Below are positions 1 to 64,000 of a DNA stretch of 64,000 nt, in pieces (positions within the stretch are counted from its first letter, which is position 1; every line of letters starts with the position of its first letter). The position numbers and the translations under genes are program-made. This DNA comes from Arthrobacter sp. StoSoilB19 (GTDB lineage: Bacteria; Actinomycetota; Actinomycetes; Actinomycetales; Micrococcaceae). The stretch lies in the NCBI RefSeq assembly GCF_019977275.1, contig NZ_AP024650.1:2728001-2792000 (forward strand), given 5' to 3'. The notes beneath the pieces were generated by a model. The model was given only the letters and a program-made list of their open reading frames with translations. It had not been told where the DNA came from and searched no databases.

Positions 1-174
1 GGTCAGGCCTGACTTCAACCGGACGTCGCCAGGCTCCGGCGTGCAGACGCGGAAGTCGAAGGCCGGGACGCCGCTTCCCCGGCCGGATCTGTCGATGCCG
101 AATACCTCGCAGGCAGTGCCGAACTCGAACATCGAGAAGTTGGGAACCACGATGACGGCCACTGATTTGAGCAT
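1..174 (-). CDS. GlxA-family (DJ-1/PfpI plus AraC) transcriptional regulator, 5' part only
   Basis: An open frame runs from an ATG at 174 leftwards off the window edge, giving 58 residues without a stop. It begins MLKSVAVIVVPNFSMFEFGT and continues with a CEVFGID segment, which is the typical start of the DJ-1/PfpI-like amidase domain that precedes an AraC helix-turn-helix in GlxA-type regulators. The C-terminal DNA-binding half lies outside the window, so the regulator assignment rests on the N-terminal domain alone. An imperfect inverted repeat lies just upstream of the start and may be its own operator. Confidence 0.75.
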   Translation of the reverse strand, partial: MLKSVAVIVVPNFSMFEFGTACEVFGIDRSGRGSGVPAFDFRVCTPEPGDVRLKSGLT

Positions 175-183
175 GCTTCCATT

Positions 184-220
184 GTGGCAGGAATTATGTC
201 TTTTTGGGCATTTCTGCCAC
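184..220. promoter_or_regulatory. Inverted repeat upstream of the GlxA-type gene
   Basis: The arms GTGGCAGGAAT (184-194) and ATTTCTGCCAC (210-220) are complementary at 10 of 11 positions, with a 15-bp spacer. The repeat lies 10-46 bp upstream of the GlxA-type start codon and between the two divergent genes. This geometry suits an autoregulatory operator. No binding data can be read from sequence. Confidence 0.4.
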
Positions 221-255
221 TTTTTCCCTGTTGCAGGATGGAGAAGCATGGAGGC

Positions 256-423
256 ATGGAAATCCTCATAACCCTCCTCATCCTCCTGATCCTCCTCGTG
301 GCCGCAGCAACCATTTCAGCGCTTTTGCGTGATGGCCGGGGGCACACGCCTCCTGCTGAATCCCACGAAGCCTGGTCCGCCCTGGACCTCCCAAGCATCA
401 ACTACACGCTCCGCGTTTTCTAG
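256..423 (+). CDS. Small single-helix membrane protein of unknown function
   Basis: A 55-residue frame starting MEILITLLILLILLVAA has one strongly hydrophobic helix at about residues 2-20. A short polar tail follows, with RDGRGHTPP and a C-terminal LDLPSINYTLRVF. The tail has the character of a conserved protein rather than a random frame. The start is uncertain: an in-frame ATG at 238 would add MEKHGG, and neither start has a well-placed Shine-Dalgarno sequence. It probably sits in the membrane with the tail on one side. Function is unknown. Confidence 0.55.
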   Translation: MEILITLLILLILLVAAATISALLRDGRGHTPPAESHEAWSALDLPSINYTLRVF

Positions 424-501
424 GGCAGAACCAAAGGCGCCGGACACCTGCCGGCAGTACAAACGGGAAGCCGGGGCTCCCGCAGTAGACTGTCTGCAGC
501 C

Positions 502-3500
502 ATGACTTTTCATATCTCCTATCCCGCCGAGCTGCCGGTTTCCGAGCGCCGCGAGGACTTGATGGCCGCGATCGCGGCCAACCAGGTGACCATCATCGCC
601 GGCGAGACCGGCTCCGGAAAGACCACCCAGATCCCCAAGATGTGCCTGGAACTTGGCCTGGGCGAGAAGGGACTGATCGGCCACACGCAGCCCCGGCGGC
701 TGGCAGCCCGGACCGTGGCCGAGCGCATTGCGGAAGAGCTTGGCGTGGACATCGGCCAGGAGGTGGGCTTCCAGGTCCGTTTCACCGGTGAGGTAAGCAA
801 GGCAACCAAGGTCAAGCTGATGACCGACGGCATCCTGCTTGCCGAGATCCAGCGGGACAGACTGCTGCGCAGGTACAGCACCATCATCATTGACGAGGCA
901 CACGAACGAAGCCTCAACATCGACTTCATCCTGGGCTACCTCAAGCGGATCCTGCCGCAGCGGCCGGACCTGAAGGTGATCATCACCTCAGCCACCATCG
1001 ACCCGGAACGGTTCGCCCACCACTTCGGGACCCCGGTACAACCCGCTCCCATCGTCGAAGTCTCCGGCCGGACCTATCCGGTGGAAATCCGCTACCGGCC
1101 GCTGTCCCAGCCCAAGGCCGACGACGACGACCCCTCGGACGATGAACTCGAGGAGGACCGCGATCCCCTGGATGCCGTCTGCGATGCGGTGGACGAGCTC
1201 GCGGCGGAAGCGCCCGGTGACATCCTGGTCTTCTTCTCCGGCGAGCGGGAGATCCGCGACGCCGCGGACGCACTCCAGGCCCGGATCCAGTCCAACCGAA
1301 GGCTGTCCAACACCGAGATCCTTCCCCTGTTCGCGCGCCTGAGCCTGCAGGAGCAGCACAAGGTATTCCACCCCGGCAGCAAGCGCCGGATCGTGCTTGC
1401 CACCAACGTGGCGGAAACGTCACTCACGGTGCCGGGCATCAAGTACGTCATCGACACGGGCACGGCCCGCATCTCCCGGTATTCGCACCGCACCAAGGTC
1501 CAGCGCCTGCCCATCGAACGCGTCTCGCAGGCATCGGCCAACCAGCGCTCCGGCCGCTGCGGCCGGGTGTCTGACGGCATCGCCATCCGGCTCTACTCGG
1601 AGGAGGACTACGAGTCCCGGCCCCGGTTCACGGATCCGGAGATCCTGCGCACCAACCTCGCCGCCGTCATCCTCCAGATGACCGCCATGGGCGTGGCAAA
1701 GGGCCCCAAGGACGTTGAGGAGTTCCCCTTTGTCGAGCCGCCGGAAACGCGGGCCATCAACGACGGCGTTACCCTCCTTCGCGAGCTCGGCGCCCTGGCT
1801 CCCCCACGCCCGCAAGACAACGGCGGTAAGCCCGGGGCAGGCGGCGGCCTCACCGCCGTCGGACAGAAACTCGCCCAGCTGCCCGTCGATCCCCGCCTGG
1901 GCCGAATGATCGTGGAGGCCGGAAAACGCGGCTGCGTCCGCGAAGTCATGGTCCTGGCGGCCGCGCTGACCATTCAGGACCCCCGCGAACGGCCCACAGA
2001 CAAGCAGCAGCTGGCCGCGGAAAAGCACAACCGCTTCCGGGACGAAAACTCGGACTTCACCGGCTACCTCAACCTCTGGAACTACCTGCAGGAGAAACAG
2101 CAGGAACTGTCCTCGTCGGCCTTCCGCCGGTTGTGCCGGGCCGAATTCATCAACTACCTGCGGGTTCGCGAGTGGCAGGACCTCTTCGCGCAGTTGCGCC
2201 AGCTTGCGCGGCCGCTGGGGATCGCCCTGGACAACAAGCGCCTGGCCGATCCCGTGGGCAACCATGACGGGATCCACATCAGCCTGCTGTCCGGGCTTCT
2301 GAGCCACATCGGAATCCTGGATGAGCGCAAGCGCGAGTATGCAGGTGCCCGCGGCAGCCGGTTCGCGATCTTCCCCGGATCCGCGCTGTTCAAGAAATCC
2401 CCCACGTTCGTCATGGCAGCGGAGCTGGTGGAAACCAGCCGCCTGTGGGCCAGGGTGGCGGCCAAATTCGATCCCCTGTGGGCCGAGCAGGTGGCACCGG
2501 ACCTGGTGAAGCGCACCTACAGTGAACCGCACTGGTCCACGCGGCAGGGCGCGGTCATGGCCTACGAAAAAGTCACCCTTTATGGCGTTCCCATCATTGC
2601 CCAGCGGCGGATTAACTACGGCAGGGTGGATCCGGTCGTGGCCCGGGAGCTGTTCATCCGGCATGCCCTGGTGGAGGGTGACTGGAAGACCCACCACAAG
2701 TTCTTCCACCGCAACCGGGCGCTCCTGCATGAGGTGGAGGAACTCGAGGCACGCATGCGCCGCCGCGACCTGTTGGTGGATGACGAGACGCTGTTCGAGT
2801 TCTATGACGCCAGGATCGGCCCCGACGTGGTTTCCGAACGGCACTTCGATAAATGGTGGAAGGATGCCCGCCGGGAGAATCCGGACCTCCTGGACTACGA
2901 CAAATCGCTGCTCCTCAGTGACGACGCCGATGACCTGGATGAATCGGCCTACCCCAAGACCTGGTTGCACAAGGGCTTCGAGCTTCCGCTGACGTACGAG
3001 TTCCACCCCGTGGCTCCTGGTTCACCGCCCAACCCGTCCGACGGCGTCACGGCCGAAGTTCCCGTCCTGTTCCTCAACCAGCTGGACGATGCCCCGTTCC
3101 GCTGGCTGATCCCCGGCCAGCGCGTGGAGCTGGTGACCGCGTTGATCAAGTCGCTGCCCAAGCAGGTCCGCAAGAACTTCGTTCCTGCCCCCGATGTTGC
3201 CCGGCAGGCGGTGGCGGTCCTCGAAGCGGACTTCGATCCTGCCCGGGATGAGCTGGAGCCGTCGCTGGAACTCGCGCTGCGGCGGATCCGCGGCGCCATC
3301 ATCCCGCCCGGTTCCTGGAACTGGGACGCCGTGCCTGCGCACCTGCGCGTGAGTTTCAAGGTGGTGGACAGCGGCGGCAAGGTGCTGGGCGAAGGAAAGG
3401 ACCTGGCCGAACTGCAGGAGAGGCTGGCTCCTGCCACCCGGCGCGCGATTGCAGACTCGCTCGGCGCCACACCGGCCTCCACTGCGCCCGGCGCCGGCGG

Positions 3501-4470
3501 CAAGGCCCAGCAGCGCAGGAACGGCAAGGCGTCCGACGCCGGAGCAGCCACACGCCCGCAGGCTGCCGGGGTGCCGGGAACCTCCGCCGCGGCCGGGTTC
3601 GTGGAGCAGGAAGGCCTGACGGAATGGAGTTTCGGCACCATCGAACGCCAGGTGAGCAGCATGGTCAAAGGCCACACCGTCACCGGGTACCCGGCCCTGG
3701 TGGACCAGGGAACCTCAGTGTCGCTGCGGGTCTTCCAGACGCAGGAGGAACAGCTCGACGCGATGCGCGGCGGCGTGATCCGCCTGCTTGCCCTGCGGGT
3801 TCCGGCGCCGGACCGCTACGTCCTGGAGCACCTGAGCAACACGGAAAAGCTGACCTTCAGCCAGAACCCGCACGGCTCGGTATCCGCCCTCATCGCGGAC
3901 TGCGCGCTGGCGGCCATCGACAAGCTCACGCCCGCGGACCTTCCCTGGGACCGGAAGGCCTTTGACCAGCTGTATGAGCTGGTGCGTGCCGAACTGATCG
4001 ACACCGTCTTCACGGTCACCGCCGTGGTGGAGCGCATCCTGGCCAGCACCCGCCGGATCGAGAAGCAGCTCAAGGGCACCACCAGCCTGGCCCTGATCAG
4101 CGCGCTCAACGACGTCAAGAGCCAACTGGAACAACTGGTGTATCCCGGTTTTGTGGCACGCACGGGCTACGCACAGCTCAGCCAGATGCCCCGGTACCTG
4201 GCGGCCATCGAGAAGCGGCTGGAGCGGCTGCCCGGCAACGTCCAGCGCGACGCCCTTAACATGGCTGTCGTCCAGCGGCTTGAGGACGACTACGACGATG
4301 CCGTCTCGGCGCTGCTGCCCGGACGGCGGGCAGGACGCGAGTTAACCCAGGTGCGCTGGATGATCGAGGAACTTCGGGTAAGCCTGTTCGCCGTCGAGCT
4401 CGGCACCGCGTATTCAGTGTCTGAGAAGCGGATCCGCGCCGTGCTCAACAAAGCACTGGCCCCCGCCTAG
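502..4470 (+). CDS. hrpA: ATP-dependent RNA helicase HrpA (DEAH box)
   Basis: This 1322-residue protein has the DEAH-helicase order: Walker A GETGSGKTT (residues 34-42), DEAH at 131-134, SAT at about 173-175, and the arginine-finger motif RSGRCGR near 349-355. Helicase-associated, OB-fold and long DUF3418-type C-terminal regions follow. The length matches full bacterial HrpA proteins. HrpA unwinds RNA with ATP and in E. coli helps rescue stalled ribosomes and process fimbrial mRNA. An Ala/Gly-rich low-complexity linker lies at about residues 990-1035. The KASIII-like gene starts 30 bp downstream on the same strand, so co-transcription is possible. Confidence 0.95.
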   Translation: MTFHISYPAELPVSERREDLMAAIAANQVTIIAGETGSGKTTQIPKMCLELGLGEKGLIGHTQPRRLAARTVAERIAEELGVDIGQEVGFQVRFTGEVSKATKVKLMTDGILLAEIQRDRLLRRYSTIIIDEAHERSLNIDFILGYLKRILPQRPDLKVIITSATIDPERFAHHFGTPVQPAPIVEVSGRTYPVEIRYRPLSQPKADDDDPSDDELEEDRDPLDAVCDAVDELAAEAPGDILVFFSGEREIRDAADALQARIQSNRRLSNTEILPLFARLSLQEQHKVFHPGSKRRIVLATNVAETSLTVPGIKYVIDTGTARISRYSHRTKVQRLPIERVSQASANQRSGRCGRVSDGIAIRLYSEEDYESRPRFTDPEILRTNLAAVILQMTAMGVAKGPKDVEEFPFVEPPETRAINDGVTLLRELGALAPPRPQDNGGKPGAGGGLTAVGQKLAQLPVDPRLGRMIVEAGKRGCVREVMVLAAALTIQDPRERPTDKQQLAAEKHNRFRDENSDFTGYLNLWNYLQEKQQELSSSAFRRLCRAEFINYLRVREWQDLFAQLRQLARPLGIALDNKRLADPVGNHDGIHISLLSGLLSHIGILDERKREYAGARGSRFAIFPGSALFKKSPTFVMAAELVETSRLWARVAAKFDPLWAEQVAPDLVKRTYSEPHWSTRQGAVMAYEKVTLYGVPIIAQRRINYGRVDPVVARELFIRHALVEGDWKTHHKFFHRNRALLHEVEELEARMRRRDLLVDDETLFEFYDARIGPDVVSERHFDKWWKDARRENPDLLDYDKSLLLSDDADDLDESAYPKTWLHKGFELPLTYEFHPVAPGSPPNPSDGVTAEVPVLFLNQLDDAPFRWLIPGQRVELVTALIKSLPKQVRKNFVPAPDVARQAVAVLEADFDPARDELEPSLELALRRIRGAIIPPGSWNWDAVPAHLRVSFKVVDSGGKVLGEGKDLAELQERLAPATRRAIADSLGATPASTAPGAGGKAQQRRNGKASDAGAATRPQAAGVPGTSAAAGFVEQEGLTEWSFGTIERQVSSMVKGHTVTGYPALVDQGTSVSLRVFQTQEEQLDAMRGGVIRLLALRVPAPDRYVLEHLSNTEKLTFSQNPHGSVSALIADCALAAIDKLTPADLPWDRKAFDQLYELVRAELIDTVFTVTAVVERILASTRRIEKQLKGTTSLALISALNDVKSQLEQLVYPGFVARTGYAQLSQMPRYLAAIEKRLERLPGNVQRDALNMAVVQRLEDDYDDAVSALLPGRRAGRELTQVRWMIEELRVSLFAVELGTAYSVSEKRIRAVLNKALAPA

Positions 4471-4500
4471 CGGCGGCCAGCCACCAAGGAGAGGAATCCA

Positions 4501-5484
4501 ATGAAGCTCACGCTTGCCCAGGGCCCGGCAGGGACAGAGATTGCAGGGCTCGGCCACGCCCAGCCCGCGCGCATCATGGACAACCATGAGCTCGAGGGCA
4601 TGATGGACACCAACGACGAGTGGATCCGCCAGCGCACCGGCATCGTCACAAGGCACATCGCCGGCGAGGGCGAGACAGTGGTGGACCTCGCGGTTCCGGC
4701 GGCACGGATGGCCCTGGCCGATTCGGGCGTCGCGGCCGCGGACGTCGACCTCGTGGTGGTGGCCACCACCACGGCCGCCGAACGTTCCCCCAACACCGCG
4801 GGCCGGGTGGCCGAGGCGCTGGGCCTGGGACGGGACGGCCGGGGACCGGCCATCCTGGACGTCAATACGGCCTGTTCGGGCTTTGAGTACGCCCTCGGCG
4901 TGGCCGACCAGGCCATCCGCAGCGGCAGCGCCTCCCACGCGATCGTCGTTGGCGCGGAAACCCTCTCAGCCGTGACCGACTGGACGGACCGCGCGACGGC
5001 GGTGCTCACCGCGGACGGCGCCGGCGCCGCCGTCGTGCGTCCGTCGGAGACGCCCCGCATTGGCCCGGTGGTGTGGGGGTCCGAGGGCGGCATGGCCGAT
5101 GCTGTCCGGATCTCCCCGCCGTCGGGCAGGTTTTCGCAGAACGGCCGCGAGGTGCTGCGGTGGGCCCTGACCAAAGCGCCGGAGCGTGCCCGCGAGACGG
5201 TGGCCAGGGCGGGGCTGGCAATGGACGACATCCAGGTCCTTGCCGCGCACCAGGCCAACCTCCGCATCATCGAACCGCTGGCCGAGGCTCTGGGGCTGTC
5301 GGACCGGATTGTCATCACCGACGTCACCGAGTCCGGGAACACGTCCGCTGCCAGCGTGCCGCTGGGGCTGAGCAAATGGTGGCACTCCGGAAGGATCCCG
5401 GCGGACGTCCCCGCACTGCTTTTCGGCTTCGGCGGCGGCTTCACCTATGCGGGCATGGTGGCGATGACGCCGCGCCGGGACTGA
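4501..5484 (+). CDS. 3-oxoacyl-ACP synthase III (KASIII/FabH-like)
   Basis: The 327-residue thiolase-fold enzyme carries the KASIII triad: Cys125 in NTACSGF, His250 in HQANLRI and Asn280 in ESGNTSAAS. KASIII enzymes condense an acyl-CoA primer with malonyl-ACP, and relatives act in specialised lipid or polyketide synthesis. The start has a good ribosome site (AAGGAG, 10 bp upstream). No other fatty-acid genes lie nearby, so this may not be the housekeeping FabH. A linked specialised role is possible but not shown. It converges on the HIT gene with only 25 bp between stops and no obvious terminator. Confidence 0.85.
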   Translation: MKLTLAQGPAGTEIAGLGHAQPARIMDNHELEGMMDTNDEWIRQRTGIVTRHIAGEGETVVDLAVPAARMALADSGVAAADVDLVVVATTTAAERSPNTAGRVAEALGLGRDGRGPAILDVNTACSGFEYALGVADQAIRSGSASHAIVVGAETLSAVTDWTDRATAVLTADGAGAAVVRPSETPRIGPVVWGSEGGMADAVRISPPSGRFSQNGREVLRWALTKAPERARETVARAGLAMDDIQVLAAHQANLRIIEPLAEALGLSDRIVITDVTESGNTSAASVPLGLSKWWHSGRIPADVPALLFGFGGGFTYAGMVAMTPRRD

Positions 5485-5509
5485 TCTCCCTGCCAGCCTT
5501 CCCCGCGTC

Positions 5510-5938
5510 CTACCTGCCGGGCACGAACTCCCCGTACCCGGCGGCCCGGAGGCCGTCGCGCAGTTTCTCCGCGTTGGCGTCCAGGACTGCGGGGTCCGGG
5601 TTCTGGTCCGCCGATCCGAAGTCGAAGTCGGCCATGCTTTGCGATGGCCACACGTGGACGTGCAGGTGGTTGATTTCGTAGCCCGCCACGATAAGGCCCG
5701 CCCGGCGTGCCCCGAAAATGTCCACCTGGACGGCACCGATGCGCCGTGCCACTTCCATGACCTTGGCCAGTGTTTCCGGCGACGCGTCCGTCCAGCGGTC
5801 CACTTCTTCGGTGGGAACCACCAGCGTGTGGCCGTCCGCGAGCGGGCCGGTGGTCAGGAACGCCGAAACGTCGTCCTCCCGCCACACAAACCGGCCGGGA
5901 ATCTCACCCTTGATGATCTTCGTGAACAGTGTGCTCAT
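5510..5938 (-). CDS. HIT-family nucleotide-binding hydrolase
   Basis: The 142-residue protein has the histidine triad HLHVHVW near residues 95-101 and the early family segment KIIKGEIPGRFV. HIT proteins hydrolyse or transfer nucleotidyl groups, for example from adenosine phosphoramidates, in the cytoplasm. Its ATG overlaps the stop of the upstream alcohol dehydrogenase (ATGA arrangement). It is therefore the last gene of a three-gene operon with the sulfurtransferase and dehydrogenase. The family call is secure; the physiological substrate is unknown. Confidence 0.92.
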   Translation of the reverse strand: MSTLFTKIIKGEIPGRFVWREDDVSAFLTTGPLADGHTLVVPTEEVDRWTDASPETLAKVMEVARRIGAVQVDIFGARRAGLIVAGYEINHLHVHVWPSQSMADFDFGSADQNPDPAVLDANAEKLRDGLRAAGYGEFVPGR

Positions 5939-7128
5939 GCGTCTGCCTCCTCAGCGGCTGCCTGCAGCGTGCCGGTATCCAGCACGAACCGGTACTTAAC
6001 GTCTCCTGCGACCATCCGGTCGTAAGCTTCATTCAGCTGGGCGGCGGTCACCCTCTCAATGTCGGCCACCACGCCGTGTTCAGCGCAGAAATCCAGCATC
6101 TCCTGGGTCTCGGCAATCCCGCCGATCAAGGACCCTGCATAGGCGATCCGGCGCCGGATCAGAGCACCCGGGTTGACCGGCGGCATCGCCTCGGAGGGCA
6201 GTCCCAGCTGGAACAATGCCCCGTCCACGCGCAGGGTGCGGAAGAAGGGGTTCAGGTCGTGCGGGGCGGCAACGGTATCGATGATGAGGTCCACCGTGCG
6301 GTTCGCGGCCGCCATCGCCTCCCCGTCCCGGGACAGGACAACCTCGTCCGCGCCAAGCTCCAGCGCGGCCGCCACCTTGGACTCTGACGTGGTGAATACC
6401 ACCACCTTCGCCCCCATCGCCTTTGCCAGCTTGACGGCCATGTGGCCGAGCCCGCCCAGCCCGACGACGCCCACCACGTCCCCTTCCCCGACGTCGAAGT
6501 GCCGCAACGGCGAGAACGTGGTGACGCCGGCGCACAGCAGGGGCGCGACGGCGGCCGGGTCCAGCGACGCCGGGACACGCAGGACGTACCGGCGGTCCAC
6601 CACGATGGACGAGGAATACCCGCCCTGGGTGATTGCGTCACCGTTCCGCCGGTCCTTGGCACCGTAAGTGCCGGTCATCCCGTTTTCGCAGTACTGCTCA
6701 AGGCCGTCAAGGCAACTGTCGCACTCGCGGCAGGAGTCCACCATGCAGCCCACGCCCACCCGGTCGCCTATGGCGAAGTCGGTAACGTCCGCGCCGATCC
6801 TGCTGACGGTTCCCACGATTTCGTGGCCGGGAACCAGGGGGTACGCCTGGCCGCCCCATTCTCCGCGGGTTGCGTGCACGTCGGAGTGGCAGAGCCCGCA
6901 GAACTCGATGGCGATCTCCACGTCGTCCGGCTTGGGCGCGCGCCGGGCCACGGTCAGCGGCACCAGTCCGCTCTCCCGGGAGACCGCACCCCAGGCGCCG
7001 GCAAGCGACCCGGCTTCAGCGGCGGGGGCAGCATCAGATACGGGATCCAGAGGGTTGGAGGGGTCGTTGGGTTGGGCTGGATCTATGGGTTTTGCTAGGG
7101 GCGGTGGTACCGGGCGTCCTGGTGTCAT
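5935..7128 (-). CDS. Zinc-dependent NAD(P) alcohol/aldehyde reductase (CAD/YahK-like)
   Basis: A 397-residue medium-chain dehydrogenase. The catalytic zinc motif CGLCHSD starts at Cys77 and the GHE motif is at 101-103. The structural-zinc loop has four Cys within CMVDSCRECDSC and the later QYC. The nucleotide-binding motif is GLGGLG. The pattern fits the cinnamyl-alcohol/YahK group, which reduces many aldehydes with NADPH. The first about 45 residues are Pro/Ala-rich and absent from typical members. The ATG at 7128 overlaps the sulfurtransferase stop by ATGA, which supports translation of this extension by coupling. Confidence 0.9.
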   Translation of the reverse strand: MTPGRPVPPPLAKPIDPAQPNDPSNPLDPVSDAAPAAEAGSLAGAWGAVSRESGLVPLTVARRAPKPDDVEIAIEFCGLCHSDVHATRGEWGGQAYPLVPGHEIVGTVSRIGADVTDFAIGDRVGVGCMVDSCRECDSCLDGLEQYCENGMTGTYGAKDRRNGDAITQGGYSSSIVVDRRYVLRVPASLDPAAVAPLLCAGVTTFSPLRHFDVGEGDVVGVVGLGGLGHMAVKLAKAMGAKVVVFTTSESKVAAALELGADEVVLSRDGEAMAAANRTVDLIIDTVAAPHDLNPFFRTLRVDGALFQLGLPSEAMPPVNPGALIRRRIAYAGSLIGGIAETQEMLDFCAEHGVVADIERVTAAQLNEAYDRMVAGDVKYRFVLDTGTLQAAAEEADA

Positions 7129-8039
7129 AGTGCGACGCTACCCCCGCCGCCTGCGGAGTTTCCAGCCGGCCTTCCGCCCTCCCGGACCTCCGTTCCGCCG
7201 CCCCCGGGTTCCGGACCCACGGCCACCGGCAGCCCGGGCCGGTTGGACCACTCCGAAAAGGAGCCTGGGTACAGGGCTGCCGGAAACCCGGCGAGTTCCA
7301 GTGCAGCCACCTCGTGGGCGGCCGTGACGCCGGACCCGCAATAGACGGCCACCGGGAGGCCTGCCACCACGCCAAGGGATTCAAACCTCCGCCGCAGTTC
7401 TTCCCGCGGCAGGAACCGCCCGGCGTCGTCCACGTTCCCGGTGGTGGGGGCGCTCACCGCTCCCGGAATGTGTCCGGCACGGGGATCAACCGGTTCGACC
7501 TCGCCCCGGTACCTCTCCCCTGCCCTGGCATCGAACAGCAGCCCATCCCTCGGCCAGGCTGCGGCAGCACCGGCGTCGACCACTGGCATCTGCCCGCTGC
7601 CCAGCTCCACGTCGCCGCGCGCGGGATGGACCGGGCCCGGTTCGAGGGGCAGGCCGGCGGCACGCCAGGCGGCCAGGCCGCCGTCGAGCAGGTACACCTC
7701 ATTGAGGCCGGCATCGCGGAGCATCCACCACACCCTTGCGGCCGCCATGTTCGCGCTGTCATCGTAGGCGACCACGACGTCGCCCTTCCTGATGCCCCAG
7801 CGCCGGGCCGACTCCTGGAACTGTCCGGAGGAGGGCAGGGGGTGCCGTCCCCGGTCCGGAACCGCCGGGTCGGACAGCTCGGAGGCCAGGTCCACGAAGA
7901 CGGCACCCGGCAGGTGCCCTGCGAGATAGTGTTCGTGGCCGTGCGGATCGCCCAGGACCCAGCGCACGTCCAGCAGCACCGTCCGGCGCCCGGCGCCGAG
8001 CCTGGCCTGGAGGGCGGCAACGTCCAACAACGGTTTCAT
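7125..8039 (-). CDS. Sulfurtransferase (tandem rhodanese domains)
   Basis: The 304-residue protein has two rhodanese domains. The active-site loop in the second reads CGSGVT, with catalytic Cys at about residue 234, as in thiosulfate/3-mercaptopyruvate sulfurtransferases. It transfers sulfane sulfur to an acceptor such as cyanide or a thiol. The ATG at 8039 follows a clear AGAAGGAGC ribosome site and was preferred to an upstream in-frame start at 8081. The C-terminal about 25 residues are Gly-rich. First gene of an overlapping operon with the dehydrogenase and HIT genes. Confidence 0.9.
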   Translation of the reverse strand: MKPLLDVAALQARLGAGRRTVLLDVRWVLGDPHGHEHYLAGHLPGAVFVDLASELSDPAVPDRGRHPLPSSGQFQESARRWGIRKGDVVVAYDDSANMAAARVWWMLRDAGLNEVYLLDGGLAAWRAAGLPLEPGPVHPARGDVELGSGQMPVVDAGAAAAWPRDGLLFDARAGERYRGEVEPVDPRAGHIPGAVSAPTTGNVDDAGRFLPREELRRRFESLGVVAGLPVAVYCGSGVTAAHEVAALELAGFPAALYPGSFSEWSNRPGLPVAVGPEPGGGGTEVREGGRPAGNSAGGGGSVAL

Positions 8040-8147
8040 CGGTGCTCCTTCTGCAGCGTGCTGACGGCGGACGCGGGACATCCTGCCTGGACGGCCGCCG
8101 GTCCCACTCTAGACGGGGAGTTCCCGGCCCGCGGGTAGGCTGGACTG

Positions 8148-9260
8148 GTGACGATCGAGGGCAGCACCGGCAGGAACGATGGCGGAACGGACCGGGACTG
8201 GGCCGACCAGGCCATCCGCACCATCACCGCCGAAAACAACCGTTCCGCGGACACGCACCTGTACTCCGTGCCGCTGCCGGAACAGTGGGGCATCCGGCTG
8301 TACCTCAAGGACGAGTCCACGCACCGCTCCGGCAGCCTGAAGCACCGGCTGGCCAGGTCCCTGTTCCTGTTCGGGCTGGTCAACGGCTGGATCCGGGCGG
8401 ACACCACCATCGTGGAGGCCTCAAGCGGCAGCACCGCGGTCTCGGAGGCCTACTTCGCCCAGTTGCTGGGTTTGCCCTTTGTCGCCGTGATGGCCCGCAC
8501 CACCAGCCCGGAAAAGATCGCGCTGATCGAAAAGTTCGGCGGCTCCTGCCTGCTGGTGGAGAACGCCACGGATGTGTATTCGACAGCCGAAGAAGTAGCC
8601 GCCACCTGCAACGGGCATTACATGGACCAGTTCACGTTCGCGGAGCGGGCCACCGACTGGCGCGGGAACAACAACATCGCCGAATCGATCTTCGGGCAGC
8701 TCAGCCTGGAGCCGCATCCGGTGCCGGAGTGGATCGTGGTTGGCGCCGGTACGGGCGGAACCAGCGCCACGATCGGCCGGTATCTGCGCTACCACAGCCA
8801 TCCCACACGGTTGCTGGTGGTGGACCCGGAGAACTCGGCCTTCTATCCAGGCTGGCTGGGGGAAACAGCCGGACGGCCCACCGGCCTGCCCTCGCGCATC
8901 GAAGGCATTGGCCGGGCCCGGATGGAGCCGAGCTTCATCCCTACGGTGATCGACCGGATGGTCCAGGTGCCGGATGCCGCCTCGGTGGCAGCAATGCGGC
9001 ACCTGAACTCATTCGCCGGCCTGCATGCAGGTCCCTCCACCGGAACCAACCTGTGGGGAGTCTGGCAGACGGTGGCCCAGATGCTGTCCGAGGGCCGCAA
9101 GGGCAGCATCGTGTCGTTGATGTGCGACGGCGGCGAACGGTATGCGGGCAACTACTGGAACCAGGACTGGCTGGCTTCCCAGGGGCTGGATCCGGCGCCC
9201 CACGAGGCCGTGATTTCGCGCTTCCTGGACACCGGGGAGTGGACCGGCGCGCCGGCCTAA
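8148..9260 (+). CDS. PLP-dependent cysteine synthase-family protein
   Basis: A 370-residue fold-type II PLP enzyme. The Schiff-base lysine is Lys65 in SGSLKHRLA, the substrate loop is SSGSTA, and the phosphate-binding glycine loop is [10 protein letters not shown]. It resembles O-acetylserine sulfhydrylase and cystathionine beta-synthase relatives, but the sequence does not fix the substrate. The GTG at 8148 is the only well-placed start after the divergent sulfurtransferase. The stop overlaps the stop of the convergent metallo-hydrolase by a few bases. Its divergence from a sulfurtransferase hints at sulfur metabolism. Confidence 0.88.
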
Positions 9261-9913
9261 ACCTCCACGGACTCGCGGGCGGCCAGGTGCCTGTATTCGG
9301 TGCCGTACTTGGCGCCGATCCGCTTGACATGGCCTTCAACGATGCCCAGGCCGTTGTCGTTGAGCAGGCCGTCATGGATCTGGAAGGCGCGCGGCGCCCG
9401 CACACCGATGACGAAGTCCACAACCTCGGCGGACTTGCTCCACGGCGCGTGCAGCGGGACCAGGAGCGTCTGGACCTGGATTCCGTCCGGGATGATGAAC
9501 GAGTCCCCCGGGTGGTACACGTTTCCGTCTACCAGGAAACCGATGTTGGCAACCACCGGGATCTGCGGGTGGATCAGGGCGTGCTGGCCGCCGAAGCTGC
9601 GGATGTCGAAGCCGGCGGCCTGGAAGGATTGGCCGGGTTCCACCGTATGGATGCGGTCTGCCGCGGCGGCGGCTTCCCGGCGCAGTTGCCCGGCCACGCC
9701 CCCGGGGGCATACAGCGCCAGGCCCGGATCTCCTTCGAGTGCGGCCACCACGGCCTTGCTGTCAAGATGGTCTGCGTGTTCGTGGGTCACCAGGACTGCT
9801 TGCGCCCCTGACAGCGCCTCGGCTGATTCGGAGAAGGTGCCGGGGTCCAGTACCAGGATGCGGCCTTCCTTCTCGAGCCGGATACAGGCGTGGGTGTACT
9901 TGGTCAGCTTCAT
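9257..9913 (-). CDS. Metallo-beta-lactamase-fold hydrolase (UPF0173-like)
   Basis: The 218-residue protein has the metal-binding motif HEHADH at residues 44-49 (HxHxDH), later His residues in GGQHALIHP, and HPGDSF. It belongs to the small single-domain MBL-fold hydrolases often annotated UPF0173. These bind two metal ions and have mostly unknown substrates. It is transcribed divergently from the Fur-family gene. It is probably cytoplasmic, since no signal peptide is visible. Confidence 0.88.
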
Positions 9914-10030
9914 AGCGCCAGCCTAGGGTCCGCCCCGGAAGCCTGTCCACGGACCCTGTCCTGCACTCCGGCCCATGAAGCTCCGGCTGGTAATCTTGGT
10001 GTTTGCCCCCCCACGGAAGCGAGTTCGTCC

Positions 10031-10492
10031 ATGCCGATCGGCGTCAAGGCTGATTCCGCCGCCCCATCCCCGGCAGGAGGCGGCAGGGAACAGCGCGTTA
10101 CCAAGCAGCGCAAGGCCGTCAGTGCGGCCCTGGACCACCTGGACGACTTCGTCAGCACGCAGGAGCTGTACCGCATCCTGCAGAACCAGGGCGTGTCCGT
10201 GTCATTGGCCACTGCCTACCGGATCCTGCAGTCACTCGCCGATGAGGGACTGGTGGATGTGCTGCGCAATGGCGACGGCGAGGCCGTGTACCGGCGCTGT
10301 GCGGTGACCGCGCATCACCACCACCTGCTGTGCAGGAACTGCGGAAAGGCGGTGGAGGTGGAGGCACCCGCCGTCGAAACGTGGGCGGTGCGCACGGCCG
10401 CCGAGCATGGGTTCACCGAGGTGGACCATACCGTGGAGATTTTCGGCCTGTGCCCTGACTGCACCGCCCTTAAGGCTGCCGGGAAGCTGTAA
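10031..10492 (+). CDS. zur: Fur-family metalloregulator, probably Zur
   Basis: A 153-residue Fur-fold repressor with a winged helix (about residues 25-85), a metal-site histidine run (His95-98) and the paired structural cysteines Cys101/Cys104 and Cys141/Cys144. The neighbouring znuABC-type transporter argues that it senses zinc. The ATG at 10031 was chosen because upstream in-frame codons add an unlikely basic tail. Its 3' end overlaps the 3' end of znuB by 23 bp. A candidate operator lies in front of znuA. Zur rather than Fur is inference from context. Confidence 0.88.
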   Translation: MPIGVKADSAAPSPAGGGREQRVTKQRKAVSAALDHLDDFVSTQELYRILQNQGVSVSLATAYRILQSLADEGLVDVLRNGDGEAVYRRCAVTAHHHHLLCRNCGKAVEVEAPAVETWAVRTAAEHGFTEVDHTVEIFGLCPDCTALKAAGKL

Positions 10493-11354
10493 GGACCCGC
10501 CCGTTGATGCCGCGCGCGGCGCGCACGGAGCTGATGGCGCGGCAGGCCACGTAGATCAGGAACGACAACGTGGTGACGTAGGGGCTGATGGGGATCCGTC
10601 CGCCCAGTGCCAGCAGGATTCCGCCCACCGTTGCGGTGACAGCAAAAACGACGCTCAGGACCACCGCCGCAACCGGCGACGACGTGACCCGCAGGGCCGC
10701 GGCCGCCGGCGTAATCAGCAGCGCAAGCACCAGCAGGGCGCCGACCACCTGGATGGACAAGGCCACACTGACGCCCAGGAGGACCATGAAGACGAGGGCC
10801 AGCGTGCGGACCGGGACTCCCCGCGCCTCGGCGAGTTCGGGATCCACGCTGGCGAAGGTGAGCGGCCGCCAGATGGACACCAGCACCAGCATCACCACGA
10901 CAGCGGTCCCGGCGAGGGCCTGGAGCTGGACGGTGTCCACGGAAACGATTTGCCCGGTGAGGAGCCCGAACTTGTTTGCGGCCCGGCCCTGGTACAGGGA
11001 CAGGAACAGGATTCCGAGTCCCAGGCCGAACGGCATGATCACGCCGATGGTTGAGTTCTTGTCCCTGGCCCGGACACCCATCAGGCCCAGCAGCAGCGCT
11101 GCCGCCACCGATCCTATGAGCGAGCCAAAAACCACGTCCGCACCGACCAGCAGGGCGAAGGCGGCGCCGGCGAAGGAAAGTTCGGAGATGCCGTGGACCG
11201 CGAAAGCGAGGTCCCGCTTCATGACGAACGTGCCCACCAGGCCGCCAAGGAGCCCCAGGATGGCGCCCGCCCAGATTGAGTTCTGGACCAGGACCAGCAG
11301 TTCGCCGTAGTTGTCGAAGTTGAAGATGGCACCGAGGATGCTGTCGGCGTCCAT
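10470..11354 (-). CDS. znuB: Zinc/manganese ABC transporter permease (ZnuB-like)
   Basis: The 294-residue protein is strongly hydrophobic with about eight membrane helices, typical of the ABC-3 permease family that moves Zn(II) or Mn(II). Its ATG overlaps the stop of the ATPase gene (TAATG), so the two are translationally coupled. The C-terminal residues are encoded across the tail of the convergent regulator gene. Metal choice is inferred from the Zur-like neighbour and the His/Asp-rich loop in the binding protein. Confidence 0.92.
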   Translation of the reverse strand: MDADSILGAIFNFDNYGELLVLVQNSIWAGAILGLLGGLVGTFVMKRDLAFAVHGISELSFAGAAFALLVGADVVFGSLIGSVAAALLLGLMGVRARDKNSTIGVIMPFGLGLGILFLSLYQGRAANKFGLLTGQIVSVDTVQLQALAGTAVVVMLVLVSIWRPLTFASVDPELAEARGVPVRTLALVFMVLLGVSVALSIQVVGALLVLALLITPAAAALRVTSSPVAAVVLSVVFAVTATVGGILLALGGRIPISPYVTTLSFLIYVACRAISSVRAARGINGRVLTASRQP

Positions 11355-12169
11355 TACGCTGCCTCCCCTGCCAGGGCGTCAGCCTCGGCGTGGTGGTGGG
11401 TGGTGGCATCGGGCAGGCCAACGACGACGATCCGGCCGTTGGCGTGGATCACCTCCACCTGGGTGCCGTAGAGGTCGGAGAGCACTTCCGTGGTCATGAC
11501 CTCTTCCGGCGTCCCCACCCGGAACCGTCCCCCTGCCAGGTACAGGACCCGGTCCACGTAGTCGATGATGGGGTTGATTTCGTGGGTAACGAAGACAACG
11601 GCGCTGTTGTGTTCGCGGCTTTGTTTGTTGATCAGGGCGCTGACTGCCTGCTGGTGGTGCAGGTCAAGGGACAACAGCGGCTCATCGCAGAGCAGGACCT
11701 GCGGATCAGTTGCCAGTGCCTGCGCCACGCGGAGCCGCTGTTGCTCCCCGCCGGAGAGCTGGCCAACGGGGACCTTGGCGTAGTCGGAGGCGCCCACCAG
11801 TTCCAGGAGCTGGTCCACCCTGCGGTTTGTCTTGCCGGCCGACAACCGGATGCCCCACCGGTGCCCGTCGACTCCCAGGGCCACCAGATCGCGGGCACGC
11901 AGGGGCGTGTCCTGCGGAAACGACTTCTGTTGTGGAATGTAGCCGATCAGGTTGCTGCCGCGTTCCACGGGCCGCCCGCCCAGTAACGCTTGTCCGGAGT
12001 GCAGCTTCTGCAGGCCCAGGAGGACCTTCAGGAAACTGGTTTTGCCGCTGCCGTTGGGACCCAGCACGGCGAAGAACTCCCCGGGCCTGATGTCCAGGTC
12101 CAGATCCTCCCAAAGCGTGCGCTGACCGAACCTGAGGCACGCCCCGCTGAGGCTGACGACGGATTTCAC
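11354..12169 (-). CDS. znuC: Zinc/manganese ABC transporter ATPase (ZnuC-like)
   Basis: A 271-residue ABC ATPase: Walker A GPNGSGKTS, signature LSGGEQQRL, Walker B LLCDEPLLSLD, and the H-loop histidine in VTHEI. The GTG at 12169 is chosen because it overlaps the stop of znuA in a GTGA arrangement. A longer frame begins at 12220 inside znuA. The C-terminal extension has a TTHHHAEAD segment, a possible metal-binding tail as seen in some ZnuC proteins. It powers uptake through the adjacent permease. Confidence 0.92.
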   Translation of the reverse strand: MKSVVSLSGACLRFGQRTLWEDLDLDIRPGEFFAVLGPNGSGKTSFLKVLLGLQKLHSGQALLGGRPVERGSNLIGYIPQQKSFPQDTPLRARDLVALGVDGHRWGIRLSAGKTNRRVDQLLELVGASDYAKVPVGQLSGGEQQRLRVAQALATDPQVLLCDEPLLSLDLHHQQAVSALINKQSREHNSAVVFVTHEINPIIDYVDRVLYLAGGRFRVGTPEEVMTTEVLSDLYGTQVEVIHANGRIVVVGLPDATTHHHAEADALAGEAA

Positions 12170-13143
12170 CTGTTTGACTCCAGAATTTTGCTGACGTTGT
12201 TCACATTGTCCGTCATCCACTGCACGTAGGTCTTTCCCTCAGGCAGGGTTTCGGTGAAGTCCACCACCGGAACCCCTGCGGCTTCAGCAGCCTTCTTCAG
12301 CGCTTCCGTCTGCGGGCCCTCGGTCTGCGCGTTGTAGGCCAGCAGCCGCACTGTCCCGGACGCCACCAGGTCTGTGGCCTCCTTCATGGCGGCGGGCGGG
12401 ACGTCAGTGCCCTCCTCGATCGCGGCAGTGTAGGCCTCAGGTGTGGCGTTCTTCAGGCCCGCATCTTCGAGCAGGTAGAGGGGAACGGGTTCGGTGACCG
12501 CAACCTGTCCTCCGGCCGCCGCGCCTTTCCGGGCCTCCAGCTTGCCGTGCAGGTCTGAGAGGGAGGCCTTGAAGGCGCCTGCGTTGGCTGTGAACGTGGC
12601 GGCAGAACCGGGATCCAGCGTGCCGAGCTTCTCCGCAACGCTGTCGGCCATCCGCTCCATGGCCGGCAGGCTGTACCAGACGTGTTCGTTGAAGTTGCCG
12701 TGATCGTGCCCGCCAGGGCCTTCGGCGGCCGGCCCGGTCGAGGCGGAAGCCTCCTCCTCCGGGTGGGCAAGGCCGGAGACTTCGACGGCGGTCAGCACCG
12801 AACCGCCGTCGAGCTTGCTGCTCTCCACCAGGGTATGAAGGAAGTCGTCGTAGCCGCCGCCGTTTTCGATGACCAGCTGCGCCTTCGAAACAGTGAGGCG
12901 GTCCTGGGCGGTCGCTTCATAGGAATGCGGATCCTGGCCGGCGTTGTTGATGATCGCGGTCACGCTGACCTTATCCCCACCGATGCTCCTGGCAATGTCG
13001 CCGTACACATTCGTCGAGGCCACGACGTTGATCCCCTGCGTGGAAGCGGGCGTCCCGGACTGCTGCGGGCTGCACGCACTGAGCAGAAGGCCAAGGCCCG
13101 TCAGGGCGGCAAGGAAAGAGCTGGCAGCGGCGGTACGGCGCAC
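12166..13143 (-). CDS. znuA: Metal ABC transporter substrate-binding lipoprotein (ZnuA-like)
   Basis: A 325-residue cluster A-I solute-binding protein. The signal peptide ends in the lipobox LLLSAC with Cys24. A charged loop with GGHDHGNFNEHVW follows, typical of zinc binders, then the conserved helical backbone. The GTG at 13143 has a TGAGG ribosome site and gives a normal lipoprotein signal. The longer frame to 13323 does not. It is the first gene of znuA-znuC-znuB and captures metal outside the membrane. Confidence 0.92.
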   Translation of the reverse strand: MRRTAAASSFLAALTGLGLLLSACSPQQSGTPASTQGINVVASTNVYGDIARSIGGDKVSVTAIINNAGQDPHSYEATAQDRLTVSKAQLVIENGGGYDDFLHTLVESSKLDGGSVLTAVEVSGLAHPEEEASASTGPAAEGPGGHDHGNFNEHVWYSLPAMERMADSVAEKLGTLDPGSAATFTANAGAFKASLSDLHGKLEARKGAAAGGQVAVTEPVPLYLLEDAGLKNATPEAYTAAIEEGTDVPPAAMKEATDLVASGTVRLLAYNAQTEGPQTEALKKAAEAAGVPVVDFTETLPEGKTYVQWMTDNVNNVSKILESNR

Positions 13144-13191
13144 GGAAAACCTCAGTTCACGCAGATGGGGAGGACGACAGTGCAAGCCTAT

Positions 13192-13220
13192 ACCTAAATG
13201 CGAATGATTCCTATTTAGGT
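13192..13220. promoter_or_regulatory. Inverted-repeat operator upstream of znuA, candidate Zur box
   Basis: The perfect 8-bp arms ACCTAAAT (13192-13199) and ATTTAGGT (13213-13220) enclose a 13-bp AT-rich core containing GAATGATTCC. The site is 49-77 bp upstream of the znuA GTG and touches the end of the CNNM-protein gene. AT-rich palindromes with an AATCATT-like core are typical of Zur and Fur operators. Assignment to Zur is inference. Confidence 0.5.
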
Positions 13221-14290
13221 CAATTTCCGTTCGGCTGGCCCAACCGGCGGATTCCGGTGGCCTGCGTCGCGTCCCGGATTTCACCGACGAGCTGTTCGAT
13301 GACGTCCTCAAGGAAGAGCACACCCCGCGTCTTGCCGTCCGGGCCGATCACGCGTGCAAGGTGGGATCCCGTGCGCTGCATGACGGACATGGCTTTTTCG
13401 ATCTCGTCCCCCAGCGCCAGGTTGGCCAGCGAGCGGATGCGGCTCTCGGCAATCGGCAGTTCGTAGGCGGACTCCGGAATGGACAGCACATCCTTCACGT
13501 GGAGGTAGCCGTAGAGCATGTCGTCGTCATCAAGCATGGGAAACCGGGAGAATCCCGTACGGCTGACGGCCTTTTCAAACTCCACCGGAGTGGTGGAAGC
13601 CCCCAGCATGACCAGCTTCCCGAGCGGCACCATGATGTCCTCCGCCGTGTGCTCCGAGAACTCCAGGGCACCGGTAATGAGCCCGGCGTCGTCGTCCACC
13701 AGGCCGTGGCGGGTGGACTCCTGGACGATCGACTGCACCTCCTCCAGCGTGAAGGAGGACGTCACCTCATCCTTGGGCTCGATCCGCATCAGCTTAAGGA
13801 TGTAGTTGGCGGACCAGTTGAGGACTGAAATCACCGGATGGACCAGCCGCGAGATGAACAGCAGCGGCGGGGCCAGGAGCAGCGCGGCCTTGTCCGCCAC
13901 GGACACCGAGATGTTCTTGGGCACCATCTCGCCGAATGTGACGTGGAGGAAGGTCACCAGCATCAGGGCCACGGCGAAGGCCGCGACGTCCGCAGCTTCC
14001 GCCGGCAGGCCCACCGTCTCGATGGGGACGGCAAGCAGGTGGTGGATTGCCGGCTCGGCCACCAGCAGGATCAGCAGGGAGCAGACGGTGATGCCAAGCT
14101 GCGCGCAGGCCAGCATCAAGGACACGTTCTCCATGGCGCGCAGGGTTGTCTGGGCGCGCTTGGATCCGGTGTCGGCCAAAGGCTCAATCTGGCTGCGGCG
14201 CGCTGACATGATGGCGAACTCAGCCGCCACGAAAAAGGCATTGCCCAGCAGGAGCAAGCCCAGCCAGAGGATGCCCGCCCAGTCGCTCAT
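13220..14290 (-). CDS. CNNM/CBS-domain membrane protein (hemolysin-C/CorC-like), short form
   Basis: The 356-residue protein has an N-terminal CNNM transmembrane domain with about four helices (to about residue 190) including FGEMVPKNISV, followed by a CBS pair (about 200-340). It lacks the C-terminal CorC/HlyC domain present in its upstream partner. Such proteins are linked to divalent cation (Mg/Co) transport or regulation; the old hemolysin label is historical. The start ATG overlaps the end of the partner gene by 4 bp. The pair is probably one operon and may work as a heteromer. Confidence 0.9.
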   Translation of the reverse strand: MSDWAGILWLGLLLLGNAFFVAAEFAIMSARRSQIEPLADTGSKRAQTTLRAMENVSLMLACAQLGITVCSLLILLVAEPAIHHLLAVPIETVGLPAEAADVAAFAVALMLVTFLHVTFGEMVPKNISVSVADKAALLLAPPLLFISRLVHPVISVLNWSANYILKLMRIEPKDEVTSSFTLEEVQSIVQESTRHGLVDDDAGLITGALEFSEHTAEDIMVPLGKLVMLGASTTPVEFEKAVSRTGFSRFPMLDDDDMLYGYLHVKDVLSIPESAYELPIAESRIRSLANLALGDEIEKAMSVMQRTGSHLARVIGPDGKTRGVLFLEDVIEQLVGEIRDATQATGIRRLGQPNGN

Positions 14291-15621
14291 GGCTTGCTCC
14301 TGTCATTGGGGTCCTGTGCAGCCGGTTGATCCGCCGGATGGAAGCAGATGCGGTCGATTCTCCGGCCGTCCATCCTGGTAACGCTGAGCGTTCCGCCGCC
14401 CACCGGGACGGAGTCCCCCACCACGGCGATCCGGCCGAGTTTGCTCATGACGTAGCCGCCCACGGTCTCGTAGGCCGCTTCGTCCGGAACACTCAGCCCC
14501 GGGATCTGTTCGGACAACTCGTCCGGACGGAGGAGCCCGGGAAAGTACCAGTCGCCGGAGGCGCTTTGCAGTAGCCCCGGACGGACCTTGTCGTGCTCGT
14601 CCGCCACCTCGCCCACGATTTCCTCCACCAGGTCCTCAAGGGTGGCGATGCCTGCCGTACCCCCGTATTCATCAAGCACGACGGCCAGCTGGAGGTTTCC
14701 CTCGCGGAGCTCGGCCAGGAGTGCATCAAGGTGGATGGTCTCGGGCACCCGCAGTACCTCGGTCATGATGGCGCCCGCTTCAAGGTTGCGGCGCCGGTCC
14801 CACGGAACGGCGACGGCCTTCTTGACGTGCACCAGTCCGCGGATGTCGTCGGCGGACTCGCCAATAACCGGGAACCGGGAGTACCCGGTCCTGCGTGCCG
14901 CCTCCACCACGTCGGAAACCGGCTGGTCGGCGTCGATTGTCTCGAGCCGGATGCGCGGCGTCATGACGTCCGCGGCCGTCCGCGTTGAGAAATTCAGGGT
15001 GCGGGCGATGAAGTTGGCAGTCCCGGCGTCGAGCGTTCCCATCGCAGCCGACCTGCGGACCAGCGAGGCAAGCTCCGCCGGAGTCCGCGCGCCGGAAATT
15101 TCTTCCTTGGCTTCCAGCCCGAAAACGTTCAGGACCTTGTTGGAAAAGCCGTTCAGGACAAGGATGGCCGGTTTGAAGATCGCCGTGAAGATCAGCTGCG
15201 GCCGGGCCAGCGCCCGGCCCACGGGGAACGACAGCGCGATCGCCATGTTCTTGGGCACCAGCTCACCCAGGAGCATGGACAGCAGCGTAGCCAGCACCAT
15301 GGCGAGGATGAGGGAGATGGACTGCACGGCCACGGCGGGAAGTCCGACGGCGGCCAGCGGCGCCTCGAGGAGGTGGCCAACCGAGGGTTCCATGACGTAG
15401 CCGGTGAGCAGCGTGGTCAGGGTGATGCCGAGTTGGCAGCTGGACAGCTGTGTTGACAGCGATTTGAGGCAGGTGAGCAACGGCACAGCGCCGCTGTCCC
15501 CGTCGTCAATGGCACGCTGGACGGTGGATTGGTCCAAAGCGATGAGGGAAAACTCGACGGCCACAAAGAATCCGGTGCCGGCGATCAGCAGCAGGCCTGC
15601 TGCCAGGAGGAGCCACTCCAT
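14287..15621 (-). CDS. CNNM/CBS/CorC-domain membrane protein (hemolysin-C/CorC-like), long form
   Basis: The 444-residue protein contains a CNNM domain (residues 1 to about 195, with LGELVPKNMAI), two CBS motifs (about 210-340, ending DEYGGTAGIATLEDLVEEIVGE) and a CorC/HlyC transporter-associated domain (about 355-435). It is the full-length paralogue of the next gene and is encoded first, with a 4-bp overlap. A role in divalent-cation homeostasis is inferred from the family. Confidence 0.92.
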   Translation of the reverse strand: MEWLLLAAGLLLIAGTGFFVAVEFSLIALDQSTVQRAIDDGDSGAVPLLTCLKSLSTQLSSCQLGITLTTLLTGYVMEPSVGHLLEAPLAAVGLPAVAVQSISLILAMVLATLLSMLLGELVPKNMAIALSFPVGRALARPQLIFTAIFKPAILVLNGFSNKVLNVFGLEAKEEISGARTPAELASLVRRSAAMGTLDAGTANFIARTLNFSTRTAADVMTPRIRLETIDADQPVSDVVEAARRTGYSRFPVIGESADDIRGLVHVKKAVAVPWDRRRNLEAGAIMTEVLRVPETIHLDALLAELREGNLQLAVVLDEYGGTAGIATLEDLVEEIVGEVADEHDKVRPGLLQSASGDWYFPGLLRPDELSEQIPGLSVPDEAAYETVGGYVMSKLGRIAVVGDSVPVGGGTLSVTRMDGRRIDRICFHPADQPAAQDPNDRSKP

Positions 15622-16214
15622 TCAGCATCCCGCCTGGAGCGGCAGGACCGCCGGGAGCGCAGCCCACCGGACAAGGGAGGAGCTGCTTCGGCCCGGCGGA
15701 GGATGGTCGGCGGATCCCGAGGACTGGTCCGCACGGGATGCGGCAAGCTGGGCCGCTGGCTGGTGATGGGCGCGTTGTCGGGGCTTGCCGGCTCTGGGGG
15801 CGGACTGTGCGGCGCTCCTCGTGGAGCTCCGCTGACAGTGCCCAGGCCGGCACCTAGATTTACTGTCCATAAGAATTTCAGTCTACAGGAGCGGCCCCGG
15901 CCGGATGCGCGGCAGTCCGCCGCCGGGGCGGCCCGGCCTGCGGCCGCCCCAGCACTTTGCGGGGCTTCCCGGCGACCCTTGGCGCTCCAGGAGCCGGGCG
16001 TATCAGATGGCAATTCAGATGCAATTTTGGGCTCACATTCAGCCCCATGTTCGTCACTTCATGATTTGGGTCACCCTTATTGGCAGTTAACACAAGATGC
16101 TCACTAGACTTGCTAAGGGTCTGGGTTCAGAGGACGCAGAGACTGGTTCGATCGCAGTGCTGAAGCACCGGGGGGCCAAAGAGAAATCAAACTCATGGAA
16201 GAGGCGTATTTCAA
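15622..16214. other. 593-bp intergenic region between the CNNM gene and kgd
   Basis: The divergent gap holds no frame with believable protein character. The kgd-proximal 150 bp are less GC-rich and probably carry the kgd promoter; candidate hexamers such as TTGGCA near 16080 can be picked out but without a convincing partner. No strong hairpin plus T-run was seen. The region may contain a long kgd leader. Confidence 0.4.
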
Positions 16215-19200
16215 GTGCCAGAGCAGCCAAGCCACCGTCTACCAGAGGAATTTGGCGGGAACGAGTGGCTCGTTGACGAACTGTACGAGCAGTACCAACA
16301 GGACAAGAACGCCGTGGACGCCAAGTGGTGGCCGCTGTTTGAATCTTTCGACTCGGGTAACGGTTCTTCCAACAATGGAAATTCCGCGCACGCTGCCAAT
16401 CCTCCTACGCGCGAGCTGCCCGTGGTGAAGACGGCACCCGCTGCTTCGGCACCGTCGCCGGCCGCAGCCCCTGCCACTCCCCCGGCGGCACCCGCCGCCG
16501 CCCCGGCCGCCGCTCCTGCAGCAGCCCCTGCGCCGGTCAAGAAGGCCCCCGCCACGGAGGCACGCGACGGCGGCAAGAAGACCGAAGCAGGCACCGGCTC
16601 GCAGCCCATTCCGGCGCAGCTGCCCAAGAACGTCAAGGCCCCCACCGCGCCGGAGGAGGACGTCGTCTCCGTCCTCCGCGGACCTGCCAAGGCCATCGCC
16701 ACCAACATGGTCACCAGCCTTGAGGTGCCCACGGCCACCAGCGTCCGGGCGATTCCGGCCAAGCTGCTCATCGACAACCGCGTGGTCATCAACTCCAACC
16801 TGGCCCGCGCCCGCGGCGGCAAGGTCTCCTTCACGCACCTCATTGGCTACGCAGTCATCCGGGCCCTTTCCCAGTTCCCGTCGATGAACGTGTACTACGA
16901 CGAGGTGGACGGCAAGCCCGTTGCGGTCCAGCCGGCCCACGTCAACTTCGGCATCGCCATCGACATGCCCAAGCCCGACGGCACCCGCCTGCTCATGGTC
17001 CCGAACATCAAGAAGGCCGAGACCCTCAACTTCGCCGAGTTCTGGCACACGTACGAGGACCTCATCAAGCGCGCCCGCAACGGCAAGCTCACCGCCGAGG
17101 ACCACCAGGGCACCACTGTCTCCCTGACCAACCCCGGCGGCATCGGCACCGTGCACTCAGTGCCGCGCCTTTCCAAGGGCCAGGCGGCCATCATCGGCGT
17201 CGGCGCCCTTGACTACCCGGCCGAATTCCAGGGTGCCAGCGAAAAGATCATCGCCCACAATGCCATCAGCAAGGTCCTCACCCTGACCTCGACGTATGAC
17301 CACCGCGTCATCCAGGGCGCCGGCAGCGGCGAGTTCCTCAAGCTGGTGCACCAGCTGCTGCTGGGCGCACAGAACTTCTACGACGAGATCTTCGAAGCCC
17401 TCCGCATCCCCTACGAGCCTGTCCGCTGGAGTGCGGACCTGCAGGTGGATCCGGCTGACGAGATCAACAAGGTTGCCAGGATCCAGCAGCTGATCCACTC
17501 CTTCCGCGTACGCGGCCACCTCATGGCGGATACCGATCCGCTGGAGTACGTGCAGCGCAAGCACCCGGACCTCGACGTCCTCACCTACGGCCTGACCCTC
17601 TGGGACCTGGACCGCGAATGGCCCACGGGCGGCTTCGGCGGCAAGCCGATGCTGAAGTTCCGCGACATCCTCGGAGTCCTGCGGGATGCCTACTGCCGCA
17701 CCACCGGCATCGAATACATGCACATCCAGGAGCCTGCCGAGCGCAAGTGGTTCCAGGACCAGCTGGAACACCCCTACTCCAAGCCCAGCCGGGAAGAGCA
17801 GCTGCGGATCGTCTCCAAGCTGAACGCGGCCGAGGCCTTCGAAACCTTCCTGCAGACCAAGTTCGTGGGGCAGAAGCGCTTCTCGCTGGAAGGCGGCGAG
17901 TCCCTGATTCCGTTGCTGGACGCAATTATGTCCGATGCAGCCGATGACGGCCTGGACGAGGTTGCCATCGGCATGGCCCACCGCGGCCGCCTCAACGTCC
18001 TGACGAACATCGCCGGCAAGACCTACGCACAGGTGTTCCGCGAATTCGAAGGCACGCAGGATCCGCGCTCCGTCCAGGGCTCCGGCGACGTCAAGTACCA
18101 TCTGGGCACCGAAGGTACCTTCACCTCGGACACCGGCAAGGAGACCAAGGTCTACCTCGCCGCCAACCCGTCCCACCTGGAAGCCGTGGACTCCGTCCTC
18201 GAGGGCATTGTCAGGGCCAAGCAGGACCGCCTTGACCAGGGCGAGTCGTTCCCCGTCCTGCCCATCATGGTCCACGGCGACGCTGCCTTCGCCGGCCAGG
18301 GCGTGGTTGCGGAAACGCTCAACCTGTCCCAGCTGCGCGGTTACCGCACCGGTGGAACCATCCACATCGTGGTCAACAACCAGGTCGGCTTCACCACCGC
18401 CCCGTCGTCGTCGCGCTCATCCACGTACTCCACGGACGTTGCCAAGATGATCCAGGCACCGGTCTTCCACGTGAACGGCGACGACCCCGAGGCTGTGGTC
18501 CGTATCGGCCAGCTCGCCTACGAATTCCGCCAGCGCTTCCACAAGGACGTCGTCATCGACATGGTGTGCTACCGCCGCCGGGGCCACAACGAGGGTGACG
18601 ACCCCTCGATGACCCAGCCGCTGATGTACAACCTGATCGAGGCCAAGCGCTCCGTCCGCAAGCTGTACACGGAGTCGCTCATCGGCCGCGGGGACATTAC
18701 CGAGGAAGAAGCCGAGCAGCTGCTCCGCGACTACCAGGAACGGCTGGAGCGGGTCTTCGCCGAGACCCACGCCGCCCAGACCTCCCCCATCCCGATCGTG
18801 ACCGCGGATTCCGCTGCCGTGTCCGACATCGAGCGGCCCATGGCCCAGCAGTCCGATTCCAGCGTCAGCGCACCGGCCTCCACGGCCATCAGCGCCGACA
18901 CCCTGGCCCGGATCGGCAAGGCACACGTCGAGATCCCCGATGGCTTTACGGTCCACCCCAAGTTGAAGCAGCTGCTGGAAAAGCGCGAGCAGATGTCCCG
19001 CGAAGGCGGCATCGACTGGGGCTTCGGCGAGATCGCAGCCTTCGGCTCCCTGATCATGGAAGGCGTCCCCGTACGCCTTGCCGGCCAGGACTCCCGCCGC
19101 GGCACCTTCGTACAGCGCCACGCCGTCTTCCACGACCGTGCCAACGGCAAGGAATGGCTGCCGCTGGGCAACCTTTCCGACGACCAGGCCAAGCTGTGGA

Positions 19201-20033
19201 TCTACGATTCGCTGCTGTCCGAATACGCGGCCATGGGCTTCGAGTACGGCTACTCCGTGGAACGCCCGGACGCCCTGGTCCTCTGGGAGGCCCAGTTCGG
19301 CGACTTCGTCAACGGTGCGCAGACCATCATCGACGAATTCATCTCCTCCGCAGAGCAGAAGTGGGGCCAGCGGTCCTCGCTGGTCCTGATGCTCCCGCAC
19401 GGCTACGAAGGCCAAGGCCCGGACCACTCCTCGGCGAGGATCGAGCGCTTCCTGCAGCTCTGCGCGGAAGACAACATGATCGTGGCCAACCCCACCACGG
19501 CGGCCTCGCACTTCCACCTGCTGCGGCGCCAGGCGTACAACCGGCCGCGCAAGCCGTTGATCATCTTCACGCCCAAGCAGCTGCTGCGACTGAAGGCGGC
19601 CGCCTCGTCCGTGGAGGACTTCACCAGCGGCACCTTCCGTCCTGTCATTGGTGAGCATGAGCAGCTGCCGGCCACCGCCGTCGAACGCGTGCTTCTGGTC
19701 TCCGGCCGCCTGTACTACGATCTCCTGTCCACCCGGCAGAAGACCGGCGACAAGACCACCGCCATCATCCGCGTGGAGCAGCTCTACCCGCTGCCGCACC
19801 AGGAGATCGCGGCGGAGCTCGCCAAGTACCCCAACGCCGAAGTGGTCTGGGCACAGGATGAGCCTGCCAACCAGGGCCCCTGGCCATTCATCGGCCTGCA
19901 CCTGCCCGAGGCCCTTGACCGGCGGGTCCGCCTTGTGTCCCGGCCGGCATCCGCCTCCACGGCAGCCGGCTCCATGAAGCGGCACGCTGCGGAACAGGAT
20001 GTCCTCCTGAAGCAGGCATTTGCACGGAAGTAA
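16215..20033 (+). CDS. kgd: Multifunctional 2-oxoglutarate decarboxylase/dehydrogenase E1 with fused E2-like domain
   Basis: The 1272-residue protein has the actinobacterial Kgd/OdhA layout. A short N-terminal segment (EEFGGNEWLVDELY) is followed by a long Ala/Pro linker (about 60-110), an E2-type acyltransferase catalytic domain (about 130-380, ending YDHRVIQGAGSGEFL), and a ThDP-dependent E1 domain to the end. It feeds the TCA cycle at 2-oxoglutarate and in relatives is inhibited by the FHA protein GarA/OdhI. The GTG at 16215 begins the conserved N-terminus. A strong terminator follows the stop, so it looks monocistronic. Confidence 0.96.
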   Translation: MPEQPSHRLPEEFGGNEWLVDELYEQYQQDKNAVDAKWWPLFESFDSGNGSSNNGNSAHAANPPTRELPVVKTAPAASAPSPAAAPATPPAAPAAAPAAAPAAAPAPVKKAPATEARDGGKKTEAGTGSQPIPAQLPKNVKAPTAPEEDVVSVLRGPAKAIATNMVTSLEVPTATSVRAIPAKLLIDNRVVINSNLARARGGKVSFTHLIGYAVIRALSQFPSMNVYYDEVDGKPVAVQPAHVNFGIAIDMPKPDGTRLLMVPNIKKAETLNFAEFWHTYEDLIKRARNGKLTAEDHQGTTVSLTNPGGIGTVHSVPRLSKGQAAIIGVGALDYPAEFQGASEKIIAHNAISKVLTLTSTYDHRVIQGAGSGEFLKLVHQLLLGAQNFYDEIFEALRIPYEPVRWSADLQVDPADEINKVARIQQLIHSFRVRGHLMADTDPLEYVQRKHPDLDVLTYGLTLWDLDREWPTGGFGGKPMLKFRDILGVLRDAYCRTTGIEYMHIQEPAERKWFQDQLEHPYSKPSREEQLRIVSKLNAAEAFETFLQTKFVGQKRFSLEGGESLIPLLDAIMSDAADDGLDEVAIGMAHRGRLNVLTNIAGKTYAQVFREFEGTQDPRSVQGSGDVKYHLGTEGTFTSDTGKETKVYLAANPSHLEAVDSVLEGIVRAKQDRLDQGESFPVLPIMVHGDAAFAGQGVVAETLNLSQLRGYRTGGTIHIVVNNQVGFTTAPSSSRSSTYSTDVAKMIQAPVFHVNGDDPEAVVRIGQLAYEFRQRFHKDVVIDMVCYRRRGHNEGDDPSMTQPLMYNLIEAKRSVRKLYTESLIGRGDITEEEAEQLLRDYQERLERVFAETHAAQTSPIPIVTADSAAVSDIERPMAQQSDSSVSAPASTAISADTLARIGKAHVEIPDGFTVHPKLKQLLEKREQMSREGGIDWGFGEIAAFGSLIMEGVPVRLAGQDSRRGTFVQRHAVFHDRANGKEWLPLGNLSDDQAKLWIYDSLLSEYAAMGFEYGYSVERPDALVLWEAQFGDFVNGAQTIIDEFISSAEQKWGQRSSLVLMLPHGYEGQGPDHSSARIERFLQLCAEDNMIVANPTTAASHFHLLRRQAYNRPRKPLIIFTPKQLLRLKAAASSVEDFTSGTFRPVIGEHEQLPATAVERVLLVSGRLYYDLLSTRQKTGDKTTAIIRVEQLYPLPHQEIAAELAKYPNAEVVWAQDEPANQGPWPFIGLHLPEALDRRVRLVSRPASASTAAGSMKRHAAEQDVLLKQAFARK

Positions 20034-20042
20034 GCAGTAAGG

Positions 20043-20083
20043 CTGCCCGGCCGGAGTCGAAATACCAGACTCCGGCCGGGCAG
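20043..20083 (+). terminator. Rho-independent terminator of kgd
   Basis: A perfect 16-bp stem (CTGCCCGGCCGGAGTC with its complement) and 9-base loop begin 10 bp after the kgd stop and are followed by TTCTGTTT. This is a strong intrinsic terminator. Confidence 0.9.
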
Positions 20084-20188
20084 TTCTGTTTAATGGATGG
20101 ACAGCGCCGCCCCGTACCCCCGCAGCCGCGGCGGCGACGATGCAGCGGCCGTACCGAAGTAAACCCGTACCGAAGTAAAGAGGAACGC

Positions 20189-20788
20189 GTGGAAGACAGG
20201 AAGCTGCGGATCGCAGCTGTAGGAGACGAACTGCTGGCCGGACTGGGGGATCCCCGGGCACTTGGCTGGCTGGGCCGCGTCCTGGCCCGCACTCCCCAGG
20301 ACGGAATGCTCCTGGAAAGCTACGCCCTCCCCTGTCCCCAGGAAGGCACCGAGGGGCTTGCGGCACGTTGGCTGGAGGAAGCCGGCCGCCGTTTCAGCTC
20401 CCAGGCGGAGAACCGGCTGGTCATCGGCCTGTCCGGGCGGGACATTGAATTCGGTCTTTCCACCGCACGGAGCAGGCTGAACCTGGCCAATATCCTGGAC
20501 TCGGCGTCACAGAACCGGATCGAGGTATTCGTCGTGGGGCCGCCTCCCACGCTGGACCCGGCCCAGAACCGGCGGCTTGACGAACTGAACACCGCCTTCG
20601 CCGATGTCACCACCCGCCGCAAGCACCTCTACGTCGACACGTTCTCGCCCCTGCTTAACCACGAACAGTGGCGCCAGGACCTTGCCGCAAACGGTGGAAC
20701 GCCCGGCCAGGCAGGCTATGGCCTCATGGCATGGCTGGTGCTGCACCGCGGCTGGTTCCAGTGGCTGGGACTGGAAGCCCCCCAGTAG
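20189..20788 (+). CDS. SGNH/GDSL-fold protein lacking the catalytic residues
   Basis: The 199-residue protein has the layout of a GDSL-type esterase, but block I reads VGDELLAGLGDP, with Glu14 where the nucleophilic Ser should be. The block V region reads NGGTPGQAGYGLMA, where active enzymes have D-x-x-H before the conserved AGY. The triad is therefore absent. The GTG at 20189 has an AAAGAGG ribosome site; upstream frame would add an Arg-rich tail. It may be a binding or scaffold protein rather than a hydrolase. Cytoplasmic, with no signal peptide. The start is 105 bp after the kgd terminator. Confidence 0.75.
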   Translation: MEDRKLRIAAVGDELLAGLGDPRALGWLGRVLARTPQDGMLLESYALPCPQEGTEGLAARWLEEAGRRFSSQAENRLVIGLSGRDIEFGLSTARSRLNLANILDSASQNRIEVFVVGPPPTLDPAQNRRLDELNTAFADVTTRRKHLYVDTFSPLLNHEQWRQDLAANGGTPGQAGYGLMAWLVLHRGWFQWLGLEAPQ

Positions 20789-20799
20789 TAGCCCGCTCG

Positions 20800-20859
20800 A
20801 GATATATCTTGACCCTGCCCGCCTGCGGCGATACGTTGTAGGGGCTACGCGATATATCG
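20800..20859 (+). promoter_or_regulatory. Promoter framed by two GATATATC palindromes (candidate PadR operators)
   Basis: The palindromes AGATATATCT (20800-20809) and CGATATATCG (20850-20859) have centres exactly 50 bp apart. Between them lie a -35-like TTGACC (20809-20814), a 17-bp spacer and a -10-like TACGTT (20832-20837). The first palindrome abuts the -35 and the second falls just after the predicted start point. This arrangement suits repression by the PadR protein encoded second in the operon. Confidence 0.55.
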
Positions 20860-20875
20860 TCTTTTGGAGGGGACC

Positions 20876-21709
20876 ATGGCCGAGCAAAACTGGAGTGTGA
20901 CAGACCCGCAAACCATGGACGTCGACGGCGTGACGGCCCTGAAGCTGGGCATGGTCCGTGGCAGGTTCAGGATCACGGCGCACGCGGGGTCCCAGGTGCG
21001 GCTGGAGTTCGCCGACGTGCACGGCGATCCGGTAGCCGTGTCACTGAACAGCGGCAGGCTCGAAGTGCGGCACCAGCTGCACGGAGCCCAGGGCTGGTTC
21101 AAGAACCTCATGGAGACGGTCAACCACAGCAGCGACAACTCCGCGCTCATCACCATCGCTGTTCCCCAGGGTGTGGAGGTGGAGGCCGGGACCGTCAGCG
21201 GGGACGGGCTGGTTTCGGGCGTCTCTGCCCGTGTCCGGCTTAACACCGTGTCAGGTTCCGTAGTGGCGGACAGTACCTCCGGCGAGCTTCAGGTCAATAC
21301 CATCAGCGGCAGCGTGGAGGTCAGGAACCACCGCGGGGTACTCATGGCCAAGAGCGTCTCAGGCAGGGTTACCGCCTCCGGATACTTCACCAACGTGCGC
21401 ACCAACACCGTCAGCGGGCACCTCGACGTTGAACTGCTCGATTTCACCCGGGACTTCGGCTCCAACTCGGTGTCCGGGGATCTGGCTATCAGGCTGCCGC
21501 ACGACGTCGGCGTCGACATCGTGGCCAAGTCCGCCGGCGGAGCGGTGATCCTTGACGGCCGGCAGTGCCTCCTGGCCAACGGCAAAGTGGAGACCATTGC
21601 CGGGCCCGACGGGCAGCTGATGCTCGTCCGGACCAATTCGGTATCCGGCAAGACGTCCATATCCCACGCTCCTGCACCACTTGACGGCGACGGGGAAGCG
21701 CAAGGCTGA
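20876..21709 (+). CDS. DUF4097-family beta-repeat protein
   Basis: The 277-residue protein is rich in short beta-strand repeats of the type VSGSV, ISGSVEV, VSGHLDV and VSGDLAI, which form the right-handed beta-helix-like DUF4097/adhesin fold. The function of this family is unknown; it is often encoded beside PadR regulators. The ATG at 20876 follows a strong GGAGGGG site and was preferred to a TTG at 20864. The stop overlaps the padR start (TGATG), so the pair is translationally coupled. Confidence 0.85.
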   Translation: MAEQNWSVTDPQTMDVDGVTALKLGMVRGRFRITAHAGSQVRLEFADVHGDPVAVSLNSGRLEVRHQLHGAQGWFKNLMETVNHSSDNSALITIAVPQGVEVEAGTVSGDGLVSGVSARVRLNTVSGSVVADSTSGELQVNTISGSVEVRNHRGVLMAKSVSGRVTASGYFTNVRTNTVSGHLDVELLDFTRDFGSNSVSGDLAIRLPHDVGVDIVAKSAGGAVILDGRQCLLANGKVETIAGPDGQLMLVRTNSVSGKTSISHAPAPLDGDGEAQG

Positions 21710-22170
21710 TGCCGCCCGTCTTCGCACACGGTGCGTTGCGCCTCTACCTGCTGGCACTGCTGGAAAGCGGGCCCAAGCACGGGTACGAGCTCATCAAGGC
21801 GCTCAAGGAAAGGTTCGCGGGGACTTATTCGCCAAGCGCCGGAACCATTTACCCCCGGCTGGGCAAGCTCGAGGAGGATGGCCTGGTGGCCACCGAGCCG
21901 GCCGGGCGGCGCACCAACTACCGCATTACAGCCGCCGGCCTTGCCGAACTGAACCGGCGCCGCGACGATCTGGCGGGGGTCGAGAATGACATCGCCGTCT
22001 CCGTCCAACGGCTTGACGTGGAACTGATGGTGCAGAAGTTCCATGATGAGCTCTGCGCGGACCTGCGGCGGCAGGCCATGCGCCGCCCCATCAGCCCTGT
22101 GACGCTGGAAACCGTCAGGACAGCCCTCGACGACGCCCGCGCGGCCATCCGCAGCACCCTGCAGTCCTAA
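21709..22170 (+). CDS. PadR-family transcriptional regulator
   Basis: The 153-residue protein has the PadR winged helix at residues 1-80. It includes LRLYLLALLESGPKHGYEL, SPSAGTIYPRLGKLEEDGLV and the wing GRRTNYRIT, followed by a C-terminal dimerisation helix. PadR proteins usually repress their own operon and an effector gene in response to stress or small molecules. Translational coupling to the DUF4097 gene and twin palindromes at the operon promoter support autoregulation. Confidence 0.92.
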   Translation: MPPVFAHGALRLYLLALLESGPKHGYELIKALKERFAGTYSPSAGTIYPRLGKLEEDGLVATEPAGRRTNYRITAAGLAELNRRRDDLAGVENDIAVSVQRLDVELMVQKFHDELCADLRRQAMRRPISPVTLETVRTALDDARAAIRSTLQS

Positions 22171-22289
22171 GGCGGCGCCTGCTGCCGCACTTCCGCAGGT
22201 CATCCGCCCCTACCCGGTTCGCGGGCCGCCACATCATGTGGGAGACTTGAGGGCAGCTCTTTTGAGTACCAACAGTAAGGAGGCCAGCT

Positions 22290-22364
22290 ATGAGCAAGCG
22301 TGCACGCAAGCGTCGTGACCGTAAGCGTGGCGGCGCGAACCACGGGAAGCGCCCCAACACCTAG
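22290..22364 (+). CDS. Ribosomal protein bL37 (24-residue actinobacterial small protein)
   Basis: A 24-codon frame encodes a highly basic peptide, MSKRARKRRDRKRGGANHGK ending RPNT, matching the pattern of the mycobacterial 50S protein bL37. It has an excellent AAGGAGG ribosome site 5 bp before the ATG and an intrinsic terminator just downstream. It is thus a self-contained transcription unit that ordinary gene callers miss because of its size. Identity is from memory of the bL37 sequence; the alternative is another very small basic ribosomal protein. Confidence 0.85.
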   Translation: MSKRARKRRDRKRGGANHGKRPNT

Positions 22365-22392
22365 GCAAATGCCAGGAACTACGGTTCAAGCG

Positions 22393-22428
22393 AAGGACCC
22401 CGCAAGCCAAACGGCTTTCGGGGTCCTT
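22393..22428 (+). terminator. Rho-independent terminator downstream of bL37
   Basis: The stem AAGGACCCCG pairs with CGGGGTCCTT, extended by an inner AAGCC/GGCTT stem, and is followed by TTTG. It lies 28 bp after the bL37 stop and before the convergent rsrA. Confidence 0.8.
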
Positions 22429-22468
22429 TGCTGTCTGCGGCCCTGACCGGCGCAACGCGTGCCTGTTC

Positions 22469-22729
22469 CTAGGCCTCCACGGGACGGATGGTGTGGATCC
22501 TGTCCAGGATGGCGTTCTTCAGGTTGTCCGGCGCGGACTCCGTGCAGGAGCGCTTGACCATATTGCGGATGACGCACTCCAGGTCATACTGTTCCGTGCA
22601 CTCAGGGCAGTCATCAAGGTGGTTCTTGATTTCCGTGAGGTCCTCGCGGGTCAGCGCCCCGTCAAGGTATTCGTAGATGCGTTGCATCCTGGTGTCGTCG
22701 CAATCGCCCAATCCCTGGCAGTCGCTCAT
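22469..22729 (-). CDS. rsrA: Anti-sigma factor RsrA (zinc, thiol-responsive)
   Basis: The 86-residue ZAS-type anti-sigma factor contains His37-x3-Cys41-x2-Cys44 (HLDDCPEC), the zinc/disulfide switch of RsrA, with further Cys at positions 4, 10, 52 and 62. In mycothiol-producing actinobacteria it binds SigR when reduced and releases it on thiol oxidation. It overlaps the sigR stop by 4 bp (ATGA), ensuring balanced expression. Confidence 0.95.
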
Positions 22730-23499
22730 TTCCTGTTCTCCTGTGCTTTGCTTCCTGCCGCATCCGAGGCATCTGCGGCCGTTTTAAATCCCCGCTCGGC
22801 GGCGTATTCCGCGAGCATGTCCCGCAACATTCGCCGGCCGCGGTGGAGCCGGGACATCACAGTGCCGATGGGCGTGTTCATGATGTCCGAGATTTCCTTG
22901 TAGGCAAAGCCCTCAACGTCGGCGAAGTAGACCGCCAGCCGGAATTCTTCGGGGATGTCCTGCAGCGCCCGCTTCACGTCCGAATCCGGAAGGTGATCCA
23001 GGGCTTCAGCCTCGGCTGAGCGCAGCCCGCTCGAGGTGTGCGACTCCGCCCGTGCCAGCTGCCAGTCCTCAATGCTGTCCGAGTTGGACTGCAGGGGCTC
23101 ACGCTGCCTCTTGCGGTAGAGGTTGATGTACGTGTTGGTCAGGATCCGGTACAACCAGGCTTTCAGGTTTGTTCCCGGCTTGTACTGGTGGAAGGCCGAA
23201 AAAGCCTTGGTGTAGGCCTCCTGGACCAGATCCTCCGCGTCGGACGGGTTCCGGGCCATGCGCATGGCAGCGGAATACAGCTGGTCGACGTACTGCATGG
23301 CATCCCGCTCAAAGCGAAGGCGGCGCTCCTCCACGCTCTCCGTGGCGACGTCCAGCGTGGCATCCTCGGCATCCGCTTCTGCGGCCAATGATTCAGGGTC
23401 TGCCTGTCCGGCAGGCACAGGCGCGGTGCCGGCCCTGCCGTTTGCTTCGCCGGGGGTAGCCTCATACATGGCCGCAACGGCCGGATCCAGGGTGTTCAT
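22726..23499 (-). CDS. sigR: RNA polymerase sigma factor SigR (ECF, thiol-oxidative stress)
   Basis: From the ATG at 23499 this is a 257-residue ECF sigma factor. It has an acidic N-terminal extension (about 60 residues), sigma region 2 ([20 protein letters not shown] and [15 protein letters not shown]) and region 4 ([23 protein letters not shown]). It directs thioredoxin, mycothiol and protein-quality genes when RsrA is oxidised. The reading frame stays open upstream to 23799, and a SigR-type promoter lies 185 bp upstream, so a longer isoform is possible, as known for the Streptomyces SigR' form. Confidence 0.93.
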
Positions 23500-23683
23500 T
23501 GCCTTCAAGTCTACTGTCAGGCTCCCTGCCCGGGGCGTGCCGTATTCCGGCGGTTCCGAGGCCAGCTTGTCCACTGCCACCGGGCCCGCCTGCCTGGTTC
23601 CGTCCAACACCTTCCCCAAGGGCCAACTCCGCTCTGTTTCGGGTGAATGATTGTCAGGCCCCTGTTGCGGACCTGTTTGCCAT

Positions 23684-23711
23684 AACCGCCTCCCACGGGC
23701 AAATATTCCCC
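23684..23711 (-). promoter_or_regulatory. SigR/SigH-type promoter of sigR-rsrA
   Basis: Read on the minus strand, GGGAATA is followed after 17 bases by GGTTA. This matches the GGGAAY-N(16-18)-GTT consensus of SigR/SigH promoters and points towards sigR. It predicts positive autoregulation and a leader of about 175 nt before the ATG at 23499. Confidence 0.6.
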
Positions 23712-23774
23712 AAAAGTGCAAGACTAGGACCGACTCCGCCGCTCGGCGCGGCTCGTCCATCCAGGAGGAAATCC

Positions 23775-24323
23775 ATGTCCTTTGTCCGCACGCTCGCACG
23801 GCCCATGCTCGCCTCCAGTTTCGTTCTCGCCGGACTGGATAAGCTCAGGAACGCAGACGACACCGCACAGCAGCTCTCACCGCTGCTGCGCAAGGCTGCA
23901 GCCTCGCTTCCCTTCCAGGCGAACGAAACCACCCTCGCACGTGTGATTGGCGGAACCCAGGTAGGGGCCGGCGTCCTGTTCGGCCTTGGCAAGTTTTCCC
24001 GGCTCTCCGCGGGCCTATTGACGGTGATTTCGCTCTTGAACACCTTCGTTGAATGGCGCAGCGCGGATATCAGCAGCAAGGAAGGCCGCGAAAGCCGCCG
24101 GAACCAGCTGCTCAAGAACCTCTCGCTGAGCGGCGGCGCCCTGCTCGCTTCCGTGGACACCGCCGGCAAGCCCGGCCTGGCCTGGCGCGCCGAGCACCTG
24201 GCGGCCGATGCCCGTCGGAACGCCTCGCACCTGGCCGCCGACGCGCGCAGGACCACCACCAAGAAGCTGAACAAGGCGGACAAGGCCGTGCGCCGCGCCG
24301 TCGAACACGCTACGGGAGCATAA
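23775..24323 (+). CDS. DoxX-family membrane protein with cationic tail
   Basis: The 182-residue protein starts [16 protein letters not shown]. It carries DoxX-like helices in the first about 110 residues ([26 protein letters not shown]). A basic amphipathic tail follows, with HLAADARR present twice and many Lys/Arg. DoxX proteins are membrane-bound and often tied to redox stress. Divergence from sigR fits such a role. The ATG at 23775 follows AGGAGGA. AroA begins 6 bp downstream, so co-transcription is likely. Confidence 0.82.
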
Positions 24324-24329
24324 AAACGA

Positions 24330-25718
24330 ATGACCGCAGCAGTTGCCACCCGGGACGGGTCCGGAACGCCTGTCCAGCACTGGGCCGCACCCTTTGCGTC
24401 CCGGCCCGTTAACGCCACAGTGACGGTGCCCGGATCGAAGTCCCTGACCAACAGGTACCTGGTCCTGGCTGCCCTCGCGGACGGCCCGTCCCGGCTGCGG
24501 GCCCCCCTGCATTCCAGGGACTCCGCACTCATGGTCGACGCACTGCGGCAGCTCGGTGCCGTCATCACCGAAGTGCCCGGGGACGGTGCCTTTGGGCCCG
24601 ACCTGGAGGTGGTTCCGCTGCCGGCGGCAGCGGCCGCGTCCCACACCAGGATCGACTGCGGACTTGCCGGCACCGTCATGCGGTTCGTTCCGCCGCTGGC
24701 GGCGCTCCGCAACGGAGCCAGCGTGTTCGACGGCGATCCCCACGCCCGCAAGCGCCCCATGGGAACCATCATCGAGGCCCTCAAAGCCCTGGGCGTGGCC
24801 GTTTCCGCCGAAGACGGCAGCGCGCCGTCGTCGCTCCCTTTTGTGGTGGAAGGCAACGGCGCAGTCCGCGGCGGCCATCTGGTGATCGATGCCAGCGCCT
24901 CCTCGCAGTTCGTCTCCGCCCTCCTCCTGGTGGGCGCAAGGTTCGACGACGGCCTGCACCTGGAACACGTGGGCAAGCCGGTACCCAGCCTGGACCACAT
25001 CAACATGACAGTGGCCGTCCTGCGCGGTGCCGGCGTTTCAGTGGACGACTCCGTCCCCAACCACTGGGTGGTGGCGCCGGGACCCATCCGCGCCTTCGAC
25101 CAGCGGATTGAACAGGACCTTTCCAACGCCGGGCCCTTCCTGGCCGCGGCCCTGGCCACGCGGGGCACCGTACGGATTCCCAACTGGCCTGATGAAACGC
25201 AGCAGGTGGGAGACCTGTGGCGCGGAATCCTGGCCAGCATGGGCGCCTCGGTCACCCTGGCTGACGGTGTCCTGACCGTCACCGGCGGCCCGGAGATCAA
25301 GGGCGGCAACTTCGCGGACACCAGCGAACTGGCTCCCACGGTCGCGGCCCTGTGTGCCCTTGCCACGGGGCCTTCCCGCCTCAGCGGCATCGCCCACCTG
25401 AGGGGACACGAGACGGACAGGCTCGCGGCCCTGGTATCGGAGATCAACCGGCTGGGCGGCGACGCCGAGGAAACCAGCGACGGCCTGGTGATCCGGCCCA
25501 CCCGGCTGCACGCCGGCGTCGTCCACAGCTACGCCGACCACCGCATGGCCACGGCCGGCGCAATCCTGGGACTCGCCGTCGAAGGCGTCCAGGTGGAGGA
25601 CATCGGCACCACGGCCAAGACCATGCCGGATTTCCCGCAGCTGTGGGCCGGCATGCTGGCCCAGGGAGAAGGGTCCGCCGCCGGACCGGAAGGGCGCGGC
25701 AGTGGCGCGGAGCACTGA
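24330..25718 (+). CDS. aroA: 3-phosphoshikimate 1-carboxyvinyltransferase (EPSP synthase)
   Basis: The 462-residue enzyme has the N-terminal PGSKSLTNR motif (Lys37 binds substrate), CGLAGTVMRF near 110-119 and the C-terminal RGHETDRLAAL and YADHRMAT motifs. It joins shikimate 3-phosphate to phosphoenolpyruvate in aromatic amino-acid synthesis. Length and motifs are complete. The 3' end overlaps the rsgA start by 17 bp, and hisN follows, giving an aroA-rsgA-hisN arrangement. Confidence 0.96.
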   Translation: MTAAVATRDGSGTPVQHWAAPFASRPVNATVTVPGSKSLTNRYLVLAALADGPSRLRAPLHSRDSALMVDALRQLGAVITEVPGDGAFGPDLEVVPLPAAAAASHTRIDCGLAGTVMRFVPPLAALRNGASVFDGDPHARKRPMGTIIEALKALGVAVSAEDGSAPSSLPFVVEGNGAVRGGHLVIDASASSQFVSALLLVGARFDDGLHLEHVGKPVPSLDHINMTVAVLRGAGVSVDDSVPNHWVVAPGPIRAFDQRIEQDLSNAGPFLAAALATRGTVRIPNWPDETQQVGDLWRGILASMGASVTLADGVLTVTGGPEIKGGNFADTSELAPTVAALCALATGPSRLSGIAHLRGHETDRLAALVSEINRLGGDAEETSDGLVIRPTRLHAGVVHSYADHRMATAGAILGLAVEGVQVEDIGTTAKTMPDFPQLWAGMLAQGEGSAAGPEGRGSGAEH

Positions 25719-26817
25719 TTCCTGGGACGAATCGGACGTTCGGATCCGTCCCAGCAAGAAGGGCTCCCGGCCGCGCACCAAAGACCGCCCCAGCCACGAC
25801 GACGCCGTGACCGGACGGATCATCACGGTGGACCGCGGGCGGTACACCGCGGTAGTGGACGAGGACTCGGAGAATGAGCGCGTTGTCATTGCCGCGCGCG
25901 CCCGGGAACTTCGGCGCTCGCCCGTTGTGGCAGGCGACTTCGTCTCGCTCGTGGGGGACGTCTCCGGCGCGCCGGACACGCTTGCCCGGCTGGTGAAGAT
26001 CCAGGACCGCCACACCCTCCTGCGCCGCAGCGCCGACGACACCGACCCCGTTGAGCGCGCGGTGGTGGCCAACGCCGACCAACTGGTGATCGTGGTGGCT
26101 GCCGCCAACCCGGAACCCCGCACGGGGTTCATCGACCGCGCGCTCGTGGCCGCATACGACGCCGGAATCGAACCCATCCTGCTGGTCACCAAGGCCGACG
26201 TCAAAGACCCCGCGGACCTGCTTTCCAACTACACGCACCTGGACTTCCCGGTGATCATCAGCAAGACGGCGGATGCGCAGGCGTCGGGAATCGATGCCCG
26301 GTCCGATGACGGGCTCTCGGCGCGGCTGGACAGCGCCGCAGTGGCGGCGCTGCGGGACCATCTCGATGGCAAGGTCACCGTTATGCTGGGGCACTCCGGC
26401 GTCGGCAAGTCCACCATGGTGAACGCCCTGACCGGCGCCGAGCGGGCCACCGGCGGCGTGAATGCCGTGACCGGGCGCGGCCGCCACACGTCGTCGTCGG
26501 CCCTTGCCTTGCGGTTGGCGGACGCGCCTCCCGGCAGCTGGATCATCGATACCCCCGGCATCCGTTCCTTTGGCCTGGCCCACGTGGACCCTGACCGCAT
26601 CCTGCGCTCCTTCCCGGACCTCTCCCCCGGCATCGAGAACTGCGAACGGGGCTGCAAGCACACCGCAACCGCAGTGAACTGCGGCCTCGACGACTGGGTG
26701 GCAGGCGGACACGCAGGTCCCACCGGCGCGGCCCGGCTGGCCTCGCTGCGGCGCCTGCTTGGTACGGACCCGAGGATGGAAGCACAGGAAACCAAGGAGC
26801 TCGGCAGCGTCAACTGA
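25702..26817 (+). CDS. rsgA: Ribosome small-subunit-dependent GTPase A
   Basis: A 371-residue circularly permuted GTPase. An N-terminal OB-fold is followed by the G4-like TKAD, then G1 GHSGVGKST (near residue 231) and G3 DTPGIRSF, and a C-terminal zinc-binding region with CERGCKHTATAVNC. RsgA assists late 30S maturation. The GTG start lies within the aroA 3' end (17-bp overlap). The N-terminus includes a basic segment (RPSKKGSRPRTKDRPSHDD) typical of actinobacterial members. Confidence 0.95.
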   Translation: MARSTDSWDESDVRIRPSKKGSRPRTKDRPSHDDAVTGRIITVDRGRYTAVVDEDSENERVVIAARARELRRSPVVAGDFVSLVGDVSGAPDTLARLVKIQDRHTLLRRSADDTDPVERAVVANADQLVIVVAAANPEPRTGFIDRALVAAYDAGIEPILLVTKADVKDPADLLSNYTHLDFPVIISKTADAQASGIDARSDDGLSARLDSAAVAALRDHLDGKVTVMLGHSGVGKSTMVNALTGAERATGGVNAVTGRGRHTSSSALALRLADAPPGSWIIDTPGIRSFGLAHVDPDRILRSFPDLSPGIENCERGCKHTATAVNCGLDDWVAGGHAGPTGAARLASLRRLLGTDPRMEAQETKELGSVN

Positions 26818-26861
26818 CGCGTTCTCCCGGCAGAACCGTCCACAGACGGTAGTTTGGAACC

Positions 26862-27674
26862 ATGATCCAACCCGCTTCGAGCTACAACGATGACCTGCGC
26901 CTGGCCCATGTCCTGGCCGACTCCGTGGATGACCAGACCATGAGCCGCTTCAAGGCCCTGGACCTCCACGTTGAGACCAAGCCGGACCTGACGCCGGTCA
27001 CCGACGCGGACAAGGCCGCCGAGGAAGCCATCCGGGGCCAGCTCTCCCGTTCACGCCCCCGCGACGCCGTCCTGGGCGAGGAATTCGGCAGCACCGGCCA
27101 CGGTTCCCGGCGCTGGATCATCGACCCCATTGACGGAACCAAGAACTTTGTCCGCGGCGTTCCCGTATGGGCCACGCTGATCGCCCTCGTGGATGAGGGC
27201 GAACCGGTGGTGGGCGTCGTCAGCGCCCCGGCCCTGGGCAAGCGCTGGTGGGCGGCGAAAGGCATGGGCGCGTACATGGGCAGGTCCCTTGCCGCCGCCA
27301 CCCGCCTCCGCGTGTCCAACGTGTCGAAGCTTTCCGACGCCTCCCTCTCCTACTCCAGCCTGGGCGGGTGGAAGGAACGCGGAAACCTTGACGAGTTCCT
27401 CGGCCTTACCGAGGACGTTTGGCGGACCCGGGCCTACGGGGATTTCTGGTCGTATTGCATGGTGGCCGAGGGCTCCGTGGACATCGCCTGCGAACCCGAG
27501 CTGAACCTCTATGACATGGCTGCCCTGGTGCCGATCGTGGTGGAGGCCGGCGGCCGGTTCACATCCCTGGAAGGCGAGGACGGCCCGTTCGGCGGGAACG
27601 CCCTGGCCACGAACTCAATCCTGCACTCGGAGGTCCTGCACCGATTGAACCCGTACCTGGACGATCTGCTGTAA
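26862..27674 (+). CDS. hisN: Histidinol-phosphatase (inositol-monophosphatase fold)
   Basis: The 270-residue protein has the metal-binding motifs [15 protein letters not shown] and [12 protein letters not shown] (about 88-99), and a C-terminal [15 protein letters not shown] motif. The FIG-superfamily HisN removes phosphate from histidinol phosphate in histidine synthesis in actinobacteria. The context after aroA and rsgA is the usual actinobacterial arrangement and favours HisN over a general inositol monophosphatase. An intrinsic terminator follows. Confidence 0.9.
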
Positions 27675-27706
27675 CTCACGCGCTTTCCACGTTTGAACGA
27701 ATAATG

Positions 27707-27744
27707 CGACGCCGGACACCTCCCAAGGCAGGTGCCCGGCGTCG
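27707..27744 (+). terminator. Rho-independent terminator of aroA-rsgA-hisN
   Basis: The near-perfect 15-bp stem (CGACGCCGGACACCT with its complement, one mismatch) has an 8-base loop and is followed by TTTATT. It starts 33 bp after the hisN stop. Confidence 0.85.
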
Positions 27745-27825
27745 TTTATTCGGGGGCGCGTAACAAAGCCCTTAACAATTGCCGCGGCTTCAGTCCTGGC
27801 CGCCCCATGTCCTACGCTTTTATGC

Positions 27826-27950
27826 AGGTCACGAGTGCCAGCGCAAAACCCCGGTTTGCTGGCCGGCAACCCTCCATTCGCGGTGGGGTGCCCCGGGTGA
27901 CGACCAGGCCGGTCCGGAGCGGATGCGGCAAGCGCGGATTCCACTATGCC
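27826..27950 (+). ncRNA. SAM-IV-type S-adenosylmethionine riboswitch
   Basis: The leader closes with a P1 helix of GGTC (27827-27830) and GACC (near 27902). It contains the SAM-I/IV-like core: AGTGCCAGCG, a GCCAGC/GCTGGC hairpin, CCGGCAACCC and GGTGGGGTGCCCCGGGTGA. A GC-rich 3' part follows that can form the extra SAM-IV pseudoknot. The pattern agrees with the actinobacterial SAM-IV class as I remember it. It lies directly before the class V aminotransferase GTG and presumably turns the gene down when SAM is plentiful. Confidence 0.8.
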
Positions 27951-27976
27951 GGAGTCCTGTACCAAGTGAGGTCTCT

Positions 27977-29395
27977 GTGACAACTGCCACCGTCTCCCCC
28001 CAGCCCGTCATTGCCGAAGCTGCCGTCCCCCAAGCACGCCACGCCGCAGCCGGCCGGCCGCTCGCTGCCGTCACCGGCGCCGAAATCCAGGCGCCCCTGA
28101 TTTCAGGCGGCCACGTGCGGTACGCCAACCTCGATTACGGCGCCTCCGCCCCGGCACTGTCCGTAGTATCGGCTTACCTGAATGAGATCCTCCCCTACTA
28201 CGCCAGCGTCCACCGCGGGGCAGGATACGCATCCCAGATCAGCACCTCCGTGTACGAGAACGCGCGCAGCATCGTCAGGGATTTCGTGGGCGGCCGCCCG
28301 GATGATTCGGTCATCTTCACCCGCAACACGACGGATTCGCTGAACCTGCTGGCCGGCTGCCTTCCCGTGACCGATGGCCGCCACGACGGCGAAGTGCTGT
28401 ACCTGGACATCGAACACCACGCCAATCTCCTGCCGTGGCAGGGCGTCCCGCACCGCAGCATCGTCGCCGCCGACACCATCACCGGCACCCTTGAGGCCGT
28501 ACGTGCCGAGCTTGGACAGGGCGGTGTCAGCTTGGTCGCGGTCACCGGGGCCTCCAACGTGACCGGCGAAATCCTCCCCATCCGGGCGCTGGCCGCGCTG
28601 GCCCACGAACATGGCGCACGGATCGTGGTGGATGCGGCCCAGCTCGCGCCGCACCGCCGCATAGACATCAGCGCGGATGACGTCGACTACCTCGCCTTCT
28701 CAGGCCACAAGCTGTACGCGCCCTTCGGCGCCGGCGTCCTGGTGGGGCGCCCGGACTGGCTGGACGCCGGCGTCCCGCACCTCGCCGGCGGCGGCGCCGT
28801 CAAGGAAGCCAGGCTCGACGGCGTCAGCTGGGCCACCGGCCCGGCCCGCCATGAGGGGGGCTCGCCGAACGTCCTGGGGGCCGCCACGCTGGCCCGCGCC
28901 ACCCAGGTCATTGCCGGCCTGGACCAGGAACGCTGGCACGCCCACGAGTCCGCCATCCGCTCCTTCCTGGTGGAGGGACTCCAGCGGATCGACGGCGTCA
29001 CGGTTCACCAGATCTTCAAGGACACCAACCCCGAAACGGACACCATCGGGGTGGTCAACTTCTCCGTCGAGGGTTACGACGCAGGACTGGTGGCGGCGTA
29101 CCTTTCGGCAGAGCATGGCGTGGGCCTGCGTGACGGGCGCTTCTGCGCCCATCCCCTGCTGAAGCGCCTGGGCCTGCCGTCCGGTTCCCTCCGCGCCAGC
29201 TTCGGCGTCGGTTCGCGCCTGGAAGATGCCGAGCGCCTGCTGGCCGGCATCCAGGCGCTCCGGAGCAACGGGCTGGGCTGGGACTACGTGGTGGACGCAG
29301 GCCGCTGGGTCCCTGCCAACGACACCCGCACCTACCCGCACTGGGCGCCCAACACCCCTGGAACAGCCGGCGCAGCGCCCTGCATCGACGACTGA
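27977..29395 (+). CDS. Class V aminotransferase-fold PLP enzyme (cysteine desulfurase-like)
   Basis: The 472-residue fold-type I enzyme has the PLP lysine at Lys245 in SGHKLYAPFG, the preceding DAAQLAPHRRID, and VHRGAGYAS near the start. These are features of the NifS/SufS/CsdA-like group. The GTG at 27977 follows GTGAGG. The SAM riboswitch in its leader indicates a role in methionine, cysteine or other sulfur metabolism. The exact reaction (desulfuration, C-S lyase or transamination) cannot be decided. Cytoplasmic. Confidence 0.88.
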   Translation: MTTATVSPQPVIAEAAVPQARHAAAGRPLAAVTGAEIQAPLISGGHVRYANLDYGASAPALSVVSAYLNEILPYYASVHRGAGYASQISTSVYENARSIVRDFVGGRPDDSVIFTRNTTDSLNLLAGCLPVTDGRHDGEVLYLDIEHHANLLPWQGVPHRSIVAADTITGTLEAVRAELGQGGVSLVAVTGASNVTGEILPIRALAALAHEHGARIVVDAAQLAPHRRIDISADDVDYLAFSGHKLYAPFGAGVLVGRPDWLDAGVPHLAGGGAVKEARLDGVSWATGPARHEGGSPNVLGAATLARATQVIAGLDQERWHAHESAIRSFLVEGLQRIDGVTVHQIFKDTNPETDTIGVVNFSVEGYDAGLVAAYLSAEHGVGLRDGRFCAHPLLKRLGLPSGSLRASFGVGSRLEDAERLLAGIQALRSNGLGWDYVVDAGRWVPANDTRTYPHWAPNTPGTAGAAPCIDD

Positions 29396-29497
29396 CGCCG
29401 GAGACCGGCCACTCCTGTTTCAGCCGGCTGACCGTGCGTCAGGGGAATGCGGTAAATTCGAAAGGTACCGCAGGACGTCAGCTGAAGGAGGCCACGC

Positions 29498-30256
29498 GTG
29501 GTTCGGGGTGGCCCCAAGCTTGATCACGGGCGGCGCAGGGAACTGGGCCGGAGCTTCCAGGACGGCGGCAGGCACTACCAGCGCGTCCGGCCCGGCTACC
29601 CTGAGGAGTCCGCCCGGTGGCTGGTGCCCGCCGACGCCCATGAAGCCCTCGACGTTGGTGCCGGTACCGGAAAGTTCACCGCGCTGCTGCTGGACATGGG
29701 GCTGGACGTCACGGCCGTGGACCCCTCGGCGGACATGCTCGCCCAGCTCACGGAACACTACCCGGCTGCCACGGCGATGCCGGGGACTGCCGAGGCGACA
29801 GGCCTGCCCGACGCCAGCTTCGACGTCGTCACCGTAGCCCAGGCGTGGCACTGGTGCGACGCCCTGGCGGCAAGCACCGAACTGGCCCGCGTGCTGCGCC
29901 CGCACGGAACCCTCGGCCTGGTGTGGAACCAGCTGGACACCTCAGTGCCCTGGGTGCACCGGCTCTCCCGGATCATGCACGCAGGCGACGTCTACCGGCC
30001 GGGGCACAAGCCCGTCATCGGCCCGGAGTTCCAGGGGCTCGAAGGGCATGTCACCCACTGGCAGGACACAGTGGACACCACGGACCTGATGGAACTCACT
30101 AAATCCCGCAGCTACTACCTCCGGGCCGGCGAGTCAACGCGGGCCAAGGTCCTGGCCAACCTGGACTGGTACCTGCACGAACACCTTGCCTACACCCCTG
30201 ACCAGGAAATCGACCTTCCCTACCTCACCCTGGCTTGGCGGGCCGTCAAGGCATGA
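29498..30256 (+). CDS. Class I SAM-dependent methyltransferase
   Basis: The 252-residue Rossmann methyltransferase has motif I DVGAGTGKFT (about 52-61), the acidic motif II residue in VTAVDPSADM and the post-motif VAQAWHWCD. The GTG start has an AAGGAGG site. It belongs to the UbiE/Coq5-like group, substrate unknown. It lies about 100 bp after the riboswitch-controlled aminotransferase and may share its transcript, which would place a SAM user under SAM control. Confidence 0.9.
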   Translation: MVRGGPKLDHGRRRELGRSFQDGGRHYQRVRPGYPEESARWLVPADAHEALDVGAGTGKFTALLLDMGLDVTAVDPSADMLAQLTEHYPAATAMPGTAEATGLPDASFDVVTVAQAWHWCDALAASTELARVLRPHGTLGLVWNQLDTSVPWVHRLSRIMHAGDVYRPGHKPVIGPEFQGLEGHVTHWQDTVDTTDLMELTKSRSYYLRAGESTRAKVLANLDWYLHEHLAYTPDQEIDLPYLTLAWRAVKA

Positions 30257-30301
30257 CGGCGCATCCCGTATGGCGCCTGCAGAGCCGGTAGGCTTGGATT
30301 C

Positions 30302-31015
30302 GTGAAGACCAGCGCGCCCTCCTCCTCGATCGAGGATTACGTCAAGGTCATTTATTCCTTTACCGAATGGCAGGACAAGCCCATCACGTCCTCCCAGCTC
30401 GCACAGCGGCTGGGGGTGGCAAATTCCTCGGTGTCGGAAATGGTCCGCAAACTCAAGGACCAGGGCCTGGTGGACCACAAGCCCTACAGCGCCGTCACGC
30501 TGACCGAGGCCGGCCTGCGGCTGGCGCTGTCCATGGTCCGGCGCCACCGGCTGATCGAGACATACCTTGTCCAGCGGCTCGGATACAGCTGGGACGAAGT
30601 CCACGATGAGGCTGAACAACTCGAACACGCCGTGTCGGACACGTTCATCGAACGGGTCGCCGCCAAGCTCGGGGACCCGAAGCGTGACCCGCACGGCGAT
30701 CCAATCCCCACGGCGGACGGGCAGGTGCTGATGCCGCGCGCGCACCTCCTCGCCGAGCTGGACCAGGGACATACCGGCAGGATCACCCGGATCAGCGACG
30801 ACAACCCGGAACTGCTGCGCTACCTGGCCGCCCAGGCCATCGACCTTGATGCGGACGTCGAGGTGGTGGGACGGCGGCCTTTCGGCGGAGCCCTGGTGGT
30901 GCGGATCGGTGGTCCCGGCGGCGCCCGTGAGTACGATTTCGCTGAGGAAATCGCCTCGGCGCTCTGGGTCTCCAGCGACGCGCCGCATGCCGGCTGCGCC
31001 CTGGACGGGCTCTGA
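30302..31015 (+). CDS. DtxR/MntR-family metal-dependent transcriptional regulator
   Basis: The 237-residue protein has an N-terminal winged helix (SSSIEDYVKVIYSFTEWQ, then LGVANSSVSEMVRKLKDQGL), a metal-binding dimerisation domain with MVRRHRLIETYL and EVHDEAEQLEHAVSD, and a C-terminal FeoA/SH3-like domain. The layout matches MntR/DtxR/IdeR repressors that sense Mn(II) or Fe(II). Manganese is favoured by the RHRLIE signature but not proven. GTG start. The first crcB gene begins 2 bp after its stop. Confidence 0.92.
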   Translation: MKTSAPSSSIEDYVKVIYSFTEWQDKPITSSQLAQRLGVANSSVSEMVRKLKDQGLVDHKPYSAVTLTEAGLRLALSMVRRHRLIETYLVQRLGYSWDEVHDEAEQLEHAVSDTFIERVAAKLGDPKRDPHGDPIPTADGQVLMPRAHLLAELDQGHTGRITRISDDNPELLRYLAAQAIDLDADVEVVGRRPFGGALVVRIGGPGGAREYDFAEEIASALWVSSDAPHAGCALDGL

Positions 31016-31016
31016 C

Positions 31017-31424
31017 GTGGCGCTGCCCACCGCCCGTGCCTGGCTGGCTGTCGCCGCCGGCGGACTGATCGGCAGTGAGCTGCGCTACGGGCTGGGCCTG
31101 GCGTTTCCGGACGTGCCCGGTTCGGTCCCGTGGGCCACGCTGGGCATCAACATCAGCGGCAGTTTCGTCCTCGCGGCTTTGACCACCGTCTGGATGGCAC
31201 GCCCGCACACGGCCTTCTGGCTGCGCGCCGGCATCGGGCCGGGCCTGCTGGGTTCCTTCACCACCTTTTCCGCGGTCATTTTCGCCTCCGACCAGTTGGC
31301 ACGCGCGGGTGAGCACCCCGTATGGCTCCTTTACCTGGGCTTGTCGCTGTTGCTCGGCCTTTCGGCGGCAGGCCTGGGCTGGCGCACCGGAAGGCTCATC
31401 GCCCGGAACCGGGGCCCGGCATGA
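31017..31424 (+). CDS. crcB: Fluoride exporter CrcB (first of a pair)
   Basis: The 135-residue protein has about four membrane helices and the CrcB motifs GGLIGSELRYG, GINISGSFVL and GLLGSFTTFSAV. CrcB/Fluc proteins form dual-topology dimeric fluoride channels. Actinobacteria often encode two paralogues that pair as a heterodimer. The GTG at 31017 gives the family N-terminus. The stop overlaps the second crcB (ATGA). No fluoride riboswitch is visible, and the pair appears to be read from the DtxR-type gene's transcript. Confidence 0.93.
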   Translation: MALPTARAWLAVAAGGLIGSELRYGLGLAFPDVPGSVPWATLGINISGSFVLAALTTVWMARPHTAFWLRAGIGPGLLGSFTTFSAVIFASDQLARAGEHPVWLLYLGLSLLLGLSAAGLGWRTGRLIARNRGPA

Positions 31425-31819
31425 TCACGGCAGCCCTGGTGGGAGTGTTTGGCGTGGCCGGGGCGCTGCTGCGGTTCGGGATCGACAGCTGGTTCGCACA
31501 CCACAGCAGCATCCGCAGCGTCCGCACCGATGGCCGTGCGGCGTTGCACTGGCCCTGGGCCACCCTGCTGGTCAACGTCGTCGGCTGCTTCATCATCGGT
31601 CTGGCACACGGCCTGACCGCCGGGCTGGGACTGGGCGCGGAATGGCAGGTGGTTTTGGCCACCGGACTGGCCGGCGGACTTACCACCTTCAGTTCGTGGA
31701 CCACCGCCACCATCCGCTTGCTCAGCGAAGCACGGTTCGGCGCCGCGGCCCTGAACGTGGCAGTCAACCTGGGCCTTGGCTTTGCTGCCGCGTCCGCTGG
31801 CATAGCACTCGCTTCCTAG
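31421..31819 (+). CDS. crcB: Fluoride exporter CrcB (second of a pair)
   Basis: The 132-residue, four-helix protein has VAGALLRFGID, LLVNVVGCFIIG and GLAGGLTTFSSWT. It is homologous to but clearly diverged from the upstream CrcB, which it overlaps by 4 bp. The two likely assemble as antiparallel subunits of one fluoride channel. Reading the pair as a heterodimer is inference from other duplicated crcB loci. Confidence 0.93.
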   Translation: MITAALVGVFGVAGALLRFGIDSWFAHHSSIRSVRTDGRAALHWPWATLLVNVVGCFIIGLAHGLTAGLGLGAEWQVVLATGLAGGLTTFSSWTTATIRLLSEARFGAAALNVAVNLGLGFAAASAGIALAS

Positions 31820-31881
31820 CGACGCTGTTCCCGTTGGGGGCCCGGCCGGCGATTTGGCGGCCTCCCGTATGGTGGAAGGTG

Positions 31882-32259
31882 ATGATCAGCAGACGCGACG
31901 CCGCAATAACCCTTGATGTTCCCCTTGAGATGGCGCAGCGCCACGGCCTGCCGAAGTGGATGACGGAGGCCGAACTCCGCGCCATCCTCGACAATCCTCC
32001 GCCATGGCTGGTGCAGTCACGCGCCAACCGGACGGGCAAGCGGCCGGTGTGGGTGCACCTGGAATGCGCCGTCTGTGGCTATGAGGAGGCGGCCCGGCCC
32101 AAGAAGTGGTGGCCGGACTTCACCTACGTGGTATGCAGCCATCATGCGCCTTCCGATGTTCCCGCCGTCCGCCCCGGGTGCGTCCGCAGCGAGTACGACG
32201 GCGTGGGGACCCGTTTCGTGGGCATCGCGGACGTGGAAGCGCCTCCGGTCCGTCCTTAG
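31882..32259 (+). CDS. Conserved hypothetical protein with a Cys pair
   Basis: The 125-residue protein starts MISRRDAAITLDVPLEM and contains WMTEAELRAILDNPPPWL, a CAVCGYE Cys pair, an Arg/Lys/Trp segment (ARPKKWWPDF) and VVCSHH near the C-terminus. Three Cys and a His pair could form a small zinc site. I do not recognise a named family. A GTG one codon upstream is an alternative start, with GGTGGAAGG as ribosome site. It converges on the S1C protease gene. Confidence 0.7.
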   Translation: MISRRDAAITLDVPLEMAQRHGLPKWMTEAELRAILDNPPPWLVQSRANRTGKRPVWVHLECAVCGYEEAARPKKWWPDFTYVVCSHHAPSDVPAVRPGCVRSEYDGVGTRFVGIADVEAPPVRP

Positions 32260-32308
32260 GCCCGCCCCAGGTGACGTGCCCCGGGGACCTTCGGGCCGGC
32301 GTCGGGCA

Positions 32309-33292
32309 TTATCCTGCGCCGTTGCCTGTCATTTCTTCCGGGACGGCGGTGAGGTGCAACTCGGCGCCGTCGCGGAGTACCTTCACGTCCAGCGGCTCGC
32401 CGATGGCATCGGAAAACAGGAGCCGCTGCAGGCTTTCGGCGTTGCTGACGGGACGGCCTCCGGCGGTGACGATAATGTCACCCGCGGTAAGGCCTGCTTT
32501 GTCCGCCGGCGAACCGGGCAGCACCTCCACGACGCGGAGCCCTTCGCGCAGCCCGCTGCGGATCACAGCGCTGGGGTTGAGCTGGATGGGCGTGCTGACA
32601 AGGCCCAGGTAGGCACGGCGTACCCTCCCGTCTGACAGGAGCGCGGAGATGATCCTGCGGGTGGTGGCATTGATTGGTATGGCGAGCCCCAGCCCGGCGC
32701 CCGCCACTGCGGTGTTGATGCCGACGATCCTGGAGTGCGTGTCCGCCAGCGCTCCACCGGAGTTGCCTGGGTTCAGCGCTGCGTCCGTCTGGATAACGTC
32801 CTCGATCACTCTCCTGTTGCCGCCCGCCCAGACTGGAATGGCCCGGCCCAAACCGCTGACCACGCCCGCGGTGACTGACCCCGCCAGGCCCAGTGGGTTT
32901 CCGACGGCAATCACAAGCTGGCCCACGCGCAGGGTCTCGGCCGCGCCGAACTGAGCAGGTGGCACCTTGGGCCGCGAACCGTGGACCACTGCTAGATCGG
33001 ACAGGGGGTCGGCTCCCACCAGTTCCAGTTCCATCCGGCTCCCGTCTCCAAACACCGCAAAACCGTGCCGGGTGCCTGCCACGACGTGTGAGTTGGTGAG
33101 CAGGTATCCGTCCTCCGTGAAGAGAACGGCCGAGCCGGCGCCCACCCTCACCCTGCCGTTGCCCCTATTCGCGGTCATCTCGATGGCTGCCACGTGGGGC
33201 GTAACCGCTGCCGCGACACGCATGACCGTTTGCGAGTACGAGTCCAGGACGTCCTCGTCTCCGGTGGATATGGGTTCCCGCGCCTGTTCCAT
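32309..33292 (-). CDS. S1C trypsin-like serine protease with PDZ domain (HtrA-like)
   Basis: The 327-residue protein has the triad His69 (TNSHVVAG), Asp99 (LSDLAVV) and Ser178 (NPGNSGG). A PDZ domain (about 235-320) contains VVEVLPGSPADKAGL. No signal peptide or membrane helix is visible, so it may act in the cytoplasm, unlike classical HtrA/DegP. The ATG at 33292 follows GGAGGTG and was preferred to the longer frame. It opens the cluster of stress-type genes and is divergent from the first PPOX gene. Confidence 0.9.
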   Translation of the reverse strand: MEQAREPISTGDEDVLDSYSQTVMRVAAAVTPHVAAIEMTANRGNGRVRVGAGSAVLFTEDGYLLTNSHVVAGTRHGFAVFGDGSRMELELVGADPLSDLAVVHGSRPKVPPAQFGAAETLRVGQLVIAVGNPLGLAGSVTAGVVSGLGRAIPVWAGGNRRVIEDVIQTDAALNPGNSGGALADTHSRIVGINTAVAGAGLGLAIPINATTRRIISALLSDGRVRRAYLGLVSTPIQLNPSAVIRSGLREGLRVVEVLPGSPADKAGLTAGDIIVTAGGRPVSNAESLQRLLFSDAIGEPLDVKVLRDGAELHLTAVPEEMTGNGAG

Positions 33293-33339
33293 GACGCACC
33301 TCCGGTCTGGTGCCGCTTCCGGCAATCCATGCCCTTTAC

Positions 33340-33353
33340 GGGTCCTTACGGGA
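33340..33353 (-). promoter_or_regulatory. Possible DosR-type half site upstream of the S1C protease
   Basis: GGGTCCTTA resembles the left half of GGGACTTTAGTCCC but the right half is not conserved. Its centre is about 54 bp upstream of the protease ATG, a distance similar to the better boxes in this cluster. Weak on its own. Confidence 0.25.
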
Positions 33354-33454
33354 GACAACAATGGCCGGGCACGGTCCACTCCCGGTGGAGCTACGCCGTG
33401 GGTGAACGCCGGCAGTGCGGTGCGGTGCGGCTGTCAAGGCTTTAGGATCGGAGC

Positions 33455-33919
33455 ATGACTGACTCCCCTGCAGGGTCTCAAACGGAAATACTGAACGCTG
33501 AGGAGTGCTGGCGGTACCTTCGGTCCTCCTATATCGGGCGGCTGGCGGTCATCAACGGTGACGTTCCCGAGATTTTTCCCGTGAATTTTTCGGTCGCCGG
33601 TGACACCCTGCTGTTCCGCACGGCGCCGGGGACCAAGCTCCGTGCCCTGCTCAGCGGCTCGGTTGCCGCCTTGGAGGTGGACGGCCTCAACCCATACGCC
33701 ACTCAGGTCTGGAGCGTTGTCGCCAAGGGCAGGCCGCAGCCATTCGATGAAGCCAGCATGAAGCTTCCGGAGGAAGACGCCGACAGGGAACCTTGGGAAC
33801 CGGGGATCAAGGACCACCTGGTGGCCATTACCCCCACCGATATCACCGGCCGCCGTTTCGCTGTCACGCCGCGGACCCGCTGGTGGCCGCCGGTCGATTT
33901 TTCCGCCGACTGGCTGTAG
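33455..33919 (+). CDS. PPOX-fold flavin/F420-binding protein (paralogue 1)
   Basis: The 154-residue split-barrel protein has the family pattern ECWRYLRSSYIGRLAV, IFPVNFSVAGDTLLFRT and GTKLRAL, and ends ITGRRFAVTPRTRWWP. Pyridoxamine-phosphate-oxidase-like proteins bind FMN, F420 or heme, and several belong to the mycobacterial dormancy regulon. It differs from paralogues 2 and 3 in lacking the FPWQ segment; it has EPWEPG instead. Substrate unknown. Confidence 0.88.
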   Translation: MTDSPAGSQTEILNAEECWRYLRSSYIGRLAVINGDVPEIFPVNFSVAGDTLLFRTAPGTKLRALLSGSVAALEVDGLNPYATQVWSVVAKGRPQPFDEASMKLPEEDADREPWEPGIKDHLVAITPTDITGRRFAVTPRTRWWPPVDFSADWL

Positions 33920-33931
33920 CGGCCTGCGGTC

Positions 33932-34987
33932 TCACGCCGTGATGATCACTTTGAGGGCCTTGGTTTCGGCTGCCCGGGAAAACGTGTCGTAGGCGTCAAG
34001 GAACTGGTCGAAACTGAAATGGTGCGTGGCGAACTTCTCCGCCCTGATCTTTCCCTGGGCCACAAGCTTGAGCAGCATGGGCGTCGTGTTGGTATTCACC
34101 AGCCCCATGCTGATGTTGATGTTTTGGATCCACAGGTTTTCCAGGTGCAGCTCCACCGGTTTTCCGTGCACCCCAACGTTCGCCACCGATCCACCCGGCC
34201 GCACTATGTCGGTGCACATGCCAAATGTTGCCGGCACGCCAACAGCTTCGATGGCCACATCGACGCCCTGTCCGCCGGTCAGGGCCAGGACCTGTTCCTT
34301 CCAGTCACTGCTGCCGGAAAGGACAGTGTCCGTGGCGCCGAACTCCCTTGCCTTCGCCAGGCGGTTGGCGTCCAGGTCGATGGCCACCACAGTCGCTGCG
34401 CCGTACAGTCCTGCCGTGGTGATCGCCGCCAGGCCCACCGGCCCGGCACCAACAACGGCCACGGTGTCGCCGGGCTTCACCCGGCCGTACTGGACACCTA
34501 TTTCGAATCCGGTGGGGAGGATATCGGAGAGCATGACGGCCTGTTCGTCGCTGACGCCCGCGGGCAGCAGGTGCAGCGAGTTTTCGGCGTACGGCACGCG
34601 GACATACTCCGCCTGGGTCCCGTCGATCAGGTGTCCGAAGATCCACCCGGTGCCTTCCTGGCCCTCGCCTCCCAGGCAGTGCGAATAGAGTCCGGTCTTG
34701 CAGTTGGCACAGTGGCCGCAGGATTTGATGCACGAGATGATGACACGGTCATTCACCTTCAGGCCGGTCACGGAAGGCCCGGTTTCCACGATGGTTCCCA
34801 CCGCCTCATGTCCCAGGATCCGGCCCTTTTCGACGGCGGGTACGTCACCTTTGAGGATATGCAGGTCGGTGCCGCAGATCGTGGTGGTATCGACCTTGAC
34901 GATGACGTCGCCGGGTTGCTGGATCCGGGGGTCGGGGACATCAGTCCATGACTTGTCACCCGGGCCGCCGTAGACGAGGGCTTTCAT
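33932..34987 (-). CDS. Zinc-dependent alcohol dehydrogenase (threonine dehydrogenase-like MDR)
   Basis: The 351-residue medium-chain dehydrogenase has catalytic zinc residues in CGTDLHI and GHEAVG, a structural-zinc loop CIKSCGHCANCKTGLYSHC and a cofactor motif GAGPVGLAA with an acidic residue at the end of beta-2 (AIDLD) suggesting NAD. It is downstream of a polytopic membrane protein with a 10-bp gap, so the two form one operon. Mycobacterial dormancy loci also carry such dehydrogenases. The substrate is unknown. Confidence 0.9.
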   Translation of the reverse strand: MKALVYGGPGDKSWTDVPDPRIQQPGDVIVKVDTTTICGTDLHILKGDVPAVEKGRILGHEAVGTIVETGPSVTGLKVNDRVIISCIKSCGHCANCKTGLYSHCLGGEGQEGTGWIFGHLIDGTQAEYVRVPYAENSLHLLPAGVSDEQAVMLSDILPTGFEIGVQYGRVKPGDTVAVVGAGPVGLAAITTAGLYGAATVVAIDLDANRLAKAREFGATDTVLSGSSDWKEQVLALTGGQGVDVAIEAVGVPATFGMCTDIVRPGGSVANVGVHGKPVELHLENLWIQNINISMGLVNTNTTPMLLKLVAQGKIRAEKFATHHFSFDQFLDAYDTFSRAAETKALKVIITA

Positions 34988-34997
34988 GTGTCTCTCC

Positions 34998-35876
34998 TTA
35001 CTGTGTGGGACGGATTCTCCGACGTTCGCCGCCGGCTTGCGCGGACAGCTGATGGTTGGGCTGCGGGCCGGCGGGACTGGCTGCCGGCGGATCCAGTGCC
35101 TGGAGTTTGGCTATGTGCAGGCCTCCGAGCACCAGGAAAAGCCCCGAGAGCCCAAGGGCGGGCAGCAAGGCGGCCAGGCTTGGTTCTGCACCGAACAGGG
35201 GTTTAACCAGTTCACCCACCGCCAGGGAGAAAATGAGGGTGAAACCCAGGACATACAGGGCCGGGAGAAGCAGCAGTCCCGTACGGTGGCCCCGGTACGT
35301 GAGGAAGGACAGGATCAGGAACCCGGGCATGATGAAGCAAAGGTCCAGGATGAAGATCGAGTAGAGGGAGTCAATCTGCTCGCCGCTCCGCATCAGGGGC
35401 AGGAGCATCCCGATCCACAGAGGGTAGAAGATCAGCGGCTGAAGGATGGCACCGGCCGCTGACACCAGCCTCAGTGCACGGGGAAGGGAGGCGGATGGCG
35501 CGTCGCGGTCCATGGTGGCCCCGGCGGTGACCATGGCCCAGAATGACACTGCGAAGACTGCCATGTAGAGCAGGTACAGGCCGTTGTACGTCCGCTCAAT
35601 GACGTAGATCCCGTATGCGTAGAAGAGGTAGCCAAGGAGCCCCAGTGCCACGATCTGGTATTTGGCCCTGTGCGGGCCAACCGCGTAGGCCAGGTACAGC
35701 AACGCGAGCCCGGCCGCGACGGAGAGCAGGTCCTGGGAGTAGGCGCCGGGGATCAGGTCAGCGGCAACCACCCTGTTGTAGATTCCGGGCCGCCAAAGCC
35801 CCGTTGCCGCAGCGGCGAGCGCCAGCAGTCCGGCAACAGCCCACAGCAGGCGGTTGAGGAACAGATGGGTCAGCAT
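34998..35876 (-). CDS. Polytopic membrane protein of unknown function
   Basis: The 292-residue hydrophobic protein has about eight predicted helices starting FLNRLLWAVAGLLALAAAATG. Conserved-looking loops include DLLSVAAGLALLYLAY and AYGIYVIERTYNGLYLLY. The C-terminal tail is basic. No transporter or enzyme motif is recognised. The ATG at 35876 has an AAAGGTGG site; the longer frame to 35975 runs into the regulatory region. It is co-transcribed with the alcohol dehydrogenase and has a candidate 20-bp box 64 bp upstream. Confidence 0.75.
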   Translation of the reverse strand: MLTHLFLNRLLWAVAGLLALAAAATGLWRPGIYNRVVAADLIPGAYSQDLLSVAAGLALLYLAYAVGPHRAKYQIVALGLLGYLFYAYGIYVIERTYNGLYLLYMAVFAVSFWAMVTAGATMDRDAPSASLPRALRLVSAAGAILQPLIFYPLWIGMLLPLMRSGEQIDSLYSIFILDLCFIMPGFLILSFLTYRGHRTGLLLLPALYVLGFTLIFSLAVGELVKPLFGAEPSLAALLPALGLSGLFLVLGGLHIAKLQALDPPAASPAGPQPNHQLSAQAGGERRRIRPTQ

Positions 35877-35930
35877 GGGCCACCTTTCACCGGAAGATGA
35901 GCGTTTCCCGGGCGTCCCCACAGCGTCCCA

Positions 35931-35950
35931 TTGGGCCGGCCGGACCCCAA
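35931..35950 (-). promoter_or_regulatory. DosR-like 20-bp box before the membrane protein/ADH operon
   Basis: TTGGGCCGGCCGGACCCCAA is an imperfect palindrome with the TT-GGG...CCC-AA frame of the mycobacterial DosR consensus TTSGGGACTWWAGTCCCSAA. Its better half reads TTGGGGTCC on the minus strand. Its centre is about 64 bp upstream of the membrane-protein ATG. The match is partial. Confidence 0.4.
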
Positions 35951-35954
35951 GTGC

Positions 35955-35990
35955 CATTGGTCCTTCCTTGGGCATTGGTCCTTCCTTGGA
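35955..35990. repeat. Tandem 18-bp repeat in the divergent promoter region
   Basis: CATTGGTCCTTCCTTGGG (35955-35972) is directly followed by a second copy differing only in the last base (35973-35990). The pair lies between the two DosR-like boxes that serve the divergent operons. Confidence 0.9.
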
Positions 35991-35994
35991 GGCC

Positions 35995-36008
35995 GGGCCT
36001 TTATGCCC
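35995..36008 (+). promoter_or_regulatory. DosR-like box before PPOX 2/ADH 2
   Basis: GGGCCTTTATGCCC matches the core GGGACTTTAGTCCC at 11 of 14 positions. Its centre is 43 bp upstream of the PPOX 2 ATG, the same distance as the box before the HAD-GH65 gene. This is the best match in the window. Confidence 0.55.
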
Positions 36009-36044
36009 TTACGGCAGGCGGGAGAGTTGCCTACGCTGTGGCCT

Positions 36045-36515
36045 ATGACTGAGAAAACGAACGTGCCTGTGCCGGAAATCCTTGACGCGGACGAGTGCTG
36101 GACGCTCCTCGCCCAGACCGGGGTGGGGCGCCTGGCCGTCATCGCCGATGGCCATCCGGATGTCTTTCCCGTCAATTACAAGGTGGACGGCAGGACGCTG
36201 GTTTTCCGCACCGGCGGCGGTACCAAGCACCAGGCCCTCCAGTCGGAAGCCACCGTGGCCCTCGAAGCAGATGCGGTCAGCTCCCAATTCGGGCTCGCAT
36301 GGAGCGTCGTGGTCAAAGGCACGGCTGTTGAAGCGACGCCCACGGGCCCTGACCTGGATGACGTCAAGCGGGCGCTGTTTCCATGGCAGGGCGTGGGGCA
36401 GGAGCACTTCATCCGCATCACGCCGGAGTCAATAACGGGGAGGCGCTTCACGGTGGACGCACCACTGCTGTGGCAAACCTCGCTGGACCACGCAACCCGC
36501 GCCGGTTTCGAGTAG
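36045..36515 (+). CDS. PPOX-fold flavin/F420-binding protein (paralogue 2)
   Basis: The 156-residue protein starts MTEKTNVPVPEILDADECW and follows the family pattern: GVGRLAVI, VFPVNYKVDGRTLVFRT, GTKHQAL, LEADAV, SVVVKG, FPWQGVG and ITGRRFTVD. It is much closer to paralogue 3 than to paralogue 1. It is the first gene of a two-gene unit with an alcohol dehydrogenase 21 bp downstream, behind the best DosR-like box. A cofactor-binding or low-potential redox role is inferred. Confidence 0.9.
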   Translation: MTEKTNVPVPEILDADECWTLLAQTGVGRLAVIADGHPDVFPVNYKVDGRTLVFRTGGGTKHQALQSEATVALEADAVSSQFGLAWSVVVKGTAVEATPTGPDLDDVKRALFPWQGVGQEHFIRITPESITGRRFTVDAPLLWQTSLDHATRAGFE

Positions 36516-36536
36516 GAATTACGGGCGGGAGACACC

Positions 36537-37547
36537 GTGCGCGCATGGTGGGTGAACGGGCCGGGCCCCATATCCACCCACCCGCTGGTTCAGGGACTCC
36601 GTGCCACTCCCACGCCTGCGGCCAACGAACTCCTGGTGGAAGTGACTGTCTGCGGTGTTTGCCGCACCGACCTCCACCTCGCTGAAGGAGACCTGGCACC
36701 GCACCGTGCGCAGACTGTGCCCGGGCATGAAGCAATCGGCGTGGTTGTTGAGGCAGGAGTTGCCTGCTCCCGGTTCAGGACTGGCGACAGGGTGGGTGTG
36801 GCGTGGCTTGGCGGGATTTGCGGCAGGTGCGACTACTGCCGCCGGGGTGATGAAAATCTGTGCCAGTCGCCCGTCTTCACCGGCTGGGACAGGGATGGCG
36901 GCTATGCCGAGTACTTGACGGTTGCGGAGGACTTTGCCTACCCGGTACCTCCAGCCTTCCCGGATGAGCAGGCGGCACCACTGCTGTGTTCGGGCATCAT
37001 CGGGTACCGCGCGCTGAAGCGCGCCGCCCTTCCCGTGGGTGGCCGCCTTGGCATTTACGGCTTTGGCAGCTCTGCCCACATCACCGCCCAGTTGGCGCTT
37101 AAACAGGGCGCCTCCGTGTATGTCATGACCCGGTCTGACGGCGCGCGGTCGCTCGCCCTGGAGTTGGGAGCTGATTATGCGGGGGACGCTTATGACCAGC
37201 CGCCTGTACCGCTCGATTCCGCCATTCTTTTCGCACCGGTTGGAGACCTTGTCCCGGCTGCGCTGCGCGCCCTGGACCGGGGCGGAACGCTTGCCATCGC
37301 CGGAATCCACCTAAGCGACATCCCGGCCCTCAATTACACCAGGGAGCTCTTTTTTGAACGGCAGGTGCGGAGCGTGACAGCCAATACCCGGGCTGACGGG
37401 CGTGAGTTCCTGGCTCTCGCAGCCAGGCTTTCGCTTACCCTCACCACCACGGCCTACCCGTTCCAGGCTGCGGCCAAGGCACTTGAGGACCTGGCTGCCG
37501 ACAGGATTACCGGTTCGGCAGTCCTGCGGGTCCGGCCGGAACAGTAG
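36537..37547 (+). CDS. Zinc-dependent alcohol dehydrogenase (AdhP-like)
   Basis: A 336-residue medium-chain dehydrogenase. The catalytic zinc site lies in CGVCRTDLH and GHEAIG, the structural-zinc loop in [15 protein letters not shown], and the cofactor motif is YGFGSSAH (GxGxxA/G). This resembles the AdhP/AdhT group that interconverts alcohols and aldehydes with NAD. The GTG at 36537 lies 21 bp after the PPOX 2 stop. Its product may act in fermentation-like redox balancing under low oxygen, inferred from the box and neighbours. Confidence 0.9.
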
Positions 37548-37551
37548 CCTC

Positions 37552-38577
37552 TCATCCAAACAGGACGGCGGCCTCCTGGTACCGCGCTTCAGGGACCACC
37601 TTCAGTTCCCCCAGCGCTTCTTCAAGGTCGACGTTGACAATGTCCGTGCCGCGCAGCGAAACCATGGTGCCCCACCTGCCGGCGGCTGCCGATTCGACGG
37701 CGGCCAGGCCCAGCCTGGTGGCAAGGACACGGTCGAAGGCCGTGGGTTCGCCGCCACGCTGGATGTGACCCAGGACGGTGGCGCGCGTTTCGATGCCGGT
37801 CCGCAGCTGCAGTTCTCCTTCAAGCAGCAGTCCGATGCCTCCCAGCCGCGGGCGTCCGAAAGTATCCAGGCCACGGGGCGCGTACGGTGCTTCGTGGCCT
37901 TCAGGAGCGAAGGCCTCGGCCACCACCACGAGCGGAGCCCTGCCCCGGTCACGGGCTGACAGCACCCACGAGCAAATTTGGTCCAGGGACACCGGATGTT
38001 CAGGTATCAGGATGGCGTGCGCGCCCGATGCCATCCCGGAATGCAGTGCTATCCAGCCCGCACTGCGGCCCATGACCTCGGCCACCATGCACCGGTGGTG
38101 CGACTCGCCGGTGGTCCGGAGCCGGTCGATGGCTTCGGTGGCGGTCTGCACCGCAGAATCAAAGCCGAAGGTGTAGTCGGTGGCGCCGAGGTCATTGTCG
38201 ATGGTCTTGGGCACTCCCACCACGTTGATGCCCTGGGAGCAGAGTTCCCGGGCGGCTGCCAGTGTTCCCTCTCCCCCAATGGCAATCAGGCCGTCCAGTT
38301 CGTTGTGCCGGACGCAGGCACGGACACCCTCGATTCCATTGCCCACCAGCGGGTTGGTCCGGGACGTGCCCAGGATGGTTCCACCCAGGCGGGCGATCCC
38401 ACGGACACTCGTACGGGGCAAAGGGTAAATGTCCTGCTCCAACACACCCCGCCAACCGTCCCGGAACCCGATGAATCCATAGCCATGCGAAACGTGTCCG
38501 CCCAGCACGGCTCCCCGGATGACCGCGTTCACGCCCGGGCAGTCACCGCCACTGGTGAGGATCCCCAGCCGCTTCAC
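37552..38577 (-). CDS. pfkA: 6-phosphofructokinase (ATP-type)
   Basis: The 341-residue enzyme has the PFK motifs TSGGDCPGVNAVIRG, GGEGTLAAA (Gly at the ATP/PPi-determining site favours ATP), PKTIDNDLG and the catalytic-loop TFGFDSAV. It phosphorylates fructose 6-phosphate in glycolysis. Its ATG overlaps the stop of the HAD-GH65 fusion gene, so glucose phosphate release and its commitment to glycolysis are produced from one transcript. Another PFK elsewhere in the genome would be expected. Confidence 0.93.
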   Translation of the reverse strand: MKRLGILTSGGDCPGVNAVIRGAVLGGHVSHGYGFIGFRDGWRGVLEQDIYPLPRTSVRGIARLGGTILGTSRTNPLVGNGIEGVRACVRHNELDGLIAIGGEGTLAAARELCSQGINVVGVPKTIDNDLGATDYTFGFDSAVQTATEAIDRLRTTGESHHRCMVAEVMGRSAGWIALHSGMASGAHAILIPEHPVSLDQICSWVLSARDRGRAPLVVVAEAFAPEGHEAPYAPRGLDTFGRPRLGGIGLLLEGELQLRTGIETRATVLGHIQRGGEPTAFDRVLATRLGLAAVESAAAGRWGTMVSLRGTDIVNVDLEEALGELKVVPEARYQEAAVLFG

Positions 38578-41500
38578 CGGACCACCACCCCCGAAGCCCG
38601 GACAGGCAACGGAAAATGGAGGGTTTGCCCGGGAGGAAGGACCTCGTCATTGCCATGCACCTGCACCTTGATGGGGCCGGCGTCACCGGGAGCAGAGGCG
38701 ATGCTCATGTCCCCGTCCTTGAGATGTATGCGGAGGCGGTGTCCCCGGTAGAGGACCTCAAAGGCAACGGCGCGCAGCCCGGTGGGGAGGTTGGGTGCAA
38801 ACAGGATCGTGTCACCGCTGAACCGGAGCCCCGCAAAGCTGCGCTGGACCACGTCGATGGTTCCGGCCATCGCGCCCAAATGGATGCCCGCGCGCGTGGT
38901 GCCGTGCTGGGTATCGTCAAGATCGGCGTCGAGCGCTTCCCGGAAACTGTCCCACGCCCGGTCCGCGTCCAGGCCCGCAAGGACGGACGCGTGGGCAACC
39001 CTGCTCAGGGTGGAGCCGTGCGCCGTCCTGGCCAGGTAATACTCGATCGTCTTGTTGAGGTGTTCCGCCGTGAATGCATACTGAAGCCGCCGAAGAATGC
39101 TGACCAGTCCGTCGTGCCCCAACAGGTACGGGAGCATCAGGACGTCGGCCTGCTTTGCCAGCTTGTAGCAGTTGGTACTGTCATCTTCGGCCTCGAGGAT
39201 GAGGTCCAGCCGCTCAATGTCGCCGTACCTGTCCCGGTAGTGGTCCCAGTCGAGTTCCTTCAACGACCCGTAGCCCTCGAACTGGCTAATGACGCCGTCC
39301 TCGTGAAAGGGGACGTACATCGCCGATCCCACGTGCGCCCACCCGGCGGTTTCCTCCTCTGTGACACCCAGGCGTTCCATGAGTACGGCACGTTCGCTGC
39401 CGTGCAGGAAGGCCATGATTCCCCTTGCCGTGGAGCAGGCCCATGCCGCCATGACATTGGTGTAGGCATTGTCGTCCAGGCCGGGTCCGTCGCTGCCGGG
39501 ATAGCCGGTGTGGTATTCGTCCGGTCCCACGACGCCGCGCAGGTGGTAACGGCCCTCCTGCTTGTCGTAGTCCGCCAGTGAGCGGAAGAAACGGGCAACC
39601 TCGATCACCAGTTCCGCCCCCTTTTGCAGGAGCCAGATCTTGTTACCAGTGGTCTGGAAGTACTGCCAGGCATTGAACGCGACAGCAAGTCCGGAGTGCA
39701 CCTGCAGGTGCGAGTGGTCCTTGACCCACCTGCCGGACCTGTCGTTGTACAACCATTTGGGCGTTTCCTCGGTTCCGGCGCTGGCGCTTTGCCACGGAAA
39801 TTTCGCCCCTGCCAGACCTTCCAGGGCCGCGGCATGCCGGGCGGCGGGAAGCCGCCGCCACCTGTAATCGATGACGGCACGCGCAACCTCAGGCGTCCTC
39901 GAGGCGAGTACCGGCAGGACGAACAGCTCATCCCAAAAGACGTGGCCCCGGTAGCCCTCGCCGTGGAGTCCACGCGCCGTCACGCCGGCATCCAGTTCGG
40001 TCGTATGGTGTGTCAGTGTCTGCAGCAGATGGAATATGTGCAGGTTCAGGACAAGGCGCACCTGGACCGGGGCATCGATCTCCACCATGAACGGCCGCAG
40101 CTCGCGCCGCCACGCTTCCTCGTGCGCCGTCAGCAGCGAATCGAAGTCCCCGGGGATACGCGCCAGGACCGCACGGGCGCCGGCTTCCGGAGAGGATATG
40201 GCACGGTCACGGGACGTCACCACTGCCACCGTCTTGGTGATCCGCACCGGGGCGCCGGCACTGAGGGACAGCAGAAGAGTCTGGAAATGGAAGGCCCCTT
40301 TCCTGCCCTCCTCAACTCCCTCCGCTTCCGGGAATACCTGTGTCCGATAGGCCGCGGCGATGCGGATGAGGCTCTGGGTAGTTTCCACTTCGACGACGGA
40401 GGCAGCAAGCGCGGACGGCTCAGGGATGGAGCGGTGGGAGGCTGTCCTGTCAGCGATGTGGACGTCCGAACCCTCGGCATGTTCGGGGAGGTTGGCGTTG
40501 CGGACCCCGGCGTTGACACCGCTGCGGACCTCCACCTGACCGCTCCAGCCCAGCGCGGTGATAACCGTCTCAAGGACCAGCAGATGGGGCTCGGCCATGG
40601 ACGCGAAACGGGTTTGCACTACTTCCAGCCTGCGGTGGTCGGCTGTCTCCAGCAGCAGCCGCCGCTCCAGTACCGCCCGTCTGAGGTCCAGGACCCTGTG
40701 CTCGCGGACCGAGGTCATTCCGCCCTCCGACCACCACTGCTGGCCCGGCAGGCGCAGGTCGAGCGGCAGGCAGTTGGGGGCGTTGACCATGTGTTCTTCC
40801 AGCAGCGTCTCGCCGCCGGCTTCCGCGCGGACACGGTTGTAGACGCCGGCGAGGTACATGCCCGCGTAGCTGAAGCTGCCGCCTTCGGGCGCCGCCCCGC
40901 GGACGCCCATGTAACCATTGCCCAGCGTGGTCAGGGCTTCCCGGTGTCCCTCGTGTGCGGCGTCGAAACCTTCATAGACGAGGTGCCAGGCGTTGCCGAT
41001 GACCTGGCCCAGATCCAGCTCCCCCACGTCGTTGAGGACGGTATGGGCGCCGGCTGCCTCAAGCTGCCGGCGGTTGCCGGTCCGGTCGATTCCGACAACG
41101 AGGCCGAAGTTACCCCGGCGGCCGGCCTCAACCCCCGCCGCGGAGTCCTCGATCACCACCGCATGTGGCGGGGAGACCCCAAGCCGCGATGCGGCCGCAA
41201 GAAAGACGTCCGGCGCCGGTTTTCCGCGCAGGCCGAGCCGGGCCGCCGTCGTTCCGTCCAGCACCACCCTGAAGAGATCCTGGATGCCCGCCGCTTCCAG
41301 GACCAACCCGGCGTTACGGCTTGAGGTGACCACAGCAGTGGGCACTGCCGCGCCCGCTAGCCTCTGCAGCAAATCCAGGGTGCCTGGGTAACTCTGGACG
41401 CCGTCGGTCCGGAGGTGTTTCAGGAACAGTTCGTTCTTCCAGGCACCCAGGCCGAACCCGGTCCATGCGCCGGCTTCGTCCGTCTCGTTTCCCTTCTCAA

Positions 41501-41759
41501 CGTGCACTCCCCTGGCAGCCAGGAACCGTACCACCCCCTCCTCCCGCGGCATCCCGTCGATGAAGGTGAGGTAGTCATTCCTGCTGAGCGGGGCACGGTT
41601 GGCGCCGGCAGGGATTCTTGGGTCACGCAGGACCCGGTCGAACGCATCTTTCCAGGCAGCCTGGTGGACCAGCGCTGTATTGGTGACCACCCCGTCCAGG
41701 TCGAAGATGACGGCGTCAAACGGTGGCTTGGCAGCAGCGGCGGTGGGCGACCCGATCAT
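38574..41759 (-). CDS. Beta-phosphoglucomutase/GH65 glycoside phosphorylase fusion
   Basis: The 1061-residue fusion begins with a HAD-type beta-phosphoglucomutase (about 1-250; DLDG with Asp20 and Asp22, VVTSSRNAG, VIEDSAAGVEAG). It continues with a GH65 alpha-disaccharide phosphorylase (about 265-1061) with FWDELFVLPVL and the general-acid motif GPDEYHTG (Glu near 748). GH65 enzymes split maltose, trehalose or kojibiose with phosphate to beta-glucose 1-phosphate; the HAD domain would turn this into glucose 6-phosphate. The substrate disaccharide cannot be read from sequence. It is coupled to pfkA, and a palindromic box lies 43 bp upstream. Confidence 0.92.
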   Translation of the reverse strand: MIGSPTAAAAKPPFDAVIFDLDGVVTNTALVHQAAWKDAFDRVLRDPRIPAGANRAPLSRNDYLTFIDGMPREEGVVRFLAARGVHVEKGNETDEAGAWTGFGLGAWKNELFLKHLRTDGVQSYPGTLDLLQRLAGAAVPTAVVTSSRNAGLVLEAAGIQDLFRVVLDGTTAARLGLRGKPAPDVFLAAASRLGVSPPHAVVIEDSAAGVEAGRRGNFGLVVGIDRTGNRRQLEAAGAHTVLNDVGELDLGQVIGNAWHLVYEGFDAAHEGHREALTTLGNGYMGVRGAAPEGGSFSYAGMYLAGVYNRVRAEAGGETLLEEHMVNAPNCLPLDLRLPGQQWWSEGGMTSVREHRVLDLRRAVLERRLLLETADHRRLEVVQTRFASMAEPHLLVLETVITALGWSGQVEVRSGVNAGVRNANLPEHAEGSDVHIADRTASHRSIPEPSALAASVVEVETTQSLIRIAAAYRTQVFPEAEGVEEGRKGAFHFQTLLLSLSAGAPVRITKTVAVVTSRDRAISSPEAGARAVLARIPGDFDSLLTAHEEAWRRELRPFMVEIDAPVQVRLVLNLHIFHLLQTLTHHTTELDAGVTARGLHGEGYRGHVFWDELFVLPVLASRTPEVARAVIDYRWRRLPAARHAAALEGLAGAKFPWQSASAGTEETPKWLYNDRSGRWVKDHSHLQVHSGLAVAFNAWQYFQTTGNKIWLLQKGAELVIEVARFFRSLADYDKQEGRYHLRGVVGPDEYHTGYPGSDGPGLDDNAYTNVMAAWACSTARGIMAFLHGSERAVLMERLGVTEEETAGWAHVGSAMYVPFHEDGVISQFEGYGSLKELDWDHYRDRYGDIERLDLILEAEDDSTNCYKLAKQADVLMLPYLLGHDGLVSILRRLQYAFTAEHLNKTIEYYLARTAHGSTLSRVAHASVLAGLDADRAWDSFREALDADLDDTQHGTTRAGIHLGAMAGTIDVVQRSFAGLRFSGDTILFAPNLPTGLRAVAFEVLYRGHRLRIHLKDGDMSIASAPGDAGPIKVQVHGNDEVLPPGQTLHFPLPVRASGVVVR

Positions 41760-41795
41760 AGGTCAGTGGTACCAGCAAAGCGGTCATTCCGGACA

Positions 41796-41809
41796 GGGCC
41801 CTAGGGCCC
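41796..41809 (-). promoter_or_regulatory. DosR-like palindrome before the HAD-GH65/pfkA operon
   Basis: GGGCCCTAGGGCCC is a perfect palindrome in the GGGxC-N4-GxCCC frame. It is centred 43 bp upstream of the HAD-GH65 ATG, the same distance as the box before PPOX 2. Confidence 0.45.
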
Positions 41810-41846
41810 GGCGCGGCCGCCGGGTCACGACGCGGCCACTGGAACC

Positions 41847-42308
41847 CTATGTCTTTGCGCCGGCTGTGTGCCCCACGTGGCTCCACCAGGTCAACGGGGA
41901 CGTGATGGAAAAACGCCTGCCCGTTACGGAGTTGGGAACGATCCGGACAAAGTGCTCCTTTTCACCGGCCTGCCAGGGAAACAGGGTAAGGCCTGCTCCC
42001 TTCATCAGTTCCTCCGATGGCTCGAGGATGACGGCCTTGCCTTTGACCAGGACGCTCCATGCTTTGGCGGCATCATGGCCGTCGGCTTCCAGGGCGACGG
42101 CGAGCGGCCCGCCTGCTGCGCGCAGTTTCGTTCCCTCCCCCGTCCGGAAGACCAGCGATTCGTGGTCCACTTTGTAGTTGACCGGGAACACCTCCGGGTA
42201 TCCGTTCACCAGCACTGCCAAATGGCCGACGGATACTACACGCAGGAGGTCCCAGCACGTTCCGGCGTCCAGGACTTCGGTAGGCGTTTGCGGTGGATCG
42301 TTGTGCAT
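41847..42308 (-). CDS. PPOX-fold flavin/F420-binding protein (paralogue 3)
   Basis: The 153-residue protein from the ATG at 42308 has the pattern CWDLLRVVSVGHLAVL, VFPVNYKVDHESLVFRT, GTKLRAA, LEADGHD, SVLVKG, FPWQAGE and VTGRRFSI. It is closest to paralogue 2. The longer frame to 42383 crosses the predicted regulatory box, so the shorter start was chosen, although its ribosome site is weak. A redox or cofactor-binding role is inferred from the family. Confidence 0.88.
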   Translation of the reverse strand: MHNDPPQTPTEVLDAGTCWDLLRVVSVGHLAVLVNGYPEVFPVNYKVDHESLVFRTGEGTKLRAAGGPLAVALEADGHDAAKAWSVLVKGKAVILEPSEELMKGAGLTLFPWQAGEKEHFVRIVPNSVTGRRFSITSPLTWWSHVGHTAGAKT

Positions 42309-42352
42309 GCAGTCGAAGGTAACGGCTTGCGGGGCCAGCCCGGTAGAGCATT

Positions 42353-42366
42353 TAGGCCCGGGTCCC
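42353..42366 (-). promoter_or_regulatory. DosR-like box before PPOX 3
   Basis: On the minus strand the core reads GGGACCCGGGCCTA: a perfect GGGAC half and a weaker GCCTA half. Its centre is about 51 bp upstream of the PPOX 3 ATG. Confidence 0.4.
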
Positions 42367-42388
42367 CTTGCCTTGACAGGCAAAGAAA

Positions 42389-42416
42389 AACACCCCGGTC
42401 CGAAGACCGGGGTGTT
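42389..42416 (-). terminator. Rho-independent terminator of the tmRNA
   Basis: A perfect 12-bp stem (AACACCCCGGTC with its complement) and CGAA tetraloop are followed on the minus strand by TTTTTCTTT. It sits 10 bp beyond the tmRNA 3' end. The other strand also has a short T-run. Confidence 0.88.
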
Positions 42417-42425
42417 TTACCCGTG

Positions 42426-42793
42426 GGTGGAGATGGGGGGAATTGAACCCCCGTCCGATGTCGTGTTGTCAGGGCTTCTCCGGGCGCAGTTTGCGTCGGA
42501 TTTTCTCGGCCCCAGCCATGCTGCAAACAGCTGGCTGATCCGGGCCCAGTCATCTAAAAGTCCCGTTTACTCCGATGACGGGAGCAAACAGCAGTGGCTA
42601 TCTAAATGACGCCAGGATCCGGGGCGATAGCAACCCCGGGCTGACGGACTGTCTTACTGCTTAGGCAGCAAGAGCGAAGTCAGTGCGCTTAGATTCGGCA
42701 CTTATTGGTTTGCAGAAAGCGTTTACGAGATAATTCTGCATCCTCGGCCCGCTTCACCTGTCGCGACTAACACCGTCGAAACCGATCATCCCC
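42426..42793 (-). ncRNA. ssrA: tmRNA (transfer-messenger RNA)
   Basis: The minus strand starts GGGGATGATCGGTTTCGACG and ends with the T-arm GGGGGTTCAATTCCCCCC and CATCTCCACC, so the acceptor stem GGGGAUG pairs with CAUCUCC. The tag frame (42699 to 42661) begins at resume codon GCC after AAGT and encodes AESKRTDFALAA before TAA. The genome shows ACC then C at the 3' end, so a full CCA is probably added enzymatically. About 368 nt, normal for actinobacteria. It rescues stalled ribosomes with SmpB, encoded just upstream in the same direction. Confidence 0.96.
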
Positions 42794-42866
42794 GTATTTT
42801 GTTACCAAACCGGCTGGCAAGCCTGCCGGACTATTCATACTAACGCATGACCCGTGGAAATAATTC

Positions 42867-43340
42867 CTACCGGCGCCGGTTGCGCTCGCGCATCTCACGC
42901 TGGGCTTCACGGTTGTCCTGCTGTTCCCGCAGCGTCTGCCGCTTGTCGTATTCGCGCTTGCCGCGGGCAACACCGATTTCCACCTTGGCCTTGCCGTCCA
43001 CGAAGTACAGCTGGAGGGGAACAATGGTGTAGCCGGACTCCCGGACCTTGTGGGAGATCTTGATGAGTTCTTCCCGGTGCAGCAGCAGCTTGCGGCGCCG
43101 GCGTGCCGCGTGGTTGGTCCAACTGCCCTGGTTGTATTCGGGAATGTGGATGGCTTCCATCCACAGTTCGTCGTTATAGAACGTGCAAAATCCGTCCACC
43201 ATGGAGGCGTGGCCCTCACGCAGGGACTTCACTTCGGTGCCCATCAGCGCGATGCCGGCCTCGTAAGTGTCCAGCACGTGGTAATCGTGCCGGGCCTTGC
43301 GGTTGGTGGCCACTACCTTACGGCCACTTTCTTTAGGCAC
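42867..43340 (-). CDS. smpB: SsrA-binding protein SmpB
   Basis: The 157-residue beta-barrel protein has NRKARHDYHVLDTYEAG, GTEVKSLREG, LHREEL and the basic C-terminal tail ending MRERNRRR that enters the empty mRNA channel. It binds the tmRNA tRNA-like domain and delivers it to stalled ribosomes. The stop is 74 bp before the tmRNA 5' end, a classic arrangement that supports both calls. Confidence 0.97.
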   Translation of the reverse strand: MPKESGRKVVATNRKARHDYHVLDTYEAGIALMGTEVKSLREGHASMVDGFCTFYNDELWMEAIHIPEYNQGSWTNHAARRRRKLLLHREELIKISHKVRESGYTIVPLQLYFVDGKAKVEIGVARGKREYDKRQTLREQQDNREAQREMRERNRRR

Positions 43341-43423
43341 GGGGAAACTCCTCGGGTTCAGGTCGGGTGCCTCCGGGCCTGCGGCGCGGAGCTATACCAG
43401 TCTACGGCAGCAGCGCTTCGCCC

Positions 43424-44860
43424 CTACAGCAATCCCATGGGGTCGACGGCGGCACCATTGAGCCAGGTTTCGAAGTGGGCGTGGCAACCCGTGGAGTTGC
43501 CGGTGCTGCCGGAGTAGGCAATGAGCTGACCCTGGGAGACCCTCTGCCCATTCGAAACCACGATGCTGGAGTTGTGGTAGTAGATGGTGGTGAGCGTATT
43601 GCCCTGCACCACGCCGTGATCGATCTTGACGCGCCAACCGCCACCATCGGCGGAATTCCAGCCTGAGCTGAAGACCTCACCGGCAGCTGCCGCATACACG
43701 GGCGTGCCGCAGGCTGCGCCAAAGTCGATTCCGGTGTGCATGTATCCACCGGTGCCATAGAAGTCGATGGTTCCCGGCGGGGTGGTGCGGTAGCCAAAAC
43801 CGGAGGTGATGGGGATGCTGCCGTCGAAGGGGTGGCGGAGGCCAAACGCCGACGGCGATCCCGCGGCGGGCGGGACGTACGGCTGCGCGGGCGGGGCCGG
43901 GCGGTTTGCGGCGGCCGCGGCCGCGGCCGCCGCAGCGGCAGCAGCAGCCGCCTGCCTGCGCTGCTCGGCTTCCCAAGCTTCACGGGCCCTGCGGTCGCGT
44001 TCGGCGATCTCGTTGGCCACCTGGTTCTGGTTGGCCTGGACGCCGGCCAACTGGGCCTGGATGCCGGGCTTTGCCGCCTGGAGTTCGGCATCGAGGCGGG
44101 TGGTGTCCGCAATGAGCTGGTCGACTTGGGCCTTCTTGGCCGCAGCCTCGTCGCGGGCGGCCTTCTCCCGCTCCAGGGCGGCGTCGGCCTTGGCCTTGAG
44201 GTCCTTGATCTCAGCTTCGACAGCTTGCAGGCGCGCTTCGGAGTTGACGTTGGTGGCGTTCTGCTGGCTGAGCTTGTCCATGGCTGCGTTCTGGCTGCGC
44301 ATGGCCTGGTCCGCAAGGTCCATGGTCTCGGTCAGGCTGCTGCCGCTGTTGGAGCCGAAGAAGAGCGACAGGTTCGAAGGAACGCCGCCGGATTTGTAGG
44401 CCTGGGTGGCGATCTGCCCAATCAGTTTCTTGGTGTCCGCGATCTTTTGCTTGTCCGTCTCCAGCTGCTGGGTGATCTTGGCCTTGTTCTGCTGGGCCAT
44501 GTCCACGCGGGCCGACAGCGCCTCTACCTCCTTGACAGCCCCGGCTACCCGGCCCTGTGCCTCAAGGAGTGCCTGCTGGGCACCGGGCAACTGTCCCTGG
44601 TAGATCACCAGGTCGCTGGCGGCCTTGGCGATCCGGGAATCGACGAATTCGAGGGATGCCTGGACGCGTGCGGCTTCGGCCTCGAGCGCGGCTTGGCGGT
44701 CTTCGAGGTCGTCGGCGAAAGCGACGGGTGTGGCAAGGGCCATCCCGGCCGAAAGGATGACGGTGAGCACGCCGCTGACGATCCCCAAACGGCGGGCAGC
44801 GGCCCGCCCTCGGCTGTGCCGGGGGCGGGGCAAGGTTTGGTGAATGAGGTTCATGGGCAT
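43424..44860 (-). CDS. M23 family metallopeptidase with coiled coil (EnvC-like)
   Basis: The 478-residue protein has a signal peptide (VLTVILSAGMALATPVAFA), a long coiled coil (about 45-300) rich in Glu/Ala/Gln and interrupted by an Ala-rich run, a Pro-rich linker (about 310-335) and a C-terminal M23/LytM domain. The catalytic pattern is HTGIDFG and HAHFETW. It is probably exported and cleaves peptidoglycan cross-links. The gene follows ftsE-ftsX, and FtsEX activates coiled-coil M23 partners in other bacteria, so this is the likely FtsEX effector. Confidence 0.9.
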   Translation of the reverse strand: MPMNLIHQTLPRPRHSRGRAAARRLGIVSGVLTVILSAGMALATPVAFADDLEDRQAALEAEAARVQASLEFVDSRIAKAASDLVIYQGQLPGAQQALLEAQGRVAGAVKEVEALSARVDMAQQNKAKITQQLETDKQKIADTKKLIGQIATQAYKSGGVPSNLSLFFGSNSGSSLTETMDLADQAMRSQNAAMDKLSQQNATNVNSEARLQAVEAEIKDLKAKADAALEREKAARDEAAAKKAQVDQLIADTTRLDAELQAAKPGIQAQLAGVQANQNQVANEIAERDRRAREAWEAEQRRQAAAAAAAAAAAAAAANRPAPPAQPYVPPAAGSPSAFGLRHPFDGSIPITSGFGYRTTPPGTIDFYGTGGYMHTGIDFGAACGTPVYAAAAGEVFSSGWNSADGGGWRVKIDHGVVQGNTLTTIYYHNSSIVVSNGQRVSQGQLIAYSGSTGNSTGCHAHFETWLNGAAVDPMGLL

Positions 44861-44883
44861 TCCTAGGTCGCGGTGTGCACAGC

Positions 44884-45798
44884 CTAAACGCGCAAATATC
44901 TACGTAAGGTCAAGAGAGACGAAATTCCTGCCAAGGATCCGCCAAGGATTATCAGCGCCGGGGCGATGATCAGGGTCTGCCCGGATGAGATAAAGGCCGT
45001 ATCCGGGTATTGCCGCGACATATAGTCGCCCAGGAAGTATTGCGCTACGGCCCACAGGGTGCCCGAGGCCAGGGCAGCGCCGATGACGGCTGCTATGACG
45101 CCTTCCAGGATGAACGGCAGCTGGATCACGGTTTTTGAGGCACCGACCAGGCGCATGATTCCGGTTTCGCGGCGCCGGCTGAACGCGGAGAGCCTGATGG
45201 TGGTGGCGATCAGCAGGATGGCGCAGACGATCATGACCCCTGCGATGCCGACCGCCACAAGGGACGCACCGTTCATCACCGAGAAGAGGCGTTCGAGGAG
45301 CTGGCGCTGGTCGATCACCGTTTCCACGCCTGGCTGGGAGGAAAACGTCTCGCTGATGATCTGGTACTTTTCCGGGTCCTTCATGTTGATCCGGAACGAT
45401 GCGGGCAGCTGGTCCGGCGTCACGGAATCGACGATCGGAGAGTTCGAAAACTGGTCCTTGAAGTGCTTGTAGGCCTCATCCTTGGACTCGAACTGAAAGT
45501 CGTTGATGTACTGCGCCACGGCCGGGGACTCAAGGAGCGCGTTCAAGCCCTGTTGCTGCTCAGGGGTGACTGGCCCGGAAGCGCAACCCGGCGCCGTCGA
45601 ACCTTCACTGCAAAGGAAGATCGCCACCTGGACCTTGTCGTACCAGTAGCCCTTCATCTGGTTGATCTGCATCTGCAGCATTCCGGCCGCACCCACGAAG
45701 GTGAGGGACACGAACGTCACCAGGATGACCGAGACCACCATGGAAAGGTTGCGGCGCAGCCCGCTGCCGATTTCCGAAAGGATGAATGCGAGCCTCAC
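44884..45798 (-). CDS. ftsX: Cell division ABC permease-like protein FtsX
   Basis: The 304-residue protein has one N-terminal helix (residues about 22-42), a large extracytoplasmic domain with a Cys pair ([10 protein letters not shown]), and three C-terminal helices with the Fts[16 protein letters not shown] motif. FtsX relays ATP hydrolysis by FtsE to peptidoglycan hydrolases during division. It overlaps ftsE by 4 bp and is followed by the M23 gene. Confidence 0.96.
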
Positions 45799-46583
45799 CG
45801 CTGGGCCTCGCCTTCAGCGCCGTTGCCCGGCAGGCCGCCGTCGGGCGTTTCCCTGCCACTGGCGTCCTTAAGGCGCCTGGACTGGCCGACGACGGGAATC
45901 ATCGAGGTGTACAAGGCCTTGGCTTCGTCGCGGATCACCACGCCGTTCCTGAGTTCGACCACCCGTTTGCGCATTTCGTTGACGATGTCGTCATCGTGGG
46001 TGGCCATCACCACGGTGGTTCCGTTCTGGTTGATCTTGTCCAGGACGCCCATGATTCCCATGGACGTGGTGGGGTCCAGGTTTCCGGTGGGTTCGTCCGC
46101 GAGGAGGATCCCGGGCCGGTTGACCACGGCACGCGCGATGGCCACGCGCTGTTGCTCGCCGCCGGACAGCTCGTGCGGCATGCGGTGTTCCTTGCCTTCG
46201 AGGCCGACGGTCTTCAGGACCTCCGGGACGGTGTCGCGGATGACGCTGCGGCTCTTGCCGATGACCTGCATGGCGAACGCCACGTTGGCGAAGACATTCT
46301 TTTGGGGCAGGAGGCGGAAGTCCTGGAACACGACGCCGATGCCCCGGCGGAGGCGCGGAACACGCCAACTGGAAATCTTCGCGACGTTTTGGCCCGCCAC
46401 GTAAACAGCGCCGGAGGTGGCGCGGTCTTCCTTCAGCACCAGGCGGAGGAAGGTGGATTTTCCGGAGCCGGACGCACCGACAAGGAAGGCGAATTCGCCG
46501 CGGTCAATCTCAAGGGTGACAGAGTCCAGCGCCGGACGGGCTTTCTGGTCGTAAACCTTGGTGACATTTTCGAATCGGATCAT
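45795..46583 (-). CDS. ftsE: Cell division ATP-binding protein FtsE
   Basis: The 262-residue ABC ATPase has Walker [10 protein letters not shown], signature LSGGEQQRV and Walker [14 protein letters not shown]. The ATG at 46583 begins [13 protein letters not shown], the usual FtsE N-terminus; the longer frame to 46649 is not. The C-terminus after about 225 has an extension. It pairs with FtsX at the divisome. Confidence 0.96.
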
Positions 46584-46770
46584 GGCCCTAAGTACCCTGC
46601 AGGGCATGGCTGATTCTTGTGATGCAGCCCAGTTCTGCAGCCGGTGCACGGGTTTTCGTTTGGGGAAAGTAGGGCCCCGGCCCCTCGACTATACGCAGGG
46701 TCCCCCGTGCTTCGACCTGCTTTCGGGGGCGTGTCGCTGGATCAGCTGCAGGACGGCGGGGCCGGCAGGC

Positions 46771-47886
46771 CTACTTTTCGGCGTTGCGGTTGTCAGTACG
46801 CCAGCGGATGCCCGCATCGATGAAGTCGTCAATCTCGCCGTCGAACACTGCGGACGTGTTGCCCACTTCGTGCTCGGTGCGCAGGTCCTTCACCATTTGA
46901 TACGGGTTCAGAACGTAGGAGCGCATCTGGTCACCCCACGAAGCTTTAACATCGCCGGCCAGCGCCTTCTTCTCCGCATCCTCCTGCTCCTTCTTCAGCA
47001 GCAGGAGCCGGGACTGCAGCACGCGCATGGCGGCGGCGCGGTTCTGCAGCTGCGATTTCTCGTTTTGCATGGAAACCACCGTGCCGGTCGGGATGTGGGT
47101 GAGGCGGACGGCGGAGTCCGTGGTGTTGACCGACTGGCCGCCGGGGCCCGACGAACGGAACACGTCCACCCTGATTTCGTTGTCCGGGATGTCGATGGAG
47201 TCCGTCTGCTCGATCAGCGGAATGACTTCCACGGCGGCAAAGGACGTCTGGCGGCGGCCCTGGTTGTCGAACGGGCTGATCCTGACGAGACGGTGGGTTC
47301 CGGCTTCCACGCTGAGCGTGCCGTACGCGTAGGGAGCCTTCACCTCGAAGGTGGCCGACTTGAGCCCGGCCTCCTCCGCGTAGGACGTGTCCATGACGGT
47401 GGTGGGGTAGCCGTGCCGCTCGGCCCACCGGAGGTACATGCGCATCAGCATCTCGGCGAAGTCTGCGGCGTCCACACCTCCCGCGCCGGCGCGGATGGAG
47501 ACCACGGCTTCGCGTTCGTCGTACTCGCCGGACAGCAGGGTGACCACTTCCAGGTCCTTGAGGGCTTTCCTAATGGACTCAAGTTCTGTCGCGGCCTCCC
47601 CCATCGAGTCCGCGTCGTCCTCGTCCTGCCCAAGCTCAACGAGGACTTCAAGGTCGTCGATCCGGGATGCCAGGCTGGTGAGTCGCTCCAGTTCGGACTG
47701 GCGGTGGGAAAGCCGGGAGGTGATTTTCTGCGCGGCCGCGGGGTCGTCCCAAAGGTCCGGCTCCCCTGCCCGCTCGCTGAGTTCGGCGATGTCTTCCTTG
47801 AGTGTCTCCACGTCGCTGACGCGTTCAATGGACTCGTAGGTGGCGCGCAGCGCCCGGATTTCAGCGGAAAAATCAATATTGGCCAT
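46771..47886 (-). CDS. prfB: Peptide chain release factor 2
   Basis: The 371-residue factor has the stop-codon-recognising SPF motif (RISPFDNQ), the GGQ motif (GPGGQSVN) that triggers peptidyl-tRNA hydrolysis, and a complete N-terminal domain. It terminates at UGA and UAA. The frame is continuous from ATG to stop, so there is no programmed +1 frameshift. The prfB-ftsE-ftsX-M23-smpB-ssrA order is the common actinobacterial arrangement. Confidence 0.97.
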
Positions 47887-47959
47887 GGTTGTTTAAGCCT
47901 ACGCTATGGAGCGGTACGGCCCGGCGCTGCCAGGATCATTGGCTCAGCGGGTGCATGAC

Positions 47960-48406
47960 TCAGCGGGTCAGGCGTGAGCGGGCGGTGGACGTCGCTTCGA
48001 TTCGGATGCCATCAGGGACAAGGAAGTTCACCACAGGTGGGTGCACGTCTGCCGTGAGGACCACAACGGCGGTGGAACCGTCAGGTGTACCCGTTGTAGC
48101 GGCGACGGCGAGGCCTGAGAAACGCTGCGAGGCTGGGCTCCTCGAGACGAAGTCGGCAGCTACATTGCGGACGCGCGCGGGATTAAGGACAGCCGAGGGG
48201 CTTCCACCCTGGGATGTGACTTCTCCCAGGGTGTAGCTGTCGGCCGCCGCAAGCGACGCCCCGTCTGCCAGGGACAGCAGGCGCTTGTGCTCCAGATAGA
48301 CGGCAGATATGCCGACGACGACCGTCGCCACCAGAAGTGCCAGGGTGATGTAGCCGAGAATCATCACCATGACCTGGCCGCTCTGGTCCGATTCCCGGCG
48401 TTTCAC
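47960..48406 (-). CDS. TadG-like pilus assembly membrane protein
   Basis: The 148-residue protein starts MKRRESDQSGQVMVMILGY and has one N-terminal helix (about 14-38). An extracytoplasmic segment follows with LADGASLAAADSYTLG, the pattern of the TadE/G-like (Tad-N) family. It is the last gene of the tad cluster and likely anchors or stabilises the pilus. Its start overlaps the preceding gene by 4 bp. Confidence 0.82.
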   Translation of the reverse strand: MKRRESDQSGQVMVMILGYITLALLVATVVVGISAVYLEHKRLLSLADGASLAAADSYTLGEVTSQGGSPSAVLNPARVRNVAADFVSRSPASQRFSGLAVAATTGTPDGSTAVVVLTADVHPPVVNFLVPDGIRIEATSTARSRLTR

Positions 48407-49080
48407 CGGTACCGGCCTACCAATTGGGTGGAAGACGCCTCAACCTCCGTGGCTGATAATCCGTCGGCGAACGGAATGAACGGCAGCGGTACGCTCAGGC
48501 TTACGGTGACAGTCACCGTGGTTCCGGCGGCCTGGCAGTCAGCAGGGTTGCAGGTCGTGGCCATGCGGGCCCTGTCTGCCTGGTGCCCGAAGTCGGAAAG
48601 GGCGAGGGCCACGGCCTGCTCCGCAGCTGCCTGGGCTGTGGAGGAATCCGGCTGTGCCACATAAACCTTCGCCGCCTGGTCCGCGGCACCCACCACAGCG
48701 AAGGAACCGCCCTGGATTTGCCCGACGGTGATCACGAAGTACACCAGCGGGACCATCAGCAGAAGTGCAAGGAACGTGAACTCGACTACCGCACTTCCTT
48801 GCTCGTGTCCGCTCCCCTGCTCCTCATGCACAAAGCCCTGCTGCTGGTGCTCCCCGCGAGCAGGCCTGGGGCAGTGGGATGGGTCGCCCACGTGCGTGCC
48901 CCCGGCACGCTCCCTGCAGAGCACTTCTGCCACGCGGGCCGTGACCAGGAACAGATTGGAACCGGCCTGTGCGCTGGAGCGGGACTGGGCACTGGAACAG
49001 GACTGCGCACTGGCGCGGGGTGGTCCGTCGGGGTGGGGCAACGGGCTGGCGCTGAACGGATCAAGGCTGGACAGCCGCAT
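48403..49080 (-). CDS. TadE-like protein with an unusual long N-terminal region
   Basis: The 225-residue protein has the TadE core GSAVVEFTFLALLLMVPLVYF (split: GSAVVEF then the helix) at about residues 95-115 and an extracytoplasmic domain with CNPADC. Before it are about 94 hydrophilic residues, including three SAQSxS-type hexapeptide repeats (residues 24-41). Usual TadE proteins have only a 15-20-residue leader. The ATG at 49080 has a GGAGG site 9 bp upstream, so the extension is likely translated. It overlaps the previous tadE by 20 bp. Confidence 0.8.
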   Translation of the reverse strand: MRLSSLDPFSASPLPHPDGPPRASAQSCSSAQSRSSAQAGSNLFLVTARVAEVLCRERAGGTHVGDPSHCPRPARGEHQQQGFVHEEQGSGHEQGSAVVEFTFLALLLMVPLVYFVITVGQIQGGSFAVVGAADQAAKVYVAQPDSSTAQAAAEQAVALALSDFGHQADRARMATTCNPADCQAAGTTVTVTVSLSVPLPFIPFADGLSATEVEASSTQLVGRYR

Positions 49081-49474
49081 GCCCTTTCACCTCCAGCAGG
49101 TCCCGGGGCCCAATCAGACCGATGACCGGCATTGGGGACCGGACAGTCACTTCCAGGGTGCGCATCCCCTGGACAGTTACTTCCTGCGTACTGACCTGGT
49201 CAGCAAAGCCTTCGTTCAGGGCCATGCTGATGAGGCTGCGGGTCCGCTCTTGCGCGTCGGCGGCATTGCGGTCAGCGAGTGTGCCGTACCGGGCACCAGA
49301 GGCAGCAGCATCAATAAGTGTGTTCCGGACATGCAGAACCAGGGTCAGCTGAATAATCGCAAGGAAGAACATCGTCAGCAACCCGCCAACCAGGACGAAG
49401 TCCACCACGGCTGAACCCCGCTCGCCCGGCCTGGGCAGCACTGGCTGCACGGGTCCGTGAGCGGACGGCAGCAT
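49061..49474 (-). CDS. tadE: TadE-family pilus assembly protein
   Basis: The 137-residue protein has the TadE signature ERGSAVVDFVLVGGLL at about residues 18-33, leading into a single helix. A conserved RNTLIDAAASGARYGT follows. TadE proteins are pseudopilin-like, processed and required for Flp pilus assembly. Start ATG 3 bp after the preceding small gene. Confidence 0.9.
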   Translation of the reverse strand: MLPSAHGPVQPVLPRPGERGSAVVDFVLVGGLLTMFFLAIIQLTLVLHVRNTLIDAAASGARYGTLADRNAADAQERTRSLISMALNEGFADQVSTQEVTVQGMRTLEVTVRSPMPVIGLIGPRDLLEVKGHAAVQP

Positions 49475-49477
49475 GGT

Positions 49478-49774
49478 TCAGTTCCCCACCTTGTCCATTG
49501 CCTGGTTGAACATGGCCTCCAAGGCGGGGCCCGCGAGCGCCAGCAGGGCTGCAACCAAGACCGCGGACATCAGGGTTATCATCACCCATCCCGGAACGTC
49601 ACCTCGTTCAGGGTTATCGTTACCGATGGTCGGAGGCACCTGAAGGTCTTCCCTGCCTTCGGTGTACTGTGCACCGATAGGACGCCCCCTCCCGGCTGTC
49701 GCGGGCACCTTGAGCTGCAGTAGAGCGGCAAGGCCAAGAAGCAGCAGTGCACAGCGGGTTCCCATGGTTTTCAT
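49478..49774 (-). CDS. Small secreted or membrane protein with pilin-like C-terminal helix
   Basis: The 98-residue protein has an N-terminal signal-like segment (RCALLLLGLAALLQL), a polar middle (about 28-58) and a C-terminal helix in GDVPGWVMITLMSAVLVAAL, ending in an amphipathic FNQAMDKVGN. The position in a tad cluster and the C-terminal helix suggest a Flp-like pilin or pseudopilin. It lacks the canonical G/xxxxE(Y) processing site, and the prepilin leader is replaced by a Sec-type segment. Assignment is tentative. Confidence 0.6.
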   Translation of the reverse strand: MKTMGTRCALLLLGLAALLQLKVPATAGRGRPIGAQYTEGREDLQVPPTIGNDNPERGDVPGWVMITLMSAVLVAALLALAGPALEAMFNQAMDKVGN

Positions 49775-49850
49775 CTTGAGTCCTATTCCTGGTTCCTAAG
49801 GTGGGCTTTAACTAATGGCAGCGGGTCCGGGCTTCGGGTCTTTCTCCCCA

Positions 49851-50792
49851 TCAGAAGCCCAGGTTGATGGCGGCCAGGCCGGGGAAGACAGCAAACACCA
49901 CGGTCAGGGGAAGCACCCCGAAAACCAGGGGCACCATCATTGCGATTTCCTTTTTCCCGGCAGCTTCCATCAGGTCCCGCTTGGCCGAATCGCGGACGTC
50001 CTGCGCCTGCGCGCGAAGCACGTCCGCAAGGGGTGTTCCTCTTTCCACCGCAACGATGATGCCGTCAACAAACCTGACCAGCGGCGCAAGGTCGGTGCGC
50101 CCAGAGAACTCCTGCATTGCCAGAATCAGCGGCTTGCCGGCCCTGGTCTCCGCGAGGATCTTCGAAAATTCCTTGGACAGCTCACCGTTGGCACTCCTGC
50201 AGACGCGATCCAATGCGCCTGTTGCGCTCTCCCCTGCGCCGACGGCCAGGGCCATCAGTTCGGCAAGGCTGGGAAACTCGGCCATCATCCGCGCTTCCCG
50301 CCGGCGGACCTGGGCGCCAAGCCAGTAGTCCCGCAACACAAAACCCGCTGCAGTACTGCCGATAATTACCGCCGCTGCCAAGAGCGGGCTGAACCTGCCC
50401 GCTGCGGCTCCAATGAGCATGAAAGTCGCTGAGAGGACAAAACCCGCAGCAGCCCACAGCAACTGTTCAGCGCGGAAGTCGATGGCAGACTTGTTGATTC
50501 CTGCCTGGGCCAGCCGCCGGCCCGTGGCACCAGGCGTGGGGTTCAGTCTTCCCAACGCGGACAGCCAGTCCCGGAAGACGGGACGGAAAATTCGTTCGAG
50601 GGGGCCGAAAGGTGTCAGGTTCTGCTCGCCGGCGTGCAGGAGCCTCGACTCCAGGTTTTGCGACTTAAGTTGGGGCTCTATGCGTTGGGAAAGCGTCAGG
50701 GCGCGCATGGGAGGTGACCGGAAGATCACGAGCCACAAACCAAGGCCAAGGCCGATACCGCAGATTACTGCTGCAGGCGGGATGACGATCAT
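49851..50792 (-). CDS. tadC: Type II secretion F-family protein TadC
   Basis: The 313-residue membrane protein has an N-terminal helix (VICGIGLGLGLWLVI), a cytoplasmic region, central helices and the T2SSF domain (FPSLAELMALAVGAGES to about 285). It is the inner-membrane platform of the Tad pilus with TadB. The ATG at 50792 overlaps the tadB stop (ATGA); the longer frame to 50993 would run into tadB. Confidence 0.92.
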   Translation of the reverse strand: MIVIPPAAVICGIGLGLGLWLVIFRSPPMRALTLSQRIEPQLKSQNLESRLLHAGEQNLTPFGPLERIFRPVFRDWLSALGRLNPTPGATGRRLAQAGINKSAIDFRAEQLLWAAAGFVLSATFMLIGAAAGRFSPLLAAAVIIGSTAAGFVLRDYWLGAQVRRREARMMAEFPSLAELMALAVGAGESATGALDRVCRSANGELSKEFSKILAETRAGKPLILAMQEFSGRTDLAPLVRFVDGIIVAVERGTPLADVLRAQAQDVRDSAKRDLMEAAGKKEIAMMVPLVFGVLPLTVVFAVFPGLAAINLGF

Positions 50793-51646
50793 CGGAGCAC
50801 CCTTTCGTCCTGTGGTAGGGCCCCGATCTTCAACATCACCGTGTAGCAAACAAGCGAGACCACCAAGCCGCCGAGCAGGACTGCGGCGCCCATAGGCGTG
50901 TTGTAGGCCTGGATCGCCTCCGGCCTGCTGGCAAGCAGGATCATCACGATCCAGGGTGCCGCGACGGCAAGCCGGGCGGCATTGATGGTCCACGACTGCC
51001 GCGCCTCGAGCTCGCTGCGGGTCCGGGCATTCTCCCGCAGGAATTCCGCCAAGGTGCCCAGGAGCTTCCCCAGGTCCGAACCGCCTACCTCCCGGGTCAG
51101 CCGGAGCGCTTCGACGATGCGGTCGGCCACCGGGTCAGCCAATCGCTGCTTCAACTTGTTTAGAGACCCATCAAACTGGCCTCCGGCGCGATAGTCAGCG
51201 CCGAACTCACGAAAAATGGGCCGCAATTCCTCAGGTCCCTTTTCTCCAAGCTGAATGAGGGCCTCGGGCAGGGGCAGGCCCGCACGGATCGCAGAGCGCA
51301 GATGATCCACGACGTCAGGCCAGAGTTGGCGCAGCAGGGCCGTCCTCTTTTTGGCCCGCCACCTGAGGATGGTGATGGGAAGCCATGTGCCGAAAAGTCC
51401 GAAGCAGCCGGCAATGGGCCACGAATGGCTAAGCCCGTAGAACACCAGTGCTACAAAAACCCCGAGGCCCAAGCAAGTACCGGCCAAACCGCGGGCTGAG
51501 ACCCTGTCGACCCCGGCAACCGCGAGCAGGTCAGCCAGGTGGCCGGGCTTTCGCACGCGGTTCCCGTGGTCCGGCGTTTCCCAACAGGACCACCAAATGA
51601 GGAAGAGGCCCATCCCTAGCGCCGCCCCCATCAGCGCCGGGATCAT
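50789..51646 (-). CDS. tadB: Type II secretion F-family protein TadB
   Basis: The 285-residue protein has two N-terminal helices and the T2SSF domain with LPLPEALIQLGEKG and LTREVGGSDLGKLLGTLAEFL, and ends in two further helices. It forms the platform that couples the CpaF ATPase to pilin assembly. It overlaps cpaF by 4 bp and tadC by 4 bp. Confidence 0.93.
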   Translation of the reverse strand: MIPALMGAALGMGLFLIWWSCWETPDHGNRVRKPGHLADLLAVAGVDRVSARGLAGTCLGLGVFVALVFYGLSHSWPIAGCFGLFGTWLPITILRWRAKKRTALLRQLWPDVVDHLRSAIRAGLPLPEALIQLGEKGPEELRPIFREFGADYRAGGQFDGSLNKLKQRLADPVADRIVEALRLTREVGGSDLGKLLGTLAEFLRENARTRSELEARQSWTINAARLAVAAPWIVMILLASRPEAIQAYNTPMGAAVLLGGLVVSLVCYTVMLKIGALPQDERVLR

Positions 51647-52866
51647 CGCGGATCCAGCAGCGTGGCGAGGTCGTATCCTGCCCGCGAAAACTTCTCAGCT
51701 GCCGGCATGGCGTTGGCCCGTGGTTGCAGGATTCCATTCTCCAGGGCGAAAACCAGTGACGACTCGATGATGCCGTTTTCCACGCGGCGCCCCAACGATA
51801 GGATTTGGGTCACTTGCCGACGCCCATCGGGATGCCTGCTGCAGTGCACTACAAGGTCGATGCAGGATGCAACGGTGGGGACCACGAACGCACTGGAGAT
51901 GTTGTCCCCCGCCAGCAGCGGCAACGTGCAGATCTTGGTCACAGCATCGTGCGCCGAGTTCGCATGGACGGTGCACATTCCGGGCAGGCCACTGTTAAGG
52001 GCAATCAGCATGTCCAGGCTCTCGGCTTCCCGCACCTCCCCTACCACCAGCCGGTCCGGACGCATCCGCAACGCTTCCTTGACCAGGCGACGGAGTGGAA
52101 TTTCGCCCTCACCTTCGAGGTTCGGCTGCCGGCACTGCAGACCCACCACGTCCCGGAGCGGAAACTGAAGTTCAAAGATCTCCTCGACCGTGATGACACG
52201 CTCCCGGCTACCTATGCTCGCCGCCAGACAGTTCAGCATGGTTGTCTTGCCTGCCTGGGTGGCCCCCGACACAAGGATGTTGAGGCCACTGGACACCGCT
52301 GCGCCGAGAAATCGTGCCGACTGCGGTGTCAGCGTTCCCAACTCGACCAGGTGTTCCAGTCGGCTGGCCTTCACGACGAATTTGCGGATGTTCACGGCCC
52401 AGTGCCGGCGGGTTACATCCGGAATGACTACGTGGAGCCTGGATCCGTCCGGCAGTGCCGCGTCCACAAAAGGGGACGACATGTCCAGCCTCCTGCCGGA
52501 GCTTTTGAGCATGCGTTCTACGAGGTCACGCACGTGTTGCTCGGAGAGGCTCAGCGAGGTCAGCTCTGACTCCCCGTTGCGTGCCACATATATTTCGTTT
52601 GGCGCGTTGAGCCAGATCTCTTCTATTGAAGGATCGTCGAGGAGTGGCTGGAGCACTCCAAAGCCGGCTACGGCATCGAACAGGAACCTACGGGCAGCAT
52701 CCAACGGGCCAAGGGGTGGAAGAGGCCCCATCAGGGCGCGCTCGTCATAGTCAGTGACGGCTGCTTCCACCAGCCTACGGACCTCTCCTGCCTGCCTCAG
52801 TGGGTCCAGCCCACGACGGCGGATGAGCTCGCGGACTTCGTCCTCGACAATTCCCAGCGCGTCCAT
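51643..52866 (-). CDS. cpaF: CpaF/TadA-family pilus assembly ATPase
   Basis: The 407-residue secretion ATPase has Walker A GATQAGKTT, the Asp-box and Walker B region (RMRPDRLVVGEVREAESLD) and the His-box TVHANSAHDA. It powers Tad pilus extension. The ATG at 52866 has a GGGGGAA ribosome site; an upstream ATG at 52878 is an alternative. It is the first gene of the cluster. No TadZ/CpaE or prepilin peptidase is in the window. Confidence 0.94.
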   Translation of the reverse strand: MDALGIVEDEVRELIRRRGLDPLRQAGEVRRLVEAAVTDYDERALMGPLPPLGPLDAARRFLFDAVAGFGVLQPLLDDPSIEEIWLNAPNEIYVARNGESELTSLSLSEQHVRDLVERMLKSSGRRLDMSSPFVDAALPDGSRLHVVIPDVTRRHWAVNIRKFVVKASRLEHLVELGTLTPQSARFLGAAVSSGLNILVSGATQAGKTTMLNCLAASIGSRERVITVEEIFELQFPLRDVVGLQCRQPNLEGEGEIPLRRLVKEALRMRPDRLVVGEVREAESLDMLIALNSGLPGMCTVHANSAHDAVTKICTLPLLAGDNISSAFVVPTVASCIDLVVHCSRHPDGRRQVTQILSLGRRVENGIIESSLVFALENGILQPRANAMPAAEKFSRAGYDLATLLDPR

Positions 52867-53195
52867 ATGTTCCCCCATACAACTGCCGCCCCCAGCGGAG
52901 GCAGTTCGACTGGGTACAGCTTAAGTAGAGGGTCCTGCCGCAACAAGTCATTCAGCACTCCTGTGGATAACTGACGACCCTCAAGATTCCCCTTAGTAGG
53001 GCTCAAGATTTCGCTTCGAAGACCACAGGATTCACATAAGTAACACCAGAATCACTGGTTGCGCCAGTAACACTGGTGCTATGGTGAGCGCGTTATTTAT
53101 CGAAATAGCACTATCAGGTGCCTTCCTGGGGGAAATCACCTGAGCAGTATCCAAAGAGGCGCTTGGGGGAGCGCCGCATTGTCTCCGGAGCACAT
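52867..53195. promoter_or_regulatory. Divergent regulatory region between cpaF and the lysozyme gene, with short inverted repeats
   Basis: The 329-bp region has no coding frame of note. It contains ACCAG/CTGGT arms at 53045-53049 and 53055-53059, CCAGT/ACTGG at 53064-53068 and 53072-53076, and TATTT/AAATA at 53094-53098 and 53103-53107. The element AGTAACAC occurs twice (near 53040 and 53067). A cluster of related palindromes 90-150 bp upstream of the lysozyme gene suggests a regulator site; none is assigned. Confidence 0.45.
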
Positions 53196-56072
53196 ATGAA
53201 GCGGAACCTGTCTCAGTCCCGTCGCCCAATCATGATGTCCCTTGGGGCCGGCTTATTAGCTGCCTCCTTGCTGACCGGCCCTGGCCTGATCGGAGCAGCT
53301 TCCGCTTTGGAGCCCAGTCCCACACCAACGCCTGCCCCGTCCCAAACTGCCACTACGCTGCCACAGGCGACGCCGGCACCAACAACCACAGCGTCGCCGC
53401 AGCCTTCCATCGCAGCCAGTTCGCCGACGTCGGCTACTCCCCAGTCAATGGCCCAGGCCATCGGCCCCGGCGGGGCGGAAATGGGGCAGAGGTCCAAGAG
53501 AGTGACCTCTGCTTCCCCGTCGCCCACCGCCCAGAAGCTCAGCGCCGAATCGCTCGCAACAGAGGGCACATGGATGCCCTCCTTTGGGATACAGGGGCTT
53601 GACGTCAGTGGACACCAAACCAGCGTCGACTGGCAGCAGCAGTGGAACATGGGTGCCAGGTTCGCGTATGTGAAAGCCTCTGAAGGCAATTACTTCACGA
53701 ATGATCTGTTTGGCTCGCAGTACCAAGGCGCACGAAGCGTGGGGATGCTCCGGGGTGCTTACCACTTCGCGATCCCCAACTGGTCTTCCGGCGCCGATCA
53801 GGCGCGCTATTTCGTGAACAACGGTGGCGGATGGTCCGGCGACGGCTATACGTTGCCGCCGGTTCTCGACTTCGAGTTCAACCCCTACGAGGGTCGGACG
53901 ATCAACGGCTTCTACTTTGGCAACACCTGCTATGGCATGTCCCAGGCGCAACTGACATCCTGGGTCCAGGACTTCGGAAACACGATGAGGTCCCTCACCG
54001 GCAGACTGCCGATGATCTATACGAATACAAATTGGTGGAACCAGTGCCTGGGCAATCCCACCGGTTTTGGGGACTATCCCTTGTGGGTTGCGGCCTACCC
54101 GTACTCGGCAACCAACGATGCGGGCGCCATTCCGACAGGGAGTTGGGACACCTACAGCATCTGGCAGTACAGCAGCACCGGGCCGTTTGCTGGGGACTCC
54201 AACGTTTGGAACGGGGACTATGCGGGACTCAAGGCATTCGCTTCCGGAGCCGTTCCATTGGCGGCGAGCCAGGCCATAGGCGACGTCCGATCCCGTACGC
54301 CAGAACTGGGAGCCCAGACGTCCAACATAGTTTGCGGCCTGCGCGAGGGAGGCTGCTACCAGAACTTCCAGAACGGTGCAGTCATATGGTCCCCGGCCAA
54401 CGGAGCCCATCCCAGCCTGGCAGGTCCGATCAGGACGCTCTGGCAAGCCGACGGCTTCGAAAATGGAACCATGGGCTACCCGACCTCTGCCGTAATCTGC
54501 GGCCTGAAGGACGGCGGCTGCTATCAAAACTTCCAGAACGGTGCCATCCTGTGGAGTTCTGGCTCTGGCGCGCAAATCAGCGTGAGCGGACCAATTCGAA
54601 CTGCCTGGGCAGCAACAGGCTTTGAAAACGGCGTTATGGGATATCCCACCGGAGGTCAAACATGCGGCCTCGCCGCACAGGGTTGTTACCAAAACTTCCA
54701 GTCGGGCGCGGTCTTGTGGTCTCCTGCTACCGGGGCCAAGCGCAGCCTCAACGGACCCATTAGGGCGGCTTGGCAAAAGACAGGCTTCGAGTCAGGGCCA
54801 CTTGGCTACCCGACCAGCGACACGCTTTGCGGTCTTCGGGACGGCGGCTGCTTCCAAAGTTTCCAAACAGGCAGCATCGCGTCCTCATTCACCAATGGAG
54901 CACACATCGTTTGGGGCCAGATGGAGTCGGCCTGGAGGGCAGGTGGCCGGGAAGCAGGACCCCTGGGCTACCCCGCTGCAGATGAAGTCTGCGGCCTCAA
55001 GAACGGGGGGTGCCGGCAACTGTTCGAAAAGGGTGCCACCGTCTGGTCACCCTCCACTGGAGCCCAATTGAGCCCCGCCGGACCTATCCGCACGTTGTGG
55101 CTTCAGCAAGGGGGTGAGAGCGGTCTGATGGGATATCCCACCGGGCCTCAAACATGCGGGCTCGTCAACGGCGGCTGCTTCCAGGAGTTCGAAGGCGGGG
55201 CCATTATTTGGTCTGCGACGTCCGGTGCGCAGCTGAGCAAGGCTGGTCCCATCAGAAATGAATGGGCTCGAACTGGCTTTGAGAACGGTGCCATGGGCTA
55301 CCCCACCGCAAATGAAGTTTGCGGGCTACCCGACGGGGGCTGCTCGCAGGATTTCCAGAACGGCTCACTTACGTGGACTTCCGGCAGAGGCGTTTTGCGG
55401 GTCATGTCCCCAATTTTTGCTTCGTGGAAAGCTCAGGGGCGCGAGTCCGGAGTACTTGGCTACCCCAGCGCAACCCAAGTCTGCGGACTTGTCGGAGGAG
55501 GCTGCTACCAGAACTTCCAGAATGGCGCCGTTCTCTGGTCGGCGGCCACGGGCGCCCAGCCGAGCCCTGCAGGGCCCATCCGCACACTCTGGGCTGCGAC
55601 AGGATACGAAAACGGTTCTCTCGGATACCCCACCAGTAGCCAGGTCTGCGGTTTGAAAGACGGTGGTTGCTACCAGAACTACCAAAACGGGGCTATTCTC
55701 TGGTCTCCCGCCACGGGCGCGCAGATAAGCCCCAACGGACCCATCAGATCCAAGTGGGGCTCCATGGGCTACGAGCTCAGCGAGTTGGGATACCCTACGG
55801 GCGGTGTGGTCTGCGGCATCAGGGACGGGGGCTGCTACCAGAATTTCCAAGGCGGAGCGATGCTGTGGTCGCAGGCAACGGGGGCTCAGCCCAGCACTGG
55901 ACCAATCCGCACGAAGTACGCCAGCCTTGGCTACGAGAACAGCTTCCTCGGCTATCCCATCGCGGCGACTTCCTGCACCTTGGCCAACGGAGGCTGCTTC
56001 CAGAACTACCAGGGCGGGTCCATCACCTGGAGCCCCACAACTGGGGCAAGCGCAAGCACAGTGCGCCGGTAA
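53196..56072 (+). CDS. Secreted GH25 lysozyme with C-terminal LGFP-type repeats
   Basis: The 958-residue exported protein has a Sec signal peptide (about 1-35), a Pro/Thr/Ser linker, a GH25 muramidase domain (about 132-345; GLDVSGHQ, YVKASEG and the catalytic DFE with Asp225 and Glu227), and then eleven about 54-residue repeats to the C-terminus. Each repeat contains CGL-x3-GC, QNFQNGA and a GYP turn, as in LGFP cell-wall-binding modules. The last repeat is partial. It probably cleaves peptidoglycan while bound to the cell wall. The ATG at 53196 precedes the signal peptide; the 26-residue longer frame is rejected. Confidence 0.93.
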   Translation: MKRNLSQSRRPIMMSLGAGLLAASLLTGPGLIGAASALEPSPTPTPAPSQTATTLPQATPAPTTTASPQPSIAASSPTSATPQSMAQAIGPGGAEMGQRSKRVTSASPSPTAQKLSAESLATEGTWMPSFGIQGLDVSGHQTSVDWQQQWNMGARFAYVKASEGNYFTNDLFGSQYQGARSVGMLRGAYHFAIPNWSSGADQARYFVNNGGGWSGDGYTLPPVLDFEFNPYEGRTINGFYFGNTCYGMSQAQLTSWVQDFGNTMRSLTGRLPMIYTNTNWWNQCLGNPTGFGDYPLWVAAYPYSATNDAGAIPTGSWDTYSIWQYSSTGPFAGDSNVWNGDYAGLKAFASGAVPLAASQAIGDVRSRTPELGAQTSNIVCGLREGGCYQNFQNGAVIWSPANGAHPSLAGPIRTLWQADGFENGTMGYPTSAVICGLKDGGCYQNFQNGAILWSSGSGAQISVSGPIRTAWAATGFENGVMGYPTGGQTCGLAAQGCYQNFQSGAVLWSPATGAKRSLNGPIRAAWQKTGFESGPLGYPTSDTLCGLRDGGCFQSFQTGSIASSFTNGAHIVWGQMESAWRAGGREAGPLGYPAADEVCGLKNGGCRQLFEKGATVWSPSTGAQLSPAGPIRTLWLQQGGESGLMGYPTGPQTCGLVNGGCFQEFEGGAIIWSATSGAQLSKAGPIRNEWARTGFENGAMGYPTANEVCGLPDGGCSQDFQNGSLTWTSGRGVLRVMSPIFASWKAQGRESGVLGYPSATQVCGLVGGGCYQNFQNGAVLWSAATGAQPSPAGPIRTLWAATGYENGSLGYPTSSQVCGLKDGGCYQNYQNGAILWSPATGAQISPNGPIRSKWGSMGYELSELGYPTGGVVCGIRDGGCYQNFQGGAMLWSQATGAQPSTGPIRTKYASLGYENSFLGYPIAATSCTLANGGCFQNYQGGSITWSPTTGASASTVRR

Positions 56073-56129
56073 CCGGTGTGGCTCCTGCTGCGAGAGGCAG
56101 GAGCCACGGTCAGAAGCTATTGGATTCAG

Positions 56130-56171
56130 AACAGAAAAGGGTTGAAGCAGCCGCTTCAACCCTTTTCTGTT
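56130..56171. terminator. Bidirectional rho-independent terminator
   Basis: A perfect 19-bp stem (AACAGAAAAGGGTTGAAGC with its complement) and 4-base loop lie between the convergent lysozyme and rfbA genes. T-rich arms on both sides allow termination in either direction. Confidence 0.92.
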
Positions 56172-56180
56172 TGTAGAAAT

Positions 56181-57047
56181 CTACTTTTCGGCGAGGAGCT
56201 CGAGCAGGTATGAGCCGTAACCGCTCTTGACGAGGGGTTCGGCCCTTTCGCGGAGTTCATCGTCGGTCAGGAACCCCAGCCGCCACGAGATCTCTTCGGG
56301 CGCTCCAATCTTCAAGCCTTGCCGGTTCTCCACCGTCCGAATGAAATTGGAGGCATCGTTTAGGTCGTTGAAGGTCCCGGTGTCGAGCCAAGCAGTTCCC
56401 CGGGGCAGGATCTCGACCTGCAGCTTACCGGCGTCCAGATAGACGCGGTTCACGTCGGTGATCTCGAGTTCACCGCGGGCGGACGGCTTGAGGTTCTTGG
56501 CGATGTCAACAACATCGTTGTCATAGAAATAGAGCCCTGGAACTGCGTAGTGGCTCTTGGGTGCCGCGGGCTTCTCTTCCAGGGACAGAGCCTTGCCATC
56601 GTCATCGAATTCCACCACCCCGTAAGCAGACGGATCCTTGACCCAGTATCCGAAGACTGCTCCCCCGTCGATGGTCTTGAACCTGCGCAGCTGAGTGCCC
56701 ATGCCCTGGCCATAGAAGATGTTGTCACCCAGGACCAGAGCAACGCTGTCATCACCGATATGGTCCGCACCGAGCACAAATGCCTGGGCCAGTCCGTCAG
56801 GAGAAGGCTGCTGCTTGTAGGTGATGGAGACGCCGAACCGGGACCCATCCCCCAATAAGCGTTCAAACTGCTCCGCGTCGTGGGGAGTGGTAATGATGAG
56901 GATGTCCCGGATCCCAGCCAGGATCAGCGTGGACAGCGGGTAGTAGATCATCGGCTTGTCGTAGACCGGTACCAATTGCTTGCTGACACCCAGCGTGATG
57001 GGATGAAGCCTGGAGCCGGTTCCGCCGGCCAGTATTATTCCGCGCAT
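56181..57047 (-). CDS. rfbA: Glucose-1-phosphate thymidylyltransferase
   Basis: The 288-residue enzyme has the nucleotidyltransferase motif [11 protein letters not shown], the substrate motif [21 protein letters not shown] and [14 protein letters not shown]. It makes dTDP-glucose, the first step to dTDP-L-rhamnose. It is divergent from rfbB with a 55-bp shared promoter gap, and together with rfbB and rfbCD the set is complete. Confidence 0.97.
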
Positions 57048-57096
57048 GTCCCCATCTTTCCCTTCGCTAGGAGCAGCAGCAAATCCGGTAGTCTAG

Positions 57097-58101
<1,005 letters not shown>

Positions 58102-58104
58102 TCC

Positions 58105-59529
58105 ATGTCGCTGGAGTTCTCGAAGAAGCTTGCTGCCCACCAAACCCCCATTCCCGGCGTCGTTCTCTACGACCTCCCGGTCCACGGCGACAACCGGGGA
58201 TGGTTCAAGGAGAACTGGCAGCGGGAAAAGATGCTTGCTCTCGGGTTGCCTGACTTCCGGCCCGTGCAGAACAACATCTCCTACAACGAAAAGGCCGGAA
58301 CCACCCGTGGGATCCATGCCGAGCCGTGGGACAAATTCATTTCGGTGGCCACCGGCCGCATCTTCGGGGCGTGGGTTGATCTTCGGGAGGGCCCCTCGTT
58401 CGGTGCGGTCTTCACGGCTGAACTCGACCCGAGCCAGGCAATCTTCATCCCCCGCGGAGTCGGCAATGCGTTCCAGACGCTGGAGGACAATACCGCCTAC
58501 ACGTACTTGGTGAACGACCACTGGTCCGCGGACGCTCAAGGTCAATACACCTTCCTTAACCTCGCCGATGAGACGGCTGCGATCCAGTGGCCGATTCCGC
58601 TCACCCAGGCGGAACTCTCTGACAAGGACAAAGCGCACCCGCGGATGGCCGACGTGGTCCCGATGGCAGCCAAGAAGATCCTTGTGGTAGGTGCCGGGGG
58701 GCAGCTGGGCAAGGCACTTCGTGCCCAGTACGACGGCGATACCTCGGTTGAGTTTGCAGGCCGCGCTGAGTTCGATCTCACCAACGCGAACAGTTTCAAA
58801 AGCAGGAACTGGAAGAACTACTCGACGATTATCAACGCCGCCGCCTACACTGCTGTCGACGCAGCGGAAAGCGCAGATGGGCGGGCCTCCGCCTGGTCCA
58901 TCAACGTCGCGGCCGTAGCGCAACTGGCGCGCACCGCCGTCGAGAATGATCTCACTTTGGTCCATATTTCCTCGGACTATGTCTTTGACGGTAGCCGCGA
59001 TATCCACGACGAGGACGAGCTCTGCTCTCCCTTGGGCGTTTATGGGCAGACCAAGGCCGCCGGAGACGCGGTAGTCAGCGTGGTTCCCCGCCACTACATT
59101 GTGCGGACCAGTTGGGTTATTGGAGAAGGAAATAACTTCGTCCGCACCATGGCCAGCCTGGCGCGAAAAGGGGTCAAGCCTTCCGTCGTGAATGACCAGA
59201 CAGGCCGCCTGAGCTTCACCCAGGACATTGCGGCTTTCATTCGACATTTGCTGGAGTCGGATGCAACCTACGGTTTGTATAACTTCAGCAATGACGGGCC
59301 CGTCAGGAGCTGGGCGGATATTGCGCGGGATGTGTTCGAGCAGTGCGGGGCATCCGGCAGTGACGTCACTGGCATCACCACTGCCGAATATTTCAAGGAC
59401 AAGGCAGCGGCCCCGCGGCCACTTTCCAGCACGCTCGACTTGGCAAAGACGCGCTCTACGGGTTTCGACATACCTGATGCCGACGAGCGGCTGGCAGCCT
59501 ATCTGAAGTTGGAAAACGATAAGGCATGA
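58105..59529 (+). CDS. Fused dTDP-4-dehydrorhamnose 3,5-epimerase/reductase
   Basis: The 474-residue protein joins an RfbC cupin-type epimerase (about 1-185; NNISYNEKAGTTRGIHAEPW, IPRGVGNAFQTLED) to an RfbD SDR reductase (about 190-470; VVGAGGQLGKAL, SSDYVFDG, YGQTKAAGD). One polypeptide therefore carries out the last two steps to dTDP-L-rhamnose. The fusion is common among actinobacteria. It overlaps the downstream glycosyltransferase by 4 bp. Confidence 0.96.
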   Translation: MSLEFSKKLAAHQTPIPGVVLYDLPVHGDNRGWFKENWQREKMLALGLPDFRPVQNNISYNEKAGTTRGIHAEPWDKFISVATGRIFGAWVDLREGPSFGAVFTAELDPSQAIFIPRGVGNAFQTLEDNTAYTYLVNDHWSADAQGQYTFLNLADETAAIQWPIPLTQAELSDKDKAHPRMADVVPMAAKKILVVGAGGQLGKALRAQYDGDTSVEFAGRAEFDLTNANSFKSRNWKNYSTIINAAAYTAVDAAESADGRASAWSINVAAVAQLARTAVENDLTLVHISSDYVFDGSRDIHDEDELCSPLGVYGQTKAAGDAVVSVVPRHYIVRTSWVIGEGNNFVRTMASLARKGVKPSVVNDQTGRLSFTQDIAAFIRHLLESDATYGLYNFSNDGPVRSWADIARDVFEQCGASGSDVTGITTAEYFKDKAAAPRPLSSTLDLAKTRSTGFDIPDADERLAAYLKLENDKA

Positions 59530-60257
59530 GACCTGTAGATCAGACGCAGCACACCCTTGTGATCATGCCGGCCTGGAACGAATCGGAGGCCATCGGCAAC
59601 ACGATTCGTGAGGTCTTCGAGTTTGGCCCGGATTGCGATGTCCTGGTAGTTGACGACGGTTCACGGGACGACACGGCACAGGTAGCCCGTGATGCAGGCG
59701 CGCTGGTTGTGCAGCTACCGTTCAACATGGGCGTTGGCGGTGCCATGAGAACCGGGTTCAAATTCGCAAAGATGCACGGCTACACCCAGGTCATCCAAGT
59801 GGATTCGGATGGCCAGCACGATCCCCGGGATATAAAAGCCGTCCTCGATGGGCTCCAGGAAGCAGACATCGTCATCGGTGCCCGCTTCGCCGATAAGGGC
59901 AATTACACAGTCCGCGGGCCCCGTAAGTGGGCCATGAACGTCCTGGCGTGGACGATATCGAGGGTCGCAGGAACCCGGCTCACGGATGTCACGTCAGGCT
60001 TCCGCGCTGCGAACACGAAGGCCATCCGGCAATACGTAGACCACTACCCTGCGGAGTACCTCGGGGACACCATTGATTCCCTGGTTGTTGCGATCCGGTC
60101 TGGGTGCACCGTGCGCCAGGTTGGAGTGTCAATGCGGGAGCGGCAGGGCGGGACGCCGAGCCACGACCCATTGAAGGCAGCCATCTACCTCGGCCGGTCA
60201 GCTTTTGCCCTCCTCTTCGCTTTGACGCGCAAGAAGAACGAACCGTCATCCAACTAG
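59526..60257 (+). CDS. Glycosyltransferase family 2 (DPM-synthase-like)
   Basis: The 243-residue GT-A enzyme has VVDDGSRDDTA, the DxD-like VDSDGQHD and a C-terminal segment without clear membrane helices. It resembles the polyprenyl-phosphate or rhamnosyl GT2 group often placed beside DUF2304 genes. It probably transfers a sugar (perhaps rhamnose) to a lipid carrier on the cytoplasmic face; the exact donor is unknown. Confidence 0.9.
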   Translation: MRPVDQTQHTLVIMPAWNESEAIGNTIREVFEFGPDCDVLVVDDGSRDDTAQVARDAGALVVQLPFNMGVGGAMRTGFKFAKMHGYTQVIQVDSDGQHDPRDIKAVLDGLQEADIVIGARFADKGNYTVRGPRKWAMNVLAWTISRVAGTRLTDVTSGFRAANTKAIRQYVDHYPAEYLGDTIDSLVVAIRSGCTVRQVGVSMRERQGGTPSHDPLKAAIYLGRSAFALLFALTRKKNEPSSN

Positions 60258-60265
60258 GAGTTCAC

Positions 60266-60676
60266 ATGGCCACGCTTGTTGGCTTCATCTTTGTGCTGGT
60301 CATTCTGCTCATTATCTTCGAGATGCTCCGCCGGCGTCATTTGAGGGAAAAGTACGCAGTCCTCTGGATCATCATCGGTGTTGGAATGCTGGTCCTTGTT
60401 GCGTTCCCACAGCTGCTTTTCTGGGCCAGCGGCGTGCTCGGCGTTCAAGTGCCTTCAAACCTTCTTTTCGCGATGGCATTGCTTTTGCTCGTCCTGGTCT
60501 GCCTTCATCTGTCTTTCGAGCAGTCCCAGGCTGAGGACGAAATCCGTGTCCTGGCCGAAGAAGTAGGAATTCTGCGGCTCAAAGTACAGGAACTGGAAAA
60601 AGGCCAAACACGCGATCAATCTGTACCGGACAACGAGGTGCCAAGCGCGGGAAGGCCACCCGAAACCACTGCATAA
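60266..60676 (+). CDS. DUF2304-family membrane protein
   Basis: The 136-residue protein has three membrane helices (about 4-20, 33-50, 68-88) and a C-terminal coiled-coil-like tail with EDEIRVLAEEVGILRLKVQELE. DUF2304 genes are regularly found next to GT2 genes in glycan loci; the function is not established. The ATG at 60266 follows AGGAG and is 8 bp after the GT2 stop. A terminator follows. Confidence 0.88.
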   Translation: MATLVGFIFVLVILLIIFEMLRRRHLREKYAVLWIIIGVGMLVLVAFPQLLFWASGVLGVQVPSNLLFAMALLLLVLVCLHLSFEQSQAEDEIRVLAEEVGILRLKVQELEKGQTRDQSVPDNEVPSAGRPPETTA

Positions 60677-60680
60677 ACTA

Positions 60681-60718
60681 TTCAGGTGGCTGCCGGTCAA
60701 TGCCTGCAGCCACCTGAA
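60681..60718. terminator. Rho-independent terminator between convergent genes
   Basis: A 13-bp perfect stem (TTCAGGTGGCTGC with its complement) with a 12-base loop is followed by TTATTT. It ends the rfbB-rfbCD-GT2-DUF2304 transcript and probably also serves the convergent GT2 gene. Confidence 0.85.
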
Positions 60719-60731
60719 TTATTTAAGTCTC

Positions 60732-61613
60732 CTAAGAGATAACGTGTTTCAACAGCCGGGGCAGGGAATCGGTCTTTCCAATCGCCAGGGAACGCGCGAC
60801 CAGGGTAGCGGCGTTCAGACGCGACGTCGTATGGAAAGCAGCCGCGCGAGCTGTCCTCTGCCAGCCGAGTTCGCGGAATCGGCGCGCCTGGCCCTCGAAG
60901 AAGGCCCGCTCCTCATCGAAGCGCCTCCCATCCAGAGCCTTAACTGATGAGTCTGAGGCTGAATGACGGCGGTAAAGGAATGCCAAGGTTGGATCAACCA
61001 CCATAGATCCGTTTTCAGCAGCAATATCCAGCAATAGTGCGAGGTCCTGGACGACGTGCAGCCCCTCGGTGAAACCGATGCGGCGAATCACGTCCGTGCG
61101 CCAAGCAAGGGACGGGAAGTAAGCCCAGTCTGCCCGCATAAGGCTGGTTGCCATTCTTTCGCCCTGCAGGAGGACCGGTTCCTTGACGCTCGGGGCATAG
61201 ACCTTCTTGACGATGTCGACCAGAGGCGACGCGACTCGGCCCTTCTCATCGATCACCTGGACCCCTGGCTGCACCACGCTGGCTTGTGGGTAGGCTTCGA
61301 AAGCCTTTGATACTACTGCCAGATAGTTCGGCAGCATGATGTCATCAGCGCCCATGACGACGACGATGGGGGCTTCAGCCAGGTCCAGGGCCTTGCGGTA
61401 GTTTCCGTTGGCACCCAGGTTCTTTTCGTTCTTTTGGTAGCTCACCCGAGGGTCGGAGATGGATTCGAACCAGCGCTGAGGTTCGGGGCTTGGAAACCCA
61501 TCATCCACCACGATGAGCCGCCAGTCTTCGAACTGCTGGCTCATGACGCTCTGGGCAGCGAGTTTCATCAGGTCGACGTCCCCATAGTAGGGAAGCAATA
61601 CATCAATGGCCAT
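60732..61613 (-). CDS. Glycosyltransferase family 2
   Basis: The 293-residue GT-A protein starts MAIDVLLPYYGDVDLMKLA and has VVDDGFPSPE, GANGNYRKAL and the DxD-like MGADDIMLP, in the arrangement of GT2 polysaccharide transferases. It is encoded against the rhamnose operon. It probably adds sugars to a cell-wall or capsular glycan; donor and acceptor are unknown. Confidence 0.9.
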   Translation of the reverse strand: MAIDVLLPYYGDVDLMKLAAQSVMSQQFEDWRLIVVDDGFPSPEPQRWFESISDPRVSYQKNEKNLGANGNYRKALDLAEAPIVVVMGADDIMLPNYLAVVSKAFEAYPQASVVQPGVQVIDEKGRVASPLVDIVKKVYAPSVKEPVLLQGERMATSLMRADWAYFPSLAWRTDVIRRIGFTEGLHVVQDLALLLDIAAENGSMVVDPTLAFLYRRHSASDSSVKALDGRRFDEERAFFEGQARRFRELGWQRTARAAAFHTTSRLNAATLVARSLAIGKTDSLPRLLKHVIS

Positions 61614-61699
61614 GTGCCAGGTAGATCCTTTTCTTGTCTTCCAGCGGATGCCCGCCAGCGGTTAGTCCGAACGTGAGCCAGATGGTCGTTTGAGAAGTG

Positions 61700-62197
61700 C
61701 TAGTCCGTGCCTTCAGCGGTCACAGTTCCTGCACGAGCAGGAACTTTTCCGGGCTCATGCCTGAAAATCCATACCTTATAGAGCCAAAAGTTCCAAGATG
61801 TGGTCAGTACAGTCGCGAACGCTTTGCCTATTCCGTAGGAAATTCCCCAGGCGTCGAAGCCGTTCACGATGACATCTATTGCCACGATGTTGAAAACCAC
61901 CAGGGCCAGATACTTAAGCAGGCTCACATGGCTCCGGTTTCTGGCACGGAACGTAAAGGAGCGCTGGAGGGCGAAGTTGAACACCAAGCTGGCGACAAAA
62001 GCGATGGGCGTGGCAATCCAGAGGTCCACTCCGAAGACTTCATGCATGAGGGCCAGTAGAACAAGATCTACTGCGAAGGAAGCGCCTCCAACGAGCAGGA
62101 ACTTGATCAGGTGACTGCGCTCAACGATCCCTGAGATCCGGGAAGCGAGTTTCTGTGCTCGATGCTTCACTGATCGCGCACTGTCTGTTGTCTGCAA
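61700..62197 (-). CDS. GtrA-family membrane protein
   Basis: The 165-residue protein has four helices in the GtrA layout: IKFLLVGGASFAVDLVLL, IATPIAFVASLVFNFALQRSFTF, a third, and SWNFWLYKVWIF. GtrA proteins are thought to flip lipid-linked sugars for O-antigen or arabinogalactan-type glycans. It lies 86 bp upstream of the GT2 gene in the same direction, forming a likely operon. Confidence 0.9.
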   Translation of the reverse strand: MQTTDSARSVKHRAQKLASRISGIVERSHLIKFLLVGGASFAVDLVLLALMHEVFGVDLWIATPIAFVASLVFNFALQRSFTFRARNRSHVSLLKYLALVVFNIVAIDVIVNGFDAWGISYGIGKAFATVLTTSWNFWLYKVWIFRHEPGKVPARAGTVTAEGTD

Positions 62198-62604
62198 GCC
62201 ACTCCCAGTTCCGTATACCCCCGCAGGTTGCAGTCGGGCTCAAGCCATCATACCGGGTGGCTGTCCATGGGGTGCTACCGGCAAAGAGGTCGAGGCGGCA
62301 TTCGCGCCGACGGCTTCGACCGGTTCCATGACGTTATACTTGCGTTGCCGTTGCATACGTGGCGCCCTCGCCGGGGGCGCGGGGGTTAATTCGGCGCTTC
62401 AGAAATTTGGGGGAGCAACAACACATCATTCTGCGGCATCGAGCCATAGCCGGTGATTTCACCTTTGGTCCCCTTGGTCTGGGCGCCAGCCGCGATCTAT
62501 GGGCGGCAGGGATCCCATGCAAGTCGGTCGAAATTGTCTGTGCAGCGTCGTGCCCGGGTTATGGCAAAGGTAACAGCAGTCGTTAGGCAAGAAGGAAGAG
62601 CAGA
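62198..62604. other. 407-bp non-coding region left of the large membrane-protein gene
   Basis: The divergent gap between gtrA and the partial membrane protein contains no convincing frame. It has mixed GC content and several short self-complementary stretches (for example GTCGAGGCGGC near 62290 with GCCGACGGCTTCGAC). No terminator or recognised RNA element was seen; promoters for both genes are expected here. Confidence 0.4.
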
Positions 62605-64000
62605 ATGTCACCCCAGATGTCGTCCAGACTTCAAAGCATCAGCTTGCATGCCTGGCGTTGGGTGTCAGCTTCCGACCGAATGGCGCGAATGGCCGTCATC
62701 GCTGTGTATGCGTTCCTGGTGATCACTGGAGCCACGACCTCTTCAATTGGAGTGGCAGAACTCCGACAAGATCCTTCCCACCCGGAAGGAAACCAACTGG
62801 GGTCGAGCTCCGCTATTCGCTCTGACGAGTACAACGCATTCTCCCCGATTGCGATCTCCATCATGGCGACGGGGGCAGCCCCGACTACCAGCTATCTTGC
62901 CGCGCCGGCTGATGTCGTTCACAGGTATCCTTCCGGCGGGTTCTTCGAAACGTTCGTCTACTTTGATTCCACCATGCTCCGGTCCGCGGCGGTTCTGCCC
63001 GACGAGATGGTTTTCGCAGCCCACTGGTGGCTCCCGGCCTTCCTGCTCTTCCTTTTCCTTCCCAAATGGTTTCAGCAGATTGGGGCATCCCGGCACATGG
63101 GATGGCTGGCTGCTTTCCTTATAGCGCTCTCCCCCGCCGCATCCTGGTGGACGATGATGCCGATCCAGCTAATCGCGTACACGATCGCGGGGTCGAGTCT
63201 CCTGCTCTCCGCATATGGCGGCTTCAAATCGCGGCGCCTGCCCATCCCGCTCGCTCAGTCCGTTGCTGGTGGAATTCTCCTCGCCGGCATCCCCAGCTTC
63301 TACATTCCGTGGTCTTTGGTTCTGGGTCTTCCCGTGGTGGCTGCAACGTCCCTTTGGATCCTTTCCCGGAAGGAGAGTTGGGTGCCGAAGATCAAGGCCC
63401 TCGGCTTCACAGCCGGTGTAGCGTTGATATTCGGGATAGGCACGCTGCTGGAAAACAGGGAGGGCATCAATGCCCTGCTGAACACGGTATATCCAGGTTC
63501 GCGACGGTCAACTGGCGAAGCTCAGCCATTTGGGTTCCTTTTTGGTGCACCATCCCTGGGGGAGCTCAAAGATGCAATCCCTGTCGGCAGCAACCAGAGC
63601 GAGATGTCTACCGCGTTTACCATAACCTTCCTTTGGGCTGTGCTGGTATGGCTGGGCGTCTCTGGAATCGGCAGATGGAGGGATAATGTCGTACCCCTGA
63701 TACTTTCCTTCTTTGGTGCTGTGTGGCTTCTGTGGTGCACCTTTAATTTTGGCCCTGTGGGGGCTCAAATCCCTCTGCTCAACTATGTCCAGCCTGCCAG
63801 GGCGGCCCAAGTCTGCGGAATTATCGGCACATTGTTGGTTGCCGTGCTGTTGTCCCGTCTCAAGGACAGCCCCCGGTGGCGCTTGCCCATTGCTGCAGGG
63901 CTCACAACAGGACTGGTAACCGCCTATGCGGGTTCCCAGCTTCAGCTCACTTATCTGCCGGGCATGTCAAGGAAGGAGGCGCTTCTCGCGGCTGCCGGCG
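62605..64000 (+). CDS. Large polytopic membrane protein, DUF7657-like (partial, right edge)
   Basis: An open frame runs from ATG 62605 off the window (465 codons, no stop). It has a cytoplasmic N-terminus, a first helix (MAVIAVYAFLVITG), a conserved-looking loop with AIRSDEYNAFSPIAI and SGGFFETFVYFD, and at least eight further helices. The RSDE motif and topology fit the large membrane proteins of actinobacterial glycan loci (DUF7657, YfhO/GT-C-like). Start has a GAAGGAAGAG site. It may transfer or export polysaccharide; function unproven. Confidence 0.8.
   Translation, partial: MSPQMSSRLQSISLHAWRWVSASDRMARMAVIAVYAFLVITGATTSSIGVAELRQDPSHPEGNQLGSSSAIRSDEYNAFSPIAISIMATGAAPTTSYLAAPADVVHRYPSGGFFETFVYFDSTMLRSAAVLPDEMVFAAHWWLPAFLLFLFLPKWFQQIGASRHMGWLAAFLIALSPAASWWTMMPIQLIAYTIAGSSLLLSAYGGFKSRRLPIPLAQSVAGGILLAGIPSFYIPWSLVLGLPVVAATSLWILSRKESWVPKIKALGFTAGVALIFGIGTLLENREGINALLNTVYPGSRRSTGEAQPFGFLFGAPSLGELKDAIPVGSNQSEMSTAFTITFLWAVLVWLGVSGIGRWRDNVVPLILSFFGAVWLLWCTFNFGPVGAQIPLLNYVQPARAAQVCGIIGTLLVAVLLSRLKDSPRWRLPIAAGLTTGLVTAYAGSQLQLTYLPGMSRKEALLAAAG

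What the first reader, a model, noticed from the sequence alone, without database searches (positions are those of the whole stretch)
27826..29395. SAM-IV-type riboswitch in front of a class V aminotransferase, followed by a methyltransferase
The leader has the SAM-I/IV core and GGTC/GACC closing helix. The controlled gene is not a known methionine-synthesis gene but a cysteine desulfurase-like PLP enzyme of unsettled function. A SAM-dependent methyltransferase is only about 100 bp downstream. The control by SAM predicts a role in sulfur-amino-acid metabolism and narrows the possible functions of this enzyme family.
Basis: partly seen in the sequence, partly recalled or inferred. Interest (0 to 1): 0.52.

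Follow-up and report, generated by a model that had tools for sequence, protein, structure and literature searches.

The report
SAM-switched cysteine desulfurase for methionine
A soil actinobacterium carries a genuine RNA switch for S-adenosylmethionine in front of an enzyme that probably pulls sulfur off cysteine; its genomic company suggests that this sulfur goes into methionine synthesis rather than into iron-sulfur clusters.

Summary
The riboswitch is real: Rfam's SAM-IV model scores 113.1 bits (cut-off 38) at 27827-27940. The gene behind it (27977-29395) is closest to type II cysteine desulfurases (SufS). It keeps the PLP lysine, catalytic cysteine and substrate residues, but forms its own clade and lacks the zinc-binding histidine and three other residues by which SufS docks SufU. 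SAM-IV precedes the gene in 42 of 42 gene-bearing Micrococcaceae genomes, 75 of 80 named loci and 38 of 40 further upstream regions, and in 0 of 16 SufS loci. The genome's other SAM-IV copies precede metY, metX and a DUF1737-rhodanese-metZ operon. Of 149 Micrococcaceae genomes, 44 have that rhodanese or the desulfurase; 40 have both. In 5 of 5 Cellulomonas/Myceligenerans loci rhodanese and metZ lie beside the desulfurase. Best reading: SAM shuts off a dedicated desulfurase that passes cysteine sulfur, here via the rhodanese, to homocysteine. Reaction and acceptor are inferred. Sampled MetM hosts lack the rhodanese; Microbacteriaceae lack SAM-IV and show organosulfur-oxidation neighbours, so scavenging remains a rival. 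The methyltransferase is only a Micrococcaceae neighbour. The SAM-IV/desulfurase pairing is in print for Streptomyces; my searches found no function.

The parts
27707..27744 (.). 15-pair inverted repeat between the upstream gene (ends 27674) and the riboswitch; terminator-like, would make the riboswitch gene its own transcription unit
   Evidence: pattern match; 2 found in the region, 1.2 expected in shuffles, so weak on its own
27827..27940 (+). SAM-IV riboswitch aptamer: P1 27827-27830/27902-27905, P2, P3, two pseudoknots
   Evidence: 113.1 bits, RF00634
27936..27957 (+). predicted switching hairpin GGATTCC/GGAGTCC; its 5' arm overlaps the 3' strand of pseudoknot 2, its 3' arm could pair with GGTCTC over the ribosome-binding site
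   Evidence: inference
27968..27971 (+). Shine-Dalgarno-like GAGG, 5 nt before the GTG start
   Evidence: by reading
27977..29395 (+). SufS-like type II cysteine desulfurase (472 aa); PLP lysine K245, catalytic C390, R406
29498..30256 (+). class I SAM-dependent methyltransferase (252 aa); neighbour, not judged part of the system

Best explanation
A SAM-IV riboswitch controls a dedicated type II cysteine desulfurase. When SAM is scarce the gene is expressed; the enzyme takes sulfur from cysteine as a persulfide on C390 and passes it, not through SufU, towards homocysteine. In this genome the likely acceptor is the small rhodanese encoded between DUF1737 and metZ under another SAM-IV switch, which would hand the sulfur to MetZ; in hosts with MetM it would be the MetO sulfur-carrier route instead. 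When SAM is plentiful the aptamer and its second pseudoknot form, the downstream hairpin is lost, its freed 3' arm masks the ribosome-binding site, and synthesis stops. Shown: the aptamer, its conservation with this gene, the conserved catalytic residues, the loss of the main SufU contacts, the shared SAM-IV control and the co-occurrence and adjacency with rhodanese-metZ. Inferred: the reaction, the acceptor, the direction of control and the masking mechanism.
For: SAM-IV precedes the gene in 42/42 gene-bearing genomes of 149 Micrococcaceae, 75/80 named loci, 27/27 further class loci and 38/40 sampled upstream regions, against 0/16 SufS loci. In 64 SAM-IV loci, the four of this genome and the best-scoring ones of two searches, the next gene is MetY 38 times, this gene 23, MetX 2, DUF1737 1. 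In this genome that DUF1737 is followed by a rhodanese with a CRSGQRS loop and MetZ with gaps of one base or overlaps (MetZ over its TIGR01325 cut-off). Rhodanese and desulfurase: both 40, desulfurase only 2, rhodanese only 2, neither 105 of 149 Micrococcaceae; pooled within the two genera that hold both states (g8, g31) 3/1/0/10, p 0.011. Rhodanese and MetZ stand divergent from the desulfurase in 5/5 Cellulomonas/Myceligenerans loci, MetZ 0.9-1.5 kb away, and rhodanese lies 2.8-7.4 kb from it in G276, G286, G395, G459 and G503 (coordinates). 47/47 orthologues keep K245, C390, H147, H148, D219, Q222, H244; 46/47 R406. Best PDB folds are SufS. MetM loci carry an S-box in 7/7 and a ThiS-like carrier beside MetM in 6/7. 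csd is a conserved MetJ target in Vibrionales (PMC4239095, passages).
Against: No enzyme assay or expression data here. Class-wide the rhodanese link is looser: of 80 further genomes it is in 14 of 24 with the gene and no MetM, 0 of 22 with gene and MetM, and 13 of 34 with neither gene nor MetM, all 13 in one genus, g49. 129 MetM-positive genomes lack the gene, and 148/149 Micrococcaceae have SAM-IV while 42 have the gene, so the step is accessory. No metM, metO or metX lies in the flanks of the 80 named loci; a MetY-like gene is in L194, over 3 kb away. Microbacteriaceae orthologues have no SAM-IV and lie near FMN-dependent organosulfur oxidation genes; G303 and G162 also lack it. Two SufS contacts to SufU, Arg368 and Gly370, are kept. 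Whole-leader folding energy is no better than shuffles (z 0.56).
Confidence: 0.58

Rival explanations
1. The enzyme belongs to organosulfur scavenging: it works on cysteine or a cysteine derivative arising from FMN-dependent oxidation of sulfur compounds, and SAM-IV reads sulfur starvation.
For: Without SAM-IV, in Microbacteriaceae, the gene adjoins an NtaA/DmoA monooxygenase (L192 directly downstream, L234, L235), an MsuE-type FMN reductase (L192 and L222 by model, L238 by similarity) or a KPN_01854-01858-type cluster (L237 by model, L236 by similarity). In L091 a divergent gene with its own SAM-IV is an MsnO8-family LLM oxidoreductase. In Rhodococcus-type loci a short protein follows the gene; the one tested (L195) has weak similarity to the NtaA/DmoA C-terminus.
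Against: Relatives of these MsuE, NtaA, MsnO8 and KPN proteins are in 0 of 37 Micrococcaceae flanks and, among 38 other non-Microbacteriaceae flanks, only one MsnO8-like (over 3 kb away) and three binding-protein-like ones (over 3 kb away) were seen. Scavenging and homocysteine supply may also be one pathway.
Confidence: 0.17
2. A different PLP reaction on a sulfur amino acid: selenocysteine lyase, cysteine-sulfinate desulfinase, a C-S lyase or a true transaminase, for example of methionine salvage.
For: The SufS HHC motif is replaced by F-C-A-H in 47/47, and H292 and H392 are invariant here but not in SufS; TIGR01979 scores 275.5 against a cut-off of 475.1.
Against: The desulfurase cysteine is invariant, which a transaminase would not need; a persulfide-handling rhodanese fits a desulfurase best.
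Confidence: 0.13
3. A second desulfurase for iron-sulfur clusters or thio-cofactors (thiamine, lipoate, tRNA), as the S. lividans label 'thiamine metabolism' suggests.
For: Same fold and catalytic residues as SufS; Arg368 and Gly370 contacts kept.
Against: Each of 16 gene-positive genomes checked also has a SufS over the curated cut-off. His352, His354, Asp355 and His371 of M. tuberculosis SufS (PMC10216065) are kept by 15, 15, 15 and 14 of 15 SufS but His at the His354 column is in 0/47 orthologues. SAM control fits poorly.
Confidence: 0.08
4. Riboswitch, desulfurase and downstream methyltransferase form one functional unit.
For: 102 nt spacing, same strand.
Against: Neighbour only in Micrococcaceae (37/37 there, 0/43 elsewhere); a gene lies between them in L159.
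Confidence: 0.03

Closest known systems
SAM-IV riboswitch (RF00634)
   Same: Full-length model match over the cut-off, same helices and two pseudoknots
   Different: Printed targets in Actinomycetales are given as metXY (PMC4239095); here the target is a desulfurase
SufS, type II cysteine desulfurase of the SUF system
   Same: Fold, PLP lysine, catalytic cysteine, substrate-binding residues
   Different: Separate clade (100/100 support); under the SufS score cut-off; zinc-binding His354 and three other SufU contacts lost; FCAH instead of HHCA; not with suf genes
SLIV_26975 (S. lividans) and CRV15_21540 (S. clavuligerus)
   Same: SAM-IV in front of a gene called cysteine desulfurase / class V-fold PLP enzyme (PMC8079986, PMC8269248; passages)
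   Different: Annotation and RNA-seq findings; no function tested in the passages seen. Orthology to the window gene is inferred, not tested on those two sequences
MetM/MetO homocysteine route (Hasebe et al. 2024)
   Same: SAM-riboswitch control; needs a sulfur source for its carrier
   Different: Homocysteine synthase rather than sulfur mobiliser; MetM not found in this genome. Paper not held; known from PMC12172450 passages and recall
csd in the MetJ regulon of Vibrionales
   Same: Cysteine desulfurase under methionine/SAM control (PMC4239095)
   Different: Protein repressor, other phylum; sequence relation not tested

Membership tests
SAM-IV riboswitch | Match to RF00634 above gathering score over the full model | tested here: met
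   113.1 bits vs 38, positions 1-116
SAM-IV riboswitch | P1-P3 and two pseudoknots kept with compensatory change | tested here: met
   98.1% of cells paired, 12 pairs changed on both sides; pseudoknot 1 100%, pseudoknot 2 88.1%; the 27 sequences include the four of this genome
SAM-IV riboswitch | Binds SAM and not SAH; changes gene expression | not testable with these tools
   needs in-line probing and a reporter
Type II cysteine desulfurase | PLP lysine, catalytic cysteine, substrate His/Asp/Gln/Arg | tested here: met
   47/47 for K245, C390, H147, H148, D219, Q222; 46/47 for R406
Type II cysteine desulfurase | Cysteine to alanine plus persulfide | not testable with these tools
   no assay
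SufS proper | TIGR01979 curated cut-off | tested here: not met
   275.5 vs 475.1 bits
SufS proper | SufU contacts His352, His354, Asp355, His371 (Mtb numbers) | tested here: not met
   columns 368/370/371/388: His in 1/47 at 368, 0/47 at 370, 0/47 at 388; at 371 the seven residues printed leave room for at most one Asp
SufS proper | SufU contacts Arg368 and Gly370 (Mtb numbers) | tested here: met
   R385 and G387 invariant
SufS proper | Lies in the suf operon | tested here: not met
   the SufS of this genome is at 1378856-1380106, this gene at 2755977; window neighbours judged by reading
MetM/MetO pathway | MetM present in the genome | tested here: not met
   no match at E<=1e-80 in G000

The most novel reading that the evidence does not exclude
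Actinobacteria have a cysteine-to-homocysteine sulfur relay that bypasses cystathionine: a SufU-independent desulfurase passes persulfide sulfur to a small rhodanese that hands it to MetZ, or in other hosts to the MetO carrier for MetM, with donor and synthase both shut off by SAM riboswitches.
Probability: 0.42. Interest if true: 0.7.

Novelty: new variant of a known kind. Interest (0 to 1): 0.57.

Why it matters
It gives a testable function to a widespread enzyme (146 of 394 class genomes) usually labelled only 'aminotransferase class V-fold', names a candidate sulfur acceptor (the metZ-linked rhodanese), and offers a candidate for an open point of the MetM/MetO route: which enzyme supplies the carrier with sulfur. 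If true, sulfur can move from cysteine to homocysteine without cystathionine, and a desulfurase clade was split off from iron-sulfur assembly for amino-acid synthesis.

Tried and rejected
Methyltransferase as partner: rejected on synteny. Iron-sulfur role: made unlikely by the lost SufU contacts. Homocysteine synthase in its own right: unlikely, since the gene co-exists with MetX/MetY and with MetM. A known RNA family upstream of the Microbacteriaceae orthologues: none over its cut-off in six loci, and no SAM-IV by my model in ten (best E 0.54). Whole-leader folding energy: no signal. The first covariance model used an automatic structure without P1; replaced by R2. One search was translated one base out of frame, corrected. 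The first gene finder misplaced some frames in high-GC loci and missed metZ and the rhodanese; a codon-usage finder was used for the counts. In one search the pattern took a wrong ribosome-binding site in several leaders (for example L159, L154): median z -1.28, 37 of 59 below -1, 2 of 61 without a start. The step-wise change GGATTCC/GGAGTCC/GGTCTC to GGATCCC/GGGGTCC/GGTCCC has exceptions (L169, L178 keep GGATT with GGGGTCC), and other subgroups do not show this exact pattern.

Rows left out: of 16 SufS loci L132 gave no hit at the blast cut-off and is not among the 15. The orthologue alignment holds 46 chosen loci plus the window protein. Searches took 37 of the roughly 117 class hits without a locus, chosen by hand for spread, plus three Micrococcaceae. 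MetX and MetY were searched in 52 of 146 gene-positive genomes (27 without MetM, 25 of 119 with it). One search took 80 chosen genomes: 24 gene without MetM, 22 gene with MetM, 34 with neither.

Full report
The observation. cmscan of the 64-kb window finds SAM-IV (RF00634) at 27827-27940 on the + strand, 113.1 bits against a gathering score of 38. On 27 SAM-IV sequences the structure with both pseudoknots pairs in 98.1% of cells, with 12 pairs changed on both sides (shuffled mean 2.2). The gene most likely starts at GTG 27977 and ends at 29395. The methyltransferase ORF starts 102 nt further on.

The genome. The window lies in a 4.37-Mb single-contig genome with four SAM-IV copies: before metY and metX, side by side; before a DUF1737-like ORF, a rhodanese and metZ with gaps of one base or overlaps (L006:4869-6730); and before this gene. 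MetZ is over the TIGR01325 cut-off (597.6 vs 510.05 bits) and MetY over that of TIGR01326; MetX matches TIGR01392 at E 4e-127, under its cut-off as in all genomes tried. DUF1737 is named here by likeness to a Cellulomonas protein that Pfam confirms. Nearest named loci are Arthrobacter and Pseudarthrobacter, so the host is inferred to be one of these.

The enzyme. NCBIfam's best match is the SufS subfamily, 275.5 bits, under its cut-off of 475.1. The nearest solved sequences are cysteine desulfurases. A model from 23 orthologues (mean pLDDT 86) matches SufS structures best, first the M. tuberculosis SufS-SufU complex. In 47 orthologues the PLP lysine and catalytic cysteine are invariant. The family is cut off from 15 SufS proteins with 100/100 support, and each of 16 gene-positive genomes checked also has a true SufS. 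M. tuberculosis SufS needs His354 to bind the zinc of SufU; His352, His354, Asp355 and His371 are described as strictly conserved hydrogen-bond contacts, Arg368 and Gly370 as other strictly conserved contacts (PMC10216065, passages). Counting back from the catalytic cysteine, the first four fall on columns 368, 370, 371 and 388 of the window protein: SufS keeps them in 15, 15, 15 and 14 of 15, while the family has His in 1, 0 and 0 of 47 at 368, 370 and 388. Arg368 and Gly370 (R385, G387) are kept. So catalysis looks intact while the zinc-binding contact is gone. A C-terminal cysteine (C469) is in 68% of the alignment; a relay role for it is speculation.

Conservation of the pair. Of 149 Micrococcaceae genomes 42 have the gene and 148 have SAM-IV. 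All 42 genes have SAM-IV just upstream: 30 by model search, 3 by fetched upstream DNA, 9 by comparing the coordinates listed. Of 80 named loci 75 have it; the five without (L191, L192, L193, L194, L222) are, by record title, Microbacteriaceae genera. A further 27 of 27 class loci have it, as do 13 of 14 gene-bearing loci from the SufS search (several repeat earlier loci), and 0 of 16 SufS loci. Of 40 more upstream regions 38 have it; the two without, G303 and G162, are also not among the 262 SAM-IV-positive genomes. Ten of the 40 are from genus g64, inferred to be Streptomyces from genome size and number; all ten have it.

Link to metZ. MetZ lies 0.9-1.5 kb away, divergent, in the five Cellulomonas and Myceligenerans loci (L204, L210, L220, L226, L227), at 64-68% identity to MetZ of this genome; two were tested and are over the TIGR01325 cut-off. 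Between MetZ and the desulfurase all five have a rhodanese (Pfam) with a CRSG.RS loop, and L210 and L220 also have DUF1737 (L210 confirmed by Pfam). The rhodanese of this genome has relatives (E<=1e-20) in 42 of 149 Micrococcaceae: 40 share the desulfurase, 2 do not (G037, G106), and 2 have the desulfurase alone (G038, G078); 105 have neither (Fisher p 2e-31, not corrected for kinship). Inside the two genera that hold both states, g8 and g31, the pooled table is 3 both, 1 desulfurase only, 0 rhodanese only, 10 neither (p 0.011; in g8 itself 2, 1, 0, 4). Outside the family the link is looser: of 80 chosen genomes the rhodanese is in 14 of 24 with the gene and no MetM (the ten misses include five Microbacteriaceae-type f4 genomes), 0 of 22 with gene and MetM, and 13 of 34 with neither, all 13 in genus g49. 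In five of the 14 it lies near the desulfurase on the same contig: G276 (4.4 kb), G286 (2.8 kb), G395 (3.7 kb), G459 (7.4 kb) and G503 (5.0 kb) (coordinates). Placement of f4 as Microbacteriaceae is inferred.

MetM hosts. A second threonine-synthase-like gene in seven genomes carries an S-box SAM riboswitch (7 of 7), with a ThiS-like protein ending in GG or GGC beside it in 6 of 7. This fits the MetM/MetO route of Hasebe et al. 2024, known to me from passages of PMC12172450 and recall; the paper is not held. S. lividans has the same two switches, SAM-IV on SLIV_26975 and S-box on SLIV_16930-16925 (PMC8079986, passages); that the latter are metM-metO is my inference. In 394 class genomes the gene is in 146 and MetM in 248: both 119, gene only 27, MetM only 129, neither 119 (odds ratio 4.1, not corrected for kinship). 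The 27 without MetM all have MetX and an over-cut-off MetY. Of 25 sampled with MetM, 10 have MetX at E below 1e-110, two more have weak or partial matches, and 11 have MetY. So all 52 gene-positive genomes examined have MetY or MetM; both are common, so this is consistent rather than decisive.

Evidence for another role. In Microbacteriaceae the gene adjoins NtaA/DmoA monooxygenases, MsuE FMN reductase or a KPN_01854-01858-type uptake and oxidation cluster. In L091 a divergent SAM-IV leads to an MsnO8-family oxidoreductase. Such neighbours were not seen in 37 Micrococcaceae flanks. Sulfur scavenging is therefore a live rival, and may be the same pathway seen from the supply side.

How the switch may act. 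Only 36 nt separate aptamer and start codon, with no terminator found there. A hairpin (27936-27942 with 27951-27957) uses bases that also close pseudoknot 2, and its 3' arm can pair with the ribosome-binding region. In many close relatives GGATTCC/GGAGTCC/GGTCTC changes to GGATCCC/GGGGTCC/GGTCCC in step, with exceptions such as L169 and L178 (read). This suggests a translational off-switch; the statistics are modest (median z -1.28 over 59 leaders). S. clavuligerus shows premature transcript ends instead (PMC8269248, passages), so the mechanism may differ between hosts.

Literature. Searches for SAM-IV with aminotransferase, Streptomyces or desulfurase, for cysteine desulfurase with homocysteine and sulfur carrier (no paper) and related terms turned up the two Streptomyces reports and, in the passages and listings seen, no functional study. 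The rhodanese-metZ link was not searched for in print. The original SAM-IV paper was not held, so its target list is unchecked.

Verdict. A real riboswitch on a real, conserved regulon member; the pairing is already in print, the function is not, as far as I could search. The best reading is a SufU-independent cysteine desulfurase feeding homocysteine synthesis, with a metZ-linked rhodanese as the probable acceptor in this host.

Noticed in passing
window 42425-42793 (-): Complete tmRNA gene, 167.9 bits.
   Followed up: no
L006:4869-6730 (+): DUF1737, rhodanese and metZ in one tight SAM-IV-led operon of the same genome; a rhodanese co-encoded with a homocysteine synthase deserves study of its own.
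   Followed up: partly
L091:1956-2073 (-) and 2175-2291 (+): Two divergent SAM-IV riboswitches; one on this gene, the other on an MsnO8-family LLM oxidoreductase.
   Followed up: partly
L086:1065-1154 (-): An S-box SAM riboswitch divergent from the SAM-IV gene leads to a protein that reads like a 2-oxoglutarate/iron oxygenase (recalled motif; no NCBIfam match).
   Followed up: partly
L177 and L187: Arthrobacter-like loci in records titled Sporosarcina beigongshangi and Acidobacteria MAG (72-74% identity); likely contamination or mislabelling. L187 has the same match coordinates as G029, which the genome set places in this family.
   Followed up: no
L251:2697-2975 (+): MetO-like carrier ends in GGC instead of GG, so it might need trimming before use.
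   Followed up: no
window 27977-29395, residue C469: Cysteine near the C-terminus in a tail such as GAAPC, common in Micrococcaceae orthologues.
   Followed up: partly
genus g49 genomes: 13 of 13 searched have the rhodanese but neither this desulfurase nor MetM, so some hosts use the rhodanese without it.
   Followed up: no
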